Source: an uncultured Dehalococcoidia bacterium (GTDB lineage: Bacteria > Chloroflexota > Dehalococcoidia > Lucifugimonadales > Australimonadaceae). Taken from it: a stretch of DNA of 64,000 nucleotides. Shown piece after piece: positions 1 to 64,000 of the stretch. A program made the translations under genes and the position numbers. The DNA lies in assembly GCA_958295525.1 (NCBI GenBank), contig OY282355.1:2227931-2291930 (forward strand), written 5' to 3'. Position 1 is the stretch's first letter, and each line of letters begins with the position of its first letter. The notes under the pieces are model-generated. The model saw only the letters and a list, made by a program, of their open reading frames with translations. It did no database searches and was not told where the DNA came from.

Positions 1-78
1 GCGTTCGCCGAGCGCACCGGCTCGCGCAGCGCGGCGAAGCACACCGCGCTGCACTACAACGTCAAGAGCCCGGCGTAG
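1..78 (+). pseudogene. 3' end of a phage HK97-type major capsid gene (partial, runs in from the left)
   Basis: The first 78 bases are an open frame ending in TAG that encodes the same 25-residue tail (AFAERTGSRSAAKHTALHYN plus NVKSPA-like end) as the decayed capsid gene ending at 3283. The body of the gene lies outside the window, so it may be intact there. The family call rests on the longer fragment at 2892-3283. It is followed by a hairpin at 106-136 and then the glycosyltransferase, exactly as in the second copy. Confidence 0.45.
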
Positions 79-105
79 CGCGCCGGCTCCGCGCAGCCGG
101 ACGGG

Positions 106-136
106 GGGGAGGGCGCGGATGCGCCCTCCCCTCTTT
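106..136 (+). terminator. Rho-independent-type hairpin after the capsid tail
   Basis: A perfect 11-bp stem (GGGGAGGGCGC with GCGCCCTCCCC) closes a GGAT loop and is followed by TCTTT. It lies 28 bases after the capsid stop and 98 bases before the glycosyltransferase. The copy at 3311-3341 has the same stem but the reverse-complement loop ATCC. Confidence 0.7.
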
Positions 137-234
137 GCGTTGGGGCGGCGCGCTGCGCGCCGCTCCGTTGCTGGCGGAGCGCTACACTTGCGGCCCACGC
201 CGATTTCCACTCCAAAAGGACGCTCCCTGGCTTT

Positions 235-2538
235 ATGATCGCATCTTCCGCTCCGAACCCGCCTCTGCGAAGAGTCGCAGCCGCACTCGGTCGGCATTGG
301 GCCGTCTTCGCCGCGCTCGGGCTGTTCCTGCTGGCGGGACTAGCCGTCCTGGACGATTACGGAGTATCCCCTGACGAAAGCGCTCATCGAACTCACGGCT
401 CCGCCGTCATTGATTACGTTCTGGGCAACGGCGACCTCCTGCTGAGGCATCGGGACAAACACCACGGAGTCGGGTCCGAAATGCCTCTTCAATTCCTCGA
501 GCGCGCGCTGAGGCTCGAGGACAGCCGTGAAGTCTATCTAGCCCGCCACTTGTTGGTTCATTTCTTCTTTTTGACAGGGGGGCTGTTCATCTATCTGCTG
601 GCGCAGAGGCTCTTCAAAAGCAGGCTGATCGCGCTGCTCGCTATGCTGCTGTTTCTCCTGCATCCGAGGTTGTACGCGCACTCGTTCGTGAACGACAAAG
701 ACATCTCATTCCTCAGTATGTTTATGATCGTGTTGTTCTTGGCGAGTTGGGCATTTCGGAAAGACAGGCTGTGGGCGTTCGCGCTGCTGGGAGCAGGCGT
801 AGGGATGCTGATGAACATTCGCATAATGGGCGCGATGCTCGTTCCGGCGGTCCTTACGATGCGGGGGCTCGAATTGCTGGGAGCCTCCGGCCCGGCCGAG
901 CGGAAGCGCGTTTTGCTGAGTGCCGGCGTGTTCGCCATCGTTGGAGTATTGACGCTGTATGCAGCGTTGCCGTACCTCTGGAGCGATCCCCTCGGCCGCT
1001 TCATAGAATCTCTTGCCCGCGCAGCCAATCACTCCAATGAGACGTCGGAACTGTTCCGAGGCGCGATAATTTTCTCCAAAGACGTTCCTCCCGATTACAT
1101 CCCTACTTGGTTCTCGGTTACAACGCCCCCGGTTGCGCTGCTGTTTGGCGCGTTGGGAGCAAGCGCCTTGCTATGGCAATGGGCGCGCGGCAACCTCGGC
1201 GCTTTTGGCGACACGCGGCTGCGCTTCGGATTGTTCGTCCTTGGCTGCTTCATTACCCCTATCCTCACAGTTATTCTCCTCGGATCCACGCTGTTCAACG
1301 GCTGGCGGCACTTGTTTTTCCTATGGGCGCCGTTCTCGCTGCTCGCCGCGTTCGGTCTGCGCTGGCTGGTGAACCGCTTCGCGCAACCGGTTCCGCGCGC
1401 GCTGGTCTATGGAGCGGCGGGGGCCGGGGCGGCGGCGACGGCAATTTCGATGGCGCTCTTGCATCCGAACCAGCAAGTCTACTTCAACTTTTTCGAAGAC
1501 CGAGTCACACCGGATAACCTGAGCGCTCGGTACGTCCTCGACTACTGGAGCCTCGCGACTTTCGGCGCGCATGACCATTTCTTGGACGGCGAGCAACCCA
1601 GCGCAACCGTTCAATATAGAACGGACACAGCGTATAGATTCGGGACGCTCCCACAGAGGGATAGAGAGCGCATCCGCGTTGTGAATTCCGCGCTCCCCGC
1701 ATTCTCCGTCAGGACGAGCAGACCGGATCCGGGCGACGATACGCTCTACATAAAGGAGGTGTACAACAACGTGATCGCCGCTCTCGTGAGAGAGCAGCCG
1801 CAAGAGAACCCTTTCCCTGCGATGTATGAGGCGGCCCTCTCCGGCGAGCCAATTGTCCGCTCAGTCTTCGACCTGTACGCGCAGGGTCACGCGTTGATCT
1901 ACGTCAAAGAGCCGTGCGCGGCAGCCGACCTCAACGGAGGATTCGTCCTGCGCTTCTACCCGGTGGAGCCGGATGACCTGCCGGATGAGCATCGAAGGAT
2001 CGAATATGAAGCGCGGAGGTTCCACTTCCTCACGCATGGCGCGCTGTTCGACGGAAAGTGCGTGGGGCAAGTTCCGCTTCCGGACTACCCCGTGCTGAAC
2101 GTCAGAGCCTACCAGTACTATGGGTACGCCAACGAGTTGTACTGGGAAGAATTGTTTCCGTTGGATGCGGCGGGGCATTACGCCGCCTACGAATCCGCGG
2201 CGGCCCGTGAACCCGCCGCTCGCGCCGCGTTCGATCTCTACGTAGATAAGGAAGATCGGACGCTAATTTACGCCAAAGAGCCATGCGCCGCGCCCGACAT
2301 CGAGCGCAGGTTTTTCGCGCATGTCACGCCCGTGAGCATAGACGATCTCCCCGAAGAGCGGCAGGAGGTCGGCTTCGACAACCTCGACTTCGCATTCCTC
2401 ACGCGCGGCATTGTGTTCGACGGGAAATGCGCGGCTATTCTCCCGCTGCCGGAGTACGGCGTCGCCAGCGTCCGAACAGGGCAATTCGTGAGCGGGGAAG
2501 GCGAGATATGGGAGGCGGCGGTTCCGTTCGGGAGTTAG
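235..2538 (+). CDS. Membrane glycosyltransferase of the PMT/ArnT (GT-C) type, copy A
   Basis: Likely transfers a sugar from a polyprenyl-phosphate donor on the outer face of the membrane; the acceptor is unknown. The 767-residue protein has a first membrane helix at about 21-39, then an acidic motif (DDYGVSPDESAH, 41-51) typical of GT-C enzymes, and many further hydrophobic helices to about residue 410. The C-terminal third is soluble and contains two tandem repeats of about 115 residues (roughly 529-645 and 648-767), each with a KEPC and a DGKC cysteine motif and an LPxY motif. ATG at 235 is the first good start; there is no clear ribosome binding site. It converges on the HAD pseudogene. 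Codon use is less GC-rich than most of the window and CATG is common, which suggests acquisition. Family call is firm, specificity is not. Confidence 0.8.
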   Translation: MIASSAPNPPLRRVAAALGRHWAVFAALGLFLLAGLAVLDDYGVSPDESAHRTHGSAVIDYVLGNGDLLLRHRDKHHGVGSEMPLQFLERALRLEDSREVYLARHLLVHFFFLTGGLFIYLLAQRLFKSRLIALLAMLLFLLHPRLYAHSFVNDKDISFLSMFMIVLFLASWAFRKDRLWAFALLGAGVGMLMNIRIMGAMLVPAVLTMRGLELLGASGPAERKRVLLSAGVFAIVGVLTLYAALPYLWSDPLGRFIESLARAANHSNETSELFRGAIIFSKDVPPDYIPTWFSVTTPPVALLFGALGASALLWQWARGNLGAFGDTRLRFGLFVLGCFITPILTVILLGSTLFNGWRHLFFLWAPFSLLAAFGLRWLVNRFAQPVPRALVYGAAGAGAAATAISMALLHPNQQVYFNFFEDRVTPDNLSARYVLDYWSLATFGAHDHFLDGEQPSATVQYRTDTAYRFGTLPQRDRERIRVVNSALPAFSVRTSRPDPGDDTLYIKEVYNNVIAALVREQPQENPFPAMYEAALSGEPIVRSVFDLYAQGHALIYVKEPCAAADLNGGFVLRFYPVEPDDLPDEHRRIEYEARRFHFLTHGALFDGKCVGQVPLPDYPVLNVRAYQYYGYANELYWEELFPLDAAGHYAAYESAAAREPAARAAFDLYVDKEDRTLIYAKEPCAAPDIERRFFAHVTPVSIDDLPEERQEVGFDNLDFAFLTRGIVFDGKCAAILPLPEYGVASVRTGQFVSGEGEIWEAAVPFGS

Positions 2539-2542
2539 CCTC

Positions 2543-2891
2543 TCATTCGGCGGCGGCCTCCGCTATTGACCGCGCGCAAGCCGCCGCTTCCCGCAGCGAC
2601 GCGACGACTGCATGGAGTTCCTCGAGCGCGTCCACCGCGTCGGGGAACAAGGCGAGTTCGCTGACCGTGTACAAGACGCGCCGCCAGACGCGCGCCGCCG
2701 CGTCTAGGCTCGTGTCCGGCGCGCCCGCCCCCGCGATGAGCCTGCGCTCGTATTCGGCGTAGAAGGCGTCTTGCTCTTCCGGCGGGCGCGCATGCACGGG
2801 CGAGGCGGCGTTCTCCGCGTCCATATAGGCGTTGGCCGCGGCATAGGCGCGGGCAATCGCGCCGGGGTCGAGGACAATGCCCTCGGCGGCG
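2543..2891 (-). pseudogene. Decayed copy of the HAD hydrolase
   Basis: Compared with the intact gene at 5757-6485 this copy lacks the N-terminal region with the nucleophile motif (its start is replaced by capsid-gene sequence at about 2891). It also lacks an internal block of exactly 300 bases, which keeps the frame but removes motifs II to IV. The remaining residues, including the cap region and the extreme C-terminus, are nearly identical to the intact copy. It cannot be catalytic. Confidence 0.85.
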
Positions 2892-3283
2892 CCGGCCGGT
2901 TGCGCGCCCGCGGCGGCAAGTTGGACGGCTTCGACCTGCTCGACCTCGCCGTGATGCGGAGCCTGCTCGCGGCGCAGCAGGCGCGCCCGCAAGACTACGA
3001 CCCGCGCGCGCTCCGCGCCTGGGAAGAGAGCGTGGCGAAGGCGATGGACTCTGTCACCGCCGGAGCCGGCGACGAACTCGTGCCCCAAGAGGAGGCGCGC
3101 CAGTTGTGGGCGGACGTGAACGCGGAGACCGCCGTCGCCTCCCTCTTCGAGACGGTGACGATGCCGACCAACCCGTTCGACGTGATGGTCGTCAGCATGC
3201 GAGTCGCGTTTGCCGAGCGCACCGGCTCGCGCAGCGCGGCGAAGCACACCGCGCTGCACTACAACGTCAAGAGCCCTGCGTAG
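2892..3283 (+). pseudogene. Truncated phage HK97-type major capsid gene
   Basis: The plus-strand frame ending at 3283 contains DELVPQEEARQLWADVN, then ETAVASLFETVTMPTNPFDV, a combination typical of the N-terminal arm and E-loop region of HK97-fold capsid proteins. It then passes directly into what looks like the C-terminal tail (MRVAFAERTGSRSAAKHTAL), so the central core appears deleted. Its 5' end is fused to antisense HAD-gene sequence at about 2891, and an open frame runs through the junction from 2771. The same tail occurs at 1-78. I read this as a dead remnant of a prophage or gene-transfer-agent gene. Structure-based comparison would settle the family. Confidence 0.6.
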
Positions 3284-3310
3284 CGCGCCGGCTCCGCGCA
3301 GCCGGACGGG

Positions 3311-3341
3311 GGGGAGGGCGCATCCGCGCCCTCCCCTCTTT
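3311..3341 (+). terminator. Rho-independent-type hairpin, loop inverted relative to copy A
   Basis: The 11-bp stem is identical to that at 106-131, but the loop reads ATCC, the reverse complement of GGAT in copy A. It is followed by TCTTT. The hairpin lies 28 bases after the capsid remnant stop. Confidence 0.7.
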
Positions 3342-3442
3342 GCGTTGGGGGCGGCGAGTTCCCTATCGGCCGCCCGCTGCCGCCGGAGCGCTACACTTGC
3401 GGCCCACGCCGATTTCCACTCCAAAGGACGCTCCCTGGCCTT

Positions 3443-5752
3443 ATGATCGCATCTTCCGCTCCGAACCCGCCTCTGCGAAGAGCCGCAGCCGCACTCGGTC
3501 GGCATTGGGCCGTCCTCGCCGCGCTTGGGCTGTTCCTGCTGGCGGGGCTAGCCGTCCTGGACGATTACGGAGTATCCCCTGACGAAAGCGCTCATCGAAC
3601 CCACGGCTCCGCCGTCATTGATTACGTCCTGGGCAACGGCAACCTCCTGCTGAGGCTTCCGGACAGGCGCCACGGAGTCGGGTCCGAAATGCCCCTTCAA
3701 TTCCTCGAGCGCGCGCTGAGGCTCGAGGACAGCCGTGAAGTCTATCTAGCCCGCCATTTGTTGGTTCATTTCTTCTTTTTGACAGGAGGGCTGTTCATCT
3801 ATCTGCTGGCGCAGAGGCTCTTCAAAAGCAGGCTGATCGCGCTGCTCGCTATGCTGCTGTTTCTCCTGCATCCGAGGTTGTACGCGCACTCATTCGTGAA
3901 CGACAAAGACATCTCCTTTCTCAGTATGTTTATGATCGTGTTGTTCTTGACGAGTTGGGCATTTCGGAAAGACAGGCTGTGGGCGTTCGCGCTGCTGGGA
4001 GCAGGCGTAGGGATGCTGATGAACATTCGCATAATGGGCGCGATGCTCGTTCCGGCGGTCCTTACGATGCGGGGGCTCGAATTGCTGGGAGCCTCCGGCC
4101 CGGCCGAGCGGAAGCGCGTTTTGCTGAGTGCCGGCGTGTTCGCCATCGTTGGAGTATTGACGCTGTATGCAGCGTTGCCGTACCTCTGGAGCGATCCCCT
4201 CGGCCGCTTCGTAGATTCTCTTGCCGGCGCAGCCAATCACTCCGAGGCGACGTCGGAACTGTTCCGAGGCGCGATAATTTTCTCCAAAGACGTTCCTTCC
4301 GATTACATCCCTACTTGGTTCTCGATTACAACGCCCCCGATTGCGCTGCTGCTTGGCGCGTTGGGCGCAAGCGCCTTGCTATGGCAATTGCGGGGGGGGG
4401 GGGGGGGACCTCGCCGCTTTAGCGACACGCGGCTGCGCTTCGGGTTGTTCGCCGTCGGTTGCTTCATCACCCCTATCATCACAGTCCTTCTCCTCGAACC
4501 CACGCTATTCGACGGCTGGCGGCACTTGTTTTTCCTATGGGCGCCGTTCTCGCTGCTCGCCGCGTTCGGTCTGCGCTGGCTCGTGAACCGCTTCGCGCAA
4601 CCGATTCCCCGCGCGCTGGTCTATGGAGCGGCGGGGGCCGGGGCGGCGACGACGGCAATTTCAATGGCGCTCCTGCATCCGAACCAGCATGTCTACTTCA
4701 ACTTTTTCGAAGACCGAGTCACGCCGGATAACCTGAGTGCTCGATACGTTCTCGATCACTGGGACCTCGCGACCTTCAGCCTGCATGACCGCCTCTTGAG
4801 CGACGAGTCGCCCAGAGTAACCGTCCAACGCGGAACAGGCAGGACATTTAGATTGCGGACGCTCTCGCAGAGCGATAGAGAGCGCATCAGCTTTGTGAAT
4901 CCCGCGCTCGCCGCATTCTCCGTCAGGACGAGCAGACCGGATCCAGGCGACGATACGCTCTACATACAGGAGGAGTACAACAACGTGATCGCCGCTCTCG
5001 TGAGAGAGCAGCCGCAAGAGAACCCTTTCCCTGCGATGTATGAGGCGGCCCTCTCCGGCGAGCCAATTGTCCGTTCAGTCTTCGACCTGTACGCGCAGGG
5101 TCACGCGTTGATCTACGTCAAAGAGCCGTGCGCGGCAGCCGACCTCAACGGAGGATTCGTCCTGCGCTTCTACCCGGTGGAGCCGGATGACTTGCCGGAC
5201 GAGCATCGAGGGAGCGAATACGAAGCGTACGGTTTCCATTTCATCACGCATGGCGCGCTGTTCGACGGGAAGTGCGTGGCGCAGGTTCCGCTTCCAGGCT
5301 ACTCCGTGCTGAACGTTAGAGCCTACCAGCGCCACGGGTACGAAAAGGAACCGTACTGGGACGAATTGTTTCCGTGGGATGCGGCGGAGCATTACGCCGC
5401 CTACGAATCCGCGGCGGCCCGCGAGCCGGACGTTCGCGCCGCGTTCGATCTCTACGTAGATGAGGAAGATCGGACGCTAGTTTACGCCAAAGAGCCATGC
5501 GCCGCGCCCGACATCGAGCGCAGGTTTTTCGCGCATGTCACGCCCGTGAGCATAGACGATCTCCCCGAAGAGCGGCGGGAGGTCGGCTTCGACAACCTCG
5601 ACTTCGCATTCCTCACGCGCGGCATTGTGTTCGACGGGAAATGCGCGGCTATTCTCCCGCTGCCGGAGTACGGCGTCGCCAGCGTCCGGACGGGGCAATT
5701 CGTGAGCGGGGAAGGCGAGATATGGGAGGCGGCGGTTCCGTTCGGGAGTTAG
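3443..5752 (+). CDS. Membrane glycosyltransferase of the PMT/ArnT (GT-C) type, copy B
   Basis: This is a 769-residue paralogue of the protein encoded at 235-2538, with the same architecture: GT-C acidic motif near residues 41-51, a multi-helix membrane domain, and two C-terminal soluble repeats with KEPC and DGKC motifs. Most differences lie in a loop around residue 317 and in residues about 430-490. At 4392-4407 sixteen consecutive G encode five glycines where copy A encodes a different loop (ARGNLGAFG). Gain or loss of one G would truncate the protein. The stop lies 4 bases from the stop of the convergent HAD gene. Confidence 0.8.
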   Translation: MIASSAPNPPLRRAAAALGRHWAVLAALGLFLLAGLAVLDDYGVSPDESAHRTHGSAVIDYVLGNGNLLLRLPDRRHGVGSEMPLQFLERALRLEDSREVYLARHLLVHFFFLTGGLFIYLLAQRLFKSRLIALLAMLLFLLHPRLYAHSFVNDKDISFLSMFMIVLFLTSWAFRKDRLWAFALLGAGVGMLMNIRIMGAMLVPAVLTMRGLELLGASGPAERKRVLLSAGVFAIVGVLTLYAALPYLWSDPLGRFVDSLAGAANHSEATSELFRGAIIFSKDVPSDYIPTWFSITTPPIALLLGALGASALLWQLRGGGGGPRRFSDTRLRFGLFAVGCFITPIITVLLLEPTLFDGWRHLFFLWAPFSLLAAFGLRWLVNRFAQPIPRALVYGAAGAGAATTAISMALLHPNQHVYFNFFEDRVTPDNLSARYVLDHWDLATFSLHDRLLSDESPRVTVQRGTGRTFRLRTLSQSDRERISFVNPALAAFSVRTSRPDPGDDTLYIQEEYNNVIAALVREQPQENPFPAMYEAALSGEPIVRSVFDLYAQGHALIYVKEPCAAADLNGGFVLRFYPVEPDDLPDEHRGSEYEAYGFHFITHGALFDGKCVAQVPLPGYSVLNVRAYQRHGYEKEPYWDELFPWDAAEHYAAYESAAAREPDVRAAFDLYVDEEDRTLVYAKEPCAAPDIERRFFAHVTPVSIDDLPEERREVGFDNLDFAFLTRGIVFDGKCAAILPLPEYGVASVRTGQFVSGEGEIWEAAVPFGS
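4392..4407 (+). repeat. Homopolymer of 16 G inside the glycosyltransferase frame
   Basis: Sixteen G in a row follow a C at 4391. They sit in frame and encode Arg-Gly-Gly-Gly-Gly-Gly. Copy A has a short mixed sequence here, so the run is a recent expansion or an assembly artefact. Such tracts are classic sites of slipped-strand phase variation. Confidence 0.9.
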
Positions 5753-5756
5753 CCTC

Positions 5757-6485
5757 TCATTCGGCGGCGGCCTCCGCTATTGACCGCGCGCAAGCCGCCG
5801 CCTCTCGCAGCGACGCGACGACGGGGACGCCGGCGGGCGAGGGCGCGCGGCCGGAGGGTTCCCTGAGCAGGAGCACGGGAGCGATGCCGGCGTTTCGCGC
5901 GCCCTTCACGTCGGCGTACACGCTGTCGCCGATATGAACGGCCTCGGACGGCTCCGCTTTCGCTTGGTCCAGCGCGCGCTGGAAGATCAGCGGGGACGGC
6001 TTGCCAATTCCTGCGCTGAGCGCAGTGGAGCGCACGGGCAGCAGATGGCCGATGCCAAGCCTGTCCAAATGCTCGTCCAGCCTGGCGCCGAGGTTGGAGA
6101 CAACGCCCAGCGTGAGGCCCATTGCATGGAGTTCCTCGAGCGCGTCCACCGCGTCGGGGAACAAGGCGAGTTCGCTGACCGTGTACAAGACGCGCCGCCA
6201 GACGCGCGCCGCCGCGTCTAGGCTCGTGTCCGGCGCGCCCGCCCCCGCGATGAGCCTGCGCTCGTATTCGGCGTAGAAGGCGTCTTGCTCTTCCGGCGGG
6301 CGCGCATGCACGGGCGAGGCGGCGTTCTCCGCGTCCATATAGGCGTTGGCCGCGGCGTAGGCGCGGGCAATCGCGCCGGGGTCGAGGACTATGCCCTCGG
6401 CGGCGGCGGCTTCCCTCTGGACGAATTCCCGCGCCGGCCAGTCGGCGAGCGTGCCGTAGAAGTCGAAGAAGACTGCCCGTATCAT
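5757..6485 (-). CDS. HAD-superfamily subfamily IA hydrolase
   Basis: Cytosolic phosphatase or dehalogenase-like enzyme of unknown substrate, 242 residues from the ATG at 6485. Motif I is FFDFYGTL (residues 5-12), in which the second acidic residue of phosphatases is replaced by Tyr, as in haloacid dehalogenases and some other IA members. Motif II is GVVSNLG, motif III includes the Lys of GIGKPSPLIF, and motif IV is HIGDSVYADVKGARNAG. An upstream ATG at 6521 would add 12 residues before motif I and overlap the divergent comF start, so it is less likely. A TAGGCT box 7 bases upstream of the chosen start suggests a leaderless transcript. The intact copy pairs with the pseudogene at 2543-2891. 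Confidence 0.85.
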   Translation of the reverse strand: MIRAVFFDFYGTLADWPAREFVQREAAAAEGIVLDPGAIARAYAAANAYMDAENAASPVHARPPEEQDAFYAEYERRLIAGAGAPDTSLDAAARVWRRVLYTVSELALFPDAVDALEELHAMGLTLGVVSNLGARLDEHLDRLGIGHLLPVRSTALSAGIGKPSPLIFQRALDQAKAEPSEAVHIGDSVYADVKGARNAGIAPVLLLREPSGRAPSPAGVPVVASLREAAACARSIAEAAAE

Positions 6486-6513
6486 AGGGCGTAGCCTATC
6501 ATGCGAGCGGCCT

Positions 6514-7158
6514 ATGAGCATCGCGTCCGGTCTGTTGCGCTCCGCGCTCGATTTGCTGCTGCCCCGCCAATGCCTGGGCTGCGGCGCAAACGGAACGTAT
6601 CTGTGCGAGCGGTGCGCCGACCGGGCGGAGCGTCCGCGGCCGGAACTGCCGCCGGAAAGCGGCCCTCTCTCCGGCGTTCTCGCTCCGTTCGCCTACACGG
6701 GCGTCGCGCGCGAGGCCGCGCGGCGTCTGAAGTACCGCGGCGCGCGGGCGCTCGCGCCGGATATGGCGAGGCCAATGACCCGCGAACTCGCGCTGGCGGC
6801 GGCTCCGCCGTTCGCGCTGGCGCCCGCTCCCCTGCATCCGAAGCGGTTGCGCGAGCGCGGCTATAATCAGGCGGAACTGCTTGCGCGAGAGACCGCCCGC
6901 GCTCTGAACGCGCCCCTGCTGCGCGCTGCAATCAAGCGCGTGAGGGACACGCCGCCTCAAGTCTCAATGGCGAACCTCGCGGAGCGCTCGGCGAATATGC
7001 GGGGCGCGTTCGCTCCCGCTCAGCCCGTTGACGGCGGAACGGTGATCGTGGTGGACGACGTCGCGACGTCGGGCGCGACGCTCACGGCGGCGGCGCAGGC
7101 GCTCCGCGAGGCGGGAGCGTCCCGCGTGTACGGCCTCGCGTTCGCGCGCGACGAGTAG
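6514..7158 (+). CDS. comF: ComF family protein (zinc ribbon plus phosphoribosyltransferase fold)
   Basis: The 214-residue protein has an N-terminal double-zinc-ribbon with Cys at 20, 23, 31 and 34, followed by a type I phosphoribosyltransferase domain with the PRPP loop VIVVDDVATSGATL near residues 177-190. ComF proteins are linked to DNA uptake and recombination in competent bacteria, but many are of unknown role. It is divergent from the HAD gene with 28 bases between the starts, and a TATCAT box about 12 bases upstream of the ATG suggests a short or absent leader. The F420 reductase gene follows 24 bases downstream and may be cotranscribed. Confidence 0.85.
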   Translation: MSIASGLLRSALDLLLPRQCLGCGANGTYLCERCADRAERPRPELPPESGPLSGVLAPFAYTGVAREAARRLKYRGARALAPDMARPMTRELALAAAPPFALAPAPLHPKRLRERGYNQAELLARETARALNAPLLRAAIKRVRDTPPQVSMANLAERSANMRGAFAPAQPVDGGTVIVVDDVATSGATLTAAAQALREAGASRVYGLAFARDE

Positions 7159-7182
7159 GGCAACAACAGGCGAGGTGGACGG

Positions 7183-7833
7183 ATGACGCGGATCGCAATC
7201 ATCGGGGGAACGGGGCCGGAGGGGCGCGGGCTCGCGCTGCGCCTAGCGATGGCGGGGCGCGAGGTCGTCATCGGATCCCGCGACCCCGTCCGCGCTGCGG
7301 ATGCGGCGTCCGAATTGAAGGAAGGGCGCGAGGGGCTGGCGATCAGCGGCGCGGCTAACGCCGACGCAGCGAGCGCGGCGGACGCCGTTCTGCTGTCCGT
7401 GCCGTTCGAGGGGCTGCGCTCCACGGCGGAGTCGCTGCGCTCCGAACTCGCGGGCCGTTTGGTCGTGAGCATCGTCGCGCCGATGGAGTTCGCCGATGGG
7501 CGGATGCGGGCTATCAGCGTTCCGGAGGGTTCGGCGGGCGAACTCGCGCGCGACTTGCTCCCCGAAAGCCGCGTGGCCTCCGCGTTTCAGAACCTCAGCG
7601 CCCGGGATCTGCTGCGCGCCGACCGCCCGCTCGAGGGCGATGTCGCCGTCTGCGCCGACGACGATGCCGCCCGCCGCGAGACGATCGCGCTCGCCGACGC
7701 GATGCCTGCGCTCCGGGGCGTGGACGCGGGCCCTCTCGCCAACTCGCGCTACGTCGAGGAACTCACCGCGCTTCTCGTGAACGTCAACCGCATCCACAAG
7801 GCCCACAGCACGATCCGTTTCCTCGGCCTGTGA
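7183..7833 (+). CDS. npdG: NADPH-dependent F420 reductase (F420H2:NADP oxidoreductase)
   Basis: The enzyme moves hydride between coenzyme F420 and NADP in the cytosol. The 216-residue length, the N-terminal dinucleotide loop IIGGTGPEGRGLALRLA (residues 6-22), the IGSRDPVRA stretch that contacts the NADP phosphate, and the C-terminal NVNRIHKAHSTIRF match the family. The start is supported by a GAGGTG element 7 bases upstream. Its presence implies that the organism makes or imports F420. It is convergent with the cupin gene. Confidence 0.85.
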   Translation: MTRIAIIGGTGPEGRGLALRLAMAGREVVIGSRDPVRAADAASELKEGREGLAISGAANADAASAADAVLLSVPFEGLRSTAESLRSELAGRLVVSIVAPMEFADGRMRAISVPEGSAGELARDLLPESRVASAFQNLSARDLLRADRPLEGDVAVCADDDAARRETIALADAMPALRGVDAGPLANSRYVEELTALLVNVNRIHKAHSTIRFLGL

Positions 7834-7864
7834 AGCGCGGCTTTGCTGCGCGGCGCTAGGCGGG

Positions 7865-8257
7865 TTACGCTGTCACGGGCTCTTTGTAATTGATGCGCTC
7901 GTTGATGATCCGGCCTGTGCCGTGCTCCACCTTGACCGTGTCCTTCGTCGAGCCCGAGCGGGTCCCGATCATAATCAGCGGCGCGGCGCCCGTGTTGCGC
8001 AACTGATAGAACGAGCCGCCGGTGATCGTGGCCATCATCCCACGGGTCAACTCCGCGCTCCCGCCGTCCGGGAAGGTCATCGTGAGTTCGCCCTCGATGA
8101 CCTGGAACGTCTGGTCCTGGTTGTGGCAGTGCATCTCGTCCACCTGCCCCGGGACGTAGTAGTGCACCCAGGCGTGGAAGCGGTTCGTGTCCAGCACCAC
8201 GGTGCGCTTCTTCGCCTCGTGCCCGAACGCCGCCGTGTCTATGACCTCGATAGGCAT
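7865..8257 (-). CDS. Small cupin-domain protein
   Basis: This is a 130-residue single-domain cupin of unknown substrate. Cupin motif 1 is present as GQVDEMHCHNQDQ (residues 37-49), with two His but Gln where the metal-binding Glu usually sits. In motif 2 the usual His is replaced (GGSFYQLRN), so metal binding may be altered or absent. A ribosome binding site (AGGAGAGG) lies 5-13 bases upstream of the ATG, and a TATAGT -10 box lies on the minus strand at 8290-8295. It is convergent with npdG. Confidence 0.75.
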   Translation of the reverse strand: MPIEVIDTAAFGHEAKKRTVVLDTNRFHAWVHYYVPGQVDEMHCHNQDQTFQVIEGELTMTFPDGGSAELTRGMMATITGGSFYQLRNTGAAPLIMIGTRSGSTKDTVKVEHGTGRIINERINYKEPVTA

Positions 8258-8337
8258 TTCGCCTCTCCTTCGCTTCCTGATTCCCCCGCACTATAAGGAA
8301 CGGGGCGGGAAGTGTCAAAACCGCTGTCCAAACCCGG

Positions 8338-8432
8338 CGGGAGCGCGAGGGAGTCGAACCCTCCCCGAACCAGGAAGCTGGCCCGGCAACGGTTTTGAAG
8401 ACCGCGAGACCCACCGGGGCCCATCCGCTCCC
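8338..8432 (-). tRNA. selC: tRNA-Sec (anticodon UCA)
   Basis: This is a 95-nt tRNA read from the minus strand. The acceptor stem is GGGAGCGG with GCGCTCCC (seven pairs plus a G-G at the eighth position), and the D stem is long. The anticodon loop is CTTCAAA with anticodon TCA at 8396-8398. The variable arm has eight base pairs (CCGGGCCA with TGGTTCGG). The T arm is GAGGG-TTCGACT-CCCTC, and the discriminator is G at 8338. CCA is not encoded. This 8+5-type acceptor/T arm, long D stem and UCA anticodon identify selenocysteine tRNA. selA, selB and selD are not in the window. Confidence 0.93.
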
Positions 8433-8530
8433 GTATCGCATACGCCCGCAAGTATACCGGACGACGCTTCCCACTGCGCGATGCAAGGAATATCGCCGCC
8501 CGTTTTATCCCATGGCGGCCTGCTTCCTGC

Positions 8531-8620
8531 ATTTTACTCAATGCGTTGAGTAAAATTACTCAATAGGGCTTGACAAATTACTCAATGCGTTGAGTAAAAT
8601 TACTCACTATGTTGAGTAAT
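8531..8620 (+). promoter_or_regulatory. Promoter with three palindromic operators upstream of the DUF4143 ATPase
   Basis: Three inverted repeats share the form ATTACTCAA-N4-TTGAGTAAT. They lie at 8531-8556 (11-bp arms), 8577-8600 and 8599-8620 (the last with a 5-base gap that contains the start codon). A TTGACA -35 box lies at 8570-8575 and a TAAAAT -10 box at 8595-8600, spacing 19, inside the second operator. Transcription would begin at or next to the ATG at 8609. The region is far more AT-rich than its surroundings. Confidence 0.8.
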
Positions 8621-9823
8621 CCGCAGCAAGCCTACGTCCGCCCCTACGCCAAAGACCTGGCGAGCCGCATCGCGGAGCCGCGCCGCTTTATGCAGGCGCT
8701 CGCCGGGGCGCGGCAGGTCGGCAAGTCCACGCTGGCTATGCAGGTCGCCGACAGCCTCGATATGCCGTTCCTGTACGCGAGCGCCGACGAGCCCGCGCTG
8801 CGCGGAACGCCATGGATCGAGCAGCAATGGGAGTCCGCGCGGCTGCTGGCCGGGGAATCCGGCGGCGCGGGGGCGCTGCTGATCCTCGACGAGGTCCAGA
8901 AAGTCACGGGCTGGTCGGAAACGGTCAAACGCTTGTGGGACGAGGACACGCGGGCGGGCAGGCCGCTCAAAGCGATGATCCTCGGCTCCGCGCCCCTGCT
9001 CATCCAACGCGGACTCGGCGAGAGCCTCGCGGGACGCTTCGAACTCTTGCAACTCCCCCACTGGAGTTACCCCGAAATGCGCGACGCCTTCGGATGGACG
9101 GTCGAGCAATACATCTTCTACGGAGCGTACCCCGGCGCGGCGTCGCTCGTGAACGACCACCCGCGCTGGGCGAGTTACGTCCGTGACGCGCTCATCGAGC
9201 CCACGCTTTCGCGGGACGTGCTGCTGCTCTCGCGCGTGGACAAACCCGCGCTTCTCCGCAGGCTCCTCGAATTGGGATGCGCCTATTCCGGCCAGATTCT
9301 CTCCTACACGAAGATACTGGGCCAATTGCAGGACGCCGGCAACACGACCACGCTCGCGCATTACCTGGACCTGCTGCGCGGCGTCGGCATGGTGATGGGC
9401 TTGCAAAAATACTCAGGCGGCGAAGCGCGGCGGCGGGCGTCCAGCCCCAAACTGCAAGCGCTCAACACCGCCCTAATGACGGCGCAATCCGGGCTCACGC
9501 CGGAAGAGGCGCGGGCGGACGGCGGCTTCCGAGGGCGGCTCGTCGAATCCGCAATCGGCGCGCACTTGGCGAACGCCGCCGCCGCCGAGCGCTTCCGCCT
9601 CTATTACTGGCGCGAGCGCAACCGCGAGGTCGACTTCGTCGTGATGGACGGGCGGCGGCTCGTCGGGATCGAGGTGAAAAGCGGAAGAGCGCGCGAGACG
9701 CCCGCCGGAATGGAGGCGTTCACCAAAGCCTTCCCCTCTGCTCGCGCGATGCTCGTAGGCGGAGACGGCATCCCGGTCGAGGACTTTCTGGCGATGCCGG
9801 TTCGCAACTGGCTAAACGCATAA
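8609..9823 (+). CDS. AAA-type ATPase of the DUF4143 family
   Basis: The 404-residue protein has Walker A GARQVGKST (residues 33-41), Walker B LLILDEVQK (about 90-98) and a C-terminal restriction-nuclease-like half with REVDFVV and GIEVKSG (about 337-357), the usual AAA_14 plus DUF4143 layout. These proteins are widespread, mobile and of unknown function; a toxin or selfish-element role has been suspected. The ATG lies inside the third operator, so the mRNA is probably leaderless and repression would block the start itself. No regulator gene is adjacent, so the ATPase itself or a distant protein would bind the operators. Confidence 0.85.
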   Translation: MLSNPQQAYVRPYAKDLASRIAEPRRFMQALAGARQVGKSTLAMQVADSLDMPFLYASADEPALRGTPWIEQQWESARLLAGESGGAGALLILDEVQKVTGWSETVKRLWDEDTRAGRPLKAMILGSAPLLIQRGLGESLAGRFELLQLPHWSYPEMRDAFGWTVEQYIFYGAYPGAASLVNDHPRWASYVRDALIEPTLSRDVLLLSRVDKPALLRRLLELGCAYSGQILSYTKILGQLQDAGNTTTLAHYLDLLRGVGMVMGLQKYSGGEARRRASSPKLQALNTALMTAQSGLTPEEARADGGFRGRLVESAIGAHLANAAAAERFRLYYWRERNREVDFVVMDGRRLVGIEVKSGRARETPAGMEAFTKAFPSARAMLVGGDGIPVEDFLAMPVRNWLNA

Positions 9824-9856
9824 GGGGCTGCGCCCCCGATCCGTGAGCGCAGCCCC
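9824..9856. terminator. Bidirectional terminator hairpin
   Basis: A 10-bp inverted repeat GGGGCTGCGC / GCGCAGCCCC with a 13-base loop begins directly at the stop codon of the DUF4143 gene and precedes the convergent thioredoxin stop. There is no long U tract on either side. Confidence 0.6.
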
Positions 9857-9885
9857 TCAAGCCGTTCTTGCCGTTGCGCGGAGGA

Positions 9886-10218
9886 TTATTCCGCGCCCAG
9901 CGCCTTGTCGATCTTCTTCTTCAGCACGGCCTTCGGCACGGCGCCCACGACGTTGTCCGCCACCGCTCCGTCCTTGAAGATCAGCAGCGCGGGGATGCTG
10001 CGGATGCCGAACTGCATCGCCGTCTGCGGGTTCGCGTCCACGTCCAACTTGGCGAACGCGAACTTGCCCTCGTACTCGTCGGCCAGTTCGTCCACCACCG
10101 GCGCGATCATCTTGCACGGGCCGCACCAGTCGGCCCAAAAGTCCACCAGCACGGGCTGCTCGCTCTTCAGCACCGCCGTCTCGAAATCGGCGTCCGTAAC
10201 GGGCTCGGGTTTCGCCAT
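9886..10218 (-). CDS. trxA: Thioredoxin
   Basis: Cytosolic dithiol-disulfide oxidoreductase of 110 residues with the WCGPC active site at residues 31-35 and the cis-Pro loop SIPALLIF. The start at 10218 follows a GGGAG ribosome binding site; a longer frame to 10413 has no family similarity upstream. A TATACT -10 box lies on the minus strand at 10276-10281. It is convergent with the DUF4143 gene across the hairpin at 9824-9856. Confidence 0.95.
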
Positions 10219-10310
10219 CGTCGCATCTCCCTTCACTCGCCGGGGCGTGAACGCCCGCGCGCGTATCTCAATTGCAGTATACGCTATCGCCCCCGCCGCG
10301 CCCCAACGCC

Positions 10311-12044
10311 TCACGGCTCTCCTCCGTCCTCCGCGCTCACCGCCGCCCACAGATCGCCCGCGCCCATCGGAATATGCGGAACAAAGCCCGTCACGCGGTC
10401 GTTGAACGCCCAACGCTCCGCCGCCCCCGCCGCCATAAAGAACAACGCCTCGCTCAGCAGCGCCCGTTGTATCTCCCGCGCCAGTTCCGCCCGCGCCGCG
10501 CCGTCCGTCTCCACCGCCTGACGCTCAATCAGCCCGTCCAACTCCGGCGTTCCGCCCGTTACGTTGAACGCCCCTTGCGAGTGCGCCAGCCCCAGCAAAA
10601 ATCCGTTCGGCGTGTCGGCGGGCGGCATCGGCCCCACGAAAGCGTCGTAGTCGCGCTCCTCCCACACCCGCCGGAGGTACGCCGCGCGGCTCAGCGGCTC
10701 CACTTCCACGTCGAAGCCTGCCGCAGTAAGTTGCGCCCCCAGAATCCGCCCGTGCGCCGCGTGCGCCTCCCCGAAATTGGCGACGATCAGCGTAATCCTC
10801 CGCGTGGCGCCCGCCGACTCCAGCGTCCGCCGCGCCTGCTCGGCGTCGCCGAACGCCGACGCGAACTCGTCCTCGCCGATCATCCAACGCGCATCCGCGA
10901 GCGGGACGCCCACCGACGCCGACCCGATGCCGAACGTCTCCTCGATCGCCGTCTCGGGCGAGAGCCCGAGGAACGCCGCGCGGCGGAGAGCGCGGTCGTC
11001 AAACGGCGGGCGCGCCGCGTTCAGCCCGAAGAGCGCGCCCCTGCCTCCGGGGCGCTCCGCCACCGCCGAGGAAAACCCCGCTTCCGCGAGCGCCGGCCAT
11101 TCCGCCTCCCGAATCTGCGCCATATCAACCCGCCCCTGCAGAAGCAGGCGCGCCGCCACCTCGCGGTTCGCCGCCGGATGAAACTCGATGCGCTCCGCTT
11201 TCACGCCAATCGCGGAATTCTCCCACGCCGTGAGCGTCGCCTGACCGGACGCGCTGCGATGAAAGATCCACGGGCCCGCGCCCGCAACCGGCTGCGTCCG
11301 GACATCCACGCCGTCCAGCGACTCCGGCGCGAGAATGACGGCGTAAGGGCTCGCCAGTTTCAACGGCAAGTCCGGGTCGGGGTAGCGCAAGTTGAAACGA
11401 ACGCTGCGCTCCCCCGCCGGCTCCACGCTCTCGACCGAATCGAAGAGCGCGGCGTGCGGACGCCCGGGCTCGCGCAGGCGGTTGATGCTGAACGCCACGT
11501 CCTGCGGCGTAACCGCCCGCGGCGCGAACCCCTCCGCCGGTTGCCACGCCGCGTCCGTCCTCAGATCGAACTCCGCGGCGCCGTCGTCCGTGAAACGCCA
11601 CGATTCGCACAGCCCGCATTCCGTCTCGAGCGTGGGCGTCTCTCCCGCGGCGATCACGAAACGCATCAGCCGTCCATGGCTGGGGCCGGGCCCGAACAGC
11701 GCCGCCCACTCCGAAACCGCCGCGTGCATATCCAAGTGCGGCGCAGCCCCCGTAACCGCCGCACGCAGCGTTCCGGCCGGCGGCGGAGCGAGCGTAGGGG
11801 TAGGCGCAGGCGCGGCGACGGTCGCCGTCGGCGCAGGAGACGGAGCGCCGGGAACGTCAGGAGGCGCGCACGACGCGGCCAGCGCCGCCCCCGCGAGCGC
11901 CAGCGCGGACAGAGCCCCGGCGCGGCCCAACACGGCCCTTCTCTCCCGCGGACGGCGCCTGTCGGCTACAATCCGAACTATGGAGGCAGCCGAATCTGAA
12001 ATTCTCCGCTCCAATCGCCCGCTGATTGACGGCCACGCGCACAT
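10311..12044 (-). CDS. Peptide/nickel-type ABC transporter substrate-binding lipoprotein
   Basis: This is a family 5 extracellular solute-binding protein that would deliver an oligopeptide or similar ligand to an ABC permease. The N-terminus has [10 protein letters not shown], a hydrophobic stretch and the lipobox LAASC, resembling a Tat lipoprotein signal. A Pro/Ala/Thr linker precedes the binding domain. No permease or ATPase is adjacent, so it is an orphan. The start is uncertain. ATG at 12044 gives 577 residues but overlaps the divergent TatD gene by 65 bases. TTG at 12014 or GTG at 11933 are alternatives, the last removing the twin arginines. Confidence 0.75.
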
Positions 12045-12810
12045 TGACCAGTTCGCGCCCGCCGACCTCGACCCGCTCTTGGCGCGCGCGGAGGCGGCGA
12101 ACGTCGGCCTGATTATAGCAGCGGGCGTAACGCTGGAGTCATGCCGCCGCGTCTGCGCCCTCGCGGACGAGCGCCCCCGGATCCGCGCAGGCGTCGGCCT
12201 GCACCCCGCCGACCTCGACGGATGGCTCGACGGCGCGGCGCTCGCCGAACTGCGCCGCCTCGCCCAGCGCCCCGGCGTCGTCGAATGGAGCGAAACCGGC
12301 CTCGACTATATGCCGAACTCTCCCGCCTACGACCTCCAGCAAGACGCCTTCCGCAAGCAGGTGCGCCTCGCCCGCGAATTCGGCCTGCCGCTCGTCACCC
12401 ACTCCCGCGAGGCCGACGAGGATATGCTCCGAATCCTCCGCGAGGAGCGCGCCGGAGAGGTCGGCGGCGCGTGGCACTACTTCCAGGGCGGCCTGCCGCT
12501 CGCCGAGCGCGTGCTGGAACTCGGCTTCTTCATCTCGCTCGCCAAGCCGTTGCTCCGCCTGCCGGAACTGCAGCGAGCCGCCGCCCAAATCCCGCTCGAC
12601 CGGATCGTCATCGAGACGGACTCCTACCCTCAGCCCTTCAAGAAGAACCCCGTCCGGCGCACCGAGCCCTGGCATCTTCCGCAAGTGGCGGCCAAACTCG
12701 CCGAACTCCACAACGTGGACGTCGAAACCGTCGCCGCGGCCACCACCGCCAACTACCTCCGAATGCTCGGCGGGCGCGTCAGCGTGGCGGAACTCGGCGC
12801 GCCCGCATAG
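11980..12810 (+). CDS. TatD-family metal-dependent hydrolase
   Basis: The 276-residue cytosolic protein has the DGHAH metal motif at 17-21, a Glu in VVEWSETGLDY near 95, a His in LPLVTHSRE near 133, a His in AWHYFQGG, and IETDSYPQPF near the C-terminus, in the order of TatD deoxyribonucleases and related amidohydrolases. The substrate is not certain. The ATG at 11980 lies 6 bases after a TACAAT box (11968-11973), which points to a leaderless transcript. The coding sequence overlaps the start region of the divergent lipoprotein gene. Confidence 0.85.
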   Translation: MEAAESEILRSNRPLIDGHAHIDQFAPADLDPLLARAEAANVGLIIAAGVTLESCRRVCALADERPRIRAGVGLHPADLDGWLDGAALAELRRLAQRPGVVEWSETGLDYMPNSPAYDLQQDAFRKQVRLAREFGLPLVTHSREADEDMLRILREERAGEVGGAWHYFQGGLPLAERVLELGFFISLAKPLLRLPELQRAAAQIPLDRIVIETDSYPQPFKKNPVRRTEPWHLPQVAAKLAELHNVDVETVAAATTANYLRMLGGRVSVAELGAPA

Positions 12811-12835
12811 CGAGCCGGGGGGAAGCCCGCAGCCG

Positions 12836-13408
12836 CTACAGCGGCATCCCCCAGATCGGGTACCACTCTTTGATTGCGCGGGAGGTCGGGAGCTCGCGGC
12901 GGGAGGCTTGCTCCATCCGCAGTTCGAGCGGGTGGTCGCGCTTCTCCGGCTTGTCGTCCTCCGGGGCGGGAACGAACGGCGTGAACGCCTTGATGCGCGG
13001 CTGGTAGATCCAGTAGATGCGCTGCGACTTCCACGTGAACGGGTAGACCGCAGCCAGCACGCGCGGGCCGATTCCGACCGCGACGAGCGCTTCCCCGACC
13101 ACGCGGACGGCGCTCGCCAGGTCGGGCAGGCCGGAGCCGCGCACGATGACCCACGGATGGACGTTCTCCGAAGCGTCCATTTCCACGTCCCAGCGCGCTT
13201 CGGAGGACGTGAGGCGCTCGAGCGCGCGCTCCAGTTCGGCTTTCGCTTGGGGCGCGTCCTGATCGGGCGCGGGGCGCACCAGCACGCCCGCCTTGCCGGT
13301 GGGGAAGGTGTCGAGCTCCTGCTCGAACATCTGCGCGGCCCGCCCCATCGCCTCGTGCGCCGGGCCCCACTCGCCTTGCCGTTGGTTGCTTGAGAGGAAC
13401 TTGCACAT
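12836..13408 (-). CDS. pspAB: PspA-associated protein PspAB
   Basis: This is a 190-residue protein without a signal peptide. Its C-terminal block (YPFTWKS, FTPFVPAP, DHPLELRME, then ELPTSRAIKEWYPIWGMPL) matches the conserved end of PspAB, a family found beside HtpX or PspA in Actinobacteria and Chloroflexota and thought to act in envelope stress. The start at 13408 has a GAGGGG element 7 bases upstream and lies 5 bases after the htpX stop, so the two genes are translationally linked. No pspA gene is in the window. Confidence 0.75.
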   Translation of the reverse strand: MCKFLSSNQRQGEWGPAHEAMGRAAQMFEQELDTFPTGKAGVLVRPAPDQDAPQAKAELERALERLTSSEARWDVEMDASENVHPWVIVRGSGLPDLASAVRVVGEALVAVGIGPRVLAAVYPFTWKSQRIYWIYQPRIKAFTPFVPAPEDDKPEKRDHPLELRMEQASRRELPTSRAIKEWYPIWGMPL

Positions 13409-13412
13409 CGCG

Positions 13413-14318
13413 CTACCCCTCAACCATCAGCGTCGTCTCGAGTTCCCGCAGGCGCTCGATGCGCTTCTCCATTGGCGGATGGGTCGAGAAGAATTTGGCG
13501 AATCCGTCGCCGACGGCGGGCATTATGAAGAAGGCGTTCATCGTTTCGGCGCGGCGGAGGTCTTGCTGGGGGAGTCCGGTCATTGCGCCGCCGATGCGCT
13601 GCAGCGCGCTGGCGAGGTCGCGCGGGCTCTGGGTGAGGACGGCGGCGCCCCTATCGGCTGCGTATTCGCGGTAGCGGGAGAGCGCGGCGATGAGGACCTG
13701 GCTTATGACCCAGACGAGGATGGTGACCACGTAGGCGATCATAATGGCGCCGCCGGCGTTGCTGTCGCGGCGGCCAAACCCGCCCCCGAACAGGGACGAC
13801 CAGAACAGCAGGCTCATCAGCGTCGAGGCGACGACGGAGAGGAAACTGGCGTAGGTCATCACTTGCACGTCGCGGGACGCGATATGGCTGATCTCGTGGG
13901 CGAGCACGCCCTCCAATTCGCGCTTGTTCAGCAGGCGGAGCAAGCCGGTGGTCACCGCGACGGACGCGTGCTTTTGGCTGCGCCCGGTGGCGAATGCGTT
14001 GGGGGCGTTCATATCGGCGACGGCGACTTTCGGTTTCGGAATGCCCGCCGTCATCGCCAAGCGTTCAACCGTCGCGTGCAGGTCGGGCGCTTCCTCCGGC
14101 GTGACCACTTTGGCGCGCATCGAGACGAGCACGAGTTTGTCGGAGAGGATGAACTGCACGAGCACGAGTCCGGCGGCGATGGAGAGCATCACGGCCGCGC
14201 CGGCCACGCGCACGAGGAACCACAGGAACAGGCCGTAGACGACGCCGAGCAGGAGCATCGTGAAGAGCATCCGCGCCCGGAGTTGGTTGTCGCGGCCAAC
14301 GCCGCGCCGCTGGATCAT
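13413..14318 (-). CDS. htpX: HtpX-type membrane zinc metalloprotease (M48)
   Basis: Membrane protease of 301 residues that degrades misfolded membrane proteins. Two hydrophobic segments lie near residues 16-55. The zinc motif HEISH is at 141-145, two more helices lie around 155-205, and a Glu in the YREYAADRGA motif (about 215-225) serves as third ligand. The start ATG at 14318 follows the gene's natural N-terminus; an open frame extends upstream without membrane or protease features. It forms an operon with pspAB. Confidence 0.92.
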   Translation of the reverse strand: MIQRRGVGRDNQLRARMLFTMLLLGVVYGLFLWFLVRVAGAAVMLSIAAGLVLVQFILSDKLVLVSMRAKVVTPEEAPDLHATVERLAMTAGIPKPKVAVADMNAPNAFATGRSQKHASVAVTTGLLRLLNKRELEGVLAHEISHIASRDVQVMTYASFLSVVASTLMSLLFWSSLFGGGFGRRDSNAGGAIMIAYVVTILVWVISQVLIAALSRYREYAADRGAAVLTQSPRDLASALQRIGGAMTGLPQQDLRRAETMNAFFIMPAVGDGFAKFFSTHPPMEKRIERLRELETTLMVEG

Positions 14319-14554
14319 TGATCGCGCCTCCTCGCCGGACGCGCCCGCGCCCGGCTCTTCTCTATCCACGATGCAATGATACCGCGTCCGCGCCGCCGCG
14401 TCATCGGACGCGGCAAACCCCGGCCTATGAGACAGGACTCGTTCTCGGCGCGCCTGCGCGCCCATGCGCTTGCGCGCTGGGGGAATTCGGCTCAACCCCG
14501 ATCTTCGGAAGCGGCGAGGGCGGGGAAGCGGAGGCCGGCGGCGCGGATGAAGCG

Positions 14555-14791
14555 TTACGGGGCGCTGCGGTCCTTGTTGATCTCGATGAAGCGGGTCTGG
14601 TCGCCGGGGGTGGCGTCCTCGGCGAAGATGGCCGCGACCGGGCACACCGGCTCGCACGCCGCGCAGTCTATGCACTCGTCCGGATCGATGTAGTACATCC
14701 GGTCGCCCTCGTAGATGCAGTCCACAGGGCAGACGTCGACGCACGAGGCGTCTTTCACGTCAACGCAGGGTTCCGTAATGATGTAGGCCAT
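14555..14791 (-). CDS. fdxA: 7Fe ferredoxin ([3Fe-4S][4Fe-4S])
   Basis: This is a 78-residue electron carrier. Cys 9, 17 and 50 are placed to hold a 3Fe-4S cluster, and Cys 21, 40, 43 and 46 a 4Fe-4S cluster, which is the spacing of FdxA proteins shifted by one residue; Cys 25 is extra. The short length (classical FdxA is longer at the C-terminus) fits Actinobacteria-like and Chloroflexota forms. It stands alone on the minus strand between htpX and the AsnC regulator. Confidence 0.9.
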
Positions 14792-14900
14792 CTTGGCTTG
14801 CGCCCTCCCTCTGATGGTTCCGCCCCTTCACGAGAGGCGAGGCTAGTTTAGCAGAATGCGCGAGCGGGGGGAACGAGTTTGCAACCCCGCGTCCCGCCTC

Positions 14901-15341
14901 TCATCCCACCGAGTTCTTCTTGATGGACAGGTTGATGAACGTCTCCGTGCTGCGGACGCCGGGAATGCTCCCCACGCGGTTCCGCAGGAAGTCCGACAAC
15001 TCCAGCGCCGACCCGAAACTCACCCGGCAGAACACGTCGAACGCTCCGGTGGTGACCGCCGAATAGTGCACCTCCTCCATCTCCGCAAGTTCGTCGGCGA
15101 CCGACTCCACGAACGCCGGGGCGACCCTCAGCCCCACGAGCGCCGACGTGCGCCGACCCAGTTTGGATGCGTCCGTAACCGCGACGACGCGGACAACCTC
15201 CTCGTCGAGGAGCGCGCGGAAACGCCGGCGGACGGTGCCCTCGCTCACGCCCAGTTCGCGGGCGAGTTCAATGTTGGATGTCCGCCCGTCCCGCCGGAGG
15301 ATGTCTATCAACTTGGAGTCAACGTCGTCGAGGACAGCCAT
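14901..15341 (-). CDS. Lrp/AsnC family transcriptional regulator
   Basis: The 146-residue protein has an N-terminal winged HTH (DSKLIDILRRDGRTSNIELA, then RELGVSEGTVRRR, residues 8-40) and a C-terminal RAM ligand-binding domain (LVGLRVAP to VRSTETFINLSIKK). Members sense amino acids or other small ligands and are usually autoregulatory. A TATGAT box lies on the minus strand about 50 bases upstream of the start, in an AT-rich stretch suitable for operator binding. The target genes are unknown. Confidence 0.88.
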   Translation of the reverse strand: MAVLDDVDSKLIDILRRDGRTSNIELARELGVSEGTVRRRFRALLDEEVVRVVAVTDASKLGRRTSALVGLRVAPAFVESVADELAEMEEVHYSAVTTGAFDVFCRVSFGSALELSDFLRNRVGSIPGVRSTETFINLSIKKNSVG

Positions 15342-15456
15342 GCCCAGCCCTTTGTGAAATTTCGCGCAAACCCGTCATTATCATACGAGAGGCCGCCTCC
15401 GCTGGCAAGCCTTCTGCGCTCGTCCGATGCATACGGAGCCTTCGCCTAATCGGCGG

Positions 15457-16008
15457 TTAGGTCAGTCTCCGACGCATAACGCGGCGGCGCGTTCCGGCTT
15501 TGCCGGTCTCCTCGAAGCCGTGCGCCGCGAACACGGGGACGAATCCGCAGAAGCGGTAACTCGGCGAGTCCGCCTCAACGGCGTACGCCTCGATGACCGC
15601 CGCGCCGTTCGCCTTCGCGTGCGCCGCCGCCGCTTCGATGAGGCGCTCCATTACGCCGCCGCGCCGCAGGCGTCTCGGCACGTAGAAGCACGAGATTGAC
15701 CACACGCGCGACTCGTCCTCGCCCGGCGGGTGGACGCCGCCTATGCGGACGAACGCGCTGCGGGGCGCGACGGAGCACCATGCGGCGGGCTCGCCGTCGA
15801 GGTAGGCCAGCAGGCCGACTCGCCCGCCGCCCGCGACCTTGCGGCGCATCGCATCCTTGCGCGCCGGGCGTCCCTGCGGGCTTTTGCCGTTCTCGTCGCG
15901 CCGCCAGACCAGGCACCAGCAGTATTTCGGCCCGCCGCGCTCCTCGAACAACCGCTCGAAGTCGCCCCACCGGGCAGCGTCGAGTTCATGCGTTTCGATG
16001 CTGGACAT
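15457..16008 (-). CDS. GNAT family N-acetyltransferase
   Basis: This is a 183-residue protein of unknown acyl acceptor. The acetyl-CoA-binding region reads ISCFYVPRRLRRGGVMERLI (about 105-124), corresponding to motif A with R-R-x-G-x, followed by a typical helix and the ANGAAVIEAYAVE strand. A Cys pair near residue 30 (YCWC) is unusual and may be structural. It is the first of a run of minus-strand genes ending 20 bases from the PaaK-like ligase. Confidence 0.8.
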   Translation of the reverse strand: MSSIETHELDAARWGDFERLFEERGGPKYCWCLVWRRDENGKSPQGRPARKDAMRRKVAGGGRVGLLAYLDGEPAAWCSVAPRSAFVRIGGVHPPGEDESRVWSISCFYVPRRLRRGGVMERLIEAAAAHAKANGAAVIEAYAVEADSPSYRFCGFVPVFAAHGFEETGKAGTRRRVMRRRLT

Positions 16009-16027
16009 CGCCTTGATCCCTCACCGG

Positions 16028-17434
16028 TTACGCAAAGGAATCCTGATAGAGGTCGCGCTCGTCTATGACGCGGCGCGCCTTGAACTGCGTGCGCTCGAGT
16101 TCGCCGGGAGGCTTCAGTTGGACGCCGGCGCGGATGCCGAGCGTCGCGCCGAGGTCGGATTGGAGTTGGCGGGCGATCCGGTCCACGGCGTCAGGAGAGT
16201 CCGCGGCTTCGGCGGTGTATTCGGCGAGGACGGCGAGTTCGTCCATCGCGCGCTCGCGGGAGACGACCATACGGAACTCGCCGGTGAGGCCGGGCGTCGC
16301 GCGGACGACGTTCTCGACGGCGCTGGGGTAGACGTTCTCGCCGCGCACGACGACCATATCGTCCACGCGGCCGTAGATGCCGCGCGGCATCGTGGGGTAG
16401 GTGCGCCCGCAGGCGCATGGCTCGTCCGTCCAACTGGCGAGGTCGCCCGACCAGAAGCGGATGAGCGGCTGCGACGCGCGCTCGAGGTGGGTGTAGACGG
16501 GAACGCCCTCGCCGCCGTAGGGAGCGGCCTCGCGGGTGTCGGGATTCAGGAGTTGGGTGTAGACCATATCCTGCCAGAGGTGCATTCCCGGGGCATGGCG
16601 GCATCCGCCGTTGCTCATCCACGGGGTCATTTCGCCGGTGGAGCCGCTGTCCACGATGACGGGGCCGCCGTAGACCCGCTCGAGGGCGCGGCGCGTGCCG
16701 GGGATGGAGCCGCCGGGCTCGCCGGAGAAGAAGAGGAGGCGAAAGCCGAAATCTTTGGGGTCTACGCCTTCCTCTTTGGCCGTCTCCGCGAGGTAGAGGC
16801 AGAAGGAGGGCGTGCCGTAGAAGACGGAGGGGCGGGCGGCGAGGCACCAGCGGACGGCCATTCGGGTTTGCCCGGGCGCGCCCGCGCCGAAAGGGAAGCA
16901 CTTGGCGCCCATGCGCTCGGCGCCGACCAGCATTCCCCACGCGCCCATATAGAGGCTGAACGGAGCGGCCATAAAAACCGTGTCGCCCGGCCTGACGCCC
17001 GCGCCCCACTCGACGCGGGCGTGCGCCTCGCCGATGCGCTCCCAGTCGCCCTTGCTGATGGCGATGACGGTGGGGATGCCGGTGGTGCCGGACGAGCCGT
17101 GCACGCGGAGAATGTCGCGCCAGTCGGCGCAGACGTTGCTGCCGAACGGCGGGTTGTCGAGGAGGTCTTGGCGGAGGTCTTCTTTCGTGACGATGGGGAT
17201 GCGGCGGACGTCGTCGAGCGTTTTCAGTTGCTCCGGGCGGAACCCGGCCTCATCCCAGCGCTTGCGGTAGAAAGGGGAGCGCTCGTAGGCCCAGGCGGCC
17301 TGCCGCCGCAGTTTGGCGGCGATGAGGACGTCGCGCTCGGCGGGATGCATCGTCTCGAGCGCGGGGCTCCAATGCTCTTGATCGTCGGGCGGAACGTAGG
17401 AGGGGTCGTAGACGGGCGGCCACTCGGCGGTCAT
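16028..17434 (-). CDS. PaaK-type acyl-CoA ligase (AMP-forming)
   Basis: Activates a carboxylic acid to its CoA thioester with ATP. The 468-residue protein shows the adenylate loop SSGTTGIP (114-121), the second motif DSGSTGEMTPW, the hinge region YGRVDDMVVVRGENVYPSAVE and a C-terminal domain, all as in phenylacetate-CoA ligases. Its ATG overlaps the stop of the B12-subunit gene (ATGA), so it is in one operon with the mutase small subunit. That pairing resembles 2-hydroxyisobutyrate degradation loci, in which a CoA ligase feeds the mutase. The substrate is inferred, not shown. Confidence 0.85.
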   Translation of the reverse strand: MTAEWPPVYDPSYVPPDDQEHWSPALETMHPAERDVLIAAKLRRQAAWAYERSPFYRKRWDEAGFRPEQLKTLDDVRRIPIVTKEDLRQDLLDNPPFGSNVCADWRDILRVHGSSGTTGIPTVIAISKGDWERIGEAHARVEWGAGVRPGDTVFMAAPFSLYMGAWGMLVGAERMGAKCFPFGAGAPGQTRMAVRWCLAARPSVFYGTPSFCLYLAETAKEEGVDPKDFGFRLLFFSGEPGGSIPGTRRALERVYGGPVIVDSGSTGEMTPWMSNGGCRHAPGMHLWQDMVYTQLLNPDTREAAPYGGEGVPVYTHLERASQPLIRFWSGDLASWTDEPCACGRTYPTMPRGIYGRVDDMVVVRGENVYPSAVENVVRATPGLTGEFRMVVSRERAMDELAVLAEYTAEAADSPDAVDRIARQLQSDLGATLGIRAGVQLKPPGELERTQFKARRVIDERDLYQDSFA

Positions 17435-17850
17435 CCGCGCTCCTCGCGGGCCGAGAGGCGCTCGGTGATGAAGGCTTCGATGTCGCGGAGGCTGGAGCCG
17501 ACGGGGAAGACGCCGTCGACGCCGATCTCGGCGAGGGATTCGCGGTCGGCGTCGGGGACGGTTCCGCCGAGGAGGATGAGGGCCTCGCCGCGCATTTCGC
17601 GCTCTTCGACGGCTTTCATCAGTTTGGCCATCAGGGGCTTGTGCGCGCCGGAGAGGAGGGAGACGCCGATGACGTCGGCGTTTTCCTCCTGCGCGCGGTC
17701 GGCGACCTGCTCCGGGGTGACGCGCATGCCCATATAGACGACGTCCATGCCGGCCTTCTCGAGGGCCTTGGCGATGACCTTGACGCCGCGGTCGTGGCCG
17801 TCGAGGCCGAGTTTGGCGAGGATGATTTTCGCGGGTTTGGGGGTTGTCAT
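17431..17850 (-). CDS. hcmB: B12-binding small subunit of an acyl-CoA mutase, probably HcmB-like
   Basis: The 139-residue protein carries the cobalamin motif D17-x-H19-x-x-G22 (KLGLDGHDRG), whose His replaces the lower axial ligand of adenosylcobalamin. The SLLSGAH and LLGGTVPDAD motifs of the B12 Rossmann fold follow. It is the size of the separate small subunits of isobutyryl- and 2-hydroxyisobutyryl-CoA mutases. It overlaps the ligase gene by 4 bases. The large subunit lies 2.2 kb upstream at 20010-21716, separated by an unrelated insertion. Confidence 0.85.
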   Translation of the reverse strand: MTTPKPAKIILAKLGLDGHDRGVKVIAKALEKAGMDVVYMGMRVTPEQVADRAQEENADVIGVSLLSGAHKPLMAKLMKAVEEREMRGEALILLGGTVPDADRESLAEIGVDGVFPVGSSLRDIEAFITERLSAREERG

Positions 17851-17893
17851 AAGGTTATGCGGCTATCGTCCTATGAGGTTGGTCGTTGGCGAG

Positions 17894-17902
17894 AGTATAG
17901 CA
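17894..17902 (-). promoter_or_regulatory. Extended -10 promoter of the B12-subunit/ligase operon
   Basis: On the minus strand the sequence reads TGCTATACT, an extended -10 element, 43 bases upstream of the ATG at 17850. No convincing -35 box is visible. The same element occurs at 24733, 48441 and 56032. Confidence 0.6.
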
Positions 17903-17928
17903 AACTGCTTGCCGACTCTTGCTCTTGC

Positions 17929-19674
17929 CTACGCCAAATGATGCAGCCCCGGCCGCTTTCCCTTCACAATCCATTCGTCATAGGACTCGCGATAGCCCAA
18001 TTGCGCTGCGCTTTTCGCCAGACGCCGCCCTTTCGCCCTGTCGCCTGCTAGGAACGCGCAATGCGCGGCCAAATCCAACGCTATGGCATGGTCAGGTTGC
18101 TCTTGGAGCGTCTTCCCTAGGGCGTTCAAGGCTCCGTCCAAGTCTCCCACGCGCAGGCGCGCAACGCCCAAGTTAAACGCCAAGTGAGCGGACAAGGATT
18201 CCGATGAGGACGCCATTCCCTCCAAATGCTCGTGCGCTTCCTGGTCGCGGCGGGCGTTCAGCAGAATGATTCCGACTTCTACGCGAGGCATTTCCCAGCC
18301 GGGGCTGAGGCCTGCCGCTATCCAGCACTCTTGGATTCCCTCCTCAGCGTCCCCTGCATCCCACGTCTTTCCAAGAGTCCCGCCGAGTTGAAAGTGATAA
18401 TCGGGGTTCTCGGGCTGGAGTTCAACGGCGCGCCGGACATGAATGAGGGCTGTAGGCAAGTCGCCTTCTGATCGCGCTTGCGCGAATTGAATCATCCGGT
18501 TGCGCGCGCTGTACTTGGCGTCGCCTTTGATCCTAAAGAGAGTTGCGCCTTCAGATTGAGGCGGCAGCCGGGTCGGGTCAGCCGGCACGTCACGCAATGC
18601 AGCGTTCAGTATCTCGCGCGCCGCTTCTTCCGGTATTCCGTATTCCTGCGACACTTGACGCACGACCTCGTCGTGGCCTCCGAGGCTCTGGGCGATATGC
18701 GAGAGGCGCAAATGCCACGGTTTGGACGCCGCCATCAGTTCCGTCCGCCATACGGCGTCATCCTCCAGGCGCCAGAGATGTTTCAGGAGATGAGGGCTAA
18801 CTATGAATTGCGCTCCCAGCGCCAGAACGAAAAATTGTCGCTGCATAGCATCGTCATAAGACAATTTGCTGAACTGCCTGAGGCCCGACAGGTTGCGGCT
18901 TATGAATCGCGTGAGCGCCGCCGCGAGATATTCAACCGTCTCGCGCCCCACATGCTCTGCGAGCAGATTGCAGACGGCGCCAAGCGCGTAGCGCAGGTGA
19001 AGTTGACCGGCAAGGGAGCGAGCATCGGCCTGTGGGATGCGCTCTGCGAGGACTTGGGCGACGCGCTCTATGTTGGCTCGTTGGGGCATAGACCTTCCAG
19101 CTAGCCAGTTGTCTACGGTGTTCTCGTCTACGCCTATTGCCTCCGCCAACTGGCTGCGGGTTGGGCGCGCCTTGCCGCATTGATCGAGAAGTTGCTTCAG
19201 GCGCGCTGCGAATCCGTTGTCCTTGCTCCACAGGGGAGCGTCTTCGCTGGGCGTAGGGAGTTCCGCCAACATATAGACGGCTGAAGCCCGAAGAGCCAAG
19301 TCCACGACCACCAGTCTGAGGTAGGAGGCTGCGGCCAAGTCAGGTCGGTCCACATGTGCGGACACGCTCCGCATGTAGCCGACGAGGTTGTCCCATTGCT
19401 CGGCGTGCCAAGCGATCAATAAGGAGACTACCCGCGGAAAGGGGACTTGGCTCTTTTCGAGGAAAGGAGACGGCGGAATGACGCCGAGGTCGAGGAGTTC
19501 CCGGCCAATGGCCGTGAAGATTTCGTGCTTGGCGAACTGCGTGACCGGCTCGCCCCTGAAGTAGCGTCTCGCGGTTCTGCGGTTCAGCGCTTCGTCTTGA
19601 AGGCGCAGCGCGGTGACCGCTGTTCCGATGATCTGGCCGCTGAGCGGGGCTGCGTATGGCGTTCTCGTTGCCAT
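17929..19674 (-). CDS. HTH and TPR protein of unknown function
   Basis: This 581-residue protein has no family I can name. Residues about 172-212 form an XRE-like helix-turn-helix (SQLAEAIGVDENTVDNWLAG). A second helical, HTH-like region lies near 20-45. The middle is helical and contains many Arg/Leu. The C-terminal part (about 390-570) contains TPR-type repeats (DLPTALIHVRRAVELQPENP, DLDGALNALGKTLQEQPDHA). There is no signal peptide or membrane segment. It is less GC-rich than its neighbours and contains CATG, which they avoid, so it is probably a late insertion between the two mutase subunit genes. It could be a regulator or scaffold responding to peptide binding. Confidence 0.65.
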   Translation of the reverse strand: MATRTPYAAPLSGQIIGTAVTALRLQDEALNRRTARRYFRGEPVTQFAKHEIFTAIGRELLDLGVIPPSPFLEKSQVPFPRVVSLLIAWHAEQWDNLVGYMRSVSAHVDRPDLAAASYLRLVVVDLALRASAVYMLAELPTPSEDAPLWSKDNGFAARLKQLLDQCGKARPTRSQLAEAIGVDENTVDNWLAGRSMPQRANIERVAQVLAERIPQADARSLAGQLHLRYALGAVCNLLAEHVGRETVEYLAAALTRFISRNLSGLRQFSKLSYDDAMQRQFFVLALGAQFIVSPHLLKHLWRLEDDAVWRTELMAASKPWHLRLSHIAQSLGGHDEVVRQVSQEYGIPEEAAREILNAALRDVPADPTRLPPQSEGATLFRIKGDAKYSARNRMIQFAQARSEGDLPTALIHVRRAVELQPENPDYHFQLGGTLGKTWDAGDAEEGIQECWIAAGLSPGWEMPRVEVGIILLNARRDQEAHEHLEGMASSSESLSAHLAFNLGVARLRVGDLDGALNALGKTLQEQPDHAIALDLAAHCAFLAGDRAKGRRLAKSAAQLGYRESYDEWIVKGKRPGLHHLA

Positions 19675-19692
19675 GGCGTCCTGGCGATTATG

Positions 19693-19718
19693 AACCGCAA
19701 GGCGGATGCCTTGCGGTT
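19693..19718. promoter_or_regulatory. Perfect hairpin between the small ORF and the HTH-TPR gene
   Basis: AACCGCAAGGC and GCCTTGCGGTT form an 11-bp stem with a 4-base loop. On the minus strand it lies 18 bases after the stop of the 53-residue ORF and 18 bases before the ATG of the HTH-TPR gene, with no U tract. It may be a partial terminator, an mRNA processing site or an operator. Confidence 0.5.
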
Positions 19719-19736
19719 CCTTCCGGCAAGGTTTCG

Positions 19737-19898
19737 CTACTTACGGACGGAAGCATGCGGCGCGCTCCGGCCTTCTCTGGCGACACGGTCTTTCCAGTCG
19801 TCCGGGCGCGCGCGCCAGCCTCTGGCTTGCCAGTAGGCGTCATTGTTCGGGTTCATCTGATTGGAGTGGTTGTCGCCGTTGCCGTTCTGCCCGTTCAT
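19737..19898 (-). CDS. Small protein of 53 residues, unknown
   Basis: The ORF starts at ATG 19898 with a strong ribosome binding site (GGAGGG, 6 bases upstream) and ends at 19737. The predicted protein begins with an Asn/Gly-rich stretch (MNGQNGNGDNHSNQMNPNND) and continues with a Trp/Arg-rich, highly charged segment (AYWQARGWRARPDDWKDRVA). It has no signal peptide. It is placed 62 bases upstream of the HTH-TPR gene and likely in the same transcript. It may be a partner peptide, a leader or a small toxin-like protein; nothing in the sequence decides. Confidence 0.5.
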   Translation of the reverse strand: MNGQNGNGDNHSNQMNPNNDAYWQARGWRARPDDWKDRVAREGRSAPHASVRK

Positions 19899-20009
19899 AA
19901 TCGCCCTCCTCTGGGTTGGGTAACGTACGGCTTATTACTAATAGGCTCATCGGAATGTGTCAGCCCCAATTTCTTGGCCAAGTTATGCGCAAGCCTCTCT
20001 ATGCCCCTC

Positions 20010-21716
20010 CTAGAAGACGGCGGGGTCTTCGTGGTCGCCGAAGACGTCGCGGAGGGCGGCCATAATCTCGCCCTCGGATGCGTCGGCGCGGGCGGCTTCC
20101 ATGATGAAGGGCATCGTGTTTTCATCGCCCCTAGCGGCATGGCGGAGCGCGTCGAGGGCGGCGTCGGCGCGGGAGGCGTCGCGCTCGCGGACGACCTTCT
20201 CCAAGCGCGCGACCTGCCGCTCCTCTTCGTCGTCGTCGTGCTCGTAGAGTTCGGGCGGCGGCGCGGGCTCCTCCTCGCGGTCGTTGAGGCCGAGCACTTG
20301 GTACGCGCCGTCCTCGATGCGCTGCTGGTAGTCGAACGCCGCGTCGGAGATTTCGCGCTCGATGTAGCCGTTCTCTATGGCGGCGAACATACCGGAGAGG
20401 ACGCCCTCGCCGCCGCCCATATCCTCGATGACGTTGATGTAGGCGCGAGCCTCCTCCTCGATCTCGTTCGTGAGGCGCTCGACGAAGAAGGAGCCGCCGA
20501 GGGGGTCTATCGTGTTGGCGACGCCCGTCTCGTTGCCGATGATGCGCTGCGTGTTGAGCGACATACGCATCGCGTCCTCGGAGGGGATGTCGTGCGCCTC
20601 GTCGTACCCGCTGACGTGGAGCGACTGCGCGCCGCCGAGCGCGGCGGCCATCGCCTGCGTGGAGCCCCGGATGAGGTTGTTGAGCGGGCCCTCGCGGATG
20701 AGCGTGGAGCCGAGCGTTTGGGCGTGGAAGCGGCAGAGCATCGCGCGCGGGTCGGTCGCGCCGTACCGCTCTTTCATAATCCGCGCCCAGAGGCGGCGGG
20801 CGGCGCGCAGTTTGGCGACCTCCTCGAAGAAATCCATATGCACGCCGAAGAAGAACGAGAGGCGCGGGCCGAACTCGTCGGGCGAGAGGCCGCGCCGCAG
20901 TCCGCCCTCGACGTAGGCCATTCCCTGCGCGAGCGTGAAGCCGACCTCTTGCCCCGCCGTCGAGCCGGCCTCGCGGGTGTGGTAGCCGGATATGGAGATC
21001 GTGTTCCAGTTGGGGACGTTGCGGGTGCAGAACTCGACGACGTCCATCGTCATCCGGTAGGCGCCGCGCGGCGGAAGGGCGAACGTCTTTTGCCCGTGGA
21101 ACTCTTTGAGGGCGTCGTTTTGCACGGTGCCGCGCAGCGTTTCCCACGCGACGCCCGCCTGCTCGGCGTGAGCGAGCAGGAAACTCAGCAGCACGATGGC
21201 GGGATGGTTGATCGTGAGCGAGATGCTGACCTTGTCAATCGGGATGCCGTCGAACAGGTCGGACATATCGCGGGCGGTGTCGATGGCCACGCCGAGCCTG
21301 CCGACCTCGCCCTCGGCGAGCGGATGGAGCGAGTCGTACCCCGTGAGCGTGGGATGGTCGAAGTCGGTCGAGAGGCCGGTCTGCCCATGCGCGAGGAGAT
21401 ACTTGTAGCGCTCGTTGGTGGCGACGGCGGTTCCGAATCCGGCGATCTGGCGCCGCGTCCACTGGCGGGCGCGGTACATCGTGGGGTAGACGCCGCGCGT
21501 GAAAGGGTAGGCGCCGGGGAAGCCGAGGTCGGCGGCGTAGTCGAGCGCGGGCGCGGACGACGGCGTGTACAAGCGCTGAATCTCGCGCCCGGAGACGGTG
21601 AGGAAGCGATCCTGCGACTCCGGGGCGCGCTCCAGCGTCCTCCGCAGTTCGCCGCTCTCCCAGGCGCGCTCATCCTCGCGGGCGCGCTCCGCCGCTTGTT
21701 TATCGTAGATGCCCAT
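20010..21716 (-). CDS. hcmA: Large subunit of a B12-dependent acyl-CoA mutase, probably 2-hydroxyisobutyryl-CoA mutase
   Basis: The 568-residue TIM-barrel subunit lacks the B12 domain, which is encoded separately at 17431-17850. In the substrate pocket, methylmalonyl-CoA mutase has Tyr in WTIRQYAG and Ala in the following GLSxAFD motif. Here the motifs read WTRRQIAGFGT (Ile 91) and GLSTDFDHPT (Asp 118). Ile90 and Asp117 are the specificity residues reported for 2-hydroxyisobutyryl-CoA mutase, and both match here with the same one-residue offset. The enzyme would interconvert 2-hydroxyisobutyryl-CoA and 3-hydroxybutyryl-CoA using adenosylcobalamin. A TATAAT box lies 11-16 bases upstream of the ATG. 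No mutase chaperone GTPase is in the window. Confidence 0.82.
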   Translation of the reverse strand: MGIYDKQAAERAREDERAWESGELRRTLERAPESQDRFLTVSGREIQRLYTPSSAPALDYAADLGFPGAYPFTRGVYPTMYRARQWTRRQIAGFGTAVATNERYKYLLAHGQTGLSTDFDHPTLTGYDSLHPLAEGEVGRLGVAIDTARDMSDLFDGIPIDKVSISLTINHPAIVLLSFLLAHAEQAGVAWETLRGTVQNDALKEFHGQKTFALPPRGAYRMTMDVVEFCTRNVPNWNTISISGYHTREAGSTAGQEVGFTLAQGMAYVEGGLRRGLSPDEFGPRLSFFFGVHMDFFEEVAKLRAARRLWARIMKERYGATDPRAMLCRFHAQTLGSTLIREGPLNNLIRGSTQAMAAALGGAQSLHVSGYDEAHDIPSEDAMRMSLNTQRIIGNETGVANTIDPLGGSFFVERLTNEIEEEARAYINVIEDMGGGEGVLSGMFAAIENGYIEREISDAAFDYQQRIEDGAYQVLGLNDREEEPAPPPELYEHDDDEEERQVARLEKVVRERDASRADAALDALRHAARGDENTMPFIMEAARADASEGEIMAALRDVFGDHEDPAVF

Positions 21717-21726
21717 CGCAGGCCGG

Positions 21727-21732
21727 ATTATA
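21727..21732 (-). promoter_or_regulatory. -10 box of the mutase large-subunit gene
   Basis: The minus strand reads TATAAT, placing the transcription start within a few bases of the ATG at 21716, so the mRNA would be leaderless or nearly so. No clear -35 box is seen. Confidence 0.5.
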
Positions 21733-21786
21733 CGCTAGGCCGCGCGGGGCGGCGTATCATCGGAACGCGACACGGAAGGAGCGCGT

Positions 21787-22302
21787 ATGCTTCGCAGCCT
21801 CGGCGGGAAGAGCCCGCAAGTCCACCCGACGGCGTTCGTCAGCGAGTTCGCCTACGTCATCGGCGACGTCCGCATCGGCGCCTACGCATCCGTCTGGCCC
21901 GGCGTCGTGCTCCGCTCCGACCGGGGAACGATGACGATCGGCGAGGGAACGAACATTCAGGACGGCTCCATCTGCCACGCCGACGGCGATCTGACGATTG
22001 GAAACTACGTGACGCTCGGCCACGCGGTCGTCTGCCACGCGGAGCGCGTGGGCGATCACTGCCTGCTGGGGAACAACTGCGCGCTGAACGACAAATCGTC
22101 GGTGGGCGATTGGTGCATCGTGGCGGCGGGCGCCGTGCTGCTGGAGGGGCGGAGCGTCCCGGACGAATCAATCGCCGCGGGCGTTCCGGCGAAAGTCATC
22201 GGCCCGATGACTGGCAAGCACTACGAACTCGTGAAGATGAACGCCGACGAGTACGTGCAGTTGGGGCGGCAGTACAAGGCGGAGGGCGGGTTGGAAGGTT
22301 AG
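21787..22302 (+). CDS. Gamma-class carbonic anhydrase family protein
   Basis: Left-handed beta-helix protein of 171 residues with hexapeptide repeats ([IV]GxxxxI-type turns from about residue 24 to 130), expected to form a trimer with metal at subunit interfaces. Candidate metal ligands are the His residues in SICHADGD, LGHAVVCHAE. The short C-terminal helix (TGKHYELVKMNADEYVQLGR) fits the YrdA/CaiE-like subgroup, in which carbonic anhydrase activity is not always present. The start has a GGAAGGAG site 5 bases upstream. It is divergent from the mutase gene. Confidence 0.85.
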   Translation: MLRSLGGKSPQVHPTAFVSEFAYVIGDVRIGAYASVWPGVVLRSDRGTMTIGEGTNIQDGSICHADGDLTIGNYVTLGHAVVCHAERVGDHCLLGNNCALNDKSSVGDWCIVAAGAVLLEGRSVPDESIAAGVPAKVIGPMTGKHYELVKMNADEYVQLGRQYKAEGGLEG

Positions 22303-22335
22303 GGGGCAGAGGGGCGCCGCAGGGAGGCGGCGCGT

Positions 22336-23544
22336 TCAGCGCGCGCCGCGCGCCTCCGCCTTGACGAAATTGCCGATGTCGGAGAACACGGGCGCAGGGC
22401 GCCCCGCCTCTTGGAACAGCCGCCGCGCCGTCGCTATCCCGACGCCGAAACGCTGCACCAAGCCCATCGTTCGCATCGCCTCCGCGAGGTTGGGGTTCCG
22501 GTAGTCGGTTACGCCCGGCACGCCGAAGTTCTCCTCGTTGACGCTCCCGTAGAGACCCCCGGGGCTGATCACCTCGATCCGGTCGGCGAACCACGTCACC
22601 CGCACCGGGGCGTTCGTCGCCTCGTAGGCGCGGTGCATCACGGCGTTGCGCGTGATCTGCTGCAGCGCGGCGACGGGATAGAGGCTTTCCCTGCGCTCCG
22701 TGCTCGCGGACGTCAGATCAACGGCCACGCGATTGTGGGAAATCAATTTATCGTCCAAACGGCGCAGCACGTCCAAGACCGCTCCCTTCGCCTCTTCGCT
22801 GTCTATGATCGGGTCGGAGAGTTCCGTTCCGTCTATTCTGAGGAACAACGCATAGGCTCCGGGAATGAAATCTTGCGGGTTCTTGCCGAGAACGAGCAGT
22901 CCTAGCACGGTCGGCGTCGGGTCGTCGGGAGAGGCGATCATTTTCAACGACGCCAAGCGTTGCTCCCGAGTCCGGTCGTTCGCCTCCAGCACGTCGGGCG
23001 CGAACGCCTGGGGGAGGTAGTCGTTTTCGAAGAACGTCAGGTTCAGGTCGCTCATCTTCGCGGAAGGGATGGGATCGAGGTCGAAAGGCCGTTGGCCGTG
23101 CCGCCTGCGCTCGTTGAGAATGCGCTCGTCCTGCTCGGTCGCAACGCCGCGCCGCGAACCCGTCCGCACGTGTATCCGGCCTCTGCAGCGCACCGGCGGG
23201 GAGTCCGACGGCAGCACGGCCATCACGGCGACCTCGCTTCCGGCCAGTAGGCGCTTCTCCACGAAAAGGGACGGCGGCGGCACGATGTTCCCGTCCGTCT
23301 TGACGTCGGCCAACTGACGGAGCAATTCGTCGGTCACCGGCTCGCCCGTTGGCGACCCGTCGTTCCGGACGCCGACGAACACCACCCCGGGCAGGCCGCC
23401 GCCGGGGAGGTCGTTGGCGAACGCGCACGCCGCTTCGCGCACGGCGTTCGCCGCGCCTCCGCTCAGCGACTCCTTGAACTCGACGCGATGCGACTCGCCG
23501 CCCTGCAGCAGCCGCAGCAATTCGTCGTCGCTAGGAATGGCCAT
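22336..23544 (-). CDS. AlbA_2 (Schlafen-type) domain protein with C-terminal HATPase_c_4-like region
   Basis: The 402-residue protein begins with the AlbA_2 nucleic-acid-binding signature (ESHRVEFKESLSG, residues 17-29, then FANDLPGG and VGVRNDG). A middle region carries VLGLLVLGKNPQDFIPGA, and a C-terminal ATP-lid-like region has ITRNAVMHRAYE and PGGLYGSV, then PNLAEAMRTMGLVQRFGVGI. This architecture is shared with putative transcriptional regulators and with proteins of defence islands. The gene lies 23 bases downstream of the RAMA nuclease gene on the same strand. Function unknown. Confidence 0.8.
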   Translation of the reverse strand: MAIPSDDELLRLLQGGESHRVEFKESLSGGAANAVREAACAFANDLPGGGLPGVVFVGVRNDGSPTGEPVTDELLRQLADVKTDGNIVPPPSLFVEKRLLAGSEVAVMAVLPSDSPPVRCRGRIHVRTGSRRGVATEQDERILNERRRHGQRPFDLDPIPSAKMSDLNLTFFENDYLPQAFAPDVLEANDRTREQRLASLKMIASPDDPTPTVLGLLVLGKNPQDFIPGAYALFLRIDGTELSDPIIDSEEAKGAVLDVLRRLDDKLISHNRVAVDLTSASTERRESLYPVAALQQITRNAVMHRAYEATNAPVRVTWFADRIEVISPGGLYGSVNEENFGVPGVTDYRNPNLAEAMRTMGLVQRFGVGIATARRLFQEAGRPAPVFSDIGNFVKAEARGAR

Positions 23545-23567
23545 CGGGCGCGCTCCGCCGTCGTCCT

Positions 23568-24608
23568 CTAGGGTTGTCTGCCCCTACGCCTCGAATTGTT
23601 GGCCTTCATATCAGCGGCGTTGGGAAGGTCTTTGATGGACTTCCAGCGTCCGGTTTGTTCGTCGTAGTATTGCCAAGCCCGCCAGCCCATGATGTGGATG
23701 TATTTCCCCAATGCGGCCTTGCATGCTCCTCCCGGCGCGCGTGGCGTTCCGTCCGGCAAGCGCACGAAGCCGTCGGATTGCAAGACCGCGTTGTACTCAG
23801 CCCCCTTATACTTCCAACGGACGGGGACCTCTCCTGCGTTGATCTGCGCTGAAGGCGTGGATGCGCTGGGAGCCCCTGCCGCAGGGGTCGCTGGACGCTG
23901 GGGTTGGGGGCTGGGCAACCCCAAAAAGTCGCGCGCGACCTCATGGACGATGGGTGTGTAATAGTCGAGTTGGTCGCTTCCCGCGCCAACCTTGTCCATA
24001 AGCAGGCTGACCAGGCCGTCGGAAGGGTTAGTCAACTCCTCTTGGAGCCTCGACTTTATAGCCGTTCTGCGGTTCCTGAGGTCTGCCCACTTCTCGATTC
24101 CCTCTGGATTGAAATCCTCCCGGGCGAACATTGCGAGGAGGTGGGCTACGTCGGAGTCTTCCGCAGGGTTGCCCCGCTGGAGGTCAACCGTAAAGAACGG
24201 CTCGGTTTCCATGTACCGCTTGTCGGTGTCCAGTTTGTAAAAGTGGTAGCCCAGCCCGTTGGTGCAGATGCCGAAACGAGCCGAACGGGTTCCATGGAGG
24301 TAGCCGTTCAGCTGCTCGACCGCTCCTGCCAACGAGCTGTCCGCCGATTTCGCTTCGACGACCACTAAGGGTTGCCCATTTTGCATGAGCGCGTAGTCCG
24401 CTTTGTTTCTCGTTCCTCTTCCCCTAACGTCTGCGATGTTCTCAACCACCACTTGAGTCGGAATGCTGGGGTCGTAGTTGAGGACATCCCGCAGGAAGGG
24501 GTCTATGAGTGCGATTCTGGTGCGCGCCTCTCCCTCGCGTGCGTATGCCGTGTGCACTCCCACCCGCGTTTCGATATGTCGCCGGATGCGTTCGCTGATG
24601 CCGTTCAT
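23568..24608 (-). CDS. PD-(D/E)xK nuclease-like protein (HsdR_N_2) with C-terminal RAMA domain
   Basis: The 346-residue protein starts at ATG 24608, which has GGAGGGAG 5-12 bases upstream; an ATG 15 bases further up lacks this. Residues 1-140 resemble the N-terminal nuclease domain of type I restriction subunits, with D71 and the E85-x-K87 pair (LVVVEAKS) as catalytic candidates. After a Pro/Ala linker, residues about 262-330 (VPVRWKYKGAEYNAVLQSDG to MGWRAWQYYDE) match the RAMA domain, associated with restriction and modified-base recognition. With the AlbA_2 gene it forms a two-gene unit. CATG occurs at least five times (23688, 23722, 24210, 24293, 24384), unlike resident genes, suggesting acquisition. 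Confidence 0.8.
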   Translation of the reverse strand: MNGISERIRRHIETRVGVHTAYAREGEARTRIALIDPFLRDVLNYDPSIPTQVVVENIADVRGRGTRNKADYALMQNGQPLVVVEAKSADSSLAGAVEQLNGYLHGTRSARFGICTNGLGYHFYKLDTDKRYMETEPFFTVDLQRGNPAEDSDVAHLLAMFAREDFNPEGIEKWADLRNRRTAIKSRLQEELTNPSDGLVSLLMDKVGAGSDQLDYYTPIVHEVARDFLGLPSPQPQRPATPAAGAPSASTPSAQINAGEVPVRWKYKGAEYNAVLQSDGFVRLPDGTPRAPGGACKAALGKYIHIMGWRAWQYYDEQTGRWKSIKDLPNAADMKANNSRRRGRQP

Positions 24609-24732
24609 ACGGACTCCCTCCATCGGGGTGAGGTCTACGGCGGCAATCCTAGCACGCCTGCGGCGGACGCGGCAACGCGAAGGCGGCGCTGGGGGGACAG
24701 CGGGACGTTAGCCTGCCCGCAGCGCCCCGGCC

Positions 24733-24741
24733 TGCTATACT
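24733..24741 (+). promoter_or_regulatory. Extended -10 promoter of the aminotransferase-serA operon
   Basis: TGCTATACT lies 99 bases upstream of the ATG at 24841, which itself has a perfect AGGAGG ribosome binding site 5 bases upstream. No -35 box is evident. Confidence 0.55.
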
Positions 24742-24840
24742 CTGAGCGGCGGCGGGCGCTCGCGCCTTGCCGCGCTTACGACCGCGATTCCCGTTCGCCC
24801 GCCCCGCGCGCGGCGGACGGCATGCCCATAGGAGGCATTG

Positions 24841-25950
24841 ATGGCCAACCTGCGATTGCCCGGCCCGACGCCCGTCCCCCCGGACGTGTACGAGGCGATG
24901 AGCAAAGAGATGATCGACCACCGGGGCGTCGAGTTCGCCGACATCATCCGGCGGACGACCGCGAACCTGCAGCGCGCGTTCCAGACCGCCAACGACCTCT
25001 TCACCCTCACGTCGTCCGGCACCGGCGCGATGGAGGCGGCGGTCGTCAACACGCTCTCCCCCGGCGACCGCGTGCTGGGCGTCACCATCGGCAACTTCGG
25101 CGACCGCTTCCTCAAAATCGCCGCCGCCTACGGCGCGAGCGTCAACGAACTCAAGTTCCCCGACGGCGACGCCGCCGACCCGGAGCAAATCCGGCAGGCG
25201 CTCCGCGACGACCCCGCCGTGACCGCCGTCCTCGTGACGCACAACGAAACCTCGACCGGCATCACGAACGACCTCGAGACGATCGCCGGCATCGTGAAAG
25301 GCGAGTTCGGCAAGTTGCTGCTCGTGGACGCCATCTCGTCGCTCGGCTCCATCAAGTTGCCGGTGGACGAGTGGGACTTGGACGTCGTCGTGGCCGGCTC
25401 GCAGAAGGGTTGGATGTGCCCGCCGGGGCTTGCGATGATCTCGTTCAGCGAGCGCGCTTGGAAGGCGGCGGAGGCGTCCACAATGCCCAAGTTCTACTTC
25501 AGCCTCGCCGAGGCGAAGAAGTCGCTTGACGCGGGGCAGACGCCCTGGACGCCGGCGGTCTCGCTCCTGTTCGGCCTCGACCACGCCGTGCAGCGGATGC
25601 TGGCGCGGGGCGATATGGAGGCGGTGTACGGCTTCCATCAGGAAATCGCCCAGTACACGAGGGACGGCTTGCGGGCGATGGGCATCGGCCTCGTCGCCAA
25701 AGACGAGCGGCGCGCTTCCAACACCGTCACCGCCGCGTGGGTTCCCGACGGAATCACCGACGAGGCGCTGCTGGCGATGCTCCGCGACGAGTACGACATC
25801 ATCGCGGCGGAAGGGCGCGGCCTCCTCACGGGGCGCGTGTTCCGCATCGGGCATATGGGCTACGTCAGCACGGAAGACATAGACGACGTCTTCGCCGCGC
25901 TGCGCGACGCGCTCCCCAAGTTGGAGCGCTCGCCCGCCGCAGTCGGCTAG
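24841..25950 (+). CDS. Class V aminotransferase (serine-pyruvate/alanine-glyoxylate type)
   Basis: PLP-dependent transaminase of 369 residues with the Lys that holds PLP at 189 in VVVAGSQKGWMCPPG, the SSGTGAME phosphate-binding loop at 58-65, and RIGHMGYVSTEDI near the C-terminus. Its position 16 bases upstream of serA suggests that it supplies the phosphoserine or serine transamination step, as class V enzymes do in several phyla lacking a typical SerC. It may instead act on glyoxylate. The ATG at 24841 was chosen because of the AGGAGG at 24830-24835. Confidence 0.88.
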   Translation: MANLRLPGPTPVPPDVYEAMSKEMIDHRGVEFADIIRRTTANLQRAFQTANDLFTLTSSGTGAMEAAVVNTLSPGDRVLGVTIGNFGDRFLKIAAAYGASVNELKFPDGDAADPEQIRQALRDDPAVTAVLVTHNETSTGITNDLETIAGIVKGEFGKLLLVDAISSLGSIKLPVDEWDLDVVVAGSQKGWMCPPGLAMISFSERAWKAAEASTMPKFYFSLAEAKKSLDAGQTPWTPAVSLLFGLDHAVQRMLARGDMEAVYGFHQEIAQYTRDGLRAMGIGLVAKDERRASNTVTAAWVPDGITDEALLAMLRDEYDIIAAEGRGLLTGRVFRIGHMGYVSTEDIDDVFAALRDALPKLERSPAAVG

Positions 25951-25966
25951 AGGGCGCGGGGCGCGA

Positions 25967-27595
25967 ATGGCGAAAGTACTCGTCGCGGACCCGATAGACC
26001 CGCGCGGCGTCGACCGGCTCGTCCGCGCAGGCCATCACGTCGACGTCCGCAGGGGGCTGAGCGAGGACGAGTTGCGCGCCGTCGTGGGCGGCTACGAGGC
26101 GATGATCGTCCGCAGCGAGACGAAAGTAACCGCCCGCGTCATCGAAAGCGCGGAGCGGATGCTGGGCATTGGCCGCGCAGGGGTGGGCGTTGACAACATA
26201 GACGTCGACGCCGCCACCCAGCGGGGCGTCGCCGTCGTCAACTCGCCCACCGGCAACACCATCGCCGCCGCCGAGCACTCCTTCGCGCTGCTGATGTCGC
26301 TGGCGCGCAACATTCCGCAGGCCGACGCCTCGATGCGGCGCGGCGAATGGACGCGCGCCCGCTTTATGGGCGTCGAACTGCGCGGCAAGACGCTCGGCGT
26401 CATCGGGCTGGGGCGCGTCGGCTCCGAAGTCGCGCACCGCGCCCGCGCCTTCCATATGCGCGTGATCGCCCACGACCCCTACGTCTCGCAAGAGCGCGCG
26501 CGGAATCTCGGCGTCGAGGCCGTCCCGATGGAGCGGCTGCTGGAGGAGTCGGACTTCATCAGCATCCACACGCCGCTCACCGCCGGAACGAAGAGCCTGA
26601 TCGGCGAGCCCGAGTTCGCGCTCCTCAAGCCGGGCGTCCGCATCGTGAACGCCGCCCGCGGCGGCCTCGTGGACGAGCGCCTGCTGCAGGAGGCCATCGC
26701 CGGCGGGCGCGTCGCAGGCGCCGCCCTGGACGTCTTCCCCGTCGAGCCCCCGCCCGCCGACCTGCCGTTGCGCGGCGAGGAGCGCGCCGTCCTCACGCCG
26801 CACCTCGGCGCCTCCACCGAAGAGGCGCAAGTCGAGGTCGCCCTCGAGGTCGTTGACCAACTGATCGCCATTCTCGACGGCGGCGCCGCCCCCTACACCA
26901 TCAATATGCCGTTCGTCTCCCAGGAGGTCTGGGAATCGCTCGGCCCCTACCTGCCAGTCGCGACCACGCTCGGGCGCATCGCCATTCAACTCGCCGACGG
27001 CCAGTTGCAGGCCGTCACGCTCCGCGTGTTCGGAGAGATCGCGCAGCACGACGTCAAAGTCCTCGCGTCCGCCGCCCTCGTGGGCGTGCTGGGCGCCGCC
27101 ACCGATATGCGCGTCAACCTCGTCAACGCCCCCGCGATGGCCCACGAGCGCGGCATCCTCGTCGCCGAAGAGAAGCACCCCGAGGGCGTCGACCAGTATC
27201 TGAACCTCATAGGCGTCGAGGTGCGCTCGACGGAGGGCGCCGTCTACCTCGCGGGCGCGTCCGTGCACGGCAAAACGCACATCCACCGCATCAACGACTT
27301 CTACCTGGATATGGAGCCCGGCGCGCCCTATATGCTCTTCGCCACGCACACCGACCAGCCCGGAATGATCGGCAGAGTCGGCACGATAGCGGGCGAGCAC
27401 GACGTGAACATCTCGTTTATGGAAGTCGGGCGCGAGGCCCCGCGCGGCGCGGCGACGATGGTCGTCGGCTTCGACGACCCTGTGACTCCTGCTATGCTCG
27501 CCTCCCTCAAAGCCGTCCCCGGAATGGCCAGCATCCGCATCGTGACCCACGAGCCTGAGCAGCCCGTCCAGCAGCCCCGCCTGCGCGGAACCTAG
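25967..27595 (+). CDS. serA: D-3-phosphoglycerate dehydrogenase, long form with ACT domain
   Basis: First enzyme of serine biosynthesis, 542 residues. An N-terminal substrate and NAD-binding region (GIGRAGVGVDNIDVDAA, then LGVIGLGRVGSEVAHRAR near 144-160, catalytic His in LTPHLGAST near 283) is followed by the intervening allosteric domain and a C-terminal ACT domain (about 455-530, HTDQPGMIGRVGTIAGEHDV) for serine feedback. Length and order match the type I enzyme. It forms an operon with the upstream aminotransferase. Confidence 0.95.
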   Translation: MAKVLVADPIDPRGVDRLVRAGHHVDVRRGLSEDELRAVVGGYEAMIVRSETKVTARVIESAERMLGIGRAGVGVDNIDVDAATQRGVAVVNSPTGNTIAAAEHSFALLMSLARNIPQADASMRRGEWTRARFMGVELRGKTLGVIGLGRVGSEVAHRARAFHMRVIAHDPYVSQERARNLGVEAVPMERLLEESDFISIHTPLTAGTKSLIGEPEFALLKPGVRIVNAARGGLVDERLLQEAIAGGRVAGAALDVFPVEPPPADLPLRGEERAVLTPHLGASTEEAQVEVALEVVDQLIAILDGGAAPYTINMPFVSQEVWESLGPYLPVATTLGRIAIQLADGQLQAVTLRVFGEIAQHDVKVLASAALVGVLGAATDMRVNLVNAPAMAHERGILVAEEKHPEGVDQYLNLIGVEVRSTEGAVYLAGASVHGKTHIHRINDFYLDMEPGAPYMLFATHTDQPGMIGRVGTIAGEHDVNISFMEVGREAPRGAATMVVGFDDPVTPAMLASLKAVPGMASIRIVTHEPEQPVQQPRLRGT

Positions 27596-27612
27596 CGCGG
27601 CGGCGCCCGGCG

Positions 27613-27641
27613 TTGCCAATTCGCCCGCGCTGGAGTAGAGT
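27613..27641 (+). promoter_or_regulatory. Sigma-70 type promoter of the amino-acid ABC transporter
   Basis: TTGCCA (27613-27618) and TAGAGT (27636-27641) are separated by 17 bases and lie 34 bases upstream of the first permease ATG. It directly follows serA. Confidence 0.55.
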
Positions 27642-27674
27642 TGCCCGCGCGACACCCGCGCACAGGACGCTCCT

Positions 27675-28910
27675 ATGGCTCAAGCGCCGCGAGTCCTCAC
27701 ATATCAGGGCATACCCGTCTGGCGCCACGTCGTCATTATTCAGTGGACGCTCCAGATCGTGTCCGCCGTCTTGGTCGTCGCTCTCGTCGCCTGGTTCTTC
27801 AGCAACATCGCCAACGCCATTCAGGACCGCAATATCCCCTACGGGTTCGACTTTCTCTCTCGCCAGTATCAGACGCCCATCGGCGAGCATTTCATTCCCT
27901 ACGAGCCGTCCGACACGTTCGGCTACGCGCTTTTCGTGGCCGCGACGAACACGGCGATCGTGGCGGTGGTGGGCGTCGCGCTGGCGACCGCGCTGGGGAT
28001 CGCGGTCGGCGTGGCGCGCCTCTCGAGCAACTGGCTCGTGGCGCGAATCGCAGGCGCGTACGTGGAATTCTTCCGCAACGTTCCGCTGCTCATCCAACTG
28101 CTCTTCTGGTTCTACATCGTGCTCTCCCTCCCGCCCACGCGGAACACGCACGTTCTGTTCGGCAGGGCGTACATCAACAACGCGGGCGTCTCCATTCCCT
28201 GGCCGCTGCCCACCGGCGGAGGCGATCTTTACAGCGGAGGATTAGCGGCGCTGGCCCCGTATCTGTGGCTCGCGTCCGCCGCCATCGCCGTCGCCGCAGG
28301 CTTCGTCGTCCACCGCATCCTCACGCGGCGGGAGATCGAGACGGGGCGCGCCTCGTATCCGATCATCAGCGGAACCGCCGCCGCCGTCCTCATCGGCGCC
28401 GTCGGCTGGGTCGCCCTGATGATCGTCAACGGCGACGCGCCTTTCGCCATCTCGACTCCCGCGCCGCAGGGGGCGTTCGGGCGCATCGCGGGGGGCTTCA
28501 CCGTCCGCGCCGGACTGTTCGTTCTGCTCATCGGGCTCGTCATCTACACCGCCGCGTTCATCGCCGAGATCGTTCGCGCGGGCATTCAATCCGTCCGCAA
28601 GGGGCAGTTGGAGGCGGCGCGCGCGCTCGGCCTTTCCCCTATCGGCGTGCTGCGTCTCGTCACCTTCCCTCAAGCGCTTCGCGTCATCGTCCCGCCGCTC
28701 ATCAGCCAGTGCCTCAACCTCACGAAGAACAGCAGCCTCGGAGGCGCGATAGGCTACTCGGAACTGACGAGCGTCACGATCACGATGACGCAGACCGCGC
28801 CGGCCATTTCGCTGTTCATCCTGATTATGGCGTCCTACCTTGCGATGAGCCTCGCTTGGTCGCTGGCGGGCAACCTGTACAACTGGCGCATTGGATTCAA
28901 GGGGGCTTAG
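27675..28910 (+). CDS. aapQ: Polar amino-acid ABC transporter permease 1 (AapQ/BztB type)
   Basis: Inner-membrane permease of 411 residues with an N-terminal helix near 18-40, a long periplasmic-type loop, and the transport core of the HisMQ family. The EAA-type coupling motif is EIVRAGIQSVRKGQLEAARALGLSP (from about residue 304). The extended length, compared with about 220 for simple permeases, is typical of AapQ/BztB. It is followed after 3 bases by the second permease. No binding-protein gene accompanies the cluster, so the solute receptor must be encoded elsewhere. Confidence 0.88.
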   Translation: MAQAPRVLTYQGIPVWRHVVIIQWTLQIVSAVLVVALVAWFFSNIANAIQDRNIPYGFDFLSRQYQTPIGEHFIPYEPSDTFGYALFVAATNTAIVAVVGVALATALGIAVGVARLSSNWLVARIAGAYVEFFRNVPLLIQLLFWFYIVLSLPPTRNTHVLFGRAYINNAGVSIPWPLPTGGGDLYSGGLAALAPYLWLASAAIAVAAGFVVHRILTRREIETGRASYPIISGTAAAVLIGAVGWVALMIVNGDAPFAISTPAPQGAFGRIAGGFTVRAGLFVLLIGLVIYTAAFIAEIVRAGIQSVRKGQLEAARALGLSPIGVLRLVTFPQALRVIVPPLISQCLNLTKNSSLGGAIGYSELTSVTITMTQTAPAISLFILIMASYLAMSLAWSLAGNLYNWRIGFKGA

Positions 28911-28913
28911 CCG

Positions 28914-30149
28914 ATGGCGCAGACCGTCAACGCCCCGACGCTGCCTCCGCCGCCTCTGAGCGCGGGCGCGCTCGGCTGGGCGCGGGAGAACCTGTTCGGC
29001 TCCCGGCTCAGCGGCGCGCTCACGCTGGTGTCGGCCGCCGCCATCGCGGTTGGGCTGTGGTTTTCGCTCGCGTGGATCTTCTTCAGCGCCGACTGGGAGG
29101 TCATCGTCAAACTGGGAGGGCGCTTCGTCATCGGGCAGTACAACGCGGAGACGTCCTGCCCGGGGCAGAATTGCTTCTGGCGCCCGCAGGCCGGGCTGCT
29201 GATGGCGACCGCGCTGCTGGGCGTTTTCTGGGCGATCACCGCCTCCGTCTCCGTCAAGCGCGCCGCCTTCGCCGTCGCGCTGACCTCCGCCGCGTTCGCC
29301 TTCCTGCCCTACAGCCTGAACGAGATGGGGTGGGACGTGCGGCTGCTGCTGCTGGCCAACGTTCCGGCGCTGGGCGCCGGCTGGGCGATAGGCCGCCACA
29401 CGCCGCTGAACACGCCGAGCCGGGCGATCATCGCGTCGGTGGGCGCGTTTCTGCTGACGCTCCTTCTGCTGCGGGGCGGCTTCTTGGGCCTCGAGCCGGT
29501 CGTCGTCGAGAAGTGGGGCGGGCTGATGCTGAACATTCTGCTCGCGCTGACGGGCATCGTCTTCAGTTTTCCGCTCGGCGTCGGGCTCGCGCTGGGGCGG
29601 CGCAGCAACCTTCCCGTCCTCAAACTGCTCTGCGTCTTTTTCATCGAGGTGATGCGGGGGATGCCGCTCATCACGCTGCTGTTTATGTCGCAGGTGCTCG
29701 TGCCGCTCGCGTTTCCTGAGAACTTTCCGCTGAATTCCGTGACGCGCGCGGCCATCGTGATCATTCTCTTCTCCGCCGCGTATATGGCGGAGAACGTTCG
29801 GGGCGGGCTGCAGTCGCTGCATCCGGGGCAGGCGCAAGCCTCCCGCGCGCTCGGCCTCGCCGCCTGGCAAACGACGCTTTTCATCTCGCTGCCGCAGGCC
29901 ATCCGCAACGTCATCCCCGCGCTCGCCAACCAGTTCATCGCGCTCTTCAAGGACACCAGCCTCGTCTACATCATCGCAATGCTGGACATCGTGCAAATCG
30001 GGCGCGCGTTCATTCAAGGCAACACGGAGTATCTGCTCCACGCCCGTGAACTCTTCATCTTCATCGCGGTCGTCTTTTGGGTGTTCACCTACGCAATGTC
30101 GTACTTCAGCAAGCGGCTCGAGACGCACCTCGGCGTCGGGCAGCGGTGA
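28914..30149 (+). CDS. aapM: Polar amino-acid ABC transporter permease 2 (AapM/BztC type)
   Basis: The second permease, also 411 residues, has several hydrophobic helices in its N-terminal half and a C-terminal HisMQ core with the coupling motif [20 protein letters not shown] followed by LGLAAW. The conserved sequence [20 protein letters not shown] precedes it. It forms a heterodimer with the upstream permease. The gene starts 3 bases after aapQ and ends 56 bases before the ATPase gene. Confidence 0.88.
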
Positions 30150-30205
30150 TCCGCCCCGCCCGACCGCGCAATCAAAAGACACGCAGGCTACGCAGGGAGG
30201 TTCCC

Positions 30206-30973
30206 GTGACGACCGCCCCCGAAGAAACCCCGGCTTCCGACGACATCATCGTCTTCAAAGACGTGCACAAGTGGTTCGGCTCGTTCCACGTCCTGCGGGG
30301 CATCACGACCTCCGTCCGCCGCGGAGAGAAGGTCGTCATTATGGGGCCGTCCGGCTCCGGCAAGTCCACCTTCATCCGCGCGGTGAACCGGCTGGAGGAG
30401 CACCAGCGCGGCCAAATCTTCGTGGACGGCGTGGAGATGACGAACGACGTCCGCCACATTGACGCGATCCGCCGCGACGTGGGGATGGTGTTTCAGTCGT
30501 TCAACCTGTTCCCGCACCTCTCGGTGATAAACAACATCACGCTCGCGCCGATCAAGGTGCGGAAACTGCCGCGCCGCGAGGCGGAGCAGGCGGCCCGCGC
30601 GCTGCTGGAGCGGGTCGGCATCCCGGAGCAGGCGGAGAAGTATCCCGCCGAACTCTCCGGCGGGCAGCAGCAGCGCGTCGCCATCGCCCGCGCGCTCGCA
30701 ATGCAGCCCAACGTGATGCTCTTCGACGAGCCGACCTCCGCCCTCGACCCGGAAATGATCCGCGAGGTGCTGGACGTGATGCGCGAACTCGCCCGCTCCG
30801 GCATGACGATGATGATCGTAACGCACGAGATCGGCTTCGCCCGCGAGGCCGCCGATCGCGTGATCTTTATGGACGAGGGAACGATTGTGGAGGAGGGGCC
30901 GCCGAAAGAGTTTTTCATCAATCCCAAAGAGGAGCGCACCAAACTCTTCTTGCACCAGATCCTCACGCACTAA
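30206..30973 (+). CDS. aapP: Amino-acid ABC transporter ATP-binding protein (AapP/GlnQ type)
   Basis: The 255-residue ATPase has Walker [10 protein letters not shown], signature [15 protein letters not shown], Walker [13 protein letters not shown] and the switch His in IVTHEIGFA. The GTG at 30206 is taken as start because a GGGAGG element lies 5 bases upstream and the family similarity begins shortly after. It energises the two permeases upstream. Confidence 0.92.
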
Positions 30974-31207
30974 ACGGGAGGCGGGGCGCTAGGGCGGCGG
31001 GGCAGCCTGGTTCTCTCTCCTATTCGCTGCGCGCGCCAGCGCTGCGAAGGCGCGGAGCCTATCCCTACCGCCCTGCGTCTTCCTCGCCGCCGAACGGCGC
31101 GGATCTCCCCGCCCTGCGTATGCCCATGGGCAAGCGCTCAAGAGGGCTCTGTCAGGAACGGAGGGGCGCAGCGGCGGCGAGTCTTTCAGGCAAAGCAAAG
31201 AGGCCAA
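30974..31207. other. Intergenic stretch without recognised feature
   Basis: GC-rich spacer between aapP and the terminator at 31208. I see no credible ORF, tRNA or riboswitch fold here by eye. Confidence 0.4.
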
Positions 31208-31237
31208 GTCCGCGCCCCGGAATTCCGGGGCGCGGAC
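31208..31237. terminator. 30-bp perfect palindrome, terminator of the collagen-like gene
   Basis: The arms GTCCGCGCCCCGG and CCGGGGCGCGGAC flank AATT. On the minus strand the hairpin lies 33 bases after the stop of the collagen-like lipoprotein gene and is followed by TTGGCCTCTTT, so it probably terminates that gene; it may also stop transcription from aapP. Confidence 0.75.
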
Positions 31238-31269
31238 AGTGGCCTTTGCGTCTGATTTCTCTCGCCGTC

Positions 31270-31836
31270 TTACTTGACGAAGAGCGGGGTGCTGGCGGCG
31301 CCGCCCACGACGGCGTAGGTTCCGGCGTCGAGTCCGTCATGCCGGACATCAACGGAGGCCATCCCGCCGGCGTTGGCGGTGGCCATGCCGAGGTCGTAGT
31401 CCGAGCCGTCCTCGAACACCAGCATTACGCTGACTTCCTCGCCGGAGTCGAAGCCGGTGAAGACCGCGGTCGTGCTGACGGGGAGGCTGGCGGAGAAGGT
31501 GTCCCGCATCAGCGTAACGGCTCTCGCGCCGCCGTCCTGTCCGGGGACGCCGGGGACGCCGGGGACGCCCGCCGCGCCGGGGGCGCCGTCAGCGCCTGGC
31601 GCGCCATCGGAGCCTGCGGGGCCGCGCGCGCCAACCGCGCCTTGGGGGCCGCGCGCTCCGGCGGGGCCTGCCGGGCCGGCGGGGCCCGCCGCTCCGTCAG
31701 CGCCCGTCGCTCCGGCGGGGCCTGCCGGGCCTGCGGGGCCGGTGGCTCCGTCCGCGCCGCTGCACGCGGCCGCGAAGAGGCTCAGGAGAGCTACGAGGAG
31801 CACCAAAGATATGTTCCTAACGCTGAAGCGGTTCAT
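31270..31836 (-). CDS. Collagen-like lipoprotein with a small C-terminal head
   Basis: Surface lipoprotein of 188 residues. The signal peptide ([20 protein letters not shown]) ends in the lipobox FAAAC with the lipidated Cys at 25. It is followed by 25 uninterrupted Gly-X-Y triplets (about 28-102), rich in GPA and GxD, that should form a trimeric triple helix. The C-terminal head of about 85 residues ([20 protein letters not shown] onward, [13 protein letters not shown]) is predicted beta-rich and resembles no domain I know. It shares its layout with the N-terminal half of the protein at 60799-62742. A consensus promoter lies at 31937-31965. Confidence 0.85.
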
Positions 31837-31936
31837 CGAACCCCCTTTCCGAATCGTGCGAAGCGCCGTCGGGAGGCGAGCTTCGTTCGGTTATTGAAGC
31901 CTACACCATCAAGCCCCGTGCGGACAAGCATTGTGA

Positions 31937-31965
31937 ATCATAGTCGCGCAACGCTCGCAGGTCAA
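31937..31965 (-). promoter_or_regulatory. Consensus sigma-70 promoter of the collagen-like lipoprotein
   Basis: On the minus strand TTGACC (31965-31960) and TATGAT (31942-31937) are separated by 17 bases. The predicted start gives a leader of about 95 nt before the ATG at 31836. This is the best full promoter in the window. Confidence 0.75.
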
Positions 31966-32208
31966 TAGTTTTTCGGGCGGTTACGCGGCGCTTCCGCGCA
32001 CGGCCTCGCCGCCACGACTCCGGCGGGCGCTCCGGCGGAACGCGCACGGCCCTCGCCGCCCGACTCCGGCGGAACGCGGGCGCCGCTCCCCTCCTCGCTC
32101 CATCCCTCTCCCCTCCGGTGGGAGGGGGCGGGCGAGATTCCCTCCTGCGCGGTCGGGGCGGCAGGCGAACGCAAGGCTGATGCGCTCCCCGCGGCGCGCA
32201 GGATAGGC
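31966..32208. other. Intergenic stretch with a short direct repeat
   Basis: The spacer between the lipoprotein promoter and tRNA-Arg contains two imperfect copies of a GC-rich segment (around 31995-32027 and 32041-32070, sharing GACTCCGGCGG). No ORF or RNA was recognised. Confidence 0.4.
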
Positions 32209-32214
32209 TATAAT
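32209..32214 (+). promoter_or_regulatory. -10 box of tRNA-Arg
   Basis: TATAAT ends 9 bases before the first base of tRNA-Arg at 32224; no clear -35 box is present. Confidence 0.6.
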
Positions 32215-32223
32215 GCGCCCAAT

Positions 32224-32298
<75 letters not shown>

Positions 32299-32347
32299 TC
32301 GTTTTCTATGCGCCGCGCCTTGCTATGCGCCGCGCGAGGTTCGCCCT

Positions 32348-34954
32348 ATGCCCGCTGCTTCTCCCCACCGCTTGCCCGACAACGTCCGCCCCGTTTGCTA
32401 CCGCCTCGCGCTCGAGCCTGACCTGACGGCGTTCACGTTCGCCGGACGGGCGGAAGTCGAGGCCGACGTGACGGAGCGAACGTCGGAGGTTACGCTCAAC
32501 GCCGCCGAATTGCGGATCGCCTCCGCGCAAGTTCAGACCCCGGACGGCGCGGCTATGGACGCCGACGCCATCGATCAGGATGCGAAGGCGGAGCGCGCGA
32601 CGCTGCGCTTCCCCTCGCCGCTCGAGCCGGGGCGCGCCGTTCTCCGAATGGAGTTCACGGGCGTCCTGAACGACCAACTCTGCGGTTTCTACCGCAGCAG
32701 TTACACGGACGCCGACGGGGCGGAGCGCTATATGGCGGCGACGCAATTCGAGGCGACCGACGCCCGGCGCGCGTTCCCCTGCTGGGACGAGCCCGCCGTC
32801 AAAGCCGCCTTCGAGGTGACGCTCGTCGTGCCGGAAGAGTTGGAGGCGATCTCCAATATGCCCGTCTCCCGAACGGAAGCCGCGCCTGACGGACGGAAGG
32901 CGGTGACGTTCGAGCGCACGCCTCCGATGTCAACCTACCTCCTCGCGTTCGTCGTCGGCGATATGGCGCGCGTGGAGGGCGAGGCGGACGACGGAACGCT
33001 GGTGCGGGTGTGGGCGACGCGCGGAAAAGAAGAGTTGGGGCGCTTCGCGCTGGAGAACAGCATCGCCGCGCTCCGCTATATGAACGAGTACTTCGGCGTT
33101 CCGTACCCGCTGGCGAAGATGGATCATATCGCCCTGCCCGACTTCGCCGCCGGAGCGATGGAGAACTGGGGCGCCATCACCTACCGCGAGACCGCGCTCC
33201 TCTACGACCCCGGCGACTCCGCGCCGCAAGCGAAGCAGCGCATTATGGAAGTCGTCGCCCACGAGATGGCGCATATGTGGTTCGGCGACCTGGTGACGAT
33301 GGAGTGGTGGGACGACCTCTGGCTGAACGAGTCGTTCGCGTCGTGGATGGGCGACAAGACGGTGGACCATCTCTACCCGGAGTGGGAGATGTGGACGCAA
33401 TTCGTCTCCCACGACACGAACGCCGCGCTGGGGCTGGACGGCCTCCGCAACTCGCACCCCATCGAGGCGCAGGTGGACGACCCCGCCGAGATACGCGAAC
33501 TGTTCGACGCGATCAGTTACAGCAAAGGCGGCTCCGTGCTGCGGATGCTGGAGGACTACGTCGGCGTGGAGACGTTCCGCAATGGCCTGCGCTCCTACCT
33601 CAGCCGCCACGCCTACGGAAACGCGCGCGGCGCGCACCTCTGGGAAGCGATCGGCGAGGCGGGCGAAGAGAGCGGCGCCGACCTCCCGATGCCGGTCGTC
33701 CCGCTGATGGAGGCGTGGATCAAGCAAATCGGCTATCCGTCGCTGAGCGTGGAGATAACTCGCGGCGCGGGAGAGACGCAGGCCGCCGTGGCGCAGTCGC
33801 GGTTTCTCTACGACCGCCTGCTCGGCGAACCGGAAGGCGGTGCGCAATGGCCGGCGCCGGTCTCCATCGTCTCGAGCGGCGGACAAACCTCCAAACGCCT
33901 GCTCTCCGGCGCCCGCGCCCAGTTCGACGTTGGCGCCGGAGACGCCCGCTGGGTGAAACTGAACGCGGGGCAGACCGGCTTCTTCCGCGTCGCCTACGCC
34001 GAGGACGAATGGCGGAGGCTCGGCGAGGCGGTCGCCGCGCAGGCGCTGCCGCCCGTTGACCGGCTGGGCTTGCAGAACGACGCTTACGCGCTCGTGAAAG
34101 CGGGCCGGCTTCCGGCGACGGTGTTCCTCGAACTCGCGCAGGCGTTCACGGCGGAGCGCGACGCAATCGTCTGGGGCGACCTCGCGGCGAACCTGCGGGG
34201 AATGGAGAGCCTGCTGGCGTTCACGCCGCACTTGGATGCGTTCCGCGCCTACGCTCGCGGCCTGTTCGAGGGAGTGGCGGAGGAGGTCGGCTGGGACGCG
34301 CAGCCCGGCGACGGCCACCTGGAGTCGCTGCGGCGGAGCGCCGTCATCAGCGCCTTCGGCGGCTACGGCGGCGAGAGCGCCCTCCGCGAGGCGCTTGCCC
34401 GCTTCCGGCGGCACGCCTCCGGCGAGTCCACGCTCGCCCCGGAAATCAGAGCGGCGGCGTTCGGCCTCGCGGCGCAGCAGGGCGGGCGCGCCGTCTACGA
34501 CGACCTCTGGCGGCTCCACCGCGCCGCCGGTCTGCACGAGGAGAAAGTGCGGATTCTCGGGGCGTTGACGCGCGTGCGGGACGGCGCGCTCCTCGCCGAC
34601 CTGCTCAGCCGCTCGATGAGCGGCGAAGTGCGCTCGCAGGACGCCCCCATCGTGCTCGTTCAGGCCGGAGCGAACCCCGACGGGCGCGAGCGAACGTGGG
34701 AGTTCGTCAAGGAGAACTGGGAGGAGATCGACCGCCGCTACGGAAAGGGCGGATTCGCCATTATGCGGCTCGTCTCCATCGCCGGAGGATTCGCCGGAGC
34801 GGAGCGCGAGGAGGACACGCGAGCGTTCTTCGAGGAGCGCCCTGCTCCGTCCGCCGCGCGCTCCATTCAGCAGGCGCTGGAGAGCATCCGCCTCAACACG
34901 CGATGGCTGGAGATCAACGCCGGCGCGGTTGGCGAGTGGCTCGCGGCGCAGTAG
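32348..34954 (+). CDS. pepN: M1-family aminopeptidase (aminopeptidase N type)
   Basis: Zinc exopeptidase of 868 residues that removes N-terminal amino acids from peptides, probably in the cytosol because no signal peptide is present. The substrate-anchoring GAMENWG motif is at 269-275 and the zinc motif HEMAH at 305-309, followed by the third ligand Glu in WLNESFASW. A C-terminal ERAP1-like helical domain fills residues about 520-868. It lies 50 bases after tRNA-Arg. Confidence 0.93.
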   Translation: MPAASPHRLPDNVRPVCYRLALEPDLTAFTFAGRAEVEADVTERTSEVTLNAAELRIASAQVQTPDGAAMDADAIDQDAKAERATLRFPSPLEPGRAVLRMEFTGVLNDQLCGFYRSSYTDADGAERYMAATQFEATDARRAFPCWDEPAVKAAFEVTLVVPEELEAISNMPVSRTEAAPDGRKAVTFERTPPMSTYLLAFVVGDMARVEGEADDGTLVRVWATRGKEELGRFALENSIAALRYMNEYFGVPYPLAKMDHIALPDFAAGAMENWGAITYRETALLYDPGDSAPQAKQRIMEVVAHEMAHMWFGDLVTMEWWDDLWLNESFASWMGDKTVDHLYPEWEMWTQFVSHDTNAALGLDGLRNSHPIEAQVDDPAEIRELFDAISYSKGGSVLRMLEDYVGVETFRNGLRSYLSRHAYGNARGAHLWEAIGEAGEESGADLPMPVVPLMEAWIKQIGYPSLSVEITRGAGETQAAVAQSRFLYDRLLGEPEGGAQWPAPVSIVSSGGQTSKRLLSGARAQFDVGAGDARWVKLNAGQTGFFRVAYAEDEWRRLGEAVAAQALPPVDRLGLQNDAYALVKAGRLPATVFLELAQAFTAERDAIVWGDLAANLRGMESLLAFTPHLDAFRAYARGLFEGVAEEVGWDAQPGDGHLESLRRSAVISAFGGYGGESALREALARFRRHASGESTLAPEIRAAAFGLAAQQGGRAVYDDLWRLHRAAGLHEEKVRILGALTRVRDGALLADLLSRSMSGEVRSQDAPIVLVQAGANPDGRERTWEFVKENWEEIDRRYGKGGFAIMRLVSIAGGFAGAEREEDTRAFFEERPAPSAARSIQQALESIRLNTRWLEINAGAVGEWLAAQ

Positions 34955-35019
34955 CCGCCGGGCGCCCTCCTCCCCTCGTCGTTCCCGCCCCCCTACCCCG
35001 TTACTCCCCCCTGCCCCGT

Positions 35020-35456
35020 CATTCCCGCGTAGGCGGGAATCCAGTGCCGCGCCCCCTTGCATCGTCATTCCCGCGTAGGCGGGAACCTCGCCCCTTGTCC
35101 CGTCATTCCCGCGCAGGCGGGAATCTCGCCCCCTTGCCCCGTCATTCCCGTGTAGGCGGGAATCTCGCCCCCTTGCCCCGTCATTCCCGCGTAGGCGGGA
35201 ATCTCGCCCCTCTGCGCCTCGTCATTCCCGCGCAGGCGGGAACCTCGCCCCCCTGCGCCCCGTCATTCCCGCGAAGGCGGGAATCCAGTCGGCGCGCCCC
35301 CTTGCCCCGTCATTCCCGCGTAGGCGGGAATCTCGCCCCCTTGCCACGTCATTCCCGCGAAAGCGGGAACCTCGCCCCTCCTTGCCGCCCTTCCCGCGTA
35401 GGCGGGAATCCCGCCCCCTCTGCCCCGTCATTCCCGCGCAGGCGGGAACTCTCCGC
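35020..35456. repeat. Cluster of about eleven palindromic REP-like repeats
   Basis: Each unit reads CGTCATTCCCGCG-N2-GGCGGGAA(T/C)C, with an 8-bp stem ATTCCCGC/GCGGGAAT and a variable 4-base loop (GTAG, GCAG, GAAG, GAAA or TGTAG variants). Units are separated by about 15-25 bases of C-rich spacer (TCGCCCC). The cluster fills the whole pepN-MFS gap (34955-35458), which holds no gene. Confidence 0.9.
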
Positions 35457-35458
35457 CC

Positions 35459-36730
35459 TCACGCCGCCGCGGGGCGTTTCGGCTTCACCGCCAGCGCGAG
35501 CAGGACGGCGGCGAGCGTGAACGTCGCCGCGGATGAATAGAAGACGAGCGTGTAGGAGCCCGTCTCCTCGCGGATGCGCGCCATAATCACCGGCCCCAGC
35601 GCAAGCCCGACCAGCAGCGCCGTCTGCACGAGGCCGGAGATCGCCCCGTAGGAGCGCCGCCCGTAATAGTTGGCGATCAGCAGCATCAGAATGGAGCCCT
35701 CGCCCCGCGCCGCGATCCCCAGCAGCGCGCCGTAGCCGACCGCCGCCGCAGGATGCGAGATGAACTGAAACCCCAGCGCGAGCGCCAGCCCCATCAGCAT
35801 CGTGAATACGCCCAGAAGCCGCTCCGAGATATGCTCCGCCAAAAACCCCCAGAGCGTGTTGGCGAACGCGCCGGAGATGGCGAACATGCTGACGGCGGCC
35901 ACCCCGATCGACGCCGCGAGGCCCTGCTGCGCGTAGTACTGCGGCATATGAAACGGCAGGCCGCCTCCGCCGTAGTTCGTCAGAATGATGGAGAGGATGA
36001 TCAGCGTGAACGCGGGCGTGCGGACGGCCTCGCGGAGCGTCCACGACTGCTCCGTCTCGCGGGCGCTCGCCTCCCGCGCCGCGTCCGCGCTGCCCGGGGA
36101 GTCCGCCCCGTCGGGCAGCAGCCCCATCTCCTCCGGCGTCCGCCGGATGACGAGCGCGTTCGGCAGCGTGAGCAGCGCCAGCACGGCCGCCCCGAAGATG
36201 ACCCACACCCACCGCCACGTGAGTCCTTGCTCGATGATGAACAGCGACGCCGGCCCCATTGCGAACGTGCCGACGGGATGCGCCGTTCCGACCAGCCCGA
36301 TGGCGCGCCCGCGCATTCGGCGGAACCAGTTGACCACGACCACGCGCGGCACGACGCCCGCGATCATATTCTGCGCGATGCCGCGCGCCACGGCGTAGCC
36401 CAGCACGAGAACCCAAACGCTGCCCGCGCCCGCGATCAGAAAGAACGAGCCGCCCATCAGCAGAACGCCGAGCGTCATCAGAATGCGGGGGTTGTAGCGG
36501 TCGGCGAGCAAGCCGACGAACGGCGCGCTCACGCCCGCGAGGATGCCCCCGAACGTCACCGCTCCCGCGATGGACGTTCTGCTCCAGCCCGTGTCGGCGT
36601 TGATCGGTTCGACGAGCAGGCCGATGAACACTTGGCTCGTGGGTCCGGCGAACAGCCCCGTCAGCAGAATGACTCCGAGGATATGCCAGCCGTAGAAGAT
36701 GCGGCGTTTTTTCGGGGTTGCGAATGCCAA
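35459..36730 (-). CDS. Major facilitator superfamily transporter
   Basis: The twelve-helix transporter of about 423 residues has the motif RRMRGRAIGLVGTAHPVG (loop 4-5 region), LADRYNPRILMTLGVLL (motif A, loop 2-3) and a central hydrophilic loop of about 45 residues (TPEEMGLLPDGADSPGSAD). The pattern fits the monocarboxylate/oxalate-formate-type group, so an organic acid substrate is plausible. The start is uncertain. The frame continues into the palindromic repeats to 36805, but I prefer TTG at 36730, just before KKRRIFYGWHILG. Both ends of the gene are embedded in repeats. Confidence 0.82.
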   Translation of the reverse strand: MAFATPKKRRIFYGWHILGVILLTGLFAGPTSQVFIGLLVEPINADTGWSRTSIAGAVTFGGILAGVSAPFVGLLADRYNPRILMTLGVLLMGGSFFLIAGAGSVWVLVLGYAVARGIAQNMIAGVVPRVVVVNWFRRMRGRAIGLVGTAHPVGTFAMGPASLFIIEQGLTWRWVWVIFGAAVLALLTLPNALVIRRTPEEMGLLPDGADSPGSADAAREASARETEQSWTLREAVRTPAFTLIILSIILTNYGGGGLPFHMPQYYAQQGLAASIGVAAVSMFAISGAFANTLWGFLAEHISERLLGVFTMLMGLALALGFQFISHPAAAVGYGALLGIAARGEGSILMLLIANYYGRRSYGAISGLVQTALLVGLALGPVIMARIREETGSYTLVFYSSAATFTLAAVLLALAVKPKRPAAA

Positions 36731-36807
36731 ATTAGGGAACGGCGCTCCAGCGTTCGCGGGCAAGGTTACGCTATTCCCGCCCCCAGCGTCCCGCCTGCTC
36801 CCCATGG

Positions 36808-37440
36808 TCGCCCTGCCTGCGTAGGCGGGAATCTCGCCCCCGTCGCGCCCCGCCTGCTCCCCATGGTCGTCATTCCCGCGTAGGCGGGAATCTCGCCCCC
36901 GTCGCGCCTCGCCTGCTCCCCATGGTCGTCATTCCCGCGTAGGCGGGAACCGCGCCCCCGTCGCGCCCCGTAGGCTCCCGTAATGCCCGCCAGCGCGTGG
37001 GAGCGCCATGGTCGCCCTGCCCGCGTAGGCGGGAATCCCGCCCCCAGCGTCCCGCCTGCTCCCCATTGTCGTCATTCCCGCGTAGGCGGGAATCTCGCCC
37101 CCAGCGTCCCGCCTGCTCCCCATTGTCGTCATTCCCGCGTAGGCGGGAATCCCGCCCCCAGCGTCCCGCCTGCTCCCCATTGTCGTCATTCCCGCGTAGG
37201 CGGGAATCTCGCCCCCAGCGTCCCGCCTGCTCCCCATTGTCGTCATTCCCGCGTAGGCGGGAATCCCGCCCCCAGCGTCCCGCCTGCTCCCCATTGTCGT
37301 CATTCCCGCGTAGGCGGGAATCTCGCCCCCAGCGTCCCGCCTGCTCCCCATTGTCGTCATTCCCGCGTAGGCGGGAATCTCGCCCCCGTCGCGCCCCGTA
37401 GGCTCCCGTAATGCCCGCCAGCGCGTGGGAGCGCCAAGCC
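36808..37440. repeat. Tandem 57-bp array of REP-like palindromes, bracketed by a direct repeat
   Basis: About ten palindrome units lie here; between about 37022 and 37390 they repeat with a 57-base period (palindrome plus TCGCCCCCAGCGTCCCGCCT plus GCTCCCCATTGT). Successive units alternate AATCCCG and AATCTCG after the stem, indicating a 114-base dimer as the amplification unit. A segment of about 46 bases (GTAGGCTCCCGTAATGCCCG to GTGGGAGCGCCA) occurs on both sides, at about 36970-37014 and 37393-37435. The 36731-37506 gap holds no gene. Confidence 0.9.
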
Positions 37441-37446
37441 GCGCTG

Positions 37447-37455
37447 TGCTACTAT
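37447..37455 (+). promoter_or_regulatory. Extended -10 promoter of the ybeY-dnaX cluster
   Basis: TGCTACTAT lies 51 bases upstream of the ybeY ATG, directly after the repeat array. No -35 box is visible. Confidence 0.5.
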
Positions 37456-37506
37456 GCCTAAGTTCCCCCGCGCTGAGTCCCCGCCCTGAGATCCAAGGAA
37501 GAAGCA

Positions 37507-38052
37507 ATGCCCGCACGACCCGCCAAACGGCGCGTTGACGTCCGCGTGTTCTCCGCCTACCGCGAAGGCGCGCCCGCGCCCTGGGTGCGCCGCGCCGCCG
37601 CCGCCGCCCTCGCCGCCGCCGACCCCGCCGGCGAACGCGGCGCAAGCGTCGTCGTCGCCGACGACGACACGCTGCGCGACCTCAACCGCCGCTTCCGGGG
37701 GCTCGACGAAGTCACCGACGTGCTCTCGTTCGGGGAACGCGACGCGCCGCCGGAAGAGGGGAGCGCCCTCCTGCGCGGCGGCGCCCCGCCCGCCGAATTT
37801 CCGCCCGTCCCCGGCGAGACGCCCAGCCTCGGCGAGGTCGTGCTCTCCTATCCCTACGCGGCGCGGCAGGCGGCGTCCCGCAACGTCTCTGTGGAGCGGG
37901 AGGTCGCGCTGCTGATCGTCCACGGCGTGCTGCACCTGCTAGGACACGACCACGCCGAGCCGGACGAGGAAGCGGCGATGCGCGCGGCGGAGACGGACGC
38001 GCTGAACGCCATGTTCGCGTCCGCGTCCGCCGCCGGAGCGGGGGCGCGCTGA
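37507..38052 (+). CDS. ybeY: Endoribonuclease YbeY (rRNA maturation factor)
   Basis: Zinc-dependent RNase of 181 residues involved in 16S rRNA 3' end processing and ribosome quality control. The zinc motif HGVLHLLGHDHAE (about 139-151) supplies the three His ligands, and LNRRFRGLDEVTDVLSF is the conserved N-terminal block. An insertion (ERDAPPEEGSALLRGGAPPA) after DVLSF is longer than in most homologues. A good ribosome binding site (AAGGAAG) precedes the ATG. Confidence 0.93.
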   Translation: MPARPAKRRVDVRVFSAYREGAPAPWVRRAAAAALAAADPAGERGASVVVADDDTLRDLNRRFRGLDEVTDVLSFGERDAPPEEGSALLRGGAPPAEFPPVPGETPSLGEVVLSYPYAARQAASRNVSVEREVALLIVHGVLHLLGHDHAEPDEEAAMRAAETDALNAMFASASAAGAGAR

Positions 38053-38111
38053 TGAACCGCGAGGCGCTCAACGCTTCGTCCGCGTCCGCCGCCGGATTCG
38101 AGGCGCGCTGA
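38052..38111 (+). CDS. 19-codon minigene between ybeY and dnaX, derived from a ybeY 3'-end duplication
   Basis: An ATG overlapping the ybeY stop (ATGA) opens a 19-codon frame whose TGA overlaps the dnaX ATG. Its product (MNREALNASSASAAGFEAR) mirrors the last residues of YbeY (ALNAMFASASAAGAGAR), and the DNA is a direct duplication of about 57 bases. It most likely only couples dnaX translation to ybeY; a functional peptide is unlikely. Confidence 0.5.
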   Translation: MNREALNASSASAAGFEAR

Positions 38112-40063
38112 TGCCGGGCGAAGTGCTTTACCGCAAGTGGCGCCCGCCGCGCTTCTCCGACATCGTCGGGCAGGGCGCGATCACGCAGACGCTCACGCAG
38201 GCCGTCGCTCACGGGCGGACGGCGCACGCCTATCTCTTCTGCGGCCCGCGCGGCACGGGCAAGACGAGCGCCGCCCGCGTCCTCGCCAAATCGTTGAACT
38301 GCACGATGCGCCCGCCCAACTTCGGCGACCCCTGCGGCGCATGCGACAACTGCCGCGCCGTGGACAACGGCAGTTTCATCGACCTGATCGAAGTGGACGC
38401 CGCCAGCAACCGCGGCATTGACGAGATACGCGACCTGCGCGAGAAAGTCCGCTTCTCCCCCACCGTCGGCAAGTACAAGGTCTACATCATTGACGAGGCC
38501 CACGCGCTCACCAACGACGCTTTCAACGCCTTCCTCAAGACGCTGGAGGAGCCCCCGCCCCACAGCGTGTTCGTGCTCGCCACGACGGAGGCCGACCGCC
38601 TTCCCGCCACCATCATCTCGCGCTGCCAGCGGTTCGACTTCCACCGCATCGCAATGCAAGATATGACGGAGCGGCTCACGGGAATCGCGGAGAGCGAAGG
38701 GGTGGACGTGTCGCCGGAGGCGCTGCGCCTCGTCGGGCGGGCGGCAGGCGGAAGCCTGCGCGACGGCGCCAACCTCCTGGATCAATTGATCACGTCGTTC
38801 GGCGCGCGCGTGAGCGTCGAGCAGGCGCGGGAGTTGCTTGGCGCGGGCGGCGAAGAGCGCGCCCTCGCGCTCGTGAAGCATCTGTTGTCCGGCGCCACGA
38901 CGCAGGCGCTCGAGGTCATCAACGCCGTCGCGGGCGAGGGACTCGACCTGCGCCCCCTGCACCGCTCCACCGTCGACCTGCTGCGCGCCGCGCTCCTGAT
39001 GAAAAGCGGCGCGTCGTCCAACCTCGATCTCTCGGCGGAGGCGCAGTCGCAGTTGTCGTTCGCCGCGCAGAGCGTGCCGTTGGAGCAGATTATGCGCGCG
39101 CTGCGCCTCTTCGGGCAGGTGTCGCTACGCTTCGACCAGCCGTCCCCCTTGCCGCTGGAACTGGCCGCCGTCGAACTGAGCCTCGCGCCTGAGCCGCCCG
39201 CCCCCGCCGCTCCCGCCCCTGCGCCTCCGCCCGCCGCCGGGCCGCCCCCCCAAGCGCGAGGCCCCGCTCCGCCGCGCCCGCCCGGTCCGGCACCCTCGGG
39301 GCCCGCCCCCGGGCCGCCCGCCGGACAACGGCCTCAGCCGCCGCGCGGCGCCCCGCAGGAGCGGCCGGCCTCCGTCCCCTACGATCCGTCCGCCCCGGTG
39401 GAGCAGCGCTTGACGGCTCTCTGGCCCAACATCCTCAAGTCGCTCAGCGGCGTGCGGGGCAAGTTCGACATCGCGGCGCTGCTCCGCAGTTCGGCGAGCC
39501 GCGAGGTGGAAGGCTCCACCCTTGTCGTGCGCTTTCAGCATCAGTCCAACAGCGAGCGCCTGACGCGCGACCTGGAAGACCCGCGCTGCCGGATGGCGGT
39601 GGAGCGCGCGCTGGAGGAGGCGCTGGGCGAGCGGTTTGCGATCGCCGTCGCCGCGAACGGGGCGCCCGCCGCGTCCGCGCGGCAGGGCGAGTCGGCGGGG
39701 CACCTCGTTCAGGCCGCCCGCGACCTCGGAGGGCAAGTGATCGCCGAGGTCGCCGAGCCTCCGCCGTCCCCTGCGGCTCCCGCGCCGGCGGCGACTGAGG
39801 CCGCTCCGCCGTATGCGCCCCCCGGCGCCGATGCGCCTGCGCCTCCCGCCCCCGAACCTGCGGCGCCCGCGCCGTCCATCGCCGCGCCGTATCCGCCGTA
39901 TGCGCCCCCCATCGCCGATGCGCCTGCGCCGCCGAACGAGGACGCCGCGCCTGCGCCGCCGGTCTCCGAAACCGTTGCGCCCGCCCCGGAACCCGCCGCC
40001 CCCGAACCCTTCGGCGCGGCGGGCGCCCCCAACCCCAACACGGAGGAACCTCGCCCATGGTGA
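38111..40063 (+). CDS. dnaX: DNA polymerase III subunits gamma/tau
   Basis: Clamp-loader ATPase of 650 residues. Walker A GPRGTGKTSA starts at 45, zinc ligands are Cys 64, 75, 78 and 81, DEAHAL is the Walker B region, and the sensor/arginine-finger stretch TIISRCQRFDFH follows. Residues about 365-420 and 550-640 are Pro/Ala-rich linkers. The region between, about 425-520, may be the polymerase-binding domain of tau. No A-rich slippage site for gamma production is seen. The gene is linked to ybaB and recR as in many bacteria. Confidence 0.95.
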   Translation: MPGEVLYRKWRPPRFSDIVGQGAITQTLTQAVAHGRTAHAYLFCGPRGTGKTSAARVLAKSLNCTMRPPNFGDPCGACDNCRAVDNGSFIDLIEVDAASNRGIDEIRDLREKVRFSPTVGKYKVYIIDEAHALTNDAFNAFLKTLEEPPPHSVFVLATTEADRLPATIISRCQRFDFHRIAMQDMTERLTGIAESEGVDVSPEALRLVGRAAGGSLRDGANLLDQLITSFGARVSVEQARELLGAGGEERALALVKHLLSGATTQALEVINAVAGEGLDLRPLHRSTVDLLRAALLMKSGASSNLDLSAEAQSQLSFAAQSVPLEQIMRALRLFGQVSLRFDQPSPLPLELAAVELSLAPEPPAPAAPAPAPPPAAGPPPQARGPAPPRPPGPAPSGPAPGPPAGQRPQPPRGAPQERPASVPYDPSAPVEQRLTALWPNILKSLSGVRGKFDIAALLRSSASREVEGSTLVVRFQHQSNSERLTRDLEDPRCRMAVERALEEALGERFAIAVAANGAPAASARQGESAGHLVQAARDLGGQVIAEVAEPPPSPAAPAPAATEAAPPYAPPGADAPAPPAPEPAAPAPSIAAPYPPYAPPIADAPAPPNEDAAPAPPVSETVAPAPEPAAPEPFGAAGAPNPNTEEPRPW

Positions 40064-40362
40064 ACAAGAATATGATGCGGCAGGCGCAGCAGTTGCAGGC
40101 GCGTCTGGCGAAAGCGCAGGAAGAGATCGAGACGCAGCGCGTCGAGGCGTCCGCCGGAGGCGGCGCGGTCAAGGCCGTCGCCACCGGCAAGCAAACCATC
40201 GAGTCCATCGTCATAGACCCGGGCGCGGTCGACCCGGACGACGTGGAGTTGCTGCAGGATATGATTCTCGCCGCCGTGAACGAGGCGCTGGGCAAATCCC
40301 AAGCGATGGCCAACGAAAAGATCGGCGCGCTCACCGGCGGGCTGAAAATCCCGGGTATGTAG
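40057..40362 (+). CDS. ybaB: YbaB/EbfC nucleoid-associated protein
   Basis: Small DNA-binding protein of 101 residues, starting MVNKNMMRQAQQLQARLAKA and containing the family core (GGGAVKAVATGKQTIESIVI, DPGAVDPDDVELLQDMI). The ATG at 40057 overlaps the dnaX stop by 7 bases. The dnaX-ybaB-recR order is conserved widely and supports the call. Confidence 0.93.
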   Translation: MVNKNMMRQAQQLQARLAKAQEEIETQRVEASAGGGAVKAVATGKQTIESIVIDPGAVDPDDVELLQDMILAAVNEALGKSQAMANEKIGALTGGLKIPGM

Positions 40363-40365
40363 GCG

Positions 40366-41007
40366 ATGACCTCGTTCGGCCCGCAAGAGGAATGGCGGTC
40401 CGCAGGCTCGTCCGCGCTCGCGCCGCCCGTGGCGCGGCTGATCGAGCAGTTGCACAAACTGCCCGGCATCGGCCCCAAAACGGCGCAGCGGCTCGCCTAC
40501 TACCTCATCCGAATGCCCGACCGCGAGGCGCGGGAACTCGCCGACGCCATCGGAAGCGTCAAGGAATCGCTCGGCTTCTGCCCGCGCTGCCAAAACATCG
40601 CGGCCCCGGGGCTGTGCGGCGTCTGCTCCGACTCCGCGCGCGACCAGACGCGCCTGTGCGTCGTCCAGGAGCCCCTCGACGTCGTCTCCCTGGAGCGCGC
40701 GTCCGCGTTCAACGGGCTGTACCACGTGCTGCACGGCCTCATTGACCCGATGAGCAACGTCGGGCCGGACGACCTCCGCATACGCGAACTGCTGCGGCGC
40801 ATCGGCGACGAGCCCGTGCAGGAGGTCATCATCGCCGTCAACCCCACCGTCGAAGGCGAGGCCACCGCGATGTACCTGCGCCAGTTGCTGCGTCCGCTCG
40901 GCCCCCGGGTGACGCGCCTCGCGCGCGGGCTGCCCGTCGGCGGCGACCTCGAGTACGCCGACGACCTCACGCTCGCCCGCGCCCTAGAAGGCCGCCAGGA
41001 CTTCTAG
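40366..41007 (+). CDS. recR: Recombination mediator RecR
   Basis: RecFOR pathway protein of 213 residues. HhH motif LHKLPGIGPKTAQRLAYYL, zinc finger CPRCQNIAAPGLCGVC, and a Toprim domain (LCVVQEPLDVVSLE to EVIIAVNPTVEGEATAMYL) appear in the expected order. It begins 3 bases after ybaB and is followed by a repeat cluster. Confidence 0.95.
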   Translation: MTSFGPQEEWRSAGSSALAPPVARLIEQLHKLPGIGPKTAQRLAYYLIRMPDREARELADAIGSVKESLGFCPRCQNIAAPGLCGVCSDSARDQTRLCVVQEPLDVVSLERASAFNGLYHVLHGLIDPMSNVGPDDLRIRELLRRIGDEPVQEVIIAVNPTVEGEATAMYLRQLLRPLGPRVTRLARGLPVGGDLEYADDLTLARALEGRQDF

Positions 41008-41042
41008 GCAAGAACCTCGCCCCTGGACGGGGCGCGTAGCGC

Positions 41043-41460
41043 ATCGTCTCCAAGTCACCCCGGGCGCCACGTCATTCCCGCGAAAGCGGGAACCTACTGG
41101 GTCCCCGTCATTCCCGCGCAGGCGGGAATCTCGCCCCCGTCCGCAGCGCGCAGCGCTCCGTCTCCAAGTCACCCCGGGCGCCACGTCATTCCCGCGAAAG
41201 CGGGAACCTACTGGGTCCCCGTCATTCCCGCGCAGGCGGGAATCTCGCCCCCGTCCGCAGCGCGCAGCGCATCGCCGTTCCCGCCCCCTCCCGTCATTCC
41301 CCCGTCCGCAGCGCGCAGCGCAGCGTCATTCCCGCCCCCTCCCGTCGTTCCCGCGTAGGCGGGAATCTCGCCCCCCGACGGAGCGCGCAGCGCATCGCCG
41401 TTCCGCGCCCCCTGCCCCGTCATTCCCGCGCAGGCGGGAATCTCGCCCCCGGACGAGGCG
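41043..41460. repeat. REP-like repeat cluster with a duplicated composite unit of about 115 bp
   Basis: A composite of two palindromes (one GAAA-loop, one GCAG-loop) embedded in TCTCCAAGTCACCCCGGGCG and CGTCCGCAGCGCGCAG occurs twice in tandem (about 41046-41156 and 41160-41272). Degenerate and single units follow to 41450. The same composite appears in inverted orientation near 55800-55915. The recR-rpoD gap holds no gene. Confidence 0.88.
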
Positions 41461-41482
41461 CGCCGATTGCGCGCCCGCCCGC

Positions 41483-43243
41483 CTAGTCGAGGAAGTCCTT
41501 GAGGCGCTTGGAGCGGCTGGGGTGCCGGAGTTTGCGGAGCGCTTTGGCCTCGATCTGCCGGATCCGCTCCCGCGTGACGCCGAAGTCGCGCCCAACCTCC
41601 TCAAGCGTCCGGCTGCGCCCGTCCTCTATGCCGAAGCGCAGTTGCAGCACGCGCCGCTCCCGCTCGCTCAGCGTGCCGAGCGCGCTGGCGACCTCTTCTT
41701 TCCGCAACTGAATGGTCGCGGCCTCCGGGGGCGCGGGCGCGTTGCGGTCTTCTATGAAGTCGCCCAGATGCGAGTCCTCCTCCTCGCCGATGGGCGTCTC
41801 GAGCGACACCGGCTCCTGCGACACTTTGAGAATGTCGCGCACGCGCTCGGGCGTGATCTCCATCCCCTCGGCGATTTCGGGAATGGTCGGCTCGCGCCCG
41901 TACTCCTGCACGAGGCGCCGGCTGACCCGCATCAACTTGTTGATCGTCTCGACCATATGGACGGGCACGCGGATCGTCCGCGCCTGGTCGGCGATGGCGC
42001 GCGTGATCGCCTGGCGTATCCACCAAGTGGCGTAGGTGGAGAACTTGTAGCCCTTGCGGTAGTCGAACTTCTCGACGGCGCGGATGAGGCCGATGTTGCC
42101 TTCCTGAATGAGGTCGAGAAGCGACATGCCCCGCCCGATGTACTTCTTGGCGACGCTGACCACGAGGCGGAGGTTGGCCTCGGCGAGGTGGCGCTGCGCT
42201 TTGACGCCCAAGTCCCGCAAGTCGCCGAAACGCGGGCTGAGGACGAACCGGAACTCGTCCGCGTCCAGCCGCTGCGCGACGTCGGCGTCCTCCAGAACCT
42301 CCGGCAAGTTGGAGACCGGAACGTCCGCTCCCACCACGTCGAGCGCGCCGTTCCCCATCACGAGACCGAGCACATGGCTGTCCATCGCCAGTTGCACGAC
42401 CGCGACCCCCATCTCCGGCGGCTCCTTGCCGTAGCGCTCGGCGAGCGACTCCAGCATCTCCACGTTGAACTCGCGGTCGATGTTGGCGCGCAACTTCTCG
42501 TTGCCCAGCAGTTCGCCGAGCGTCATCTCCTCTTCGATGGCGAGGTGCTCGGCGACCGCGTCAAGCAGTTCCCGCTGATCGTAGAGCCGTTGGAGGAGCA
42601 GCCTGACGACGTCCGACTCCTTGACTTTGCGCGTGGACTCGCCCTTGAGTTCGTTCTCGCCTTTCTCGATGTGCTTGTACGAGGCGCGCTGAAGGGCGAG
42701 GCGGCGCTCGTCGGCGGCGGTCAGAAGGGAGACGCGGCCAATCTCGCGCAGGTACATTCGCACGGGGTCGTCAATGACGTCGCCCTCGGCGTCGTCCTGC
42801 TGCGCGTCGGACACCGCCTCCTTTGCCTCCTCCTCGGTCGCCGCGATCTCTTTCGGATCGGGCTCCTCTGGAGCGTCGCTGTCCGCCGCCGCCTGCGCGA
42901 ACGCGGACGACAGGGGGTCGGCTCCGTCCTCGGCGACGGCAGGCGCGGCTTCCTCAGGCGCGGCGGCGGCGGGCGCGATGTCCGCAGGCGCGGCTTCCTC
43001 AGGCGCGGCAGTCAGCGCGATGTCCGCAGACGCGGCTTCCTCAGGCGCGACGGCGGGCGCGGTTTTCGCGGCGGGTTTGGCCGCGCGCTTCGCCTTTTCC
43101 GCCTCGGCCTTCGCCGTTTTCACGGCGGGCTTGGCCGCGCGCGCCGGGCTCTTCGCCGGAGCCTTGGCGCGGGACTTCGCCGCGCTCTTCGCCGGCGCCG
43201 CCTTCTTGCCGTCTTTCACTGCGGACGCTTGCTTCGTGGCCAA
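41483..43243 (-). CDS. rpoD: Primary sigma factor of RNA polymerase (sigma-70, SigA/RpoD)
   Basis: The housekeeping sigma factor has about 586 residues from TTG 43243, chosen for the AGGAGG site 8 bases upstream. The N-terminal 130 residues are low complexity, with Lys/Ala-Pro histone-like repeats and then APEEAA-type acidic repeats. Region 1.2 ([16 protein letters not shown]), region 2 ([36 protein letters not shown]), region 3 and region 4 ([40 protein letters not shown]) are complete. It follows dnaG as in the classical macromolecular synthesis operon. Confidence 0.95.
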
Positions 43244-43396
43244 CGCTGCTTCCTCCTGATGAGGCGCTCCGCGCCTCCTGGACTCCCGCCTACCCGGGAC
43301 GACGATCAATTGCGAATCGGGTTCTATTAGAGCGATTTGGGAGAGATTTGGGGAGATTGAGAAGCGATTCGGAGCGCGGAGAGCAGGCGCTTCCCA

Positions 43397-45244
43397 TCAG
43401 GCTTTGTCTCCGGCGAAGATGGCGCGGAGACGCTCGTTGATCTCCAGCGCCTGGGCGTTCAGGGATTGCGCGTAATCGGGGTCGGCCTGCGCGGCGCCGC
43501 CCGCGCCCGAGTCAGCCATGCCCGAGTCAGACAAAAAAGCCGCCTCTTCCTGCGCTTTCAACTCGCGGAGCCGGCGCTCGTCCAGCCTCCGAAGGCATCC
43601 TTCCCACTCCATTGCGCGGCGCTGCCGGTCGGAAGGGGGAAGTTCCTCGACCGACAGCCCCAGCAAACGGTCGGCCAAATCGTCGTCAAGTTCCGCGAGC
43701 GCGCCCTCTATTGTACCAGCATGCCGCACCGCCGACAAGACGGCGCGATTCTCCGGACGGACGAACGTCTCTTCGTCCACCTCGCCCGCCCGCTCGAGCA
43801 ACTCCTCGTCTTGCGCGAGCAGCGCCAGCACGCGCTCCTCCAGAGGGTCGCGCTCCGCCACGGCGAAGACCGACTCCACGCGCTTGCGCTCCGGCGCAGG
43901 GCGGCGGCGGCGCGCCTCCAGCGGCCCCTGCATCCGCCCGACGGCCGCCTCCAGCGCCGAGGGAGACACCCCCGCCATCTCCGCCAGCCGCCCGAAATAG
44001 CGCTCCTGATCCGCCCAATTCGGCACGGCGTAGATCACGGGCAGCAGCCGCTCGACGAGCGCCGACTTCCCCTGCGCCGACGTCAGGTCGATGCGCGCGG
44101 CCTCCGCCTCCATCAGAAACTCCGCCGCCGGAGACGCCCCCGCGATCAGCCGCCGCCACTGCGCCGGGTCCGAGCGGATCAATTCGTCCGGGTCTTTGCC
44201 CCCGGTGATGAGGGCGACGCGCAGCGACCCGATGTCGTCAGGGCGGTTCAGCACGTCCATCTTCCGGCTGCTCGCCGCGAGGCTCCCCACGAGTTCCCAC
44301 GAGGTCCGCACCGAATGGAGCGTCGCTTCCTGCCCCGCCGCGTCCGCGTCCAGCGCGAGAACGATCCGCCGCGCCCGCGCTTTCAGCAGCGCCACCTGCG
44401 CCTCCGTCAGCGCCGTCCCCATAGACGCCACCACGTTGCGCCCGCCGTGCTCGTGCGCCGCGATGACGTCCATATACCCCTCGACGACGACCGCCTCCCC
44501 CTCCGCGCTGATCGCGTCGCGCGCCGCGTCGAGTCCGTAGAGGAGCCGCCCCTTGTCGAAAACCGGCGTCTGCTGCGTGTTGATGTACTTGGGGTTGGAG
44601 CCGTCGAGCGAGCGTCCGGCGAATCCGGCGATGCGGCCTTCCTCGTCGCGCAAGGGGAACATCAGGCGCCCCCGGAACATATCGCGCGCGGGGCCGCTCT
44701 CGTTGCGGAGCGCCAGCCCCGCTCCGAAAACCGCCTCTTCCGCGAAGCCAAGCGCGCCGAGGCTCCGCAGCAATTCGGCGCCCGTCGAAGGGGCGTACCC
44801 TATGCCGAACCTCGCGGCGGACTCCTCGCTAATGCGGCGGCTTTCGGCGTAGGCGCGCGCCTGCGCCCCCCGGTCGGCGTTGTACGACTGCTTGAAAAAC
44901 TGCTGCGCCGCCTCGTTCACGGCGTAGAGTGGATCGCGCTCCGCGCCCCGATCGCGCCGCTCCTCCAGCCGCACGCCCGCCTGCGCCGCCAGCAAGCGAA
45001 GCGCGCCCGCGAAGTCCGTGTTCTCCGCCCGCGTGACGAGAGAGAAGACGTCGCCGCCCGTCGCGCACGCCCCGAAGCACCGCCACGTCTGCCGGTCGGG
45101 GAAGACGACGAACGAGGGCGTCTGCTCGTTGTGGAACGGGCAGCGCGCCTTGAAATTCTTGCCTGCGCGCCTCAGATCGGGGACATACGCGGCCGCGACG
45201 TCCACAATGTCCAATCTTGCGCGAATGTCGTCTACGGCGGTCAT
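43397..45244 (-). CDS. dnaG: DNA primase
   Basis: Replication primase of 615 residues. The CHC2 zinc ribbon uses Cys 35, His 38, Cys 56 and Cys 60 (CPFH, CFGAC), with three rather than two residues between the last two ligands. The Toprim domain has VVVEGYMDVIAAHEHG and LALDADAAGQ. The C-terminal helicase-binding region begins near residue 450. It lies 153 bases upstream of rpoD on the same strand. Confidence 0.95.
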   Translation of the reverse strand: MTAVDDIRARLDIVDVAAAYVPDLRRAGKNFKARCPFHNEQTPSFVVFPDRQTWRCFGACATGGDVFSLVTRAENTDFAGALRLLAAQAGVRLEERRDRGAERDPLYAVNEAAQQFFKQSYNADRGAQARAYAESRRISEESAARFGIGYAPSTGAELLRSLGALGFAEEAVFGAGLALRNESGPARDMFRGRLMFPLRDEEGRIAGFAGRSLDGSNPKYINTQQTPVFDKGRLLYGLDAARDAISAEGEAVVVEGYMDVIAAHEHGGRNVVASMGTALTEAQVALLKARARRIVLALDADAAGQEATLHSVRTSWELVGSLAASSRKMDVLNRPDDIGSLRVALITGGKDPDELIRSDPAQWRRLIAGASPAAEFLMEAEAARIDLTSAQGKSALVERLLPVIYAVPNWADQERYFGRLAEMAGVSPSALEAAVGRMQGPLEARRRRPAPERKRVESVFAVAERDPLEERVLALLAQDEELLERAGEVDEETFVRPENRAVLSAVRHAGTIEGALAELDDDLADRLLGLSVEELPPSDRQRRAMEWEGCLRRLDERRLRELKAQEEAAFLSDSGMADSGAGGAAQADPDYAQSLNAQALEINERLRAIFAGDKA

Positions 45245-45299
45245 GCCTCTCGCTCTGCGGTCATTCCCTTTTACGCAACGGCCATGGGGCTGCAGAGGG

Positions 45300-48200
45300 T
45301 CACTCTTCGTCGGGGATGCCTACCCCGATGACGCCTTGTATGAGCAGCTCAGTGGTTACGGCTACCGATCTGAGTTGCTCTTGCGCCATCAGTTTACCCT
45401 CAATTTCAGCCTCGGCGTTGCTGATCTGCGTCTCCCGCATCCGCCGGATGCGGTCATCCGTGGCTTCGCTGCGCCATTCCTCCAATCGTCCTCGCTTGAC
45501 GAGGTAGGTGCGCCTCAGAGCAGCTTGCCGCCTGTTCACAAGTCGATCGTTACGCTCTTTTACTTTCCGTTCAACGGCATCCCGCTGCGCTTTTATAGCA
45601 TCTCGCCCGTATTCCTCGTATATTGGCCAATTATCGGCATCTGTAACGTGTACAGGGTGCGGGCCATTCCATTGAGCGGTTTGCCATAAGTCCGCGAATA
45701 AGCGGCTGGCTAAAGACTCAATCGAGTCTCCGTTATGCTCGTTGAGCACGACAGCCGCTAACTCGGAACGAGATTCAGCGGCTGTTATGTTAATCCGGTA
45801 AATGAAGAACGGGTACATTCCCGCTGGCCATTCAGAGTCGGTGATTTTGACGAGCGGCAAGTTGTTCACGCTTGTTTCAGCCTCAGGTATACGGCTCGCA
45901 GCGAACTTAATGAGCGGATGGTCGAAATTGACGAGATGACATAGTTCTCGCTGGTGAGCCAACTCGCCAGTAAAGGTCAACGGGACACCATTTTCGTCAA
46001 GGTTTGCCAACAACCTTGTGCGAACTTCGTGTGGAATTCGCAAACTGCTTGTCGGCCCATTAGCCACGCAAAAAGCGGCAATATCATGCCGCAACACAGG
46101 CGTTGATCGCAAGAAAAACGAGCCGTCTCCGTTATTTTTAAGGCTCGTATTATATCCATATAAGCCAGCCTCCAGCACTGCTCGCAACTCGTCTGCGCCT
46201 AAATATCGGCCAGTTTCAACACGGCCGTCACGTTCTTGTCCAAGCAGTATGTCCTGGCCCATCAGTTCTTCTTCTATCTGTTCAAATTCTTTTTGGTCAG
46301 ACTTTCTTACTTCCAACGAATTCAGTATCTGTTCACGTATCTCTTCTTCTTGGTGAGGCGTGAGGCTACTGGTAAAAAGAGTGCGTGTAAGATTTTCAAT
46401 TATATCTCCAAGTATAGGTTCAAGTTCTCCGATGGACTCATGGAAAACCCGGATGCGTTCGTAGAGGCGCCACAGTATTCGTTCTTCAACTGTGTTCTGG
46501 ATGATGTAGGAGTAAATCCTGACTTTCTGGCTTGGTTGACCATATCTGTCGATACGGCCTATTCGCTGCTCTACCCGCATGGGGTTCCACGGCAAGTCAT
46601 AATTGAACATAATGTCGGTAAACTGGAAATCGAGTCCCTCAGCTCCGACTTCCGACATCAGTAACACTGAGAACCCATTAGACTCTTTGAAGCGGTCTAT
46701 GATGCGTGGCCGGTCGTTAACGCCTACGTCTCCGTCTAAACGATATACCCCCCCATTAATCCATGCCGATTCACCGGATAGTCGACTGTGCAAGTAGCGC
46801 AGTGTTGCCTTGAAAGAAGAAAATATGAGCACCTTGGCGCTGGAGTTATCTGCGTGGACTTCGTGCAGCCCTTCTAAAAACCGCTCTAGTTTGGAGTCCT
46901 CATTACCGATTTCCGCAGTGAGGCTACGGATGCGACGTTGCAATTGAGTGTGGCTTTCGCGCGAATCGCGAGGCTGGTCGGGAACGTATGGATCTTCGTC
47001 AATCTCAACGTCGTTTTCTTCGTAACCTATATCCTCTTCTATCGCATCCTTGAGCAGCACTTCCACTGCCGCCGGGAGACAACTCGTTATCTGCCGTTCT
47101 CGCGTTACAAGAACAAACCCGGGTGGAGTTGACTTGTTGGCAGAGAAGTACTGTGCCTTGGCGTACTCGATCAAACTATGGTACAAATCCAATTCTTTCT
47201 CAGTCATGCTGACGCTGATAACATAAGGTTCGCGCATAACATTGCCTTGAACGTCACGCTTGCGCGTCCTATTAACATGGCTGTTTAAGGGGCTCAATGT
47301 AGAAAGACTCCTCTTAATTTGGACAAATTCTGCCCTATCCAACCTTTCGCCAATGCTGAGGCGATGCACAACATCTTCGTATTCAGGATATTCTGTGATT
47401 TGCCTTCCGATTGGAGAACTTGCAAGAGACTTCAATTCATTCAGGCAGTCTTGCTGTTCATTTTCTTCTCTTCCAAGCGCGCTCATAGCCATATTCAACA
47501 CCGACACCGGAGCGAACAATTCATTCATTATTTGCATATTGGGGAATTCACCTCCGTCGAGAACATGGAGAAGGTTGTAGAGATCCGCTTGATGGATATT
47601 AATCGGAGTTGCGCTGAGCATCAGCATCGCTTCTGCATGATTTGATAGCACAAGTCCTACACGATGCATCTGTGTGCTTTGGTTTCTCAGATGATGAGCC
47701 TCGTCAATGATTACCAAGTCAAAATTGGCTCCGACTTCTTCCATCCGCTCTCTGATAGAGGCATCACGGATAATTTCCATTCCGATAACTCCAAATATAC
47801 TACTAGCGTCTTGATATATTTCGTAGGCATCCAGGAATTCCATGAACTTAGCCTTGTTCAAGTCTTGCAACGGCTCATTAAAGCGGCTGCGGAATTCGCT
47901 AATCCACTTGTCACGGAGTCGGGACGGGCAAACGACCAAAACCCTCTTCATGAGGTTTCGGGCCTTCATTTCCAAGAAGATGATACCTGCTTCGATGGTC
48001 TTTCCAAGCCCGACTTCGTCCGCGATGAGCAAGCGGTGGCTCGCGCTATCGAGGAACTTCGCGGCTGGCCTAAACTGATAGGGTTCCACCTGAGTTCGCG
48101 ATGCGAGGTAAGAGTAAAGCACATCGTCGAACCCTGCCCGCATTTTCGTAAGCGCGAGGTTCCGCATCAACTCGGGCCGCCCAACCAGCCTGATGGGCAA

Positions 48201-48389
48201 CGTCTCATCGCCGACAGACAAGGCATGCTCGCTGATCCACTGCTCGTCCCCTTGTCCGAAGTTGATCAGGTACTCAATAGCGTTGTTGGCGGCGACCCGG
48301 TGCATCCGCACCGTGCCGATCCGGTCAGGCCTTGCTATGAGCCTGGCGAGTGCGCCAGTGGGGAACCGGGGGGTTGGCGTTGGAGGCAT
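45300..48389 (-). CDS. RapA-like SNF2-family helicase, probably acquired
   Basis: The 1029-residue protein has the SNF2 motor with motif I DEVGLGKTIEAGII, motif II VIIDEAHHLRN, motif III MLSATPINI, motif V/VI GAEGLDFQFTDIMFNYDLPW then QRIGRIDRYGQ. The spacing resembles RNA polymerase recycling factor RapA and defence-associated SNF2 proteins such as DISARM DrmD. The C-terminal 300 residues are not assigned. It stands alone: no methylase, nuclease or DISARM partner is adjacent. The gene is markedly more AT-rich than dnaG next to it and contains many CATG sites, so it is likely a recent arrival. The start has an AAGGAG site 5 bases upstream. Confidence 0.82.
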   Translation of the reverse strand: MPPTPTPRFPTGALARLIARPDRIGTVRMHRVAANNAIEYLINFGQGDEQWISEHALSVGDETLPIRLVGRPELMRNLALTKMRAGFDDVLYSYLASRTQVEPYQFRPAAKFLDSASHRLLIADEVGLGKTIEAGIIFLEMKARNLMKRVLVVCPSRLRDKWISEFRSRFNEPLQDLNKAKFMEFLDAYEIYQDASSIFGVIGMEIIRDASIRERMEEVGANFDLVIIDEAHHLRNQSTQMHRVGLVLSNHAEAMLMLSATPINIHQADLYNLLHVLDGGEFPNMQIMNELFAPVSVLNMAMSALGREENEQQDCLNELKSLASSPIGRQITEYPEYEDVVHRLSIGERLDRAEFVQIKRSLSTLSPLNSHVNRTRKRDVQGNVMREPYVISVSMTEKELDLYHSLIEYAKAQYFSANKSTPPGFVLVTRERQITSCLPAAVEVLLKDAIEEDIGYEENDVEIDEDPYVPDQPRDSRESHTQLQRRIRSLTAEIGNEDSKLERFLEGLHEVHADNSSAKVLIFSSFKATLRYLHSRLSGESAWINGGVYRLDGDVGVNDRPRIIDRFKESNGFSVLLMSEVGAEGLDFQFTDIMFNYDLPWNPMRVEQRIGRIDRYGQPSQKVRIYSYIIQNTVEERILWRLYERIRVFHESIGELEPILGDIIENLTRTLFTSSLTPHQEEEIREQILNSLEVRKSDQKEFEQIEEELMGQDILLGQERDGRVETGRYLGADELRAVLEAGLYGYNTSLKNNGDGSFFLRSTPVLRHDIAAFCVANGPTSSLRIPHEVRTRLLANLDENGVPLTFTGELAHQRELCHLVNFDHPLIKFAASRIPEAETSVNNLPLVKITDSEWPAGMYPFFIYRINITAAESRSELAAVVLNEHNGDSIESLASRLFADLWQTAQWNGPHPVHVTDADNWPIYEEYGRDAIKAQRDAVERKVKERNDRLVNRRQAALRRTYLVKRGRLEEWRSEATDDRIRRMRETQISNAEAEIEGKLMAQEQLRSVAVTTELLIQGVIGVGIPDEE

Positions 48390-48440
48390 GACTCTCCTTA
48401 TACAGAAGCGCAGCCTATCAGGTTACGTGCAGTCGCTGGA

Positions 48441-48449
48441 ATTATAGCA
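48441..48449 (-). promoter_or_regulatory. Extended -10 promoter of the SNF2 helicase
   Basis: The minus strand reads TGCTATAAT, 51 bases upstream of the ATG at 48389. No convincing -35 box precedes it. Confidence 0.6.
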
Positions 48450-48776
48450 TACCGGAGGAGCCAATGCAATAGGCTCCGACGACGACGGCCTGGTATTCGG
48501 GGAACAAACCAGCGCAGGGTTGGCGGCGTCCCGCCCGAGCGCGTAGAGGAGCGGGGCGATGGGCGGCACCCCGTCCCTGGGGGGGAGGGGCGCCGCCCCG
48601 TCTCCCCAATACACCCCGGGCCACGTCATTCCCGCGTAGGCGGGAACCTCGCCCCCCCTCGTCATTCCCGCGCAGGCGGGAATCCCGCCCCCTTGCCCCC
48701 CCTTCCCCTGCCCCCCATCCCAAAATGCGACACGCGCCCCTATCACATTCCGCAATTAGTTGCGATACTGTCAACT
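48450..48776. repeat. Gene-free spacer with two REP-like palindromes and a short inverted repeat
   Basis: Two palindromic units lie at about 48627-48690, preceded by the CACCCCGGGCCACGT flank seen in other clusters. Before them (48450-48620) is GC-rich spacer without a recognised gene. CGCAA-TTAG-TTGCG at 48751-48764 is an inverted repeat directly upstream of the terminase and could be an operator. Confidence 0.7.
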
Positions 48777-50501
48777 ATGAGTCTCATCGCCAAACTCTTC
48801 AACCGCCACCAGCGCGACGCTCGCCCCAAGCCTCCCAGAGGCCGCGACGCGACGCGCTGCGCCTCCTGCGGCGCCCAGCCGCCGCGCCCTCACCGCGAAC
48901 GCGGGAAGCACGCCACGCCCGCCCTCGCCCAATTCCGCGACGACCCCGCCGGATTCATCGCGCACGTCCTCCCCAACGCCGGAACCCCCTACCCTAAGCA
49001 GATCGAAATGCTCGATCTCGTCGCCAACCACCGCCGAATCTCCGTCGTCGGATGCAACGGCTCCGGCAAGGACTGGGCAGCGGCGCGCATCATCCTCTGG
49101 TGGCTGGAGACCCGACCCGCAGCGAAGGTCGTCGTCCTCGCGCCAACGCAACGCCAAATCGAGTACATCCTCTGGCCGGAAATCGCCACAGCGGTCGCCA
49201 ACGCCGACATCCAACTCTCCGGCAAACTCACCAAAAGCCGCTACACCATCTCCGCCGACCGCTTTGGCGTGGCCTTCTCCACGAACAAGCCCGACCGCGT
49301 TCAGGGGTTCCACTCCCCCCAACTCCTCGTCATTGTCGACGAAGCGCACGGCGTCGAGCAACCCTACATTGACGCCGCCATCCGCCTCAACCCGACGAAA
49401 TTCCTGATGATCGGCAACGCCCTCTCCCGCCCCGGCGAGTTCTACGACTCCCATCACGCGAAGCAGGTGGCCTACGCGCGCCTCCGCATCTCCGCCCTCG
49501 ACACCCCCAATCTCATCGAAGGCGCCGAGCCCGTCCCCGGTCTCATCACGCCGGAGGACATCGCCGACAAAGCCCTCATCTGGGGCGAGGATCACCCGCT
49601 CTTTCGCTCCTCCGTCTACGCGGAGTTCCCCGACGCCGAGGACAACTCGCTCGTCGGTCGCAAGGCGGTCGAGACGGCGATGGCCGACGACGCCCCGTCC
49701 GGCGCAGGCGCCCCCACGGAAGAGGAAGACGAGCGCGAGCCCGTCTACATCGGCGTGGACGTGGCCCGTTTCGGCGCCGACAAGTCCGTGCTGATCGCGC
49801 GCCGCGGCCAGCGCGTCATCGCCACGAAATCGCTCGACCGCGAGATGGACACGATGCGCGTGGCCGGCGAGGCGGCGCTTATGGCGAACGACCTCAACGC
49901 CGAGGCGATCTTCGTGGACGAGAACGGCGTCGGCGGAGGCGTGTGCGACCGCCTCAAGGAGGTCGGCGCCCCTGTCTACGGCGTGCAATTCGGGCGCCGC
50001 GCCCCGCACCCCACGCGGTTCGCCAACCTCCGCTCCGAGATCTTCTGGGAGTTGCGCCGCCTGATGAACGACCATCTCATCGCGCTCCCACAAGACGAAA
50101 TCCTCGCCGCCCAACTCCTCTCCTTGCGCTACGACGTCACGAGTTCCGGGCAAGTGAAGTTGGAGAGCAAGCGTGAAACGCGCAAGAAGGGCGTTCCGTC
50201 GCCTGACCGCGCCGACGCTTTGGCTTTGGCGTTTATGCGCCCGCCGTCCCTGCAGATCTGGACGGGCAACGAGCCCTTCCTGCGCGCTCGCGCCCCTGCC
50301 GGCGTCCCCCTCCCGCCACCTTCCACCCCTGACGACCCGCCAGACGACGACGACGATGGAGATCGTCATTCCCGCGAAGGCGGGAATCTCGCCCTCGTGA
50401 CGGAGCGCGCAGCGCAGCGCCCTGCCCGCGAAGGCGGGAATCTCGCATCCCCTGACGCGGAGGCGGAGGAAATCGCCCGCAACAGGTTCTTCGTAGGATG
50501 A
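48777..50501 (+). CDS. terL: Phage terminase large subunit (isolated)
   Basis: DNA-packaging motor of 574 residues. Walker A is VVGCNGSGKDWAAA (from about residue 90), Walker B is LLVIVDEAHG (about 182-191), and the RNase H-like nuclease domain begins at VYIGVDVARFGADKSVL (about 323) with the acidic IFVDENGVGGG and the closing SPDRADALALAF. An N-terminal CxxC pair (CASCGAQ) lies in a short extension. No portal, capsid, small terminase or tail gene is adjacent. The last 45 residues are encoded by two in-frame REP-like palindromes (GNLA-type peptide twice). It lacks CATG like resident genes, so it has been here for long or is domesticated. Confidence 0.88.
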   Translation: MSLIAKLFNRHQRDARPKPPRGRDATRCASCGAQPPRPHRERGKHATPALAQFRDDPAGFIAHVLPNAGTPYPKQIEMLDLVANHRRISVVGCNGSGKDWAAARIILWWLETRPAAKVVVLAPTQRQIEYILWPEIATAVANADIQLSGKLTKSRYTISADRFGVAFSTNKPDRVQGFHSPQLLVIVDEAHGVEQPYIDAAIRLNPTKFLMIGNALSRPGEFYDSHHAKQVAYARLRISALDTPNLIEGAEPVPGLITPEDIADKALIWGEDHPLFRSSVYAEFPDAEDNSLVGRKAVETAMADDAPSGAGAPTEEEDEREPVYIGVDVARFGADKSVLIARRGQRVIATKSLDREMDTMRVAGEAALMANDLNAEAIFVDENGVGGGVCDRLKEVGAPVYGVQFGRRAPHPTRFANLRSEIFWELRRLMNDHLIALPQDEILAAQLLSLRYDVTSSGQVKLESKRETRKKGVPSPDRADALALAFMRPPSLQIWTGNEPFLRARAPAGVPLPPPSTPDDPPDDDDDGDRHSREGGNLALVTERAAQRPAREGGNLASPDAEAEEIARNRFFVG

Positions 50502-50545
50502 CCGCCGCGATGAAAATTACGCCCTGCCCGCGCATGCGGGAACCT
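50364..50545 (+). repeat. REP-like palindromes, two inside the terminase reading frame
   Basis: Units at about 50365-50395 and 50425-50448 are translated as part of the terminase C-terminus (RHSREGGNLA and RPAREGGNLA); a third (about 50521-50548) lies just after the stop. Their insertion kept the frame open. Confidence 0.85.
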
Positions 50546-50653
50546 CGCCCCCAGACAAGGCGCGCCGCGCCTCCTATCCCTCCGCGTAGTGTAACCTTGC
50601 GCCGCAGCCGCCCGCGTTTTCGCAGGGCGAGAGAGAGGAGCGCAGCGGGCGCT

Positions 50654-51454
50654 ATGCCGTCGTTCGATCTCACGGACAGAGCCGCCGTCGTGACCGGCGC
50701 GAGCCAGGGCATCGGGCGCGGGATCGCGCTCGCGCTCGCCGAGCACGGCGCGAACGTCGCTATCGTCGCCCGCGCCCCGGAGCGCGTATCCGGCGGCCAC
50801 GAGCGCATTCACCGCCCCGTCGAGCCCGTCGTCCGCGAGATCGAGGCGATGGGGCGCAAGGCGGTCGGCGTTCTTGCCGACGCGCGCGACCCGGATGAGG
50901 CGGAGCGCATCGTCGAGGAGACGCTCGGCGCGTTCGGGCGGCTCGACGTCTTCGTCAACAACGCGGGCGCGACGTGGGGCGAGACGTTCAAGATGGCGCC
51001 GCTGCTCGACCTGACGCCCGCCGATTTCCACGAGTGCCTGCGGCTGAATCTGGCGAGCGTTTTTCTGTGCGGCTGCGCCGCCGCCCGCGCGATGCTGGAG
51101 CGCGGCAGCGGCGTCATCGTCAACCTCGCGTCCATATCCGGCCAGGGGCCGAGCCCGGGCAACGGCGCCTACGGCGCGGCGAAGGCCGGGGTGATTTCGC
51201 TCACCCGCACGATGGCCGCGGAGTGGGCGCCCGTCCGCGTCAACGCCGTCGCCCCGGGCAGCGTGGAGCACGCCGACCGCGCCGCCGTCCATCCCTACGC
51301 GCAAGGGCGCGCCCCGGTCGAGAGCGCGACCGCCGTCCGCCGCGCCGGAACCGTCGGCGACGTGGCCGCCGCTGTCCTCTATCTCGCGTCCGACGAAGCG
51401 TCCTATGTGACGGGCGCCGTGCTGGACGTCAACGGCGGGCGCGTCCCCGGCTAG
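50654..51454 (+). CDS. Short-chain dehydrogenase/reductase
   Basis: NAD(P)-dependent oxidoreductase of 266 residues. The cofactor loop TGASQGIG is at 14-21, NNAG follows near 105, and the catalytic Ser-Tyr-Lys is in NLASISGQG...GAYGAAKAG. An insertion after VAIVARAPERV (about 20 residues, SGGHERIHRPVEPVVREIEA) is unusual in that loop. The start at 50654 was chosen at the beginning of the family core; upstream codons come from repeat sequence. It is followed after 33 bases by an amidohydrolase gene. Substrate unknown. Confidence 0.88.
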   Translation: MPSFDLTDRAAVVTGASQGIGRGIALALAEHGANVAIVARAPERVSGGHERIHRPVEPVVREIEAMGRKAVGVLADARDPDEAERIVEETLGAFGRLDVFVNNAGATWGETFKMAPLLDLTPADFHECLRLNLASVFLCGCAAARAMLERGSGVIVNLASISGQGPSPGNGAYGAAKAGVISLTRTMAAEWAPVRVNAVAPGSVEHADRAAVHPYAQGRAPVESATAVRRAGTVGDVAAAVLYLASDEASYVTGAVLDVNGGRVPG

Positions 51455-51487
51455 TCAGCGAGCCTGGCGAACGAAAGGAGACTTCCG

Positions 51488-52585
51488 ATGGCAACGCAAT
51501 CCGAGATGCTCGTCATAGACGCGGACGCCCACGTCGTGGAGTCCGCCCGCACGTGGGATTTCCTGGATGCGGACGAGGAGCGCCACCGCCCCGCGCTCTA
51601 CGCCTCGCCGCAGCGCCCGCAGCAAGAGTTCTGGTTCATAGACGGCAAGGCGCGCGGCACCAAGTTGCCCACGCTCGCGGAGAAGCAACTCGAGGAGATG
51701 TCGCGCCGCTCCGGCTACAACGTGGTGACCGCCGTCGCCGCCCGTGAAATGGACGACGTGCAACTGCGCCTCAACCACATGGACGAACTCGGCGTGGACG
51801 TGCAGGTGCTTCACAACACGCTCTGGATCACGAACGTCGCGGAGCGCCCGGACACGGAGGCCGCCCTCTGCCGCTGCTGGAACCGCTGGATGGCCGACGT
51901 TCACCGGCAAGGGCAAGGGCGCCTGCGCTGGTCGTGCGTGCTGCCCACGCTCACGATTTCCGAGTCGCTCGTCCAGATGCGCGACGCGAAAGAGCACGGC
52001 GCGGTCGCCGTCTGCCTGCGCGCTCACGAGGCGAACCGCCACCTGGTGGACCCCTACTTCTATCCGATCTACGAGGAGGCGCAGAACCTCGACCTCGCCG
52101 TCGTCGTGCACGTCTCCAACGCCGACGCGCTGCTGGCGGAGCGGCTGAAGTCGCAATACGACCTCGGCTCCTCGTTTTCGCCCTTGCGCGTTCCCACCGT
52201 CACCAGTTGCCACGAGTACATTATGAGCGAGGTTCCGTCGCTCTTCCCCCGGTTGCGCTGGGGGTTCATCGAGGTGAGCGCGCAGTGGGCGCCGTGGCTG
52301 ATCAAGGAGGCGCGCCGCCGCGCCCGCAAGCTCAGCCGGGACGTGCCGTGGGACATCTTCCCCGAGTACCGCATCTACGCCGCGTGCGAAACCGACGACG
52401 ACCTGCCGTTCATCCTCAAGTACGCGGGCGAGGACAACATCGTCATCGGCACGGACTACGGGCACAGCGACATATCCAGCGAGACGGACGCCATCGGCGT
52501 TTTCCGCGCCGCCGACTACGGGATCAGCGAGGAGGCGAAGCGCAAGATCCTCTGCGACAACCCCCGCAGGCTCTACGCGCTGTAG
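51488..52585 (+). CDS. Amidohydrolase-2 family metal-dependent hydrolase or decarboxylase
   Basis: TIM-barrel protein of 365 residues related to 2-amino-3-carboxymuconate semialdehyde decarboxylase. The metal motif is DADAHVVES (11-19), with His in AVVVHVSNAD, the YIMSEVPSLFPRLRWGFIE region, and the Asp/His in VIGTDYGHSDISSE near 320. Such proteins are abundant in SAR202-type genomes, where they are thought to act on recalcitrant ring compounds. An AAAGGAG site precedes the ATG. Substrate not determined. Confidence 0.85.
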   Translation: MATQSEMLVIDADAHVVESARTWDFLDADEERHRPALYASPQRPQQEFWFIDGKARGTKLPTLAEKQLEEMSRRSGYNVVTAVAAREMDDVQLRLNHMDELGVDVQVLHNTLWITNVAERPDTEAALCRCWNRWMADVHRQGQGRLRWSCVLPTLTISESLVQMRDAKEHGAVAVCLRAHEANRHLVDPYFYPIYEEAQNLDLAVVVHVSNADALLAERLKSQYDLGSSFSPLRVPTVTSCHEYIMSEVPSLFPRLRWGFIEVSAQWAPWLIKEARRRARKLSRDVPWDIFPEYRIYAACETDDDLPFILKYAGEDNIVIGTDYGHSDISSETDAIGVFRAADYGISEEAKRKILCDNPRRLYAL

Positions 52586-52610
52586 AGAGCGCGGCGCCCC
52601 CCGCGTCAGG

Positions 52611-52820
52611 GGGCGAGATTCCCGCCTGCGCGGGAATGACGGGGCAAGGGGGCGCGGGGACGATGCACGGGCAGGGCGGGACAGGGGCGGGAACGACGGG
52701 GGAGGGGGCGAGGTTCCCGCCTGCGCGGGAACGACGGGGCAGGGGGGCGCTTGCGCGCCGACTGGGATTCCCGCCTACGCGGGAATGACGGAGCAAGGGG
52801 GGCGAGATTCCCGCCGTTGC
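52611..52820. repeat. REP-like palindromes, inverted orientation
   Basis: Units at about 52617-52640, 52712-52735 and 52768-52790, plus a degenerate one near 52808, read GATTCCCGCC...GCGGGAATGAC, that is the reverse of the 35-50 kb copies. The spacer between the amidohydrolase and CoxG genes holds no ORF. Confidence 0.85.
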
Positions 52821-52881
52821 CGGAACGCGCCCGTTGCGGTAGGCTTGCCCCGTGCGCGACCCGCGCGCGAAAAGGAGCCGG

Positions 52882-53358
52882 ATGAAGTACCAGGGCAAAG
52901 TCGCCTTCAGGGCCTCCCCCGCCGACGTGTGGCGCATCGTGCTGGACATCGAGCAATTCGCCGAGTGCATGCCCGGCGTTCGCAACATCGTGAAAATAGA
53001 CGACCGCGCGTTCGAGGGCGGCATGAGCGCGAAGGTCGGCCCCGTCTCCGGCGACTTCTCCTTCCGCGCCGAAATCGTGGAGGCGGAGGAGCCCGTCCGC
53101 CTCGCCGCCCGCGTCGAAGGGCAGGATTCGCTCACCAAGAGCGCGATGACCGCCTCCATCGAGATGGCGCTCGCCGAAACGGACGGCGGCTGCGAACTCG
53201 ACTACGCTTCGGAAGTGACGATCAAAGGCAGGCTCGGCATCGTCGGCGATATGATCCTGCGCGCCACGGGAATGCAGGTCATCGAAGAGTTCTTCAACCG
53301 CCTCCGCGCCAAAGTGGAGGCTGACCCTCAGCCTGACCCTCAGGAGACCCGCGCGTAA
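52882..53358 (+). CDS. CoxG-family SRPBCC protein
   Basis: Helix-grip-fold protein of 158 residues beginning MKYQGKVAFRASPADVWRIV and containing the CMPGVRNI turn typical of carbon monoxide dehydrogenase subunit G (CoxG) relatives. CoxG helps to recruit the dehydrogenase to the membrane, but no CO or xanthine-type dehydrogenase genes are nearby, so this may be a lipid or ligand carrier. The ATG at 52882 has an AAGGAGC site 4-10 bases upstream; an earlier ATG at 52852 does not. Confidence 0.85.
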   Translation: MKYQGKVAFRASPADVWRIVLDIEQFAECMPGVRNIVKIDDRAFEGGMSAKVGPVSGDFSFRAEIVEAEEPVRLAARVEGQDSLTKSAMTASIEMALAETDGGCELDYASEVTIKGRLGIVGDMILRATGMQVIEEFFNRLRAKVEADPQPDPQETRA

Positions 53359-53466
53359 CGCGGGCGCGCCCTCGCCTGCCCTGCTAGAGAAGGGCGGGCG
53401 GGATTCCCGCCTGCGCGGGGAATGCGCGCCCGGCGCCGCTCGCCCGCTGAACAGGAGGAACGCCCT

Positions 53467-54975
53467 ATGCGCTACGACGCCATCGTGATCGGGGGAGGAT
53501 CGGCGGGATGCGTCGCCGCCGCGCGCCTCAGCGAAGACCCGGACAGAAGCGTCCTGCTCCTCGAGGCCGGCCCCGACCCGCAGCCGATTCCCGAAGTCAT
53601 CGCCAGCGGCGACCACATCGCCCGCGTCGTGCTCGAGTCGCCCTACGTGATGCTCTACCCAACGGCGCGCGCGGGCGACGGCAGCGAGTTCTACAAGATC
53701 AGCGGCCGCGTGATGGGCGGCGGCTCCTCCGTCAACGCAATGGCCGTCGTCCGCCCCACCAAGCGCGACCTCGACGGATGGGCCGCGCTCGGCAACCCCG
53801 GCTGGTCGTTCGACGATTGCCTGCCCCTTCTGAAGCGCATCGAGACGGACTCGGACTACGGCGGCGACGAGATCCACGGCGAGGACGGCCCGCTGTACGT
53901 CCAACGCCTCTTCAAGGTGGACGAAGAGGCGTCCGCGCCCGTGCGCGCGTTCATAGACCGCGCCCTCGCTATGGGCTTGCCGATGTGCCCCGACCTCAAC
54001 TCGCCGAACCCCTACGGCGTCTGCAGTTCCGCCTACAACGTCAAGGACGGCGTCCGCCAAAACACGACGGTCGCCTATCTGAATCCCGCGCGCGGACGCC
54101 CGAACCTGACGGTCGAGGCGGAGGCGCGGGTCCGCTCGCTGCGGATAGCGAATGGCCGCGTGAGCGCCGTCGTCTACGAGCGGGGCGGCGCGCCGCGAAC
54201 GGCGGAGGCGGACGTCGTCGTCCTCTGCGCGGGCGTCTACCACAGCCCGCAGATCCTGATGCTCTCCGGCGTCGGCCCGCCGAAGGAACTGGAGCGTGTC
54301 GGCGTGCCCGTCGTCCACGCCCTCGAGGGCGTCGGCGAGAACTACCAAGACCACGCGACAATGGAAATGACGTTCGAGGGGCGGTCGGAGTTCAACCCCG
54401 ATTGGGTCATTCCGCGCTTCCGCCTGATGTACAAGAGCGACCCGTCGCTTCCGAACGGCGACTTCCATATCTTCCAGCGCCCGCCGACGGAGATTCCCGG
54501 CCTGAAGCGGATGATGCCCGTCTCCGCGAATCTCTTGGAGCAGCGCGACCGGGGGCGCGTCCGCCTCGTCAGCGCCGACCCGGACGACCTGCCGGAGATC
54601 GAGGACGCGATGCTCCGCCACCCGGACGATCTCAAGGCGATGACGACGGCGATGGAGTTCGTCTACGAACTCGTCCAGCACGAGTCGATGCGCGAGTTCT
54701 ACGGCCCGCTGATGCAGCCGTCGCGGGACGAGGATTGGGGGGCGTTCGCCCGCAGCGCGCACGGCAGTTACCATCACGGCGTCGGAACCTGCAAGATGGG
54801 GCCGGCGTCCGACCCGATGGCCGTCGTGGACGCCAACCTGCGCGCGCACGGGCTGGACAATCTCTATGTCGCCGACGCGTCCGTAATGCCGGTCATCACG
54901 CATGCCAACACGAACGTGACGTCCCTGATGATCGGGGAGCGCGCCGCCGACGTGATCCGGGCGCTCGTCGGCTAG
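53467..54975 (+). CDS. GMC-family FAD oxidoreductase
   Basis: Flavoenzyme of 502 residues of the glucose-methanol-choline family that oxidises an alcohol. The FAD loop IGGGSAGCVAAARL is at 8-21, the family signature GRVMGGGSSVNAMAVVRP follows near 80, and the active-site His is in GSYHHGVGTCKMG with Asn in HANTNVTSLMIGERAAD at the end. Choline dehydrogenase-like members often accept other alcohols. The start at 53467 follows a GGAGG site. A palindromic repeat at about 53400-53425 lies upstream. Confidence 0.9.
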   Translation: MRYDAIVIGGGSAGCVAAARLSEDPDRSVLLLEAGPDPQPIPEVIASGDHIARVVLESPYVMLYPTARAGDGSEFYKISGRVMGGGSSVNAMAVVRPTKRDLDGWAALGNPGWSFDDCLPLLKRIETDSDYGGDEIHGEDGPLYVQRLFKVDEEASAPVRAFIDRALAMGLPMCPDLNSPNPYGVCSSAYNVKDGVRQNTTVAYLNPARGRPNLTVEAEARVRSLRIANGRVSAVVYERGGAPRTAEADVVVLCAGVYHSPQILMLSGVGPPKELERVGVPVVHALEGVGENYQDHATMEMTFEGRSEFNPDWVIPRFRLMYKSDPSLPNGDFHIFQRPPTEIPGLKRMMPVSANLLEQRDRGRVRLVSADPDDLPEIEDAMLRHPDDLKAMTTAMEFVYELVQHESMREFYGPLMQPSRDEDWGAFARSAHGSYHHGVGTCKMGPASDPMAVVDANLRAHGLDNLYVADASVMPVITHANTNVTSLMIGERAADVIRALVG

Positions 54976-54999
54976 GCCGCGCCCAACGCTCATGGGATG

Positions 55000-55110
55000 C
55001 GAGGTTCCCGCCTGCGCGGAAATGACGGGGCAAGGGGGGCGAGATTCCCGCCTACGCGGGAATGACGGGACAGGGGGGCGAGGTTCCCGCTTTCGCGGGA
55101 ACCTCGCCCC
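55000..55110. repeat. Three REP-like palindromes after the GMC gene
   Basis: Units lie at about 55003-55026, 55040-55065 and 55083-55106, all in the inverted orientation. The last touches the end of higA. Confidence 0.85.
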
Positions 55111-55117
55111 CTCTCGT

Positions 55118-55408
55118 TCAGGCCGCCGTTTCGACGAGCGGGGCGATGGCGCTCACGTCCGTCGCGGCGCGGGCGGCCTCCAAGTCGTGCATATGCTGGA
55201 GGTTGAGCCAGAAGTCAGGAGTCATACGCAGGGCTCGACCGATGCGGAGGGCGGTGTCCGCCGTGATCGCTCTTCTCCCCCGAACGATCCGGCTAATGCG
55301 GAAAGGCGGAACGCCGGACGCATCCGCCAAGCGGCGCTGGCTAACGCCCAGGTCTCGCAGAATGTCCGCGAGGTGCTCGCCCGGATGGATTGGGCCCTCT
55401 TCGCTCAT
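55118..55408 (-). CDS. higA: HigA-family antitoxin
   Basis: Antitoxin of 96 residues with an XRE helix-turn-helix: IHPGEHLADILRDLGVSQRR, then LADASGVPPFRISRIVRGRR, followed by MTPDFWLNLQHMHDLEAARA, the hallmark of HigA/VapI proteins. It would bind HigB and repress the operon. It lies 9 bases downstream of higB, the toxin-first order usual for higBA. Confidence 0.92.
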   Translation of the reverse strand: MSEEGPIHPGEHLADILRDLGVSQRRLADASGVPPFRISRIVRGRRAITADTALRIGRALRMTPDFWLNLQHMHDLEAARAATDVSAIAPLVETAA

Positions 55409-55417
55409 AGCGCATCC

Positions 55418-55699
55418 TCAGCGATGGTAGTCCACGATCTCAATCTCTACGGCGCCGTCGGGCGTCCATCGGAAGCAAACGCGCCATTGGTCGTTAACGC
55501 GGATGCTTGCTTGGCCCGCCCTGCTCCCGCGCAGCCGCTCGAGCCTATGGGAAGGCGGAACAGCGAGGTCGCTGAGGCTTGCGGCCGCGACAACGCGCTG
55601 CAGCCTCATCCTCGCTCGCCGCCGGAGGTCGGGCGGAAATCCGGGGACGGCCAACCCAAGATAGAGCCGCTCCGCGTCTTTGTCCTTGAAGCGGTCCAC
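55418..55699 (-). CDS. higB: HigB-family toxin (RelE-like mRNA interferase)
   Basis: Toxin of 93 residues. It begins with FKDKDAERLYLG, continues with PPDLRRRARMRLQRVVAAAS and ends SIRVNDQWRVCFRW...VEIVDYHR, the HigB/RelE pattern that cleaves mRNA on ribosomes. GTG at 55699 is the likely start. Both neighbouring gaps contain palindromic repeats. Confidence 0.9.
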   Translation of the reverse strand: MDRFKDKDAERLYLGLAVPGFPPDLRRRARMRLQRVVAAASLSDLAVPPSHRLERLRGSRAGQASIRVNDQWRVCFRWTPDGAVEIEIVDYHR

Positions 55700-55796
55700 T
55701 GCGCGGCGATACTACCGCCTTCGCGTCAGCAGCGTCAAGCGTTCTCTCTAGCCCCCGTCGCGCCCCGGCGGTCCTCAGCATGCGCATGGGGCGCTT

Positions 55797-55995
55797 CCAG
55801 TAGGTTCCCGCTTTCGCGGGCAGGGCGAGGCGCTTCCAGTAGGTTCCCGCTTTCGCGGGAATGACGTGGCGCCCGGGGTGATCTGGAGACGCTGCGCACA
55901 GCGCATCGTCCGGCGCTTGCGCGCCGCTGGGTCCCCGCCTTCGCGGGAATGACGGGACAGGGGGGCGAGGTTCCCGCCTAACGCGGAATGACGGG
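55797..55995. repeat. REP-like repeats including an inverted copy of the 41-kb composite
   Basis: Units at about 55803-55822, 55844-55865, 55935-55955 and 55968-55990. The sequence following the second (GTGGCGCCCGGGGTGA) is the reverse complement of the flank found at 41055-41075 and 41170-41185. The 55700-56090 gap holds no gene. Confidence 0.85.
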
Positions 55996-56031
55996 GCGGG
56001 AACTCCCCCCTTCCCGCCCGGCGCGCGCTTA

Positions 56032-56040
56032 TGCTATAGT
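56032..56040 (+). promoter_or_regulatory. Extended -10 promoter of the succinate dehydrogenase locus
   Basis: TGCTATAGT ends 50 bases upstream of the sdhA ATG. It is the plus-strand member of the recurring TGCTATANT element; no -35 box is evident. Confidence 0.6.
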
Positions 56041-56090
56041 CAACGGCGGATTCGCATCCGAAATTCCGACGGCAGGTGAAGACGACGGCA

Positions 56091-57797
56091 ATGGCTGACC
56101 ATGACGTTCTTGTTGTGGGGGCGGGGCTCGCGGGAATGCGGGCCGCGATCGCCGCGCACCGCGCTGGCGCCAGCGTGGCGATGATGAGCAAGGTGCATCC
56201 CGTTCGGAGCCACTCGAACGCCGCGCAGGGCGGCATCAACGCCGCGCTCCGAGGGGCCGACGACTCCGTCGACTCCCACGTGTTCGATACGGTGAAGGGC
56301 TCCGACTACCTCGGCGACCAGGACGCCATCGAGTATATGTGCGCCGAGGCGCCTTCCGAGATCATCGCCCTCGAGCATATGGGCGTCATCTTCAACCGCG
56401 ACGAGGAAGGGCGGCTGGGGACGCGGGCGTTCGGCGGCGCGAGTTACGCCCGCACCTTCTTCGTGGCCGACATCACGGGGCAGGCGATTCTGCACGTGAT
56501 GTACGAGCAGATTATGAAGGCCGGGGTCCGCTCCTACGAAGAGTGGTTCGTGACCGACCTGATCGTCGAGGACGGCGCCTGCAAGGGCGTGATCGCTATG
56601 GAGATGCTCACGGGCAAACTCCGGGCGGTCTCCGCCAAGACGGTCATCCTCGCGTCCGGCGGCGTAGGGAGAGCGTTCGAGCCGAGCACGAACGCGCTGA
56701 TCTGCACGGGCGACGGCATCGCGCTCGCCTACCGCGCCGGCGCCACGCTGCTGGATATGGAGATGGTGCAATACCATCCGACGACGCTCGCGGGCAACGG
56801 GGTGCTGCTGTCGGAAGCGGCGCGCGGCGAGGGGGCGTATCTCCTCAACTCCAAAGGCGAGCGCTTTATGGAGCACTACGCTCCGAAGATGAAGGAACTC
56901 GCCTCCCGCGACGTGGTGTCCCGCTCCGAGCAGACGGAGATAGAGGAAGGGCGCGGCGTGGACGGCTGCGTGCTGCTGGACTTGCGCCACCTCGGTCGGG
57001 AACTCATCCTCACGAAGTTGAAGTACATCTACGAGGCGGCGCGCGACTACGCGGGCGTGGATATGGCGGACGACCCGGTGCCCATTCGCCCGGGCCAGCA
57101 CTACATTATGGGCGGGATCAAGACGGATATTGACGCGCGCGCGTGGGACGCCGCAGGCTCCGCCGGATGGGACGGCCCGCGGGGGCTTTTCGCCGCGGGC
57201 GAGGCCGCCTGCGTGAGCGTTCACGGCGGCAACCGCCTCGGCGCGAACTCGCTGCTGGAGACGGTCGTCTTCGGCAAGCGCGCGGGAGAGGTCGCCGCGG
57301 CCTACGCCCGCGAGACGCCGGACTTCGAGGTTCCGCCGTCGCGCCTCGCGGACGCCGAGCGCGGCCTCAAGGAACTGCTCGACCGCCCCGACAACGGGGA
57401 GATGACGGGAGCGCTGCGGCTGGAGATGGGCCGCGTGATGAACGAGCATCTCGCCGTCTTCCGAACGGAAGACGGGATGCGAACGGCGCTCGCGGAAATA
57501 CGCTCGCTCAAGGAGCGCTATCAGTCGCTCCCCGTCAAGCACAAGGGCGGCGTCTACAACACCGACCTGATCTTCCACGTCGAGTTGGGCTATATGCTGG
57601 ACTCTTCCGAGGCTATCGTCGCGTCCGGCCTGCTCCGTAAAGAGAGCCGCGGCGCGCACTTCCGGCGCGACATCCCCGACCGGAACGACGGGGAATGGCT
57701 GAAGCACACCACCGCGCGCTTGGGCGCGGACGGCCCGGAAGTCGGGACGCTGCCCGTCACGGTGACGCGGTGGGAGCCGCAGGCGAGGGTCTACTAG
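56091..57797 (+). CDS. sdhA: Succinate dehydrogenase/fumarate reductase flavoprotein subunit
   Basis: Catalytic FAD subunit of 568 residues that interconverts succinate and fumarate. The FAD loop is [14 protein letters not shown] (8-21). His 41 in [15 protein letters not shown] is the site of covalent FAD attachment. Substrate-binding stretches include [20 protein letters not shown] and [14 protein letters not shown]. No Tat signal is present, so it faces the cytosol. ATG 56091 begins the family core; a GTG 15 bases upstream is in frame. It leads the cluster that includes sdhB and an HdrB-like subunit, with a lipoprotein gene overlapping its stop codon. Confidence 0.93.
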
Positions 57798-58846
57798 TGC
57801 GCGTTGCGATGCGGCGGGTCTTTCGCGGCGGCGCCGCGGCTCTGGCCGCGGCCGCCCTCGCCGCCGCTTGCGGCGGCGGCTCCGACGCGCCCGCTCCCTC
57901 AATCGTGACCCGCTACGCGCCACCGGACGCGGGAATGATCGCCTGGGTCGACGCGGAGCAGGCCGCCGCGTACCTCGGCGAGTCGCTGGACATTCTGCCG
58001 GAGAGCCTGATCGGCGCGTTTCCGCTCGACGAGGCGCTCGGCGCGTTGACGGAGGAGTCCGGCTTCGACGTCGCCGGCCTCTCCGAGGTTATGGCGTTCG
58101 CCAACGCCGACTTGGACGGCGGGGCCGTCGTGCTCGACGGCGTGACCGTGGACGATTTCCTGCAGCGCGTTCGGGATCTGCTGGGCGACGCCGAATTAGA
58201 GGAGAAGTCCCATCGGGGCGCCGCAATGATCGAAACGCCCACTGACTCGGACGGCGGCGCTCTGGCCGCCGCCGCAGTTCGGGACGGCGACGGCCCCGAA
58301 CTGCATATCATTGGAACGGCGAACGAGGTGCGGGCGGCGATAGACCGGCAAGCCGACGCGCGCGAAGGAAACGGAGACGCCGACGGCCCGGCGCTCGAGG
58401 CGCTGCGCGCGCTCGGAGACGGCTGGACGCGGTTTGCGATGGCCGTCCCCGACGGCGCGTTCGGCGATCTGACCGACGCGCTGCCGGACGAGTACGGCGG
58501 CCTCTTCGCCGGGGTGGACGCGGGCGTTCTCTCCGGCCTAACGCTGGCCGGTTTCGCGGCGAACCGCGAAGACGGCGGCGCGGAGCGCTGGACGCTGCGC
58601 CTCGAATACGCCGACGACGACGGCGCGGAGCGCGCCGCGAGCCTGGCCGAGGGGGCGATCGCCGTAAGCAAGGCGCTCACGCCGGAGGGGGCGTCGCTGG
58701 ATGTTTTAGATGCCGCGGAAGTCTCCCGCGACGGAACGGCGGTCACGGTCGTCTCCTCCGCGACGGCGGAGCAGGCGGAGGCGCTCCGCGCTGAGCAGGC
58801 CGAGGCGCTCCGGAATCAGATAGACAGCCTGGGGATGGCGCTCTAA
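57797..58846 (+). CDS. Lipoprotein of unknown function between sdhA and sdhB
   Basis: The 349-residue protein starts at GTG 57797, overlapping the sdhA stop (TAGTG), with GAGGG 7 bases upstream; ATG 57809 is an alternative. A signal peptide ends in the lipobox LAAAC. The mature part is acidic and Ala/Asp/Glu-rich with no Cys, and contains repeated patterns such as SIVTRYAPPDAGMIAWVDAE, DGVTVDDFLQRVRDLLGDAE and, at the C-terminus, AEQAEALRAEQAEALRNQ. It looks like a DUF3352-type secreted protein, but I cannot name a family with confidence. Its placement inside the sdh operon is unexpected. Confidence 0.7.
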   Translation: MRVAMRRVFRGGAAALAAAALAAACGGGSDAPAPSIVTRYAPPDAGMIAWVDAEQAAAYLGESLDILPESLIGAFPLDEALGALTEESGFDVAGLSEVMAFANADLDGGAVVLDGVTVDDFLQRVRDLLGDAELEEKSHRGAAMIETPTDSDGGALAAAAVRDGDGPELHIIGTANEVRAAIDRQADAREGNGDADGPALEALRALGDGWTRFAMAVPDGAFGDLTDALPDEYGGLFAGVDAGVLSGLTLAGFAANREDGGAERWTLRLEYADDDGAERAASLAEGAIAVSKALTPEGASLDVLDAAEVSRDGTAVTVVSSATAEQAEALRAEQAEALRNQIDSLGMAL

Positions 58847-58890
58847 GGCGCCGCGCCCCGGAAGCAGGACGGCGGAAGGACGGCAAAGGG

Positions 58891-59853
58891 ATGCAAGCGA
58901 AGATTCGCGTTCAGCGCTACGACCCTGAGAGTTCCGAGCAGCCCTGGCTGCAGGAGTACGACGTTGACGCGCCGGAGCGCTACTCCGTGCTCGACGCGCT
59001 CGTCAAGGTTCGGGAGGAGATAGACCCCAGCCTCGCGCTCCGGTGCTCGTGCCGCGCGGCCATCTGCGGCTCCTGCGCGATGCGGGTGAACGACCAAGCG
59101 CGGCTCGCCTGCAACACGCGCCTCAGCTCCGTCGTGGAGGACGGCGGAACGGTGAAGATCGAGCCGATGGGCAACCAGCGGGTCGTGAAAGACCTGGTGG
59201 TCGACCTGCAACTCTTCTGGGGCAAGGTTCGCGCGGTGCAGCCCTACCTTCAGCCGGACGCGGAGCCGGGGCCGGAAGAGGAGTTCATCGCGTCCAACGA
59301 GTCTATGCTCAACCTGCTGACTCCAATGGGCTGCATTATGTGCGGAGCGTGCGTTTCGGACTGCACGGCGCTGGAGGTCGACGAGAACTTCTTGGGCCCC
59401 GCCGCGCTCGCCAAGTCGTACCGCTTCGTGGCCGACCCGCGCGACGGCAAGAGCGGGGAGCGGCTGGGCGCGCTGAACGAGTACGGCGGCGTGTGGGACT
59501 GCGCGCGCTGCTATATGTGCGTCGAGGTTTGCCCGAAGGGCGTCGCGCCGATGGACCGCATTATGGAGTTGCGCGAGTCGGTCATGGCGTCGGGAGCGCC
59601 CGGCACGCCCGGGTCGCGCCACGTGCAATCGTTCGCCAACTCGGTCGCGCGGTCGGGCTGGCTGGACGAGACGATGCTCGCCGTGGACTCGTGGGGCAAG
59701 AAGAACGTGCCGAAACTGCTGAGCGAGGCGCCGCTAGGCATTCGGGCGCTCCGGCGCGGCAAGTTCCCAATGCCGGCGTTCCTGCATCACAAGCGCCCCG
59801 GCCACCGGAACGTCCGCCGGATATTCGAGCGGGCGGAAGCGGGCAAGGAGTAG
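58891..59853 (+). CDS. sdhB: Succinate dehydrogenase/fumarate reductase iron-sulfur subunit
   Basis: Electron-transfer subunit of 320 residues. The 2Fe-2S cluster is bound by Cys 54, 59, 62 and 74 (CRAAICGSC...C). Two further cysteine groups, CIMCGACVSDC and CARCYMCVEVCPKG, hold the remaining clusters. The C-terminal extension of about 60 residues (KKNVPKLLSEAPLGIRALRR) is longer than in classical SdhB and typical of non-classical enzymes that dock to a CCG-domain subunit. Confidence 0.92.
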   Translation: MQAKIRVQRYDPESSEQPWLQEYDVDAPERYSVLDALVKVREEIDPSLALRCSCRAAICGSCAMRVNDQARLACNTRLSSVVEDGGTVKIEPMGNQRVVKDLVVDLQLFWGKVRAVQPYLQPDAEPGPEEEFIASNESMLNLLTPMGCIMCGACVSDCTALEVDENFLGPAALAKSYRFVADPRDGKSGERLGALNEYGGVWDCARCYMCVEVCPKGVAPMDRIMELRESVMASGAPGTPGSRHVQSFANSVARSGWLDETMLAVDSWGKKNVPKLLSEAPLGIRALRRGKFPMPAFLHHKRPGHRNVRRIFERAEAGKE

Positions 59854-59855
59854 CG

Positions 59856-60743
59856 ATGAAGTACGCGTTCTACCCCGGCTGCGTCTCGCGCGGCGGCACG
59901 CCGGAACTCTACACGTCCACGATGGCCATCGCCGGAAGGCTCGGGCTGGAGTTGGAGGAGATTCACGGCGCCTCCTGCACCGGCGCGGGCGTGTTGCAAG
60001 AGAAGGGACAGAAACTCGGCGACACGCTCAACGCCCGGACGTTCGCAATGGCCGAGCGCATGGGGCTGACCACGATCCTCAACATCTGCTCCACCTGCCA
60101 GGGCGTGATGGCGCAGGCGAACCACCGGCTGCTGGCCGACCCGGACTACCTTGCGGAAGTGAACCGGGAACTGGCGGGAGAAGGGCTGGAGTACACGGGC
60201 AGAATCGTCATCAAGCACCTCGCCTGGGCGATCGTGGAGGAAGTGGGGCTGGACGCGCTCAAGAGCCTGGTCGTCGCGCCGCTGCGGGATCTGAAGGTCG
60301 CGCCGTTCTACGGGTGTTACATCCTGCGCCCGTCGTGGGCGCTGGGGCTCGACGAAAACCCCGGGCGCGAGCATTACTTGGAGCGGATCATCGAAACCTG
60401 CGGGGCGGAGCCCGTCAACTTCCCCGGGCGCGTGAAGTGCTGCGGGTTTCCCATTATGCTCATCAACGAGCGGAACTCGATGGCGATGGTCGCCAATCAC
60501 ACGACGAGCGCGCGCGATCACGGAGCGGACGCGATGGTCACGCCGTGCCCGCTCTGCCATCTGAACCTGGACGGCCAGCAGCCGAAGGCGGCCTCCCAGC
60601 GCGGCGAGAAGATCAATATGCCGATTCTCCACCTTCCGCAGATGATCGGAATGGCGATGGGGCTCTCGCGCAAGGAACTGGGCTTGGGACGGCATATCGT
60701 CAGCGCGAAACCGCTTCTGGAAAAGGCGAGCGTCCGCGTCTAG
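59856..60743 (+). CDS. HdrB-like CCG-domain subunit (SdhE type) of the succinate dehydrogenase
   Basis: The 295-residue protein has two cysteine-rich CCG domains: YPGCVSRGG with ICSTCQGVM in the first half, and [32 protein letters not shown] in the second. It replaces the haem-b membrane anchor in type E succinate dehydrogenases and methylmenaquinol:fumarate reductases, binding the membrane peripherally and passing electrons to or from quinone. It starts 2 bases after sdhB. No SdhC or SdhD membrane subunit is in the window, supporting the non-classical complex. Confidence 0.9.
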
Positions 60744-60798
60744 CAATGAGCCGCGGCGGCGAGCCGCGGCGCGGATTTTTACGGAGGAGGACCCAAGA

Positions 60799-62742
60799 AT
60801 GCGGCAGTTGGCGATTGCGGCGGTTCTGATGATGGCGCTCGGCCTGATGGCGGCGTGCGCCGGAGAGGCGGGGATGCAAGGCCCGGACGGCCCCGCAGGC
60901 CCGCAAGGCCCGGCCGGAGCGGTCGGCGCTCAAGGGCCCGCCGGACCCCCGGGGGCGGACGGAGCGCGAGGCCCCGCCGGACCCGCTGGATCCGCCGGGC
61001 CGGCCGGAGCGGACGGAGCGGATGGAGCGGATGGAGCGCGAGGCTCCGCCGGAGCGCGAGGCCCCGCCGGACCCGCCGGGCAGCAAGGCCCCGCAGGCCC
61101 TCCGGGGACGGTCGCGGCCGCCGCCGCGCCCACGAAAGCGGAGCCCGGCGCCTACACCAAGGCGTTCGTGCAAAAGGCGATCGACCGCTACGCGCGCGAC
61201 GGGCGCCAGGCGACGCTCGACTACTACAACTCAGGCGACGGCAACGACGGAGAGTGGTACGTCTTCATCATCGGAGCGGACAACCGCATCGTCGCTCAGG
61301 GAGGCTTCCCCGAGCGCGTCGGCCTCGACATCGCCACTAGGACGGACGTAACGGGCTACGCCTACGGCAAGGAACTAGCCTCCGCGACCGAAGACGGGAA
61401 GTGGGTGAGTTACGTTTTCATTAACCCCCAGACGCAGCGGCAGAACGCCAAGCATACCTGGGTCGTGAAGAGCGGCGGGCTCATCTTCGGATCCGGCTGG
61501 TACGAGCGCTCCTATGAGGCCGCGCCGACGAAAGCCGAGCCGGGCGCGTACACCAAGTCGTTCGTGCAGGCGGCGATCACCCGCTATATGAGACAGGGAC
61601 GAGAGGCGGCCATCGCCTACTACAACACGCAAGAGAGCGTGGACGGCGAGTGGTACGTCTTCATCGCCGACGAAAACAACCGCATCGTCTCCCACGCGAC
61701 GCTCCCGGAGGAAGTCGGAATGGCCCTCGACGGCCCGGACGGCGTCGACGTAACGGGCTATGAATTCGGCGCGGATATGATCACTGCGACGGGCGAAGGC
61801 AAGTGGGTGAACTACCGCTTCCGCAACCCCGCGCGCGGCAACGCCATCGAGACGAAGCATTCTTGGGTCGTGCGGCACGACGGGCTGCTGTTCGGCTCCG
61901 GCTGGTACGAGCGCCCCTCCCAAGCCGCGCCCACGAAGGCCGACCCGCAAGCGTACACGGTGGCGTTCGTGGAGGACGCGCTGCGCCGTTACGAGCGCGA
62001 CGGGCTGGACGCCGCGAAGGCGCGCCACAACGACCCGGAGAACGCGGACGGCGAGTGGTACGTCTTCATCATTGACGAGGACGGCGTTCTCATCGCGCAT
62101 CCGAACCCGGACTTCCGCGGCGGCGACATCAACGGGCCGCTGGGGACGGACGTCACCGGCTACACCTTCGGAACCGAGATGCTCGCCGCGCCCGAGGAAG
62201 GCGCGTGGGTTGACTACGTGTTCCTGAATCCGGCGACGGGGCAACAAGAGGTCAAGCATTCGTGGGCCGTGAAGCGCGACGGCATGGTCTTCGGCTCCGG
62301 CTGGTACGAGCGTCTGTTCGCTCCCGCGCCGACGAAGGCCGATCCTCCGGCGTTCACGGTGGCGTTCGTGGAGGAAGCGCTGCGCCGCTACGAGCGCGAC
62401 GGGATGGAAGCCACCAGGGCGCATTACAATACGGAGGAGAGCACGGACGGGGAGTGGTACGTCTTCATCGCCGACGATAGCGGCGTTCTCATCGCGCATC
62501 CGAATCCGGATGCTCGAGGCGACAACTTGAACGGCTCGCTGGGGACGGACGACACCGGCTACCGCTTCGGGCCGGAAATACTCACCGCGCCCGAAGAGGG
62601 CAAGTGGGTGGAGTACGTGTTCCTCAACTTGGAGTCAGGCGAGCCAGAACTCAAGCGCTCATGGGTGGTGAAGCGCGACGGGCTGATCTTCGGCTCCGGC
62701 TGGTACGAGCATTACTTCGCCTCCGGCGCCGCCGGACTCTGA
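60799..62742 (+). CDS. Lipoprotein with a collagen-like stalk and four tandem Cache-like domains
   Basis: The 647-residue surface protein has a signal peptide with lipobox LMAAC (Cys 20) and 28 uninterrupted Gly-X-Y triplets (about 22-105). Four copies of a domain of about 133 residues follow, starting near 110, 243, 377 and 511. Each contains A(Y/F)T.(S/A)[13 protein letters not shown], an (I/V)(I/V)(S/A)H or IAHPNPD strand, DVTGY.FG, E.GKWV.Y.F.NP, KHSWVV and FGSGWYE. This matches single Cache (sCache_2-like) extracellular sensor domains, but there is no transmembrane helix or signalling domain, so it is a ligand-binding or adhesive filament. A GGAGGAGG site and a terminator at 62777-62810 bound the gene. 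Confidence 0.85.
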
Positions 62743-62776
62743 TCGGCGATCAGCGCCGCATCCGCTAAGAGAGACC

Positions 62777-62810
62777 AGAGGCCGCGCCCGTTCGGGCGCG
62801 GCCTCTTCTA
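62777..62810 (+). terminator. Strong hairpin terminator after the Cache-collagen gene
   Basis: AGAGGCCGCGCCCG and CGGGCGCGGCCTCT form a 14-bp perfect stem with a minimal TT loop, 35 bases after the stop, followed by TCTA. Confidence 0.8.
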
Positions 62811-62966
62811 TTCGGCGCGGCGTCCGCCTGGGGCGCCCGCCGCCCACCCCTGCGAACGAAGAATTTACCGGCGCGGTTATGCGCCAGCCCCGCCGGGGAT
62901 ATGCGGCGCCGCGAGGAGGAGCGTGGCGAGCGTCTTCGCTCAGCGGCGAAGCGCGCCGACGCCGGG

Positions 62967-63641
62967 CTACTCCCCGAAGCCGATGTCGGCTTCGTAGGCG
63001 CTCATCATTTCGGCGGCGAGTTCTTGCAGCGACTCGAACGGCGGCTCGTCCTCCGGCGCGGGCGGCGCGGACGGCGCGGACGGCGCGGACGACGATTCCT
63101 CGCCGCCGTCCGCCGCGGCGCGCATCGCATCCTCCATCGAGCGGTTGAGCGCGTTGCGGAGCACGAGCGCGGCGGAGCGGCTGACGCGGGCGAGGAGAAG
63201 GCCGTACTCGAAACTCATGCTGACGGCGTTCTGCGCGCTTTCGGCGTCGGAATGCTCGGACTCCTCCAGCGTTTGCAGGAGGTCGTGCAGGAAGTCCTCG
63301 GGGCCGAGCGCCTCGGTGGCTTGGCGGGCGGCGGCGACCTGCCGCTCCAGCGGCTCCGCGCACTCCGCGGCGATGCGCTCGACCTCGCCCGGGTGCGTCT
63401 GCTCCAGTATCGGCAGGATGCGGGCGGGGAAGTCCACGCCGACCGCGCAGCCTAATCCGAACGCGCCGACGGCGGCCTCCGCGAGCGGCTCGCTCTCGAA
63501 GAACGTGTCATTCCCGTGCTCGTGCGAGGGCGCGTTTTCGAGGTGCAGGAGAACGACGACGTCGGTGAACGCGAGGGGGCCGCCGGCGCCGCTGTCGCCG
63601 CCCGAAGGGACGGGCTCGAGCGGGATGACGCGGTTGGACAA
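62967..63641 (-). CDS. Conserved-type protein of unknown function
   Basis: The 224-residue acidic protein starts at TTG 63641, 13 bases after the mdh stop, with GAGG 6 bases upstream, so it is cotranscribed with mdh. It contains FTDVVVLLHLENAPSHEHGN, FLHDLLQTLEESEHSDAESA, a VSMSFEYGLLLARVSRSAAL helix and a Ser/Ala/Pro linker before a short C-terminal helix (FESLQELAAEMMSAYEADIG). No signal peptide, membrane segment or cofactor motif is visible. Function not recognised. Confidence 0.6.
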   Translation of the reverse strand: MSNRVIPLEPVPSGGDSGAGGPLAFTDVVVLLHLENAPSHEHGNDTFFESEPLAEAAVGAFGLGCAVGVDFPARILPILEQTHPGEVERIAAECAEPLERQVAAARQATEALGPEDFLHDLLQTLEESEHSDAESAQNAVSMSFEYGLLLARVSRSAALVLRNALNRSMEDAMRAAADGGEESSSAPSAPSAPPAPEDEPPFESLQELAAEMMSAYEADIGFGE

Positions 63642-63654
63642 CGGCGGCCTCGCG

Positions 63655-64000
63655 TCAGTTCGCGGGAGCGGTCGCCATAACCTCGACGAGTTCGCGGACG
63701 GCGTCCGCCGACTTGTCGAGCGCGGCCTTCTCGCCCGCCGTGAGGTCGAGTTCGACGACGCGCTCGACGCCGCCCGCGCCGAGGATGACCGGAACGCCCA
63801 TATAGACGCCGCTAATGCCGTACTCGCCCTCCAAGAGCGCGGCGCAAGGGAGCAGGCGCTTCTGATCGAGGAGAATAGCGTCCACCATTTCGGCGACCGC
63901 GGCGGAGGGAGCGTAGAAGGCGCTGCCGGTTTTGAGGAGCGCGACGATCTCGCCGCCGCCGCCTTGCGCGCGCTTGACGATGCGGTCGAGCGCCTCGGCG
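63655..64000 (-). CDS. mdh: Malate dehydrogenase, C-terminal part (gene runs off the right edge)
   Basis: The last 114 codons of a lactate/malate dehydrogenase are present: [20 protein letters not shown], then [20 protein letters not shown], then [20 protein letters not shown] and the closing helix. The [19 protein letters not shown] stretch is typical of the LDH-like malate dehydrogenases of Chloroflexota. Active-site residues lie outside the window. Together with the sdh genes it belongs to the TCA cycle. Confidence 0.88.

Follow-up and report, generated by a model that had tools for sequence, protein, structure and literature searches.

An HsdR_N nuclease gene with a RAMA-like domain and a Schlafen-type AlbA_2 gene as probable independent arrivals in a chromosomal cargo hotspot

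The two genes described in this study are probably defence-type accessory genes that were acquired independently into one cargo hotspot, and not a conserved two-gene system. The first (23568..24623, minus strand) encodes a 351-aa PD-(D/E)xK nuclease of the HsdR_N class with a RAMA-like C-terminus, as evidenced through its ORF, Pfam matches and conserved catalytic residues, and the second (22336..23544, minus strand) a 402-aa protein that joins a Schlafen-type AlbA_2 domain to a GHKL ATPase domain (HATPase_c_4), as evidenced through its ORF, Pfam and fold matches. In the window, by which the whole 64,000-nucleotide stretch of DNA that was analysed is meant, the genes share a strand with the nuclease gene first, a gap of 23 bases between them (23545–23567) and neighbours concerned with metabolism or transport (methylmalonyl-CoA mutase, a hexapeptide gene, an aminotransferase, PGDH and ABC transport genes), an arrangement that the original prediction had described correctly. 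A defence role is inferred for both genes, and the association with defence proposed earlier agrees with the mobile or defence flavour of both families. What is novel here is the HsdR_N nuclease with a RAMA-like domain and the AlbA_2 gene without a ParA; the kinds of gene themselves are known.

The neighbourhoods of homologues were compared for conserved pairing, and throughout the sample the homologues were never paired, the outcome that the original prediction had named as its own refutation; the two-gene module is thus not supported. No AlbA_2 gene was found alongside the nuclease in 15 loci of the same order or in 80 viral loci, and 82 distinct loci of AlbA_2 orthologues (∼50–67% identity) held neither a match to the window nuclease nor an adjacent orphan HsdR_N gene. 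The HsdR_N family profile matched one large ORF across these AlbA_2 loci (L074, 2.4e-6), which is probably a full HsdR. Among 197 sampled genomes of the order, which like all those behind the pairing counts are a fraction of the genomes that exist, a nuclease-like match occurs in 53, an AlbA_2-like match in 32 and both in 23, and the two genes are adjacent in only one of these 23, the window genome; the next closest pair on one contig lies ∼83 kb apart (G126).

That the genes form a lineage-specific defence operon, with modified DNA cut or sensed by the RAMA nuclease and an AlbA_2 protein that serves it as RNase back-up or regulator, is therefore unlikely. The shared strand, the short gap and the nuclease-first order would suit such an operon, as would the occurrence of both families in defence or mobile contexts, but the pairing has no second case among the sampled loci and genomes, the composition of the two genes differs, and AlbA_2 has another conserved partner, a ParA. 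Since the genes are co-directional and so closely spaced, they may be co-transcribed, and cooperation may have been acquired in the window lineage.

The difference in composition is seen in two measures. The nuclease gene contains six CATG sites (5.7/kb) and the AlbA_2 gene none, against a window mean of 1.4/kb. As CATG is rare throughout the window, with 90 observed over positions 1–64000 against 232 expected from trinucleotide counts, and as many core genes also have none, the AlbA_2 gene is the normal one and the nuclease gene the outlier. The GC3 of the nuclease gene is also atypical, at 0.713 compared with a window mean of 0.854 (SD 0.060), whilst that of the AlbA_2 gene is 0.854. These findings agree with the earlier observation that the nuclease gene appears foreign by its CATG content and the AlbA_2 gene does not, and they support the separate histories suggested for the two. 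The shortage of CATG over positions 1–64000 may in itself point to a restriction system in the host. Elsewhere in the window, an ORF at 46236–46664 has a GC content (0.448) and GC3 (0.573) that are unusually low for the window and is possibly foreign or not a gene, and a 581-aa ORF at 17929–19674, which adjoins a gene for a B12-binding protein, has no Pfam match at 1e-6.

Comparison with relatives suggests how the two genes came to be neighbours. The slot that they occupy (22303..24837) lies between the hexapeptide gene (21787–22302, plus strand) and a class V aminotransferase gene (24838–25950, plus strand), two genes that lie side by side in most members of the family. In five relatives and outgroups (G018, G135, G131, G123, and G113) the interval is empty and measures 104–248 bp, and the empty slot is therefore probably ancestral. 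Four sister species carry other cargo at this position: a HicB/HicA-like pair in G096, the same pair together with an HsdR_N nuclease with a different C-terminal domain in G106, and MazF (PemK, 85 bits) in G147. In G070 there are several genes, including MazF-like and HicB-like ones and a RAMA-like fragment. The HicBA genes of G096, G106 and G070 were read from sequence, the HicB-like protein of G096 having no Pfam match. Within the genus the slot takes up cargo repeatedly and is no isolated insertion, the window pair being one more of its states. Over the HsdR_N part, the G106 nuclease is ∼40% identical to the window nuclease, compared with ∼89% for the flanking proteins, which points to either different acquisitions or one fast-changing gene with a swapped domain. 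The RAMA-like fragment in G070 is a 170-aa ORF (L132:4989-5501) without a nuclease domain, ∼38–43% identical to the RAMA part of the window protein, and looks like a remnant.

The nuclease domain (aa 20–139; 24207..24566, minus strand) matches Pfam HSDR_N (1.8e-10; 41.4 bits against a cut-off of 25.1) and HSDR_N_2 (3.7e-7), both above cut-off, and lies largely within the confident part of the structural model (∼aa 30–235), which resembles BpuSI, DrdV and the HsdR of EcoR124I. The catalytic residues D76, E90, K92, and Q104, as well as K74 and Y108, are identical in all 53 aligned nuclease relatives. With HSDR_N above cut-off and the D…ExK…QxxxY residues present, the protein belongs to the orphan HsdR_N family. 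A type I HsdR was considered and ruled out by the length of 351 aa, a nuclease domain standing alone with no helicase or translocase, and no HsdM or HsdS nearby. Beyond ∼aa 235 the protein does not match eight relatives from the order in the alignment, and the RAMA-like part is found there instead; as the common C-terminal domain is absent, the window nuclease is a variant of the family, assigned by its nuclease domain.

The RAMA-like domain (aa 261–323; 23655..23843, minus strand) scores 20.0–21.8 bits, below the Pfam PF18755 gathering cut-off of 35.2, and is for this reason named RAMA-like only. The same HsdR_N and RAMA layout is present in a 410-aa protein of the same phylum (L143), in which RAMA reaches 49.3 bits, above cut-off. 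The model is not confident in this region (pLDDT mostly < 60), with a very weak 31-residue match to the RAMA structure of mouse MPND (7ydt, E 1.1). Taken with the layout of L143, this makes the RAMA label a reasonable one. Of the domains originally predicted, therefore, the HsdR_N nuclease and the AlbA_2 and HATPase domains are above Pfam cut-offs, but RAMA is not. Relatives combining HsdR_N and RAMA were scarcely found among the sampled sequences, L143 being the one clear case; matches to the RAMA region in G539, G374, G514, G568, and G354 were not upheld as RAMA nucleases on reading.

Relatives of the nuclease are common in temperate phages, with 18 phage records and 226 viral matches, the latter obtained with an alignment as the query. 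A direct back-translation search of GTDB and viral contigs found no close relatives. Annotated phage examples place the nuclease gene within the lysogeny region, in many cases flanked by the repressor and integrase genes, an exception being a Porphyromonas phage in which it follows HicAB near structural genes. The phage loci examined comprised 80 viral loci (L181–L260), together with L263, L264, L178, and L265. Within 3 kb of the nuclease gene, a repressor-like HTH gene was present in 70 of the 80 viral loci and an integrase gene in 35, compared with 33 and none, respectively, of 80 terminase control loci. This position is typical of genes expressed in the lysogen, and would fit a function in phage exclusion. 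A literature search on HsdR_N in superinfection returned nothing relevant. The concentration of orphan HsdR_N nucleases in temperate phages at a classic site for exclusion genes, beside the repressor and integrase, is of interest in its own right, and so is the finding that a RAMA-like reader can take the place of their usual C-terminal domain.

The second protein carries an SLFN_AlbA_2 domain at residues 17–131 (23152..23496, minus strand; Pfam 45.2 bits, cut-off 25.3), with E17, E22, and K24 identified by alignment, and a HATPase_c_4 match at residues 312–395 (22360..22611, minus strand; 62.2 bits, above cut-off). The structural model has a mean pLDDT of 89; its N-terminal part resembles the tRNase domain of SAMD9 (Z 9.3, rmsd 4.0, 142 residues) and Schlafen11 (Z 8.6, rmsd 5.1, 122 residues), and its C-terminal part has fold matches to GHKL ATPase domains. 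The catalytic Glu-Glu-Asp of SLFN13 consists of E205, E210, and D248 (PMC5862951), and the five-residue spacing of E205 and E210 is repeated by E17 and E22, which are kept in 41 of 42 aligned rows (the remaining row has a gap). The third acid is present in the window protein as D62 and is not invariant, with D in 30 and N in 9 of the 42 rows. The fold matches and the kept glutamates make RNase activity likely, if unproven, with the variation at position 62 counting against it. Close orthologues occur in only 2 of 393 sampled genomes of the class, a rarity that fits horizontal transfer; a search of viral contigs found no close relatives. Matches to SIR2-pAgo in PADLOC were discounted because they spanned no more than a part of large fusion profiles, and neither PADLOC nor NCBIfam assigned a system to the nuclease or the AlbA_2 gene.

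The usual partner of AlbA_2 is not a nuclease but a ParA/Soj-like ATPase (∼345 aa, AAA_31), encoded directly downstream on the same strand in 64 of the 82 orthologue loci (L052–L131 and L032–L034, with L053 left out as the same record as L032), the other 18 being solo. The AlbA_2 and ParA genes overlap by 4 bases in 23 of the 32 pairs that were checked. By record label these pairs are spread over 14 phyla, although labels of metagenome bins may err, as with one named Klebsiella. No ParA-like ATPase gene adjoins the AlbA_2 gene in the window, and a search of its own genome, a single contig of 2.5 Mb, gave no match to the partner ParA, this search having no positive control. In the maximum-likelihood tree the window protein falls inside a clade of 33 rows (99/94) with 20 ParA-paired and 12 solo rows, and the nearest rows by path are two ParA-paired and one solo, all from Chloroflexota. 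This nesting among paired rows suggests, as the simplest history, that the window lineage once had ParA and lost it. The partner ParA matched PDC-M28B in PADLOC, but over only ∼41 residues at the P-loop, too short a stretch to count it as a member. In three loci of the same order, a protein of ∼104 aa is encoded downstream of ParA (L034:8437-8751 and L033:4759-5184, for example), with a weak match to a PADLOC HNH model (7.9e-7) and none in Pfam.

Restriction-like helicase, methylase or DUF499 genes lie within 5 kb in 10 of the 64 ParA-paired loci, against one weak match in the 18 solo loci, counts that do not amount to independent enrichment because some of the queries were drawn from those same loci. 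The clearest example has the order HmaA, AlbA_2, ParA, HmaB with overlapping ORFs (L096:1414-10197). The literature searched, which did not extend to a preprint on bacterial Schlafen proteins (10.1101/2025.07.24.666596), contained no account of a ParA-Schlafen pair, and AlbA_2-ParA may be an unnamed system. A broader proposal, that AlbA_2/GHKL and ParA form a widely transferred and as yet unnamed two-gene immune module in which ParA controls the Schlafen RNase, and that the window gene is a derivative of it without ParA, next to a nuclease of prophage type retargeted by RAMA, is put forward tentatively. The AlbA_2-ParA pair is a better lead than the pairing of nuclease and AlbA_2, which looked plausible but is probably wrong.

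The absence of ParA could also be read as decay, the pair being mostly debris of earlier systems, with ParA lost and the C-terminus of the nuclease replaced, and functionless now. The RAMA-only fragment in the slot of a sister species does indicate decay there, but both window ORFs are intact, their catalytic and nucleotide-binding residues are retained, and a Poribacteria clade maintains solo AlbA_2 genes in a shared gene context, making this explanation improbable. More doubtful still, to the point of being very improbable, is that neither gene has a role in phage defence, the AlbA_2/GHKL protein being an ordinary regulator and the nuclease serving in housekeeping or repair. The metabolic flanks and old plasmid annotations, which call such proteins ‘transcriptional regulator’ or ‘RecG-like’, would suit this reading. 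Against it stand the patchy distribution in the class, the turnover of cargo seen in the slot, the prophage lysogeny regions in which the nuclease family sits and the Hma loci that surround AlbA_2-ParA.

If the two are independently acquired defence genes, the RAMA-like domain of the nuclease would most likely recognize the modification state of DNA, after which the PD-(D/E)xK centre would cut incoming DNA. The AlbA_2 domain would most likely cleave RNA, with tRNA-like substrates, and so arrest the infected cell; nucleotide binding by the GHKL domain would gate this RNase, and ParA would normally help to control it. With ParA missing, the window protein would either act alone, as seems to be the case for around one-fifth of its relatives, or be left over from an AlbA_2-ParA pair.

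Among known systems, the window protein shares with bacterial Schlafen-type AlbA_2 and GHKL proteins the two domains, the SLFN glutamates, and the folds of SLFN11/14 and the SAMD9 tRNase, but differs in having no C-terminal wHTH, in lying outside any BREX or BREX-related locus, and in the absence of its ParA partner. Over its whole length the model matches DIP2311 of Corynebacterium diphtheriae (PDB 3lmm; Z 23.2, 362 residues, rmsd 10.8), which at 583 aa is longer and ∼20% identical, a likeness at the level of fold. Hma loci are BREX-related systems, and RNases of the Schlafen family that carry a minimal histidine-kinase domain have been reported near such loci (PMC12839542); some AlbA_2-ParA relatives are embedded among their genes (HmaA helicase, HmaB DUF1156 methylase, DUF499 ATPase), whereas none of these genes adjoin the window pair. 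RAMA-Mrr-NTPase and GIY-YIG-RAMA fusions have been described, and nucleases fused to RAMA are proposed to be modification-dependent, or type IV-like (PMC11037411). The window nuclease similarly places a nuclease and a RAMA-type reader within one chain, but is of the HsdR_N class, has no NTPase, and has a RAMA score under the Pfam cut-off. In its nuclease part the protein resembles the widespread orphan family annotated as ‘type I restriction enzyme HsdR N-terminal domain-containing protein’ in bacteria, plasmids and temperate phages, with which it shares the catalytic core, a length of ∼350 aa and the lack of a helicase; most members of this family have another C-terminal domain without a Pfam name, whereas that of the window nuclease is RAMA-like.

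Follow-up and report, generated by a model that had tools for sequence, protein, structure and literature searches.

The locus analysed here raises the question of what four copies of a sensor domain do on a collagen-like stalk. The abstract of PMC5062169 names Cache-like domains as the commonest extracellular sensor module of prokaryotes. The gene is part of a stretch of 64,000 nucleotides from an uncultured Dehalococcoidia bacterium (the window), and an earlier note on this DNA had described its product as four tandem Cache-like domains carried by 28 Gly-X-Y triplets, with neither a transmembrane helix nor an output domain. The analysis bears out this description (Table 1).

Table 1. Features of the Cache-array gene and its surroundings, with positions in the window.
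Feature	Position	Strand	Basis
SdhA-like flavoprotein	56076..57797	+	FAD_binding_2, Succ_DH_flav_C
SdhB-like iron-sulphur subunit	58891..59853	+	Fer2_3, Fer4_8
CCG-domain (SdhE/HdrB-like) subunit	59856..60743	+	CCG
Terminator-like hairpin with T tail, between CCG-domain gene and Cache gene	60750..60770	+	hairpin scan; 3 in region, 3.7 expected from shuffles
Shine-Dalgarno-like GGAGGAGG, ribosome-binding site	60783..60790	+	sequence
Whole gene: lipoprotein (predicted) with collagen stalk and four sCache_2-type domains, 647 aa	60799..62742	+	ORF list, translation, Pfam scan
Signal peptide with terminal lipobox LMAAC (Cys20)	60799..60858	+	sequence; hydropathy peak at residues 4-22
Gly-X-Y stalk, 28 triplets without break, aa 22-105	60862..61113	+	repeat scan, Pfam
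Cache repeat 1, aa 111-242, pocket Y-Q-Y-K (variant)	61129..61524	+	Pfam, repeat and pocket alignments
Cache repeat 2, aa 243-377, pocket Y-H-Y-K	61525..61929	+	Pfam, repeat and pocket alignments
Cache repeat 3, aa 378-511, pocket Y-H-Y-K; repeat modelled alone	61930..62331	+	Pfam, alignments, structure model
Cache repeat 4, aa 512-647, pocket Y-H-Y-K	62332..62739	+	Pfam, repeat and pocket alignments
Uncharacterised 224-aa ORF, convergent, kept beside the Cache gene in the genus	62967..63641	-	no Pfam match
Lactate/malate dehydrogenase, C-terminal part, cut by window end	63655..63999	-	Ldh_1_C

Anchor and collagen stalk

The motif at residues 16-20, which follows a hydrophobic stretch, is taken here to be a lipobox by its pattern, and lipidation of the protein is predicted. 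When the protein sequence was shuffled 2000 times, Gly-X-Y runs reached at most 7 triplets, compared with 28 in the real sequence, and the Pfam Collagen model matched with 53.2 bits (cut-off 27.2). If a triple helix formed, the 84 stalk residues would presumably span about 24 nm. The stalk trimer is a prediction, and the twelve binding sites per assembly proposed earlier are conditional on it. No transmembrane helix was seen beyond residue 25 of the 647-aa protein (best 19-residue hydropathy mean 0.76), and a Pfam scan of the chain revealed no output domain of the chemoreceptor or sensor-kinase type. Solute-binding-protein domains of Pfam were likewise not found up to E = 1, either in the whole protein or in single repeats.

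A Gly-X-Y stalk with a globular part is also present in the collagen-like surface proteins Scl1/SclA, Scl2/SclB, Lcl and BclA. The NCBIfam models of the first three were the best ones, yet their scores remained far below the adhesin cut-offs (41.3 of 400, 53.6 of 325 and 37.1 of 500 bits, respectively), which indicates that only the repeats match. These collagen-like surface proteins are anchored through LPXTG or in the spore coat, whereas in the window protein a lipobox anchor precedes the stalk. The window protein further differs from Scl, Lcl and BclA in its head of four Caches of the ligand-binding type and in having no separate trimerisation domain that could be recognised. Its parts are already known and their arrangement appears to be new; no paper on Cache domains carried by a collagen stalk was found among the open-licence papers of PubMed Central, and the word 'cache' is absent from PMC8968730.

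In the order of the window bacterium, lipoproteins with a collagen stalk seem to be widely used for display. Of 250 genomes from this order, 223 gave Pfam Collagen matches, versus 3 of 14 control genomes, so that almost every member of the order seems to have collagen-like proteins. By a simple pattern, a lipobox was located directly before the longest Gly-X-Y run in 26 of 34 collagen ORFs, which are not a random set. The heads carried by these stalks include trypsin-like peptidase and ligand-binding domains. Bacterial collagen stalks would be a platform for the display of ligand-binding domains as well as adhesins.

The window genome contains three Collagen matches above the cut-off, namely the Cache gene, a gene at window positions 31270-31836 (-) and a gene for a protein with an SBP_bac_3 domain. 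The second of these encodes a collagen lipoprotein with 26 Gly-X-Y triplets, whose 84-aa head belongs to no Pfam family, and it is convergent with genes for an ABC permease and ATPase. Four congeners (L083, L086, L090, L091) have a gene like it at a distance of about 3 kb from sdhA. The third (L003:1471-3000) is again a collagen lipoprotein, in which the stalk and a similar small head are followed by SBP_bac_3. In other genomes, a collagen-stalked lipoprotein with a trypsin-like peptidase head is encoded at L118:241-1314 (-), and L138 looks alike. At L198:7331-8113 (+), a collagen run is followed by a C-terminal hydrophobic stretch, and four Cache ORFs are present in the same locus.

Fold and predicted ligand pocket of the Cache repeats

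The repeats are about 134 aa long, and repeats 2-4 share 49-58% identity with repeat 1. Analyzed alone, repeats 1-4 scored 27.8, 25.2, 36.6 and 27.8 bits against sCache_2 (PF17200, cut-off 25), and with E values of 0.001 or below the same model also matched 40 of 47 units of the family. The best-matching stretches of single repeats begin at profile positions 30-42 of 155; in the model of repeat 3, the N-terminal helix comprises residues 8-26. This model, calculated with an alignment of 47 units as input, reached a mean pLDDT of 94.5, and its best structural matches were sCache_2 domains: 4K08 (Z 16.1, rmsd 2.4, 123 residues), 2QHK (Z 16.0), 4EXO (15.4), 5G4Y (15.0) and TlpB (about 13). A profile search of PDB sequences led to TlpB, 4K08 and 5G4Y. 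As modelled, the repeat has a Cache fold, so that the earlier note withstands the first of its refuting conditions, a repeat fold unrelated to Cache. In fold and HMM family the window repeats resemble the sensor domains of PscD (5G4Y/5G4Z), Adeh_3718 (4K08), a Vibrio protein (4EXO) and TlpB. In contrast to the sCache_2 domains of chemoreceptors, they are arranged in tandem at the distal end of a stalk and are not followed by a transmembrane helix or MCP part. With its small size and, by prediction, good folding, a single repeat would allow a direct test of the main claim developed below.

The residues that contact the ligand could be compared with those of PscD, in which, according to a passage of PMC5062169, Tyr90, His103, Tyr143 and Lys156 hold the propionate while Trp92 and Trp145 sandwich it. 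The alignment comprised 307 units from 112 proteins, leaving out masked units and those spanning about 100 model positions or fewer. Tyrosine corresponds to Tyr90 in 285 units, histidine to His103 in 255, tyrosine to Tyr143 in 287 and lysine to Lys156 in 286. The complete tetrad is present in 235 of the 307 units, and both tyrosines occur together with the lysine in 272. The four carboxylate contacts are a feature shared with PscD. Window repeats 2-4 harbor the full set, whereas one of the four window pockets departs from the canonical residues, as glutamine replaces histidine in repeat 1. The sandwich positions hold phenylalanine (254) or tyrosine (26) at site 92 and phenylalanine (192), tyrosine (48) or tryptophan (18) at site 145. 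According to a passage of PMC12415202, these sites hold phenylalanine or tryptophan in characterised sCache_2 domains, and the His/Leu site holds histidine in characterised pyruvate-type domains and leucine in the L-lactate sensors of one study.

Since the contact residues of solved sCache_2 domains are retained, a ligand-binding function gains weight, and binding of short carboxylates by the Cache units is predicted from these conserved contacts. A difference occurs at the position of the PscD wall residue Phe126, which is replaced by glycine in 293 of the 307 family units. This suggests a different, perhaps roomier pocket, and the ligand may not be a C2-C3 compound.

The protein is interpreted here as a multivalent array displayed on the surface, which would capture small acids for uptake, and not as a signalling receptor, an interpretation to which we give about an even chance. 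The lipid anchor and the collagen-like stalk would hold four small-molecule-binding Caches off the membrane. Each of them would probably bind a short-chain carboxylate of the acetate, pyruvate and propionate class or a somewhat larger acid, with a probably different specificity in repeat 1. A likely role of the array would be to enrich the ligand on the cell surface so that it can be taken up, presumably by being handed to a transporter.

The Caches could alternatively be stiff beads of a structural spacer or surface-layer part in which ligand binding is vestigial. Modelled together, the four repeats form separate folded beads (pLDDT 84.2) with uncertain relative placement; due to its pTM of 0.40, the orientations between repeats are not read from it. 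Both these beads and the variable repeat number described below would suit a spacer, but a tetrad that is complete in most units, with both tyrosines and the lysine kept in still more, is hard to reconcile with a vestigial pocket and makes this alternative very unlikely.

Genomic site and distribution of the Cache arrays

The Cache gene starts 55 bases past the stop codon of the CCG-domain gene, which itself follows the SdhA- and SdhB-like genes. The position directly downstream of succinate dehydrogenase genes, to which the earlier note had drawn attention, is conserved in the genus and was not seen in the other loci examined. The order sdhB-sdhE-Cache-orf-mdh is kept in all five congeners examined, and sdhA was seen in four of them, as the contig of the fifth ends too early. 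Between the SdhA- and SdhB-like genes, the window harbors a 383-aa lipoprotein-like ORF (57695-58846 (+)) with no Pfam match and no match in the loci of the congeners. A shared operon function with succinate dehydrogenase was considered and rejected. Among 215 loci an SdhE query matched only the window genome and its congeners, and the link to sdh therefore looks lineage-specific.

The Cache proteins of the congeners at this site possess an N-terminal membrane anchor and no collagen. Four of them carry 2, 2, 3 and 3 Cache units, and the fifth (G003) is partly masked. SdhE of the window is 89-91% identical to its congener counterparts, versus 54-56% for the Cache regions, and the window units do not group with the units of the congeners in a tree of 74 units. 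Replacement or reshuffling of the Cache gene at the sdh site within the genus would explain this most simply. For the last two Caches of four congeners, pairwise dN/dS was 0.09-0.16 in six of six comparisons, which indicates purifying selection on the arrays of these four. In the same genomes, SdhB and SdhE showed values of 0.02-0.06 and the neighbouring ORF 0.09-0.16.

Homologues with varied repeat number, which the earlier note had suggested to look for, do exist. Such Cache units occur in at least 49 of 250 genomes of the order and in 37 of a sample of 400 genomes of the phylum. Loci were selected for Cache matches (40 regions among the matches listed for the order, plus 20 from another search). 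The 40 loci among named genomes comprise, by title, 21 from Caldilineaceae, 8 from Chloroflexi or Chloroflexota, 3 from Dehalococcoidia, 2 from Acidimicrobiia, one each from Actinomycetes, Poribacteria and Binatota, and 3 labelled only 'bacterium'. A placement of the window genome by 16S was set aside; 5 of 9 named genomes matched, and the best of them, from Caldilineaceae, showed 80-81% identity over 1281 bases. The family set consists of 116 distinct proteins; it leaves out those contained in a longer protein or sharing a 60-aa core with it, as well as proteins from the 400-genome phylum sample. One to eight Caches were found per protein, with 28, 37, 18, 15, 7, 10 and 1 proteins carrying 1, 2, 3, 4, 5, 6 and 8 units, respectively. 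In crude classes, a lipobox anchor is combined with a short linker in 41 proteins, with a Gly-X-Y stalk in 11 and with another long spacer in 17, and a membrane or signal anchor with a short linker in 30 and a long spacer in 7; 4 proteins are Pro/Thr-rich and 6 unclear. Thus the window protein belongs to a family with interchangeable anchors and stalks. More than 40 residues follow the last Cache in only four of the 116 proteins, namely a fusion with glucose/sorbosone dehydrogenase (GSDH), a fusion of SBP_bac_3 with a truncated Cache, and two loci in which stretches are masked. In two of the 116 proteins, the first Cache is followed by a hydrophobic stretch.

The 11 collagen-stalked Cache proteins derive from the window genome and from G024, G077, G094, G095, G099, G190, G191, G194, G209 and G210. 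Six of them were included in the unit tree (74 units, 20 loci, 124 columns), in which many forks are unresolved. For G024, G077, G190, G194 and G210, all non-last units fall into one set (100/97) and all last units into another (100/96). The four window units fall outside both sets, and window repeats 3 and 4 are sisters (100/94). From this tree, collagen stalks on Cache arrays probably had at least two origins. The MDR-rich spacers of Caldilineaceae paralogues were also considered as frame-shifted collagen and rejected, as the other frames contained stops or no long Gly-X-Y run (11 loci).

Periplasmic binding proteins pass signals in trans to some chemoreceptors, and the lipoprotein could in a similar way be a co-receptor that binds its ligand and signals to a membrane kinase or cyclase. 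The conserved pocket would be compatible with this, as would the normally sensory role of Cache domains stated in the abstract of PMC5062169. However, a search for the MCP signalling domain gave no match in the window genome, while 7 of 14 control genomes matched; this is a weak point against a co-receptor, as the search covered the MCP domain alone. In addition, up to eight Caches on unrelated kinds of stalk suggest no fixed signalling geometry, and signalling in trans is considered distinctly improbable. No other sCache_2 protein was found in the window genome.

Many homologues appear to originate from MAGs of sponge symbionts, and the window bacterium is probably a sponge symbiont as well. 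This is presumed in part from the naming habits of a symbiosis sequencing project. It is also suggested by the taxa and by bin names (IRC, RHO, COS, APA) that fit the sponges given as sampled in a passage of PMC8163846. In some sponge-associated Thaumarchaeota, Cache domains (Pfam) are enriched and host recognition was proposed for them (PMC7848895). The likeness to the Cache-array family lies in the enrichment of Cache domains among sponge symbionts, but the relevant passage is confined to Pfam enrichment and names no collagen stalk or tandem array.

This setting would also accommodate an adhesin or host-contact protein, in which the Caches would form a head that binds proteins or glycans and serves attachment in sponge tissue. 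Such a role is in line with the proposal for Thaumarchaeota (PMC7848895), with the apparent sponge origin of many homologues, with the seeming exchange of the gene at the sdh site and the varying repeat number, and with the adhesin function of other bacterial collagen-like proteins (NCBIfam names Lcl, SclA and SclB; abstracts on Lcl and Pcl7). It is nevertheless unlikely in our view, because the polar pocket residues kept across the 307 units are not required of a purely adhesive surface. The overall dN/dS likewise gives no indication of diversifying selection, a result with which adhesion is still compatible. Of the ligand-scavenging or adhesive surface filament put forward in the earlier note, ligand binding has therefore been strengthened by the retained contacts, adhesion is without direct support, and the word filament exceeds the evidence.

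Neighbouring genes and a possible role in uptake

The window protein resembles SBP_bac_3 and Peripla_BP_6 lipoproteins in its predicted properties, as both are lipid-anchored and extracytoplasmic, contain a small-ligand pocket and lack an output domain. Among the loci examined, these binding domains are fused to Caches or carried by the same kind of stalk. Two Caches are combined with Peripla_BP_6 at L063:407-2782, SBP_bac_3 follows the truncated Cache in L198, and a Cache pair is joined to a GSDH domain at L199:4093-6525. The window protein differs from solute-binding lipoproteins in its Cache fold, in having more than one site per chain, in the length of its stalk and in the lack of an adjoining transporter gene; its gene is surrounded by respiratory genes and an ORF without Pfam match.

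Neighbouring genes were clustered for proteins of at least 120 aa from 100 loci. In four clusters, at least three families were represented by genes no more than 800 bases away from a Cache gene, and none of the four adjoins the Cache gene of the window. In one of them, a permease gene lies within this distance in L076/L200 (one contig), L085, L089, L196, L198 and L201, a raw count of six distinct contigs and three families. The permease gene overlaps the edge of the Cache frame in L209 and is far off in L098. The L198 permease (10948-13251 (-)) matched Xan_ur_permease with 115 bits (cut-off 27), and the other copies are 30-36% identical to it. This adjacency supports a link of the Cache family with uptake in loci other than that of the window. 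The name of the permease family suggests nucleobase-type substrates rather than short carboxylates, and no collagen-stalked Cache protein was present in the loci with an adjoining permease.

Capture by the window array is favoured by the fold match, the conserved pocket, the lack of a signalling part in cis, the lack of an MCP match in the genome and the purifying selection in four congeners. Uptake is favoured by Peripla_BP_6 in L063, by SBP_bac_3 in L198 and, within the window genome, in L003, and by the adjacent permeases. On the other side stand the respiratory neighbours of the window gene without an adjoining transporter, the permease loci without a collagen stalk and the nucleobase-type family of their permeases. 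The Phe126 replacement, GSDH (not a binding protein) as one fusion partner, and the lack of a recognised separate trimerisation domain are further points against capture. The affinities reported for sCache_2 domains in a passage of PMC5062169 are tens to hundreds of micromolar, which is weak for scavenging and also argues against the capture of small acids.

If the capture interpretation holds, a lineage known here from MAGs seems to have put the sensor pocket to a use other than signalling, in the form of a displayed array. Should small acids be bound, this would offer a way to study how these bacteria may obtain nutrients from seawater or from the tissue of a host. A wider and rather doubtful extension is that Cache arrays, trimerised where collagen-stalked, form a new class of binding lipoproteins that harvest small acids in place of periplasmic solute-binding proteins on sponge-associated bacteria. 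Their anchors, stalks and repeat numbers would be swapped freely, and within the sponge niche the class would have spread from phylum to phylum (Chloroflexota, Acidimicrobiia, Poribacteria, Binatota).

A second neighbour cluster comprises a large secreted protein of the L193:737-4201 (+) type with at most a weak DUF4625 match, whose gene adjoins Cache genes on the same strand in L097, L176, L190, L193 and L199. By eye, one of the remaining two clusters looks like a shadow frame and the other like a short-chain dehydrogenase.
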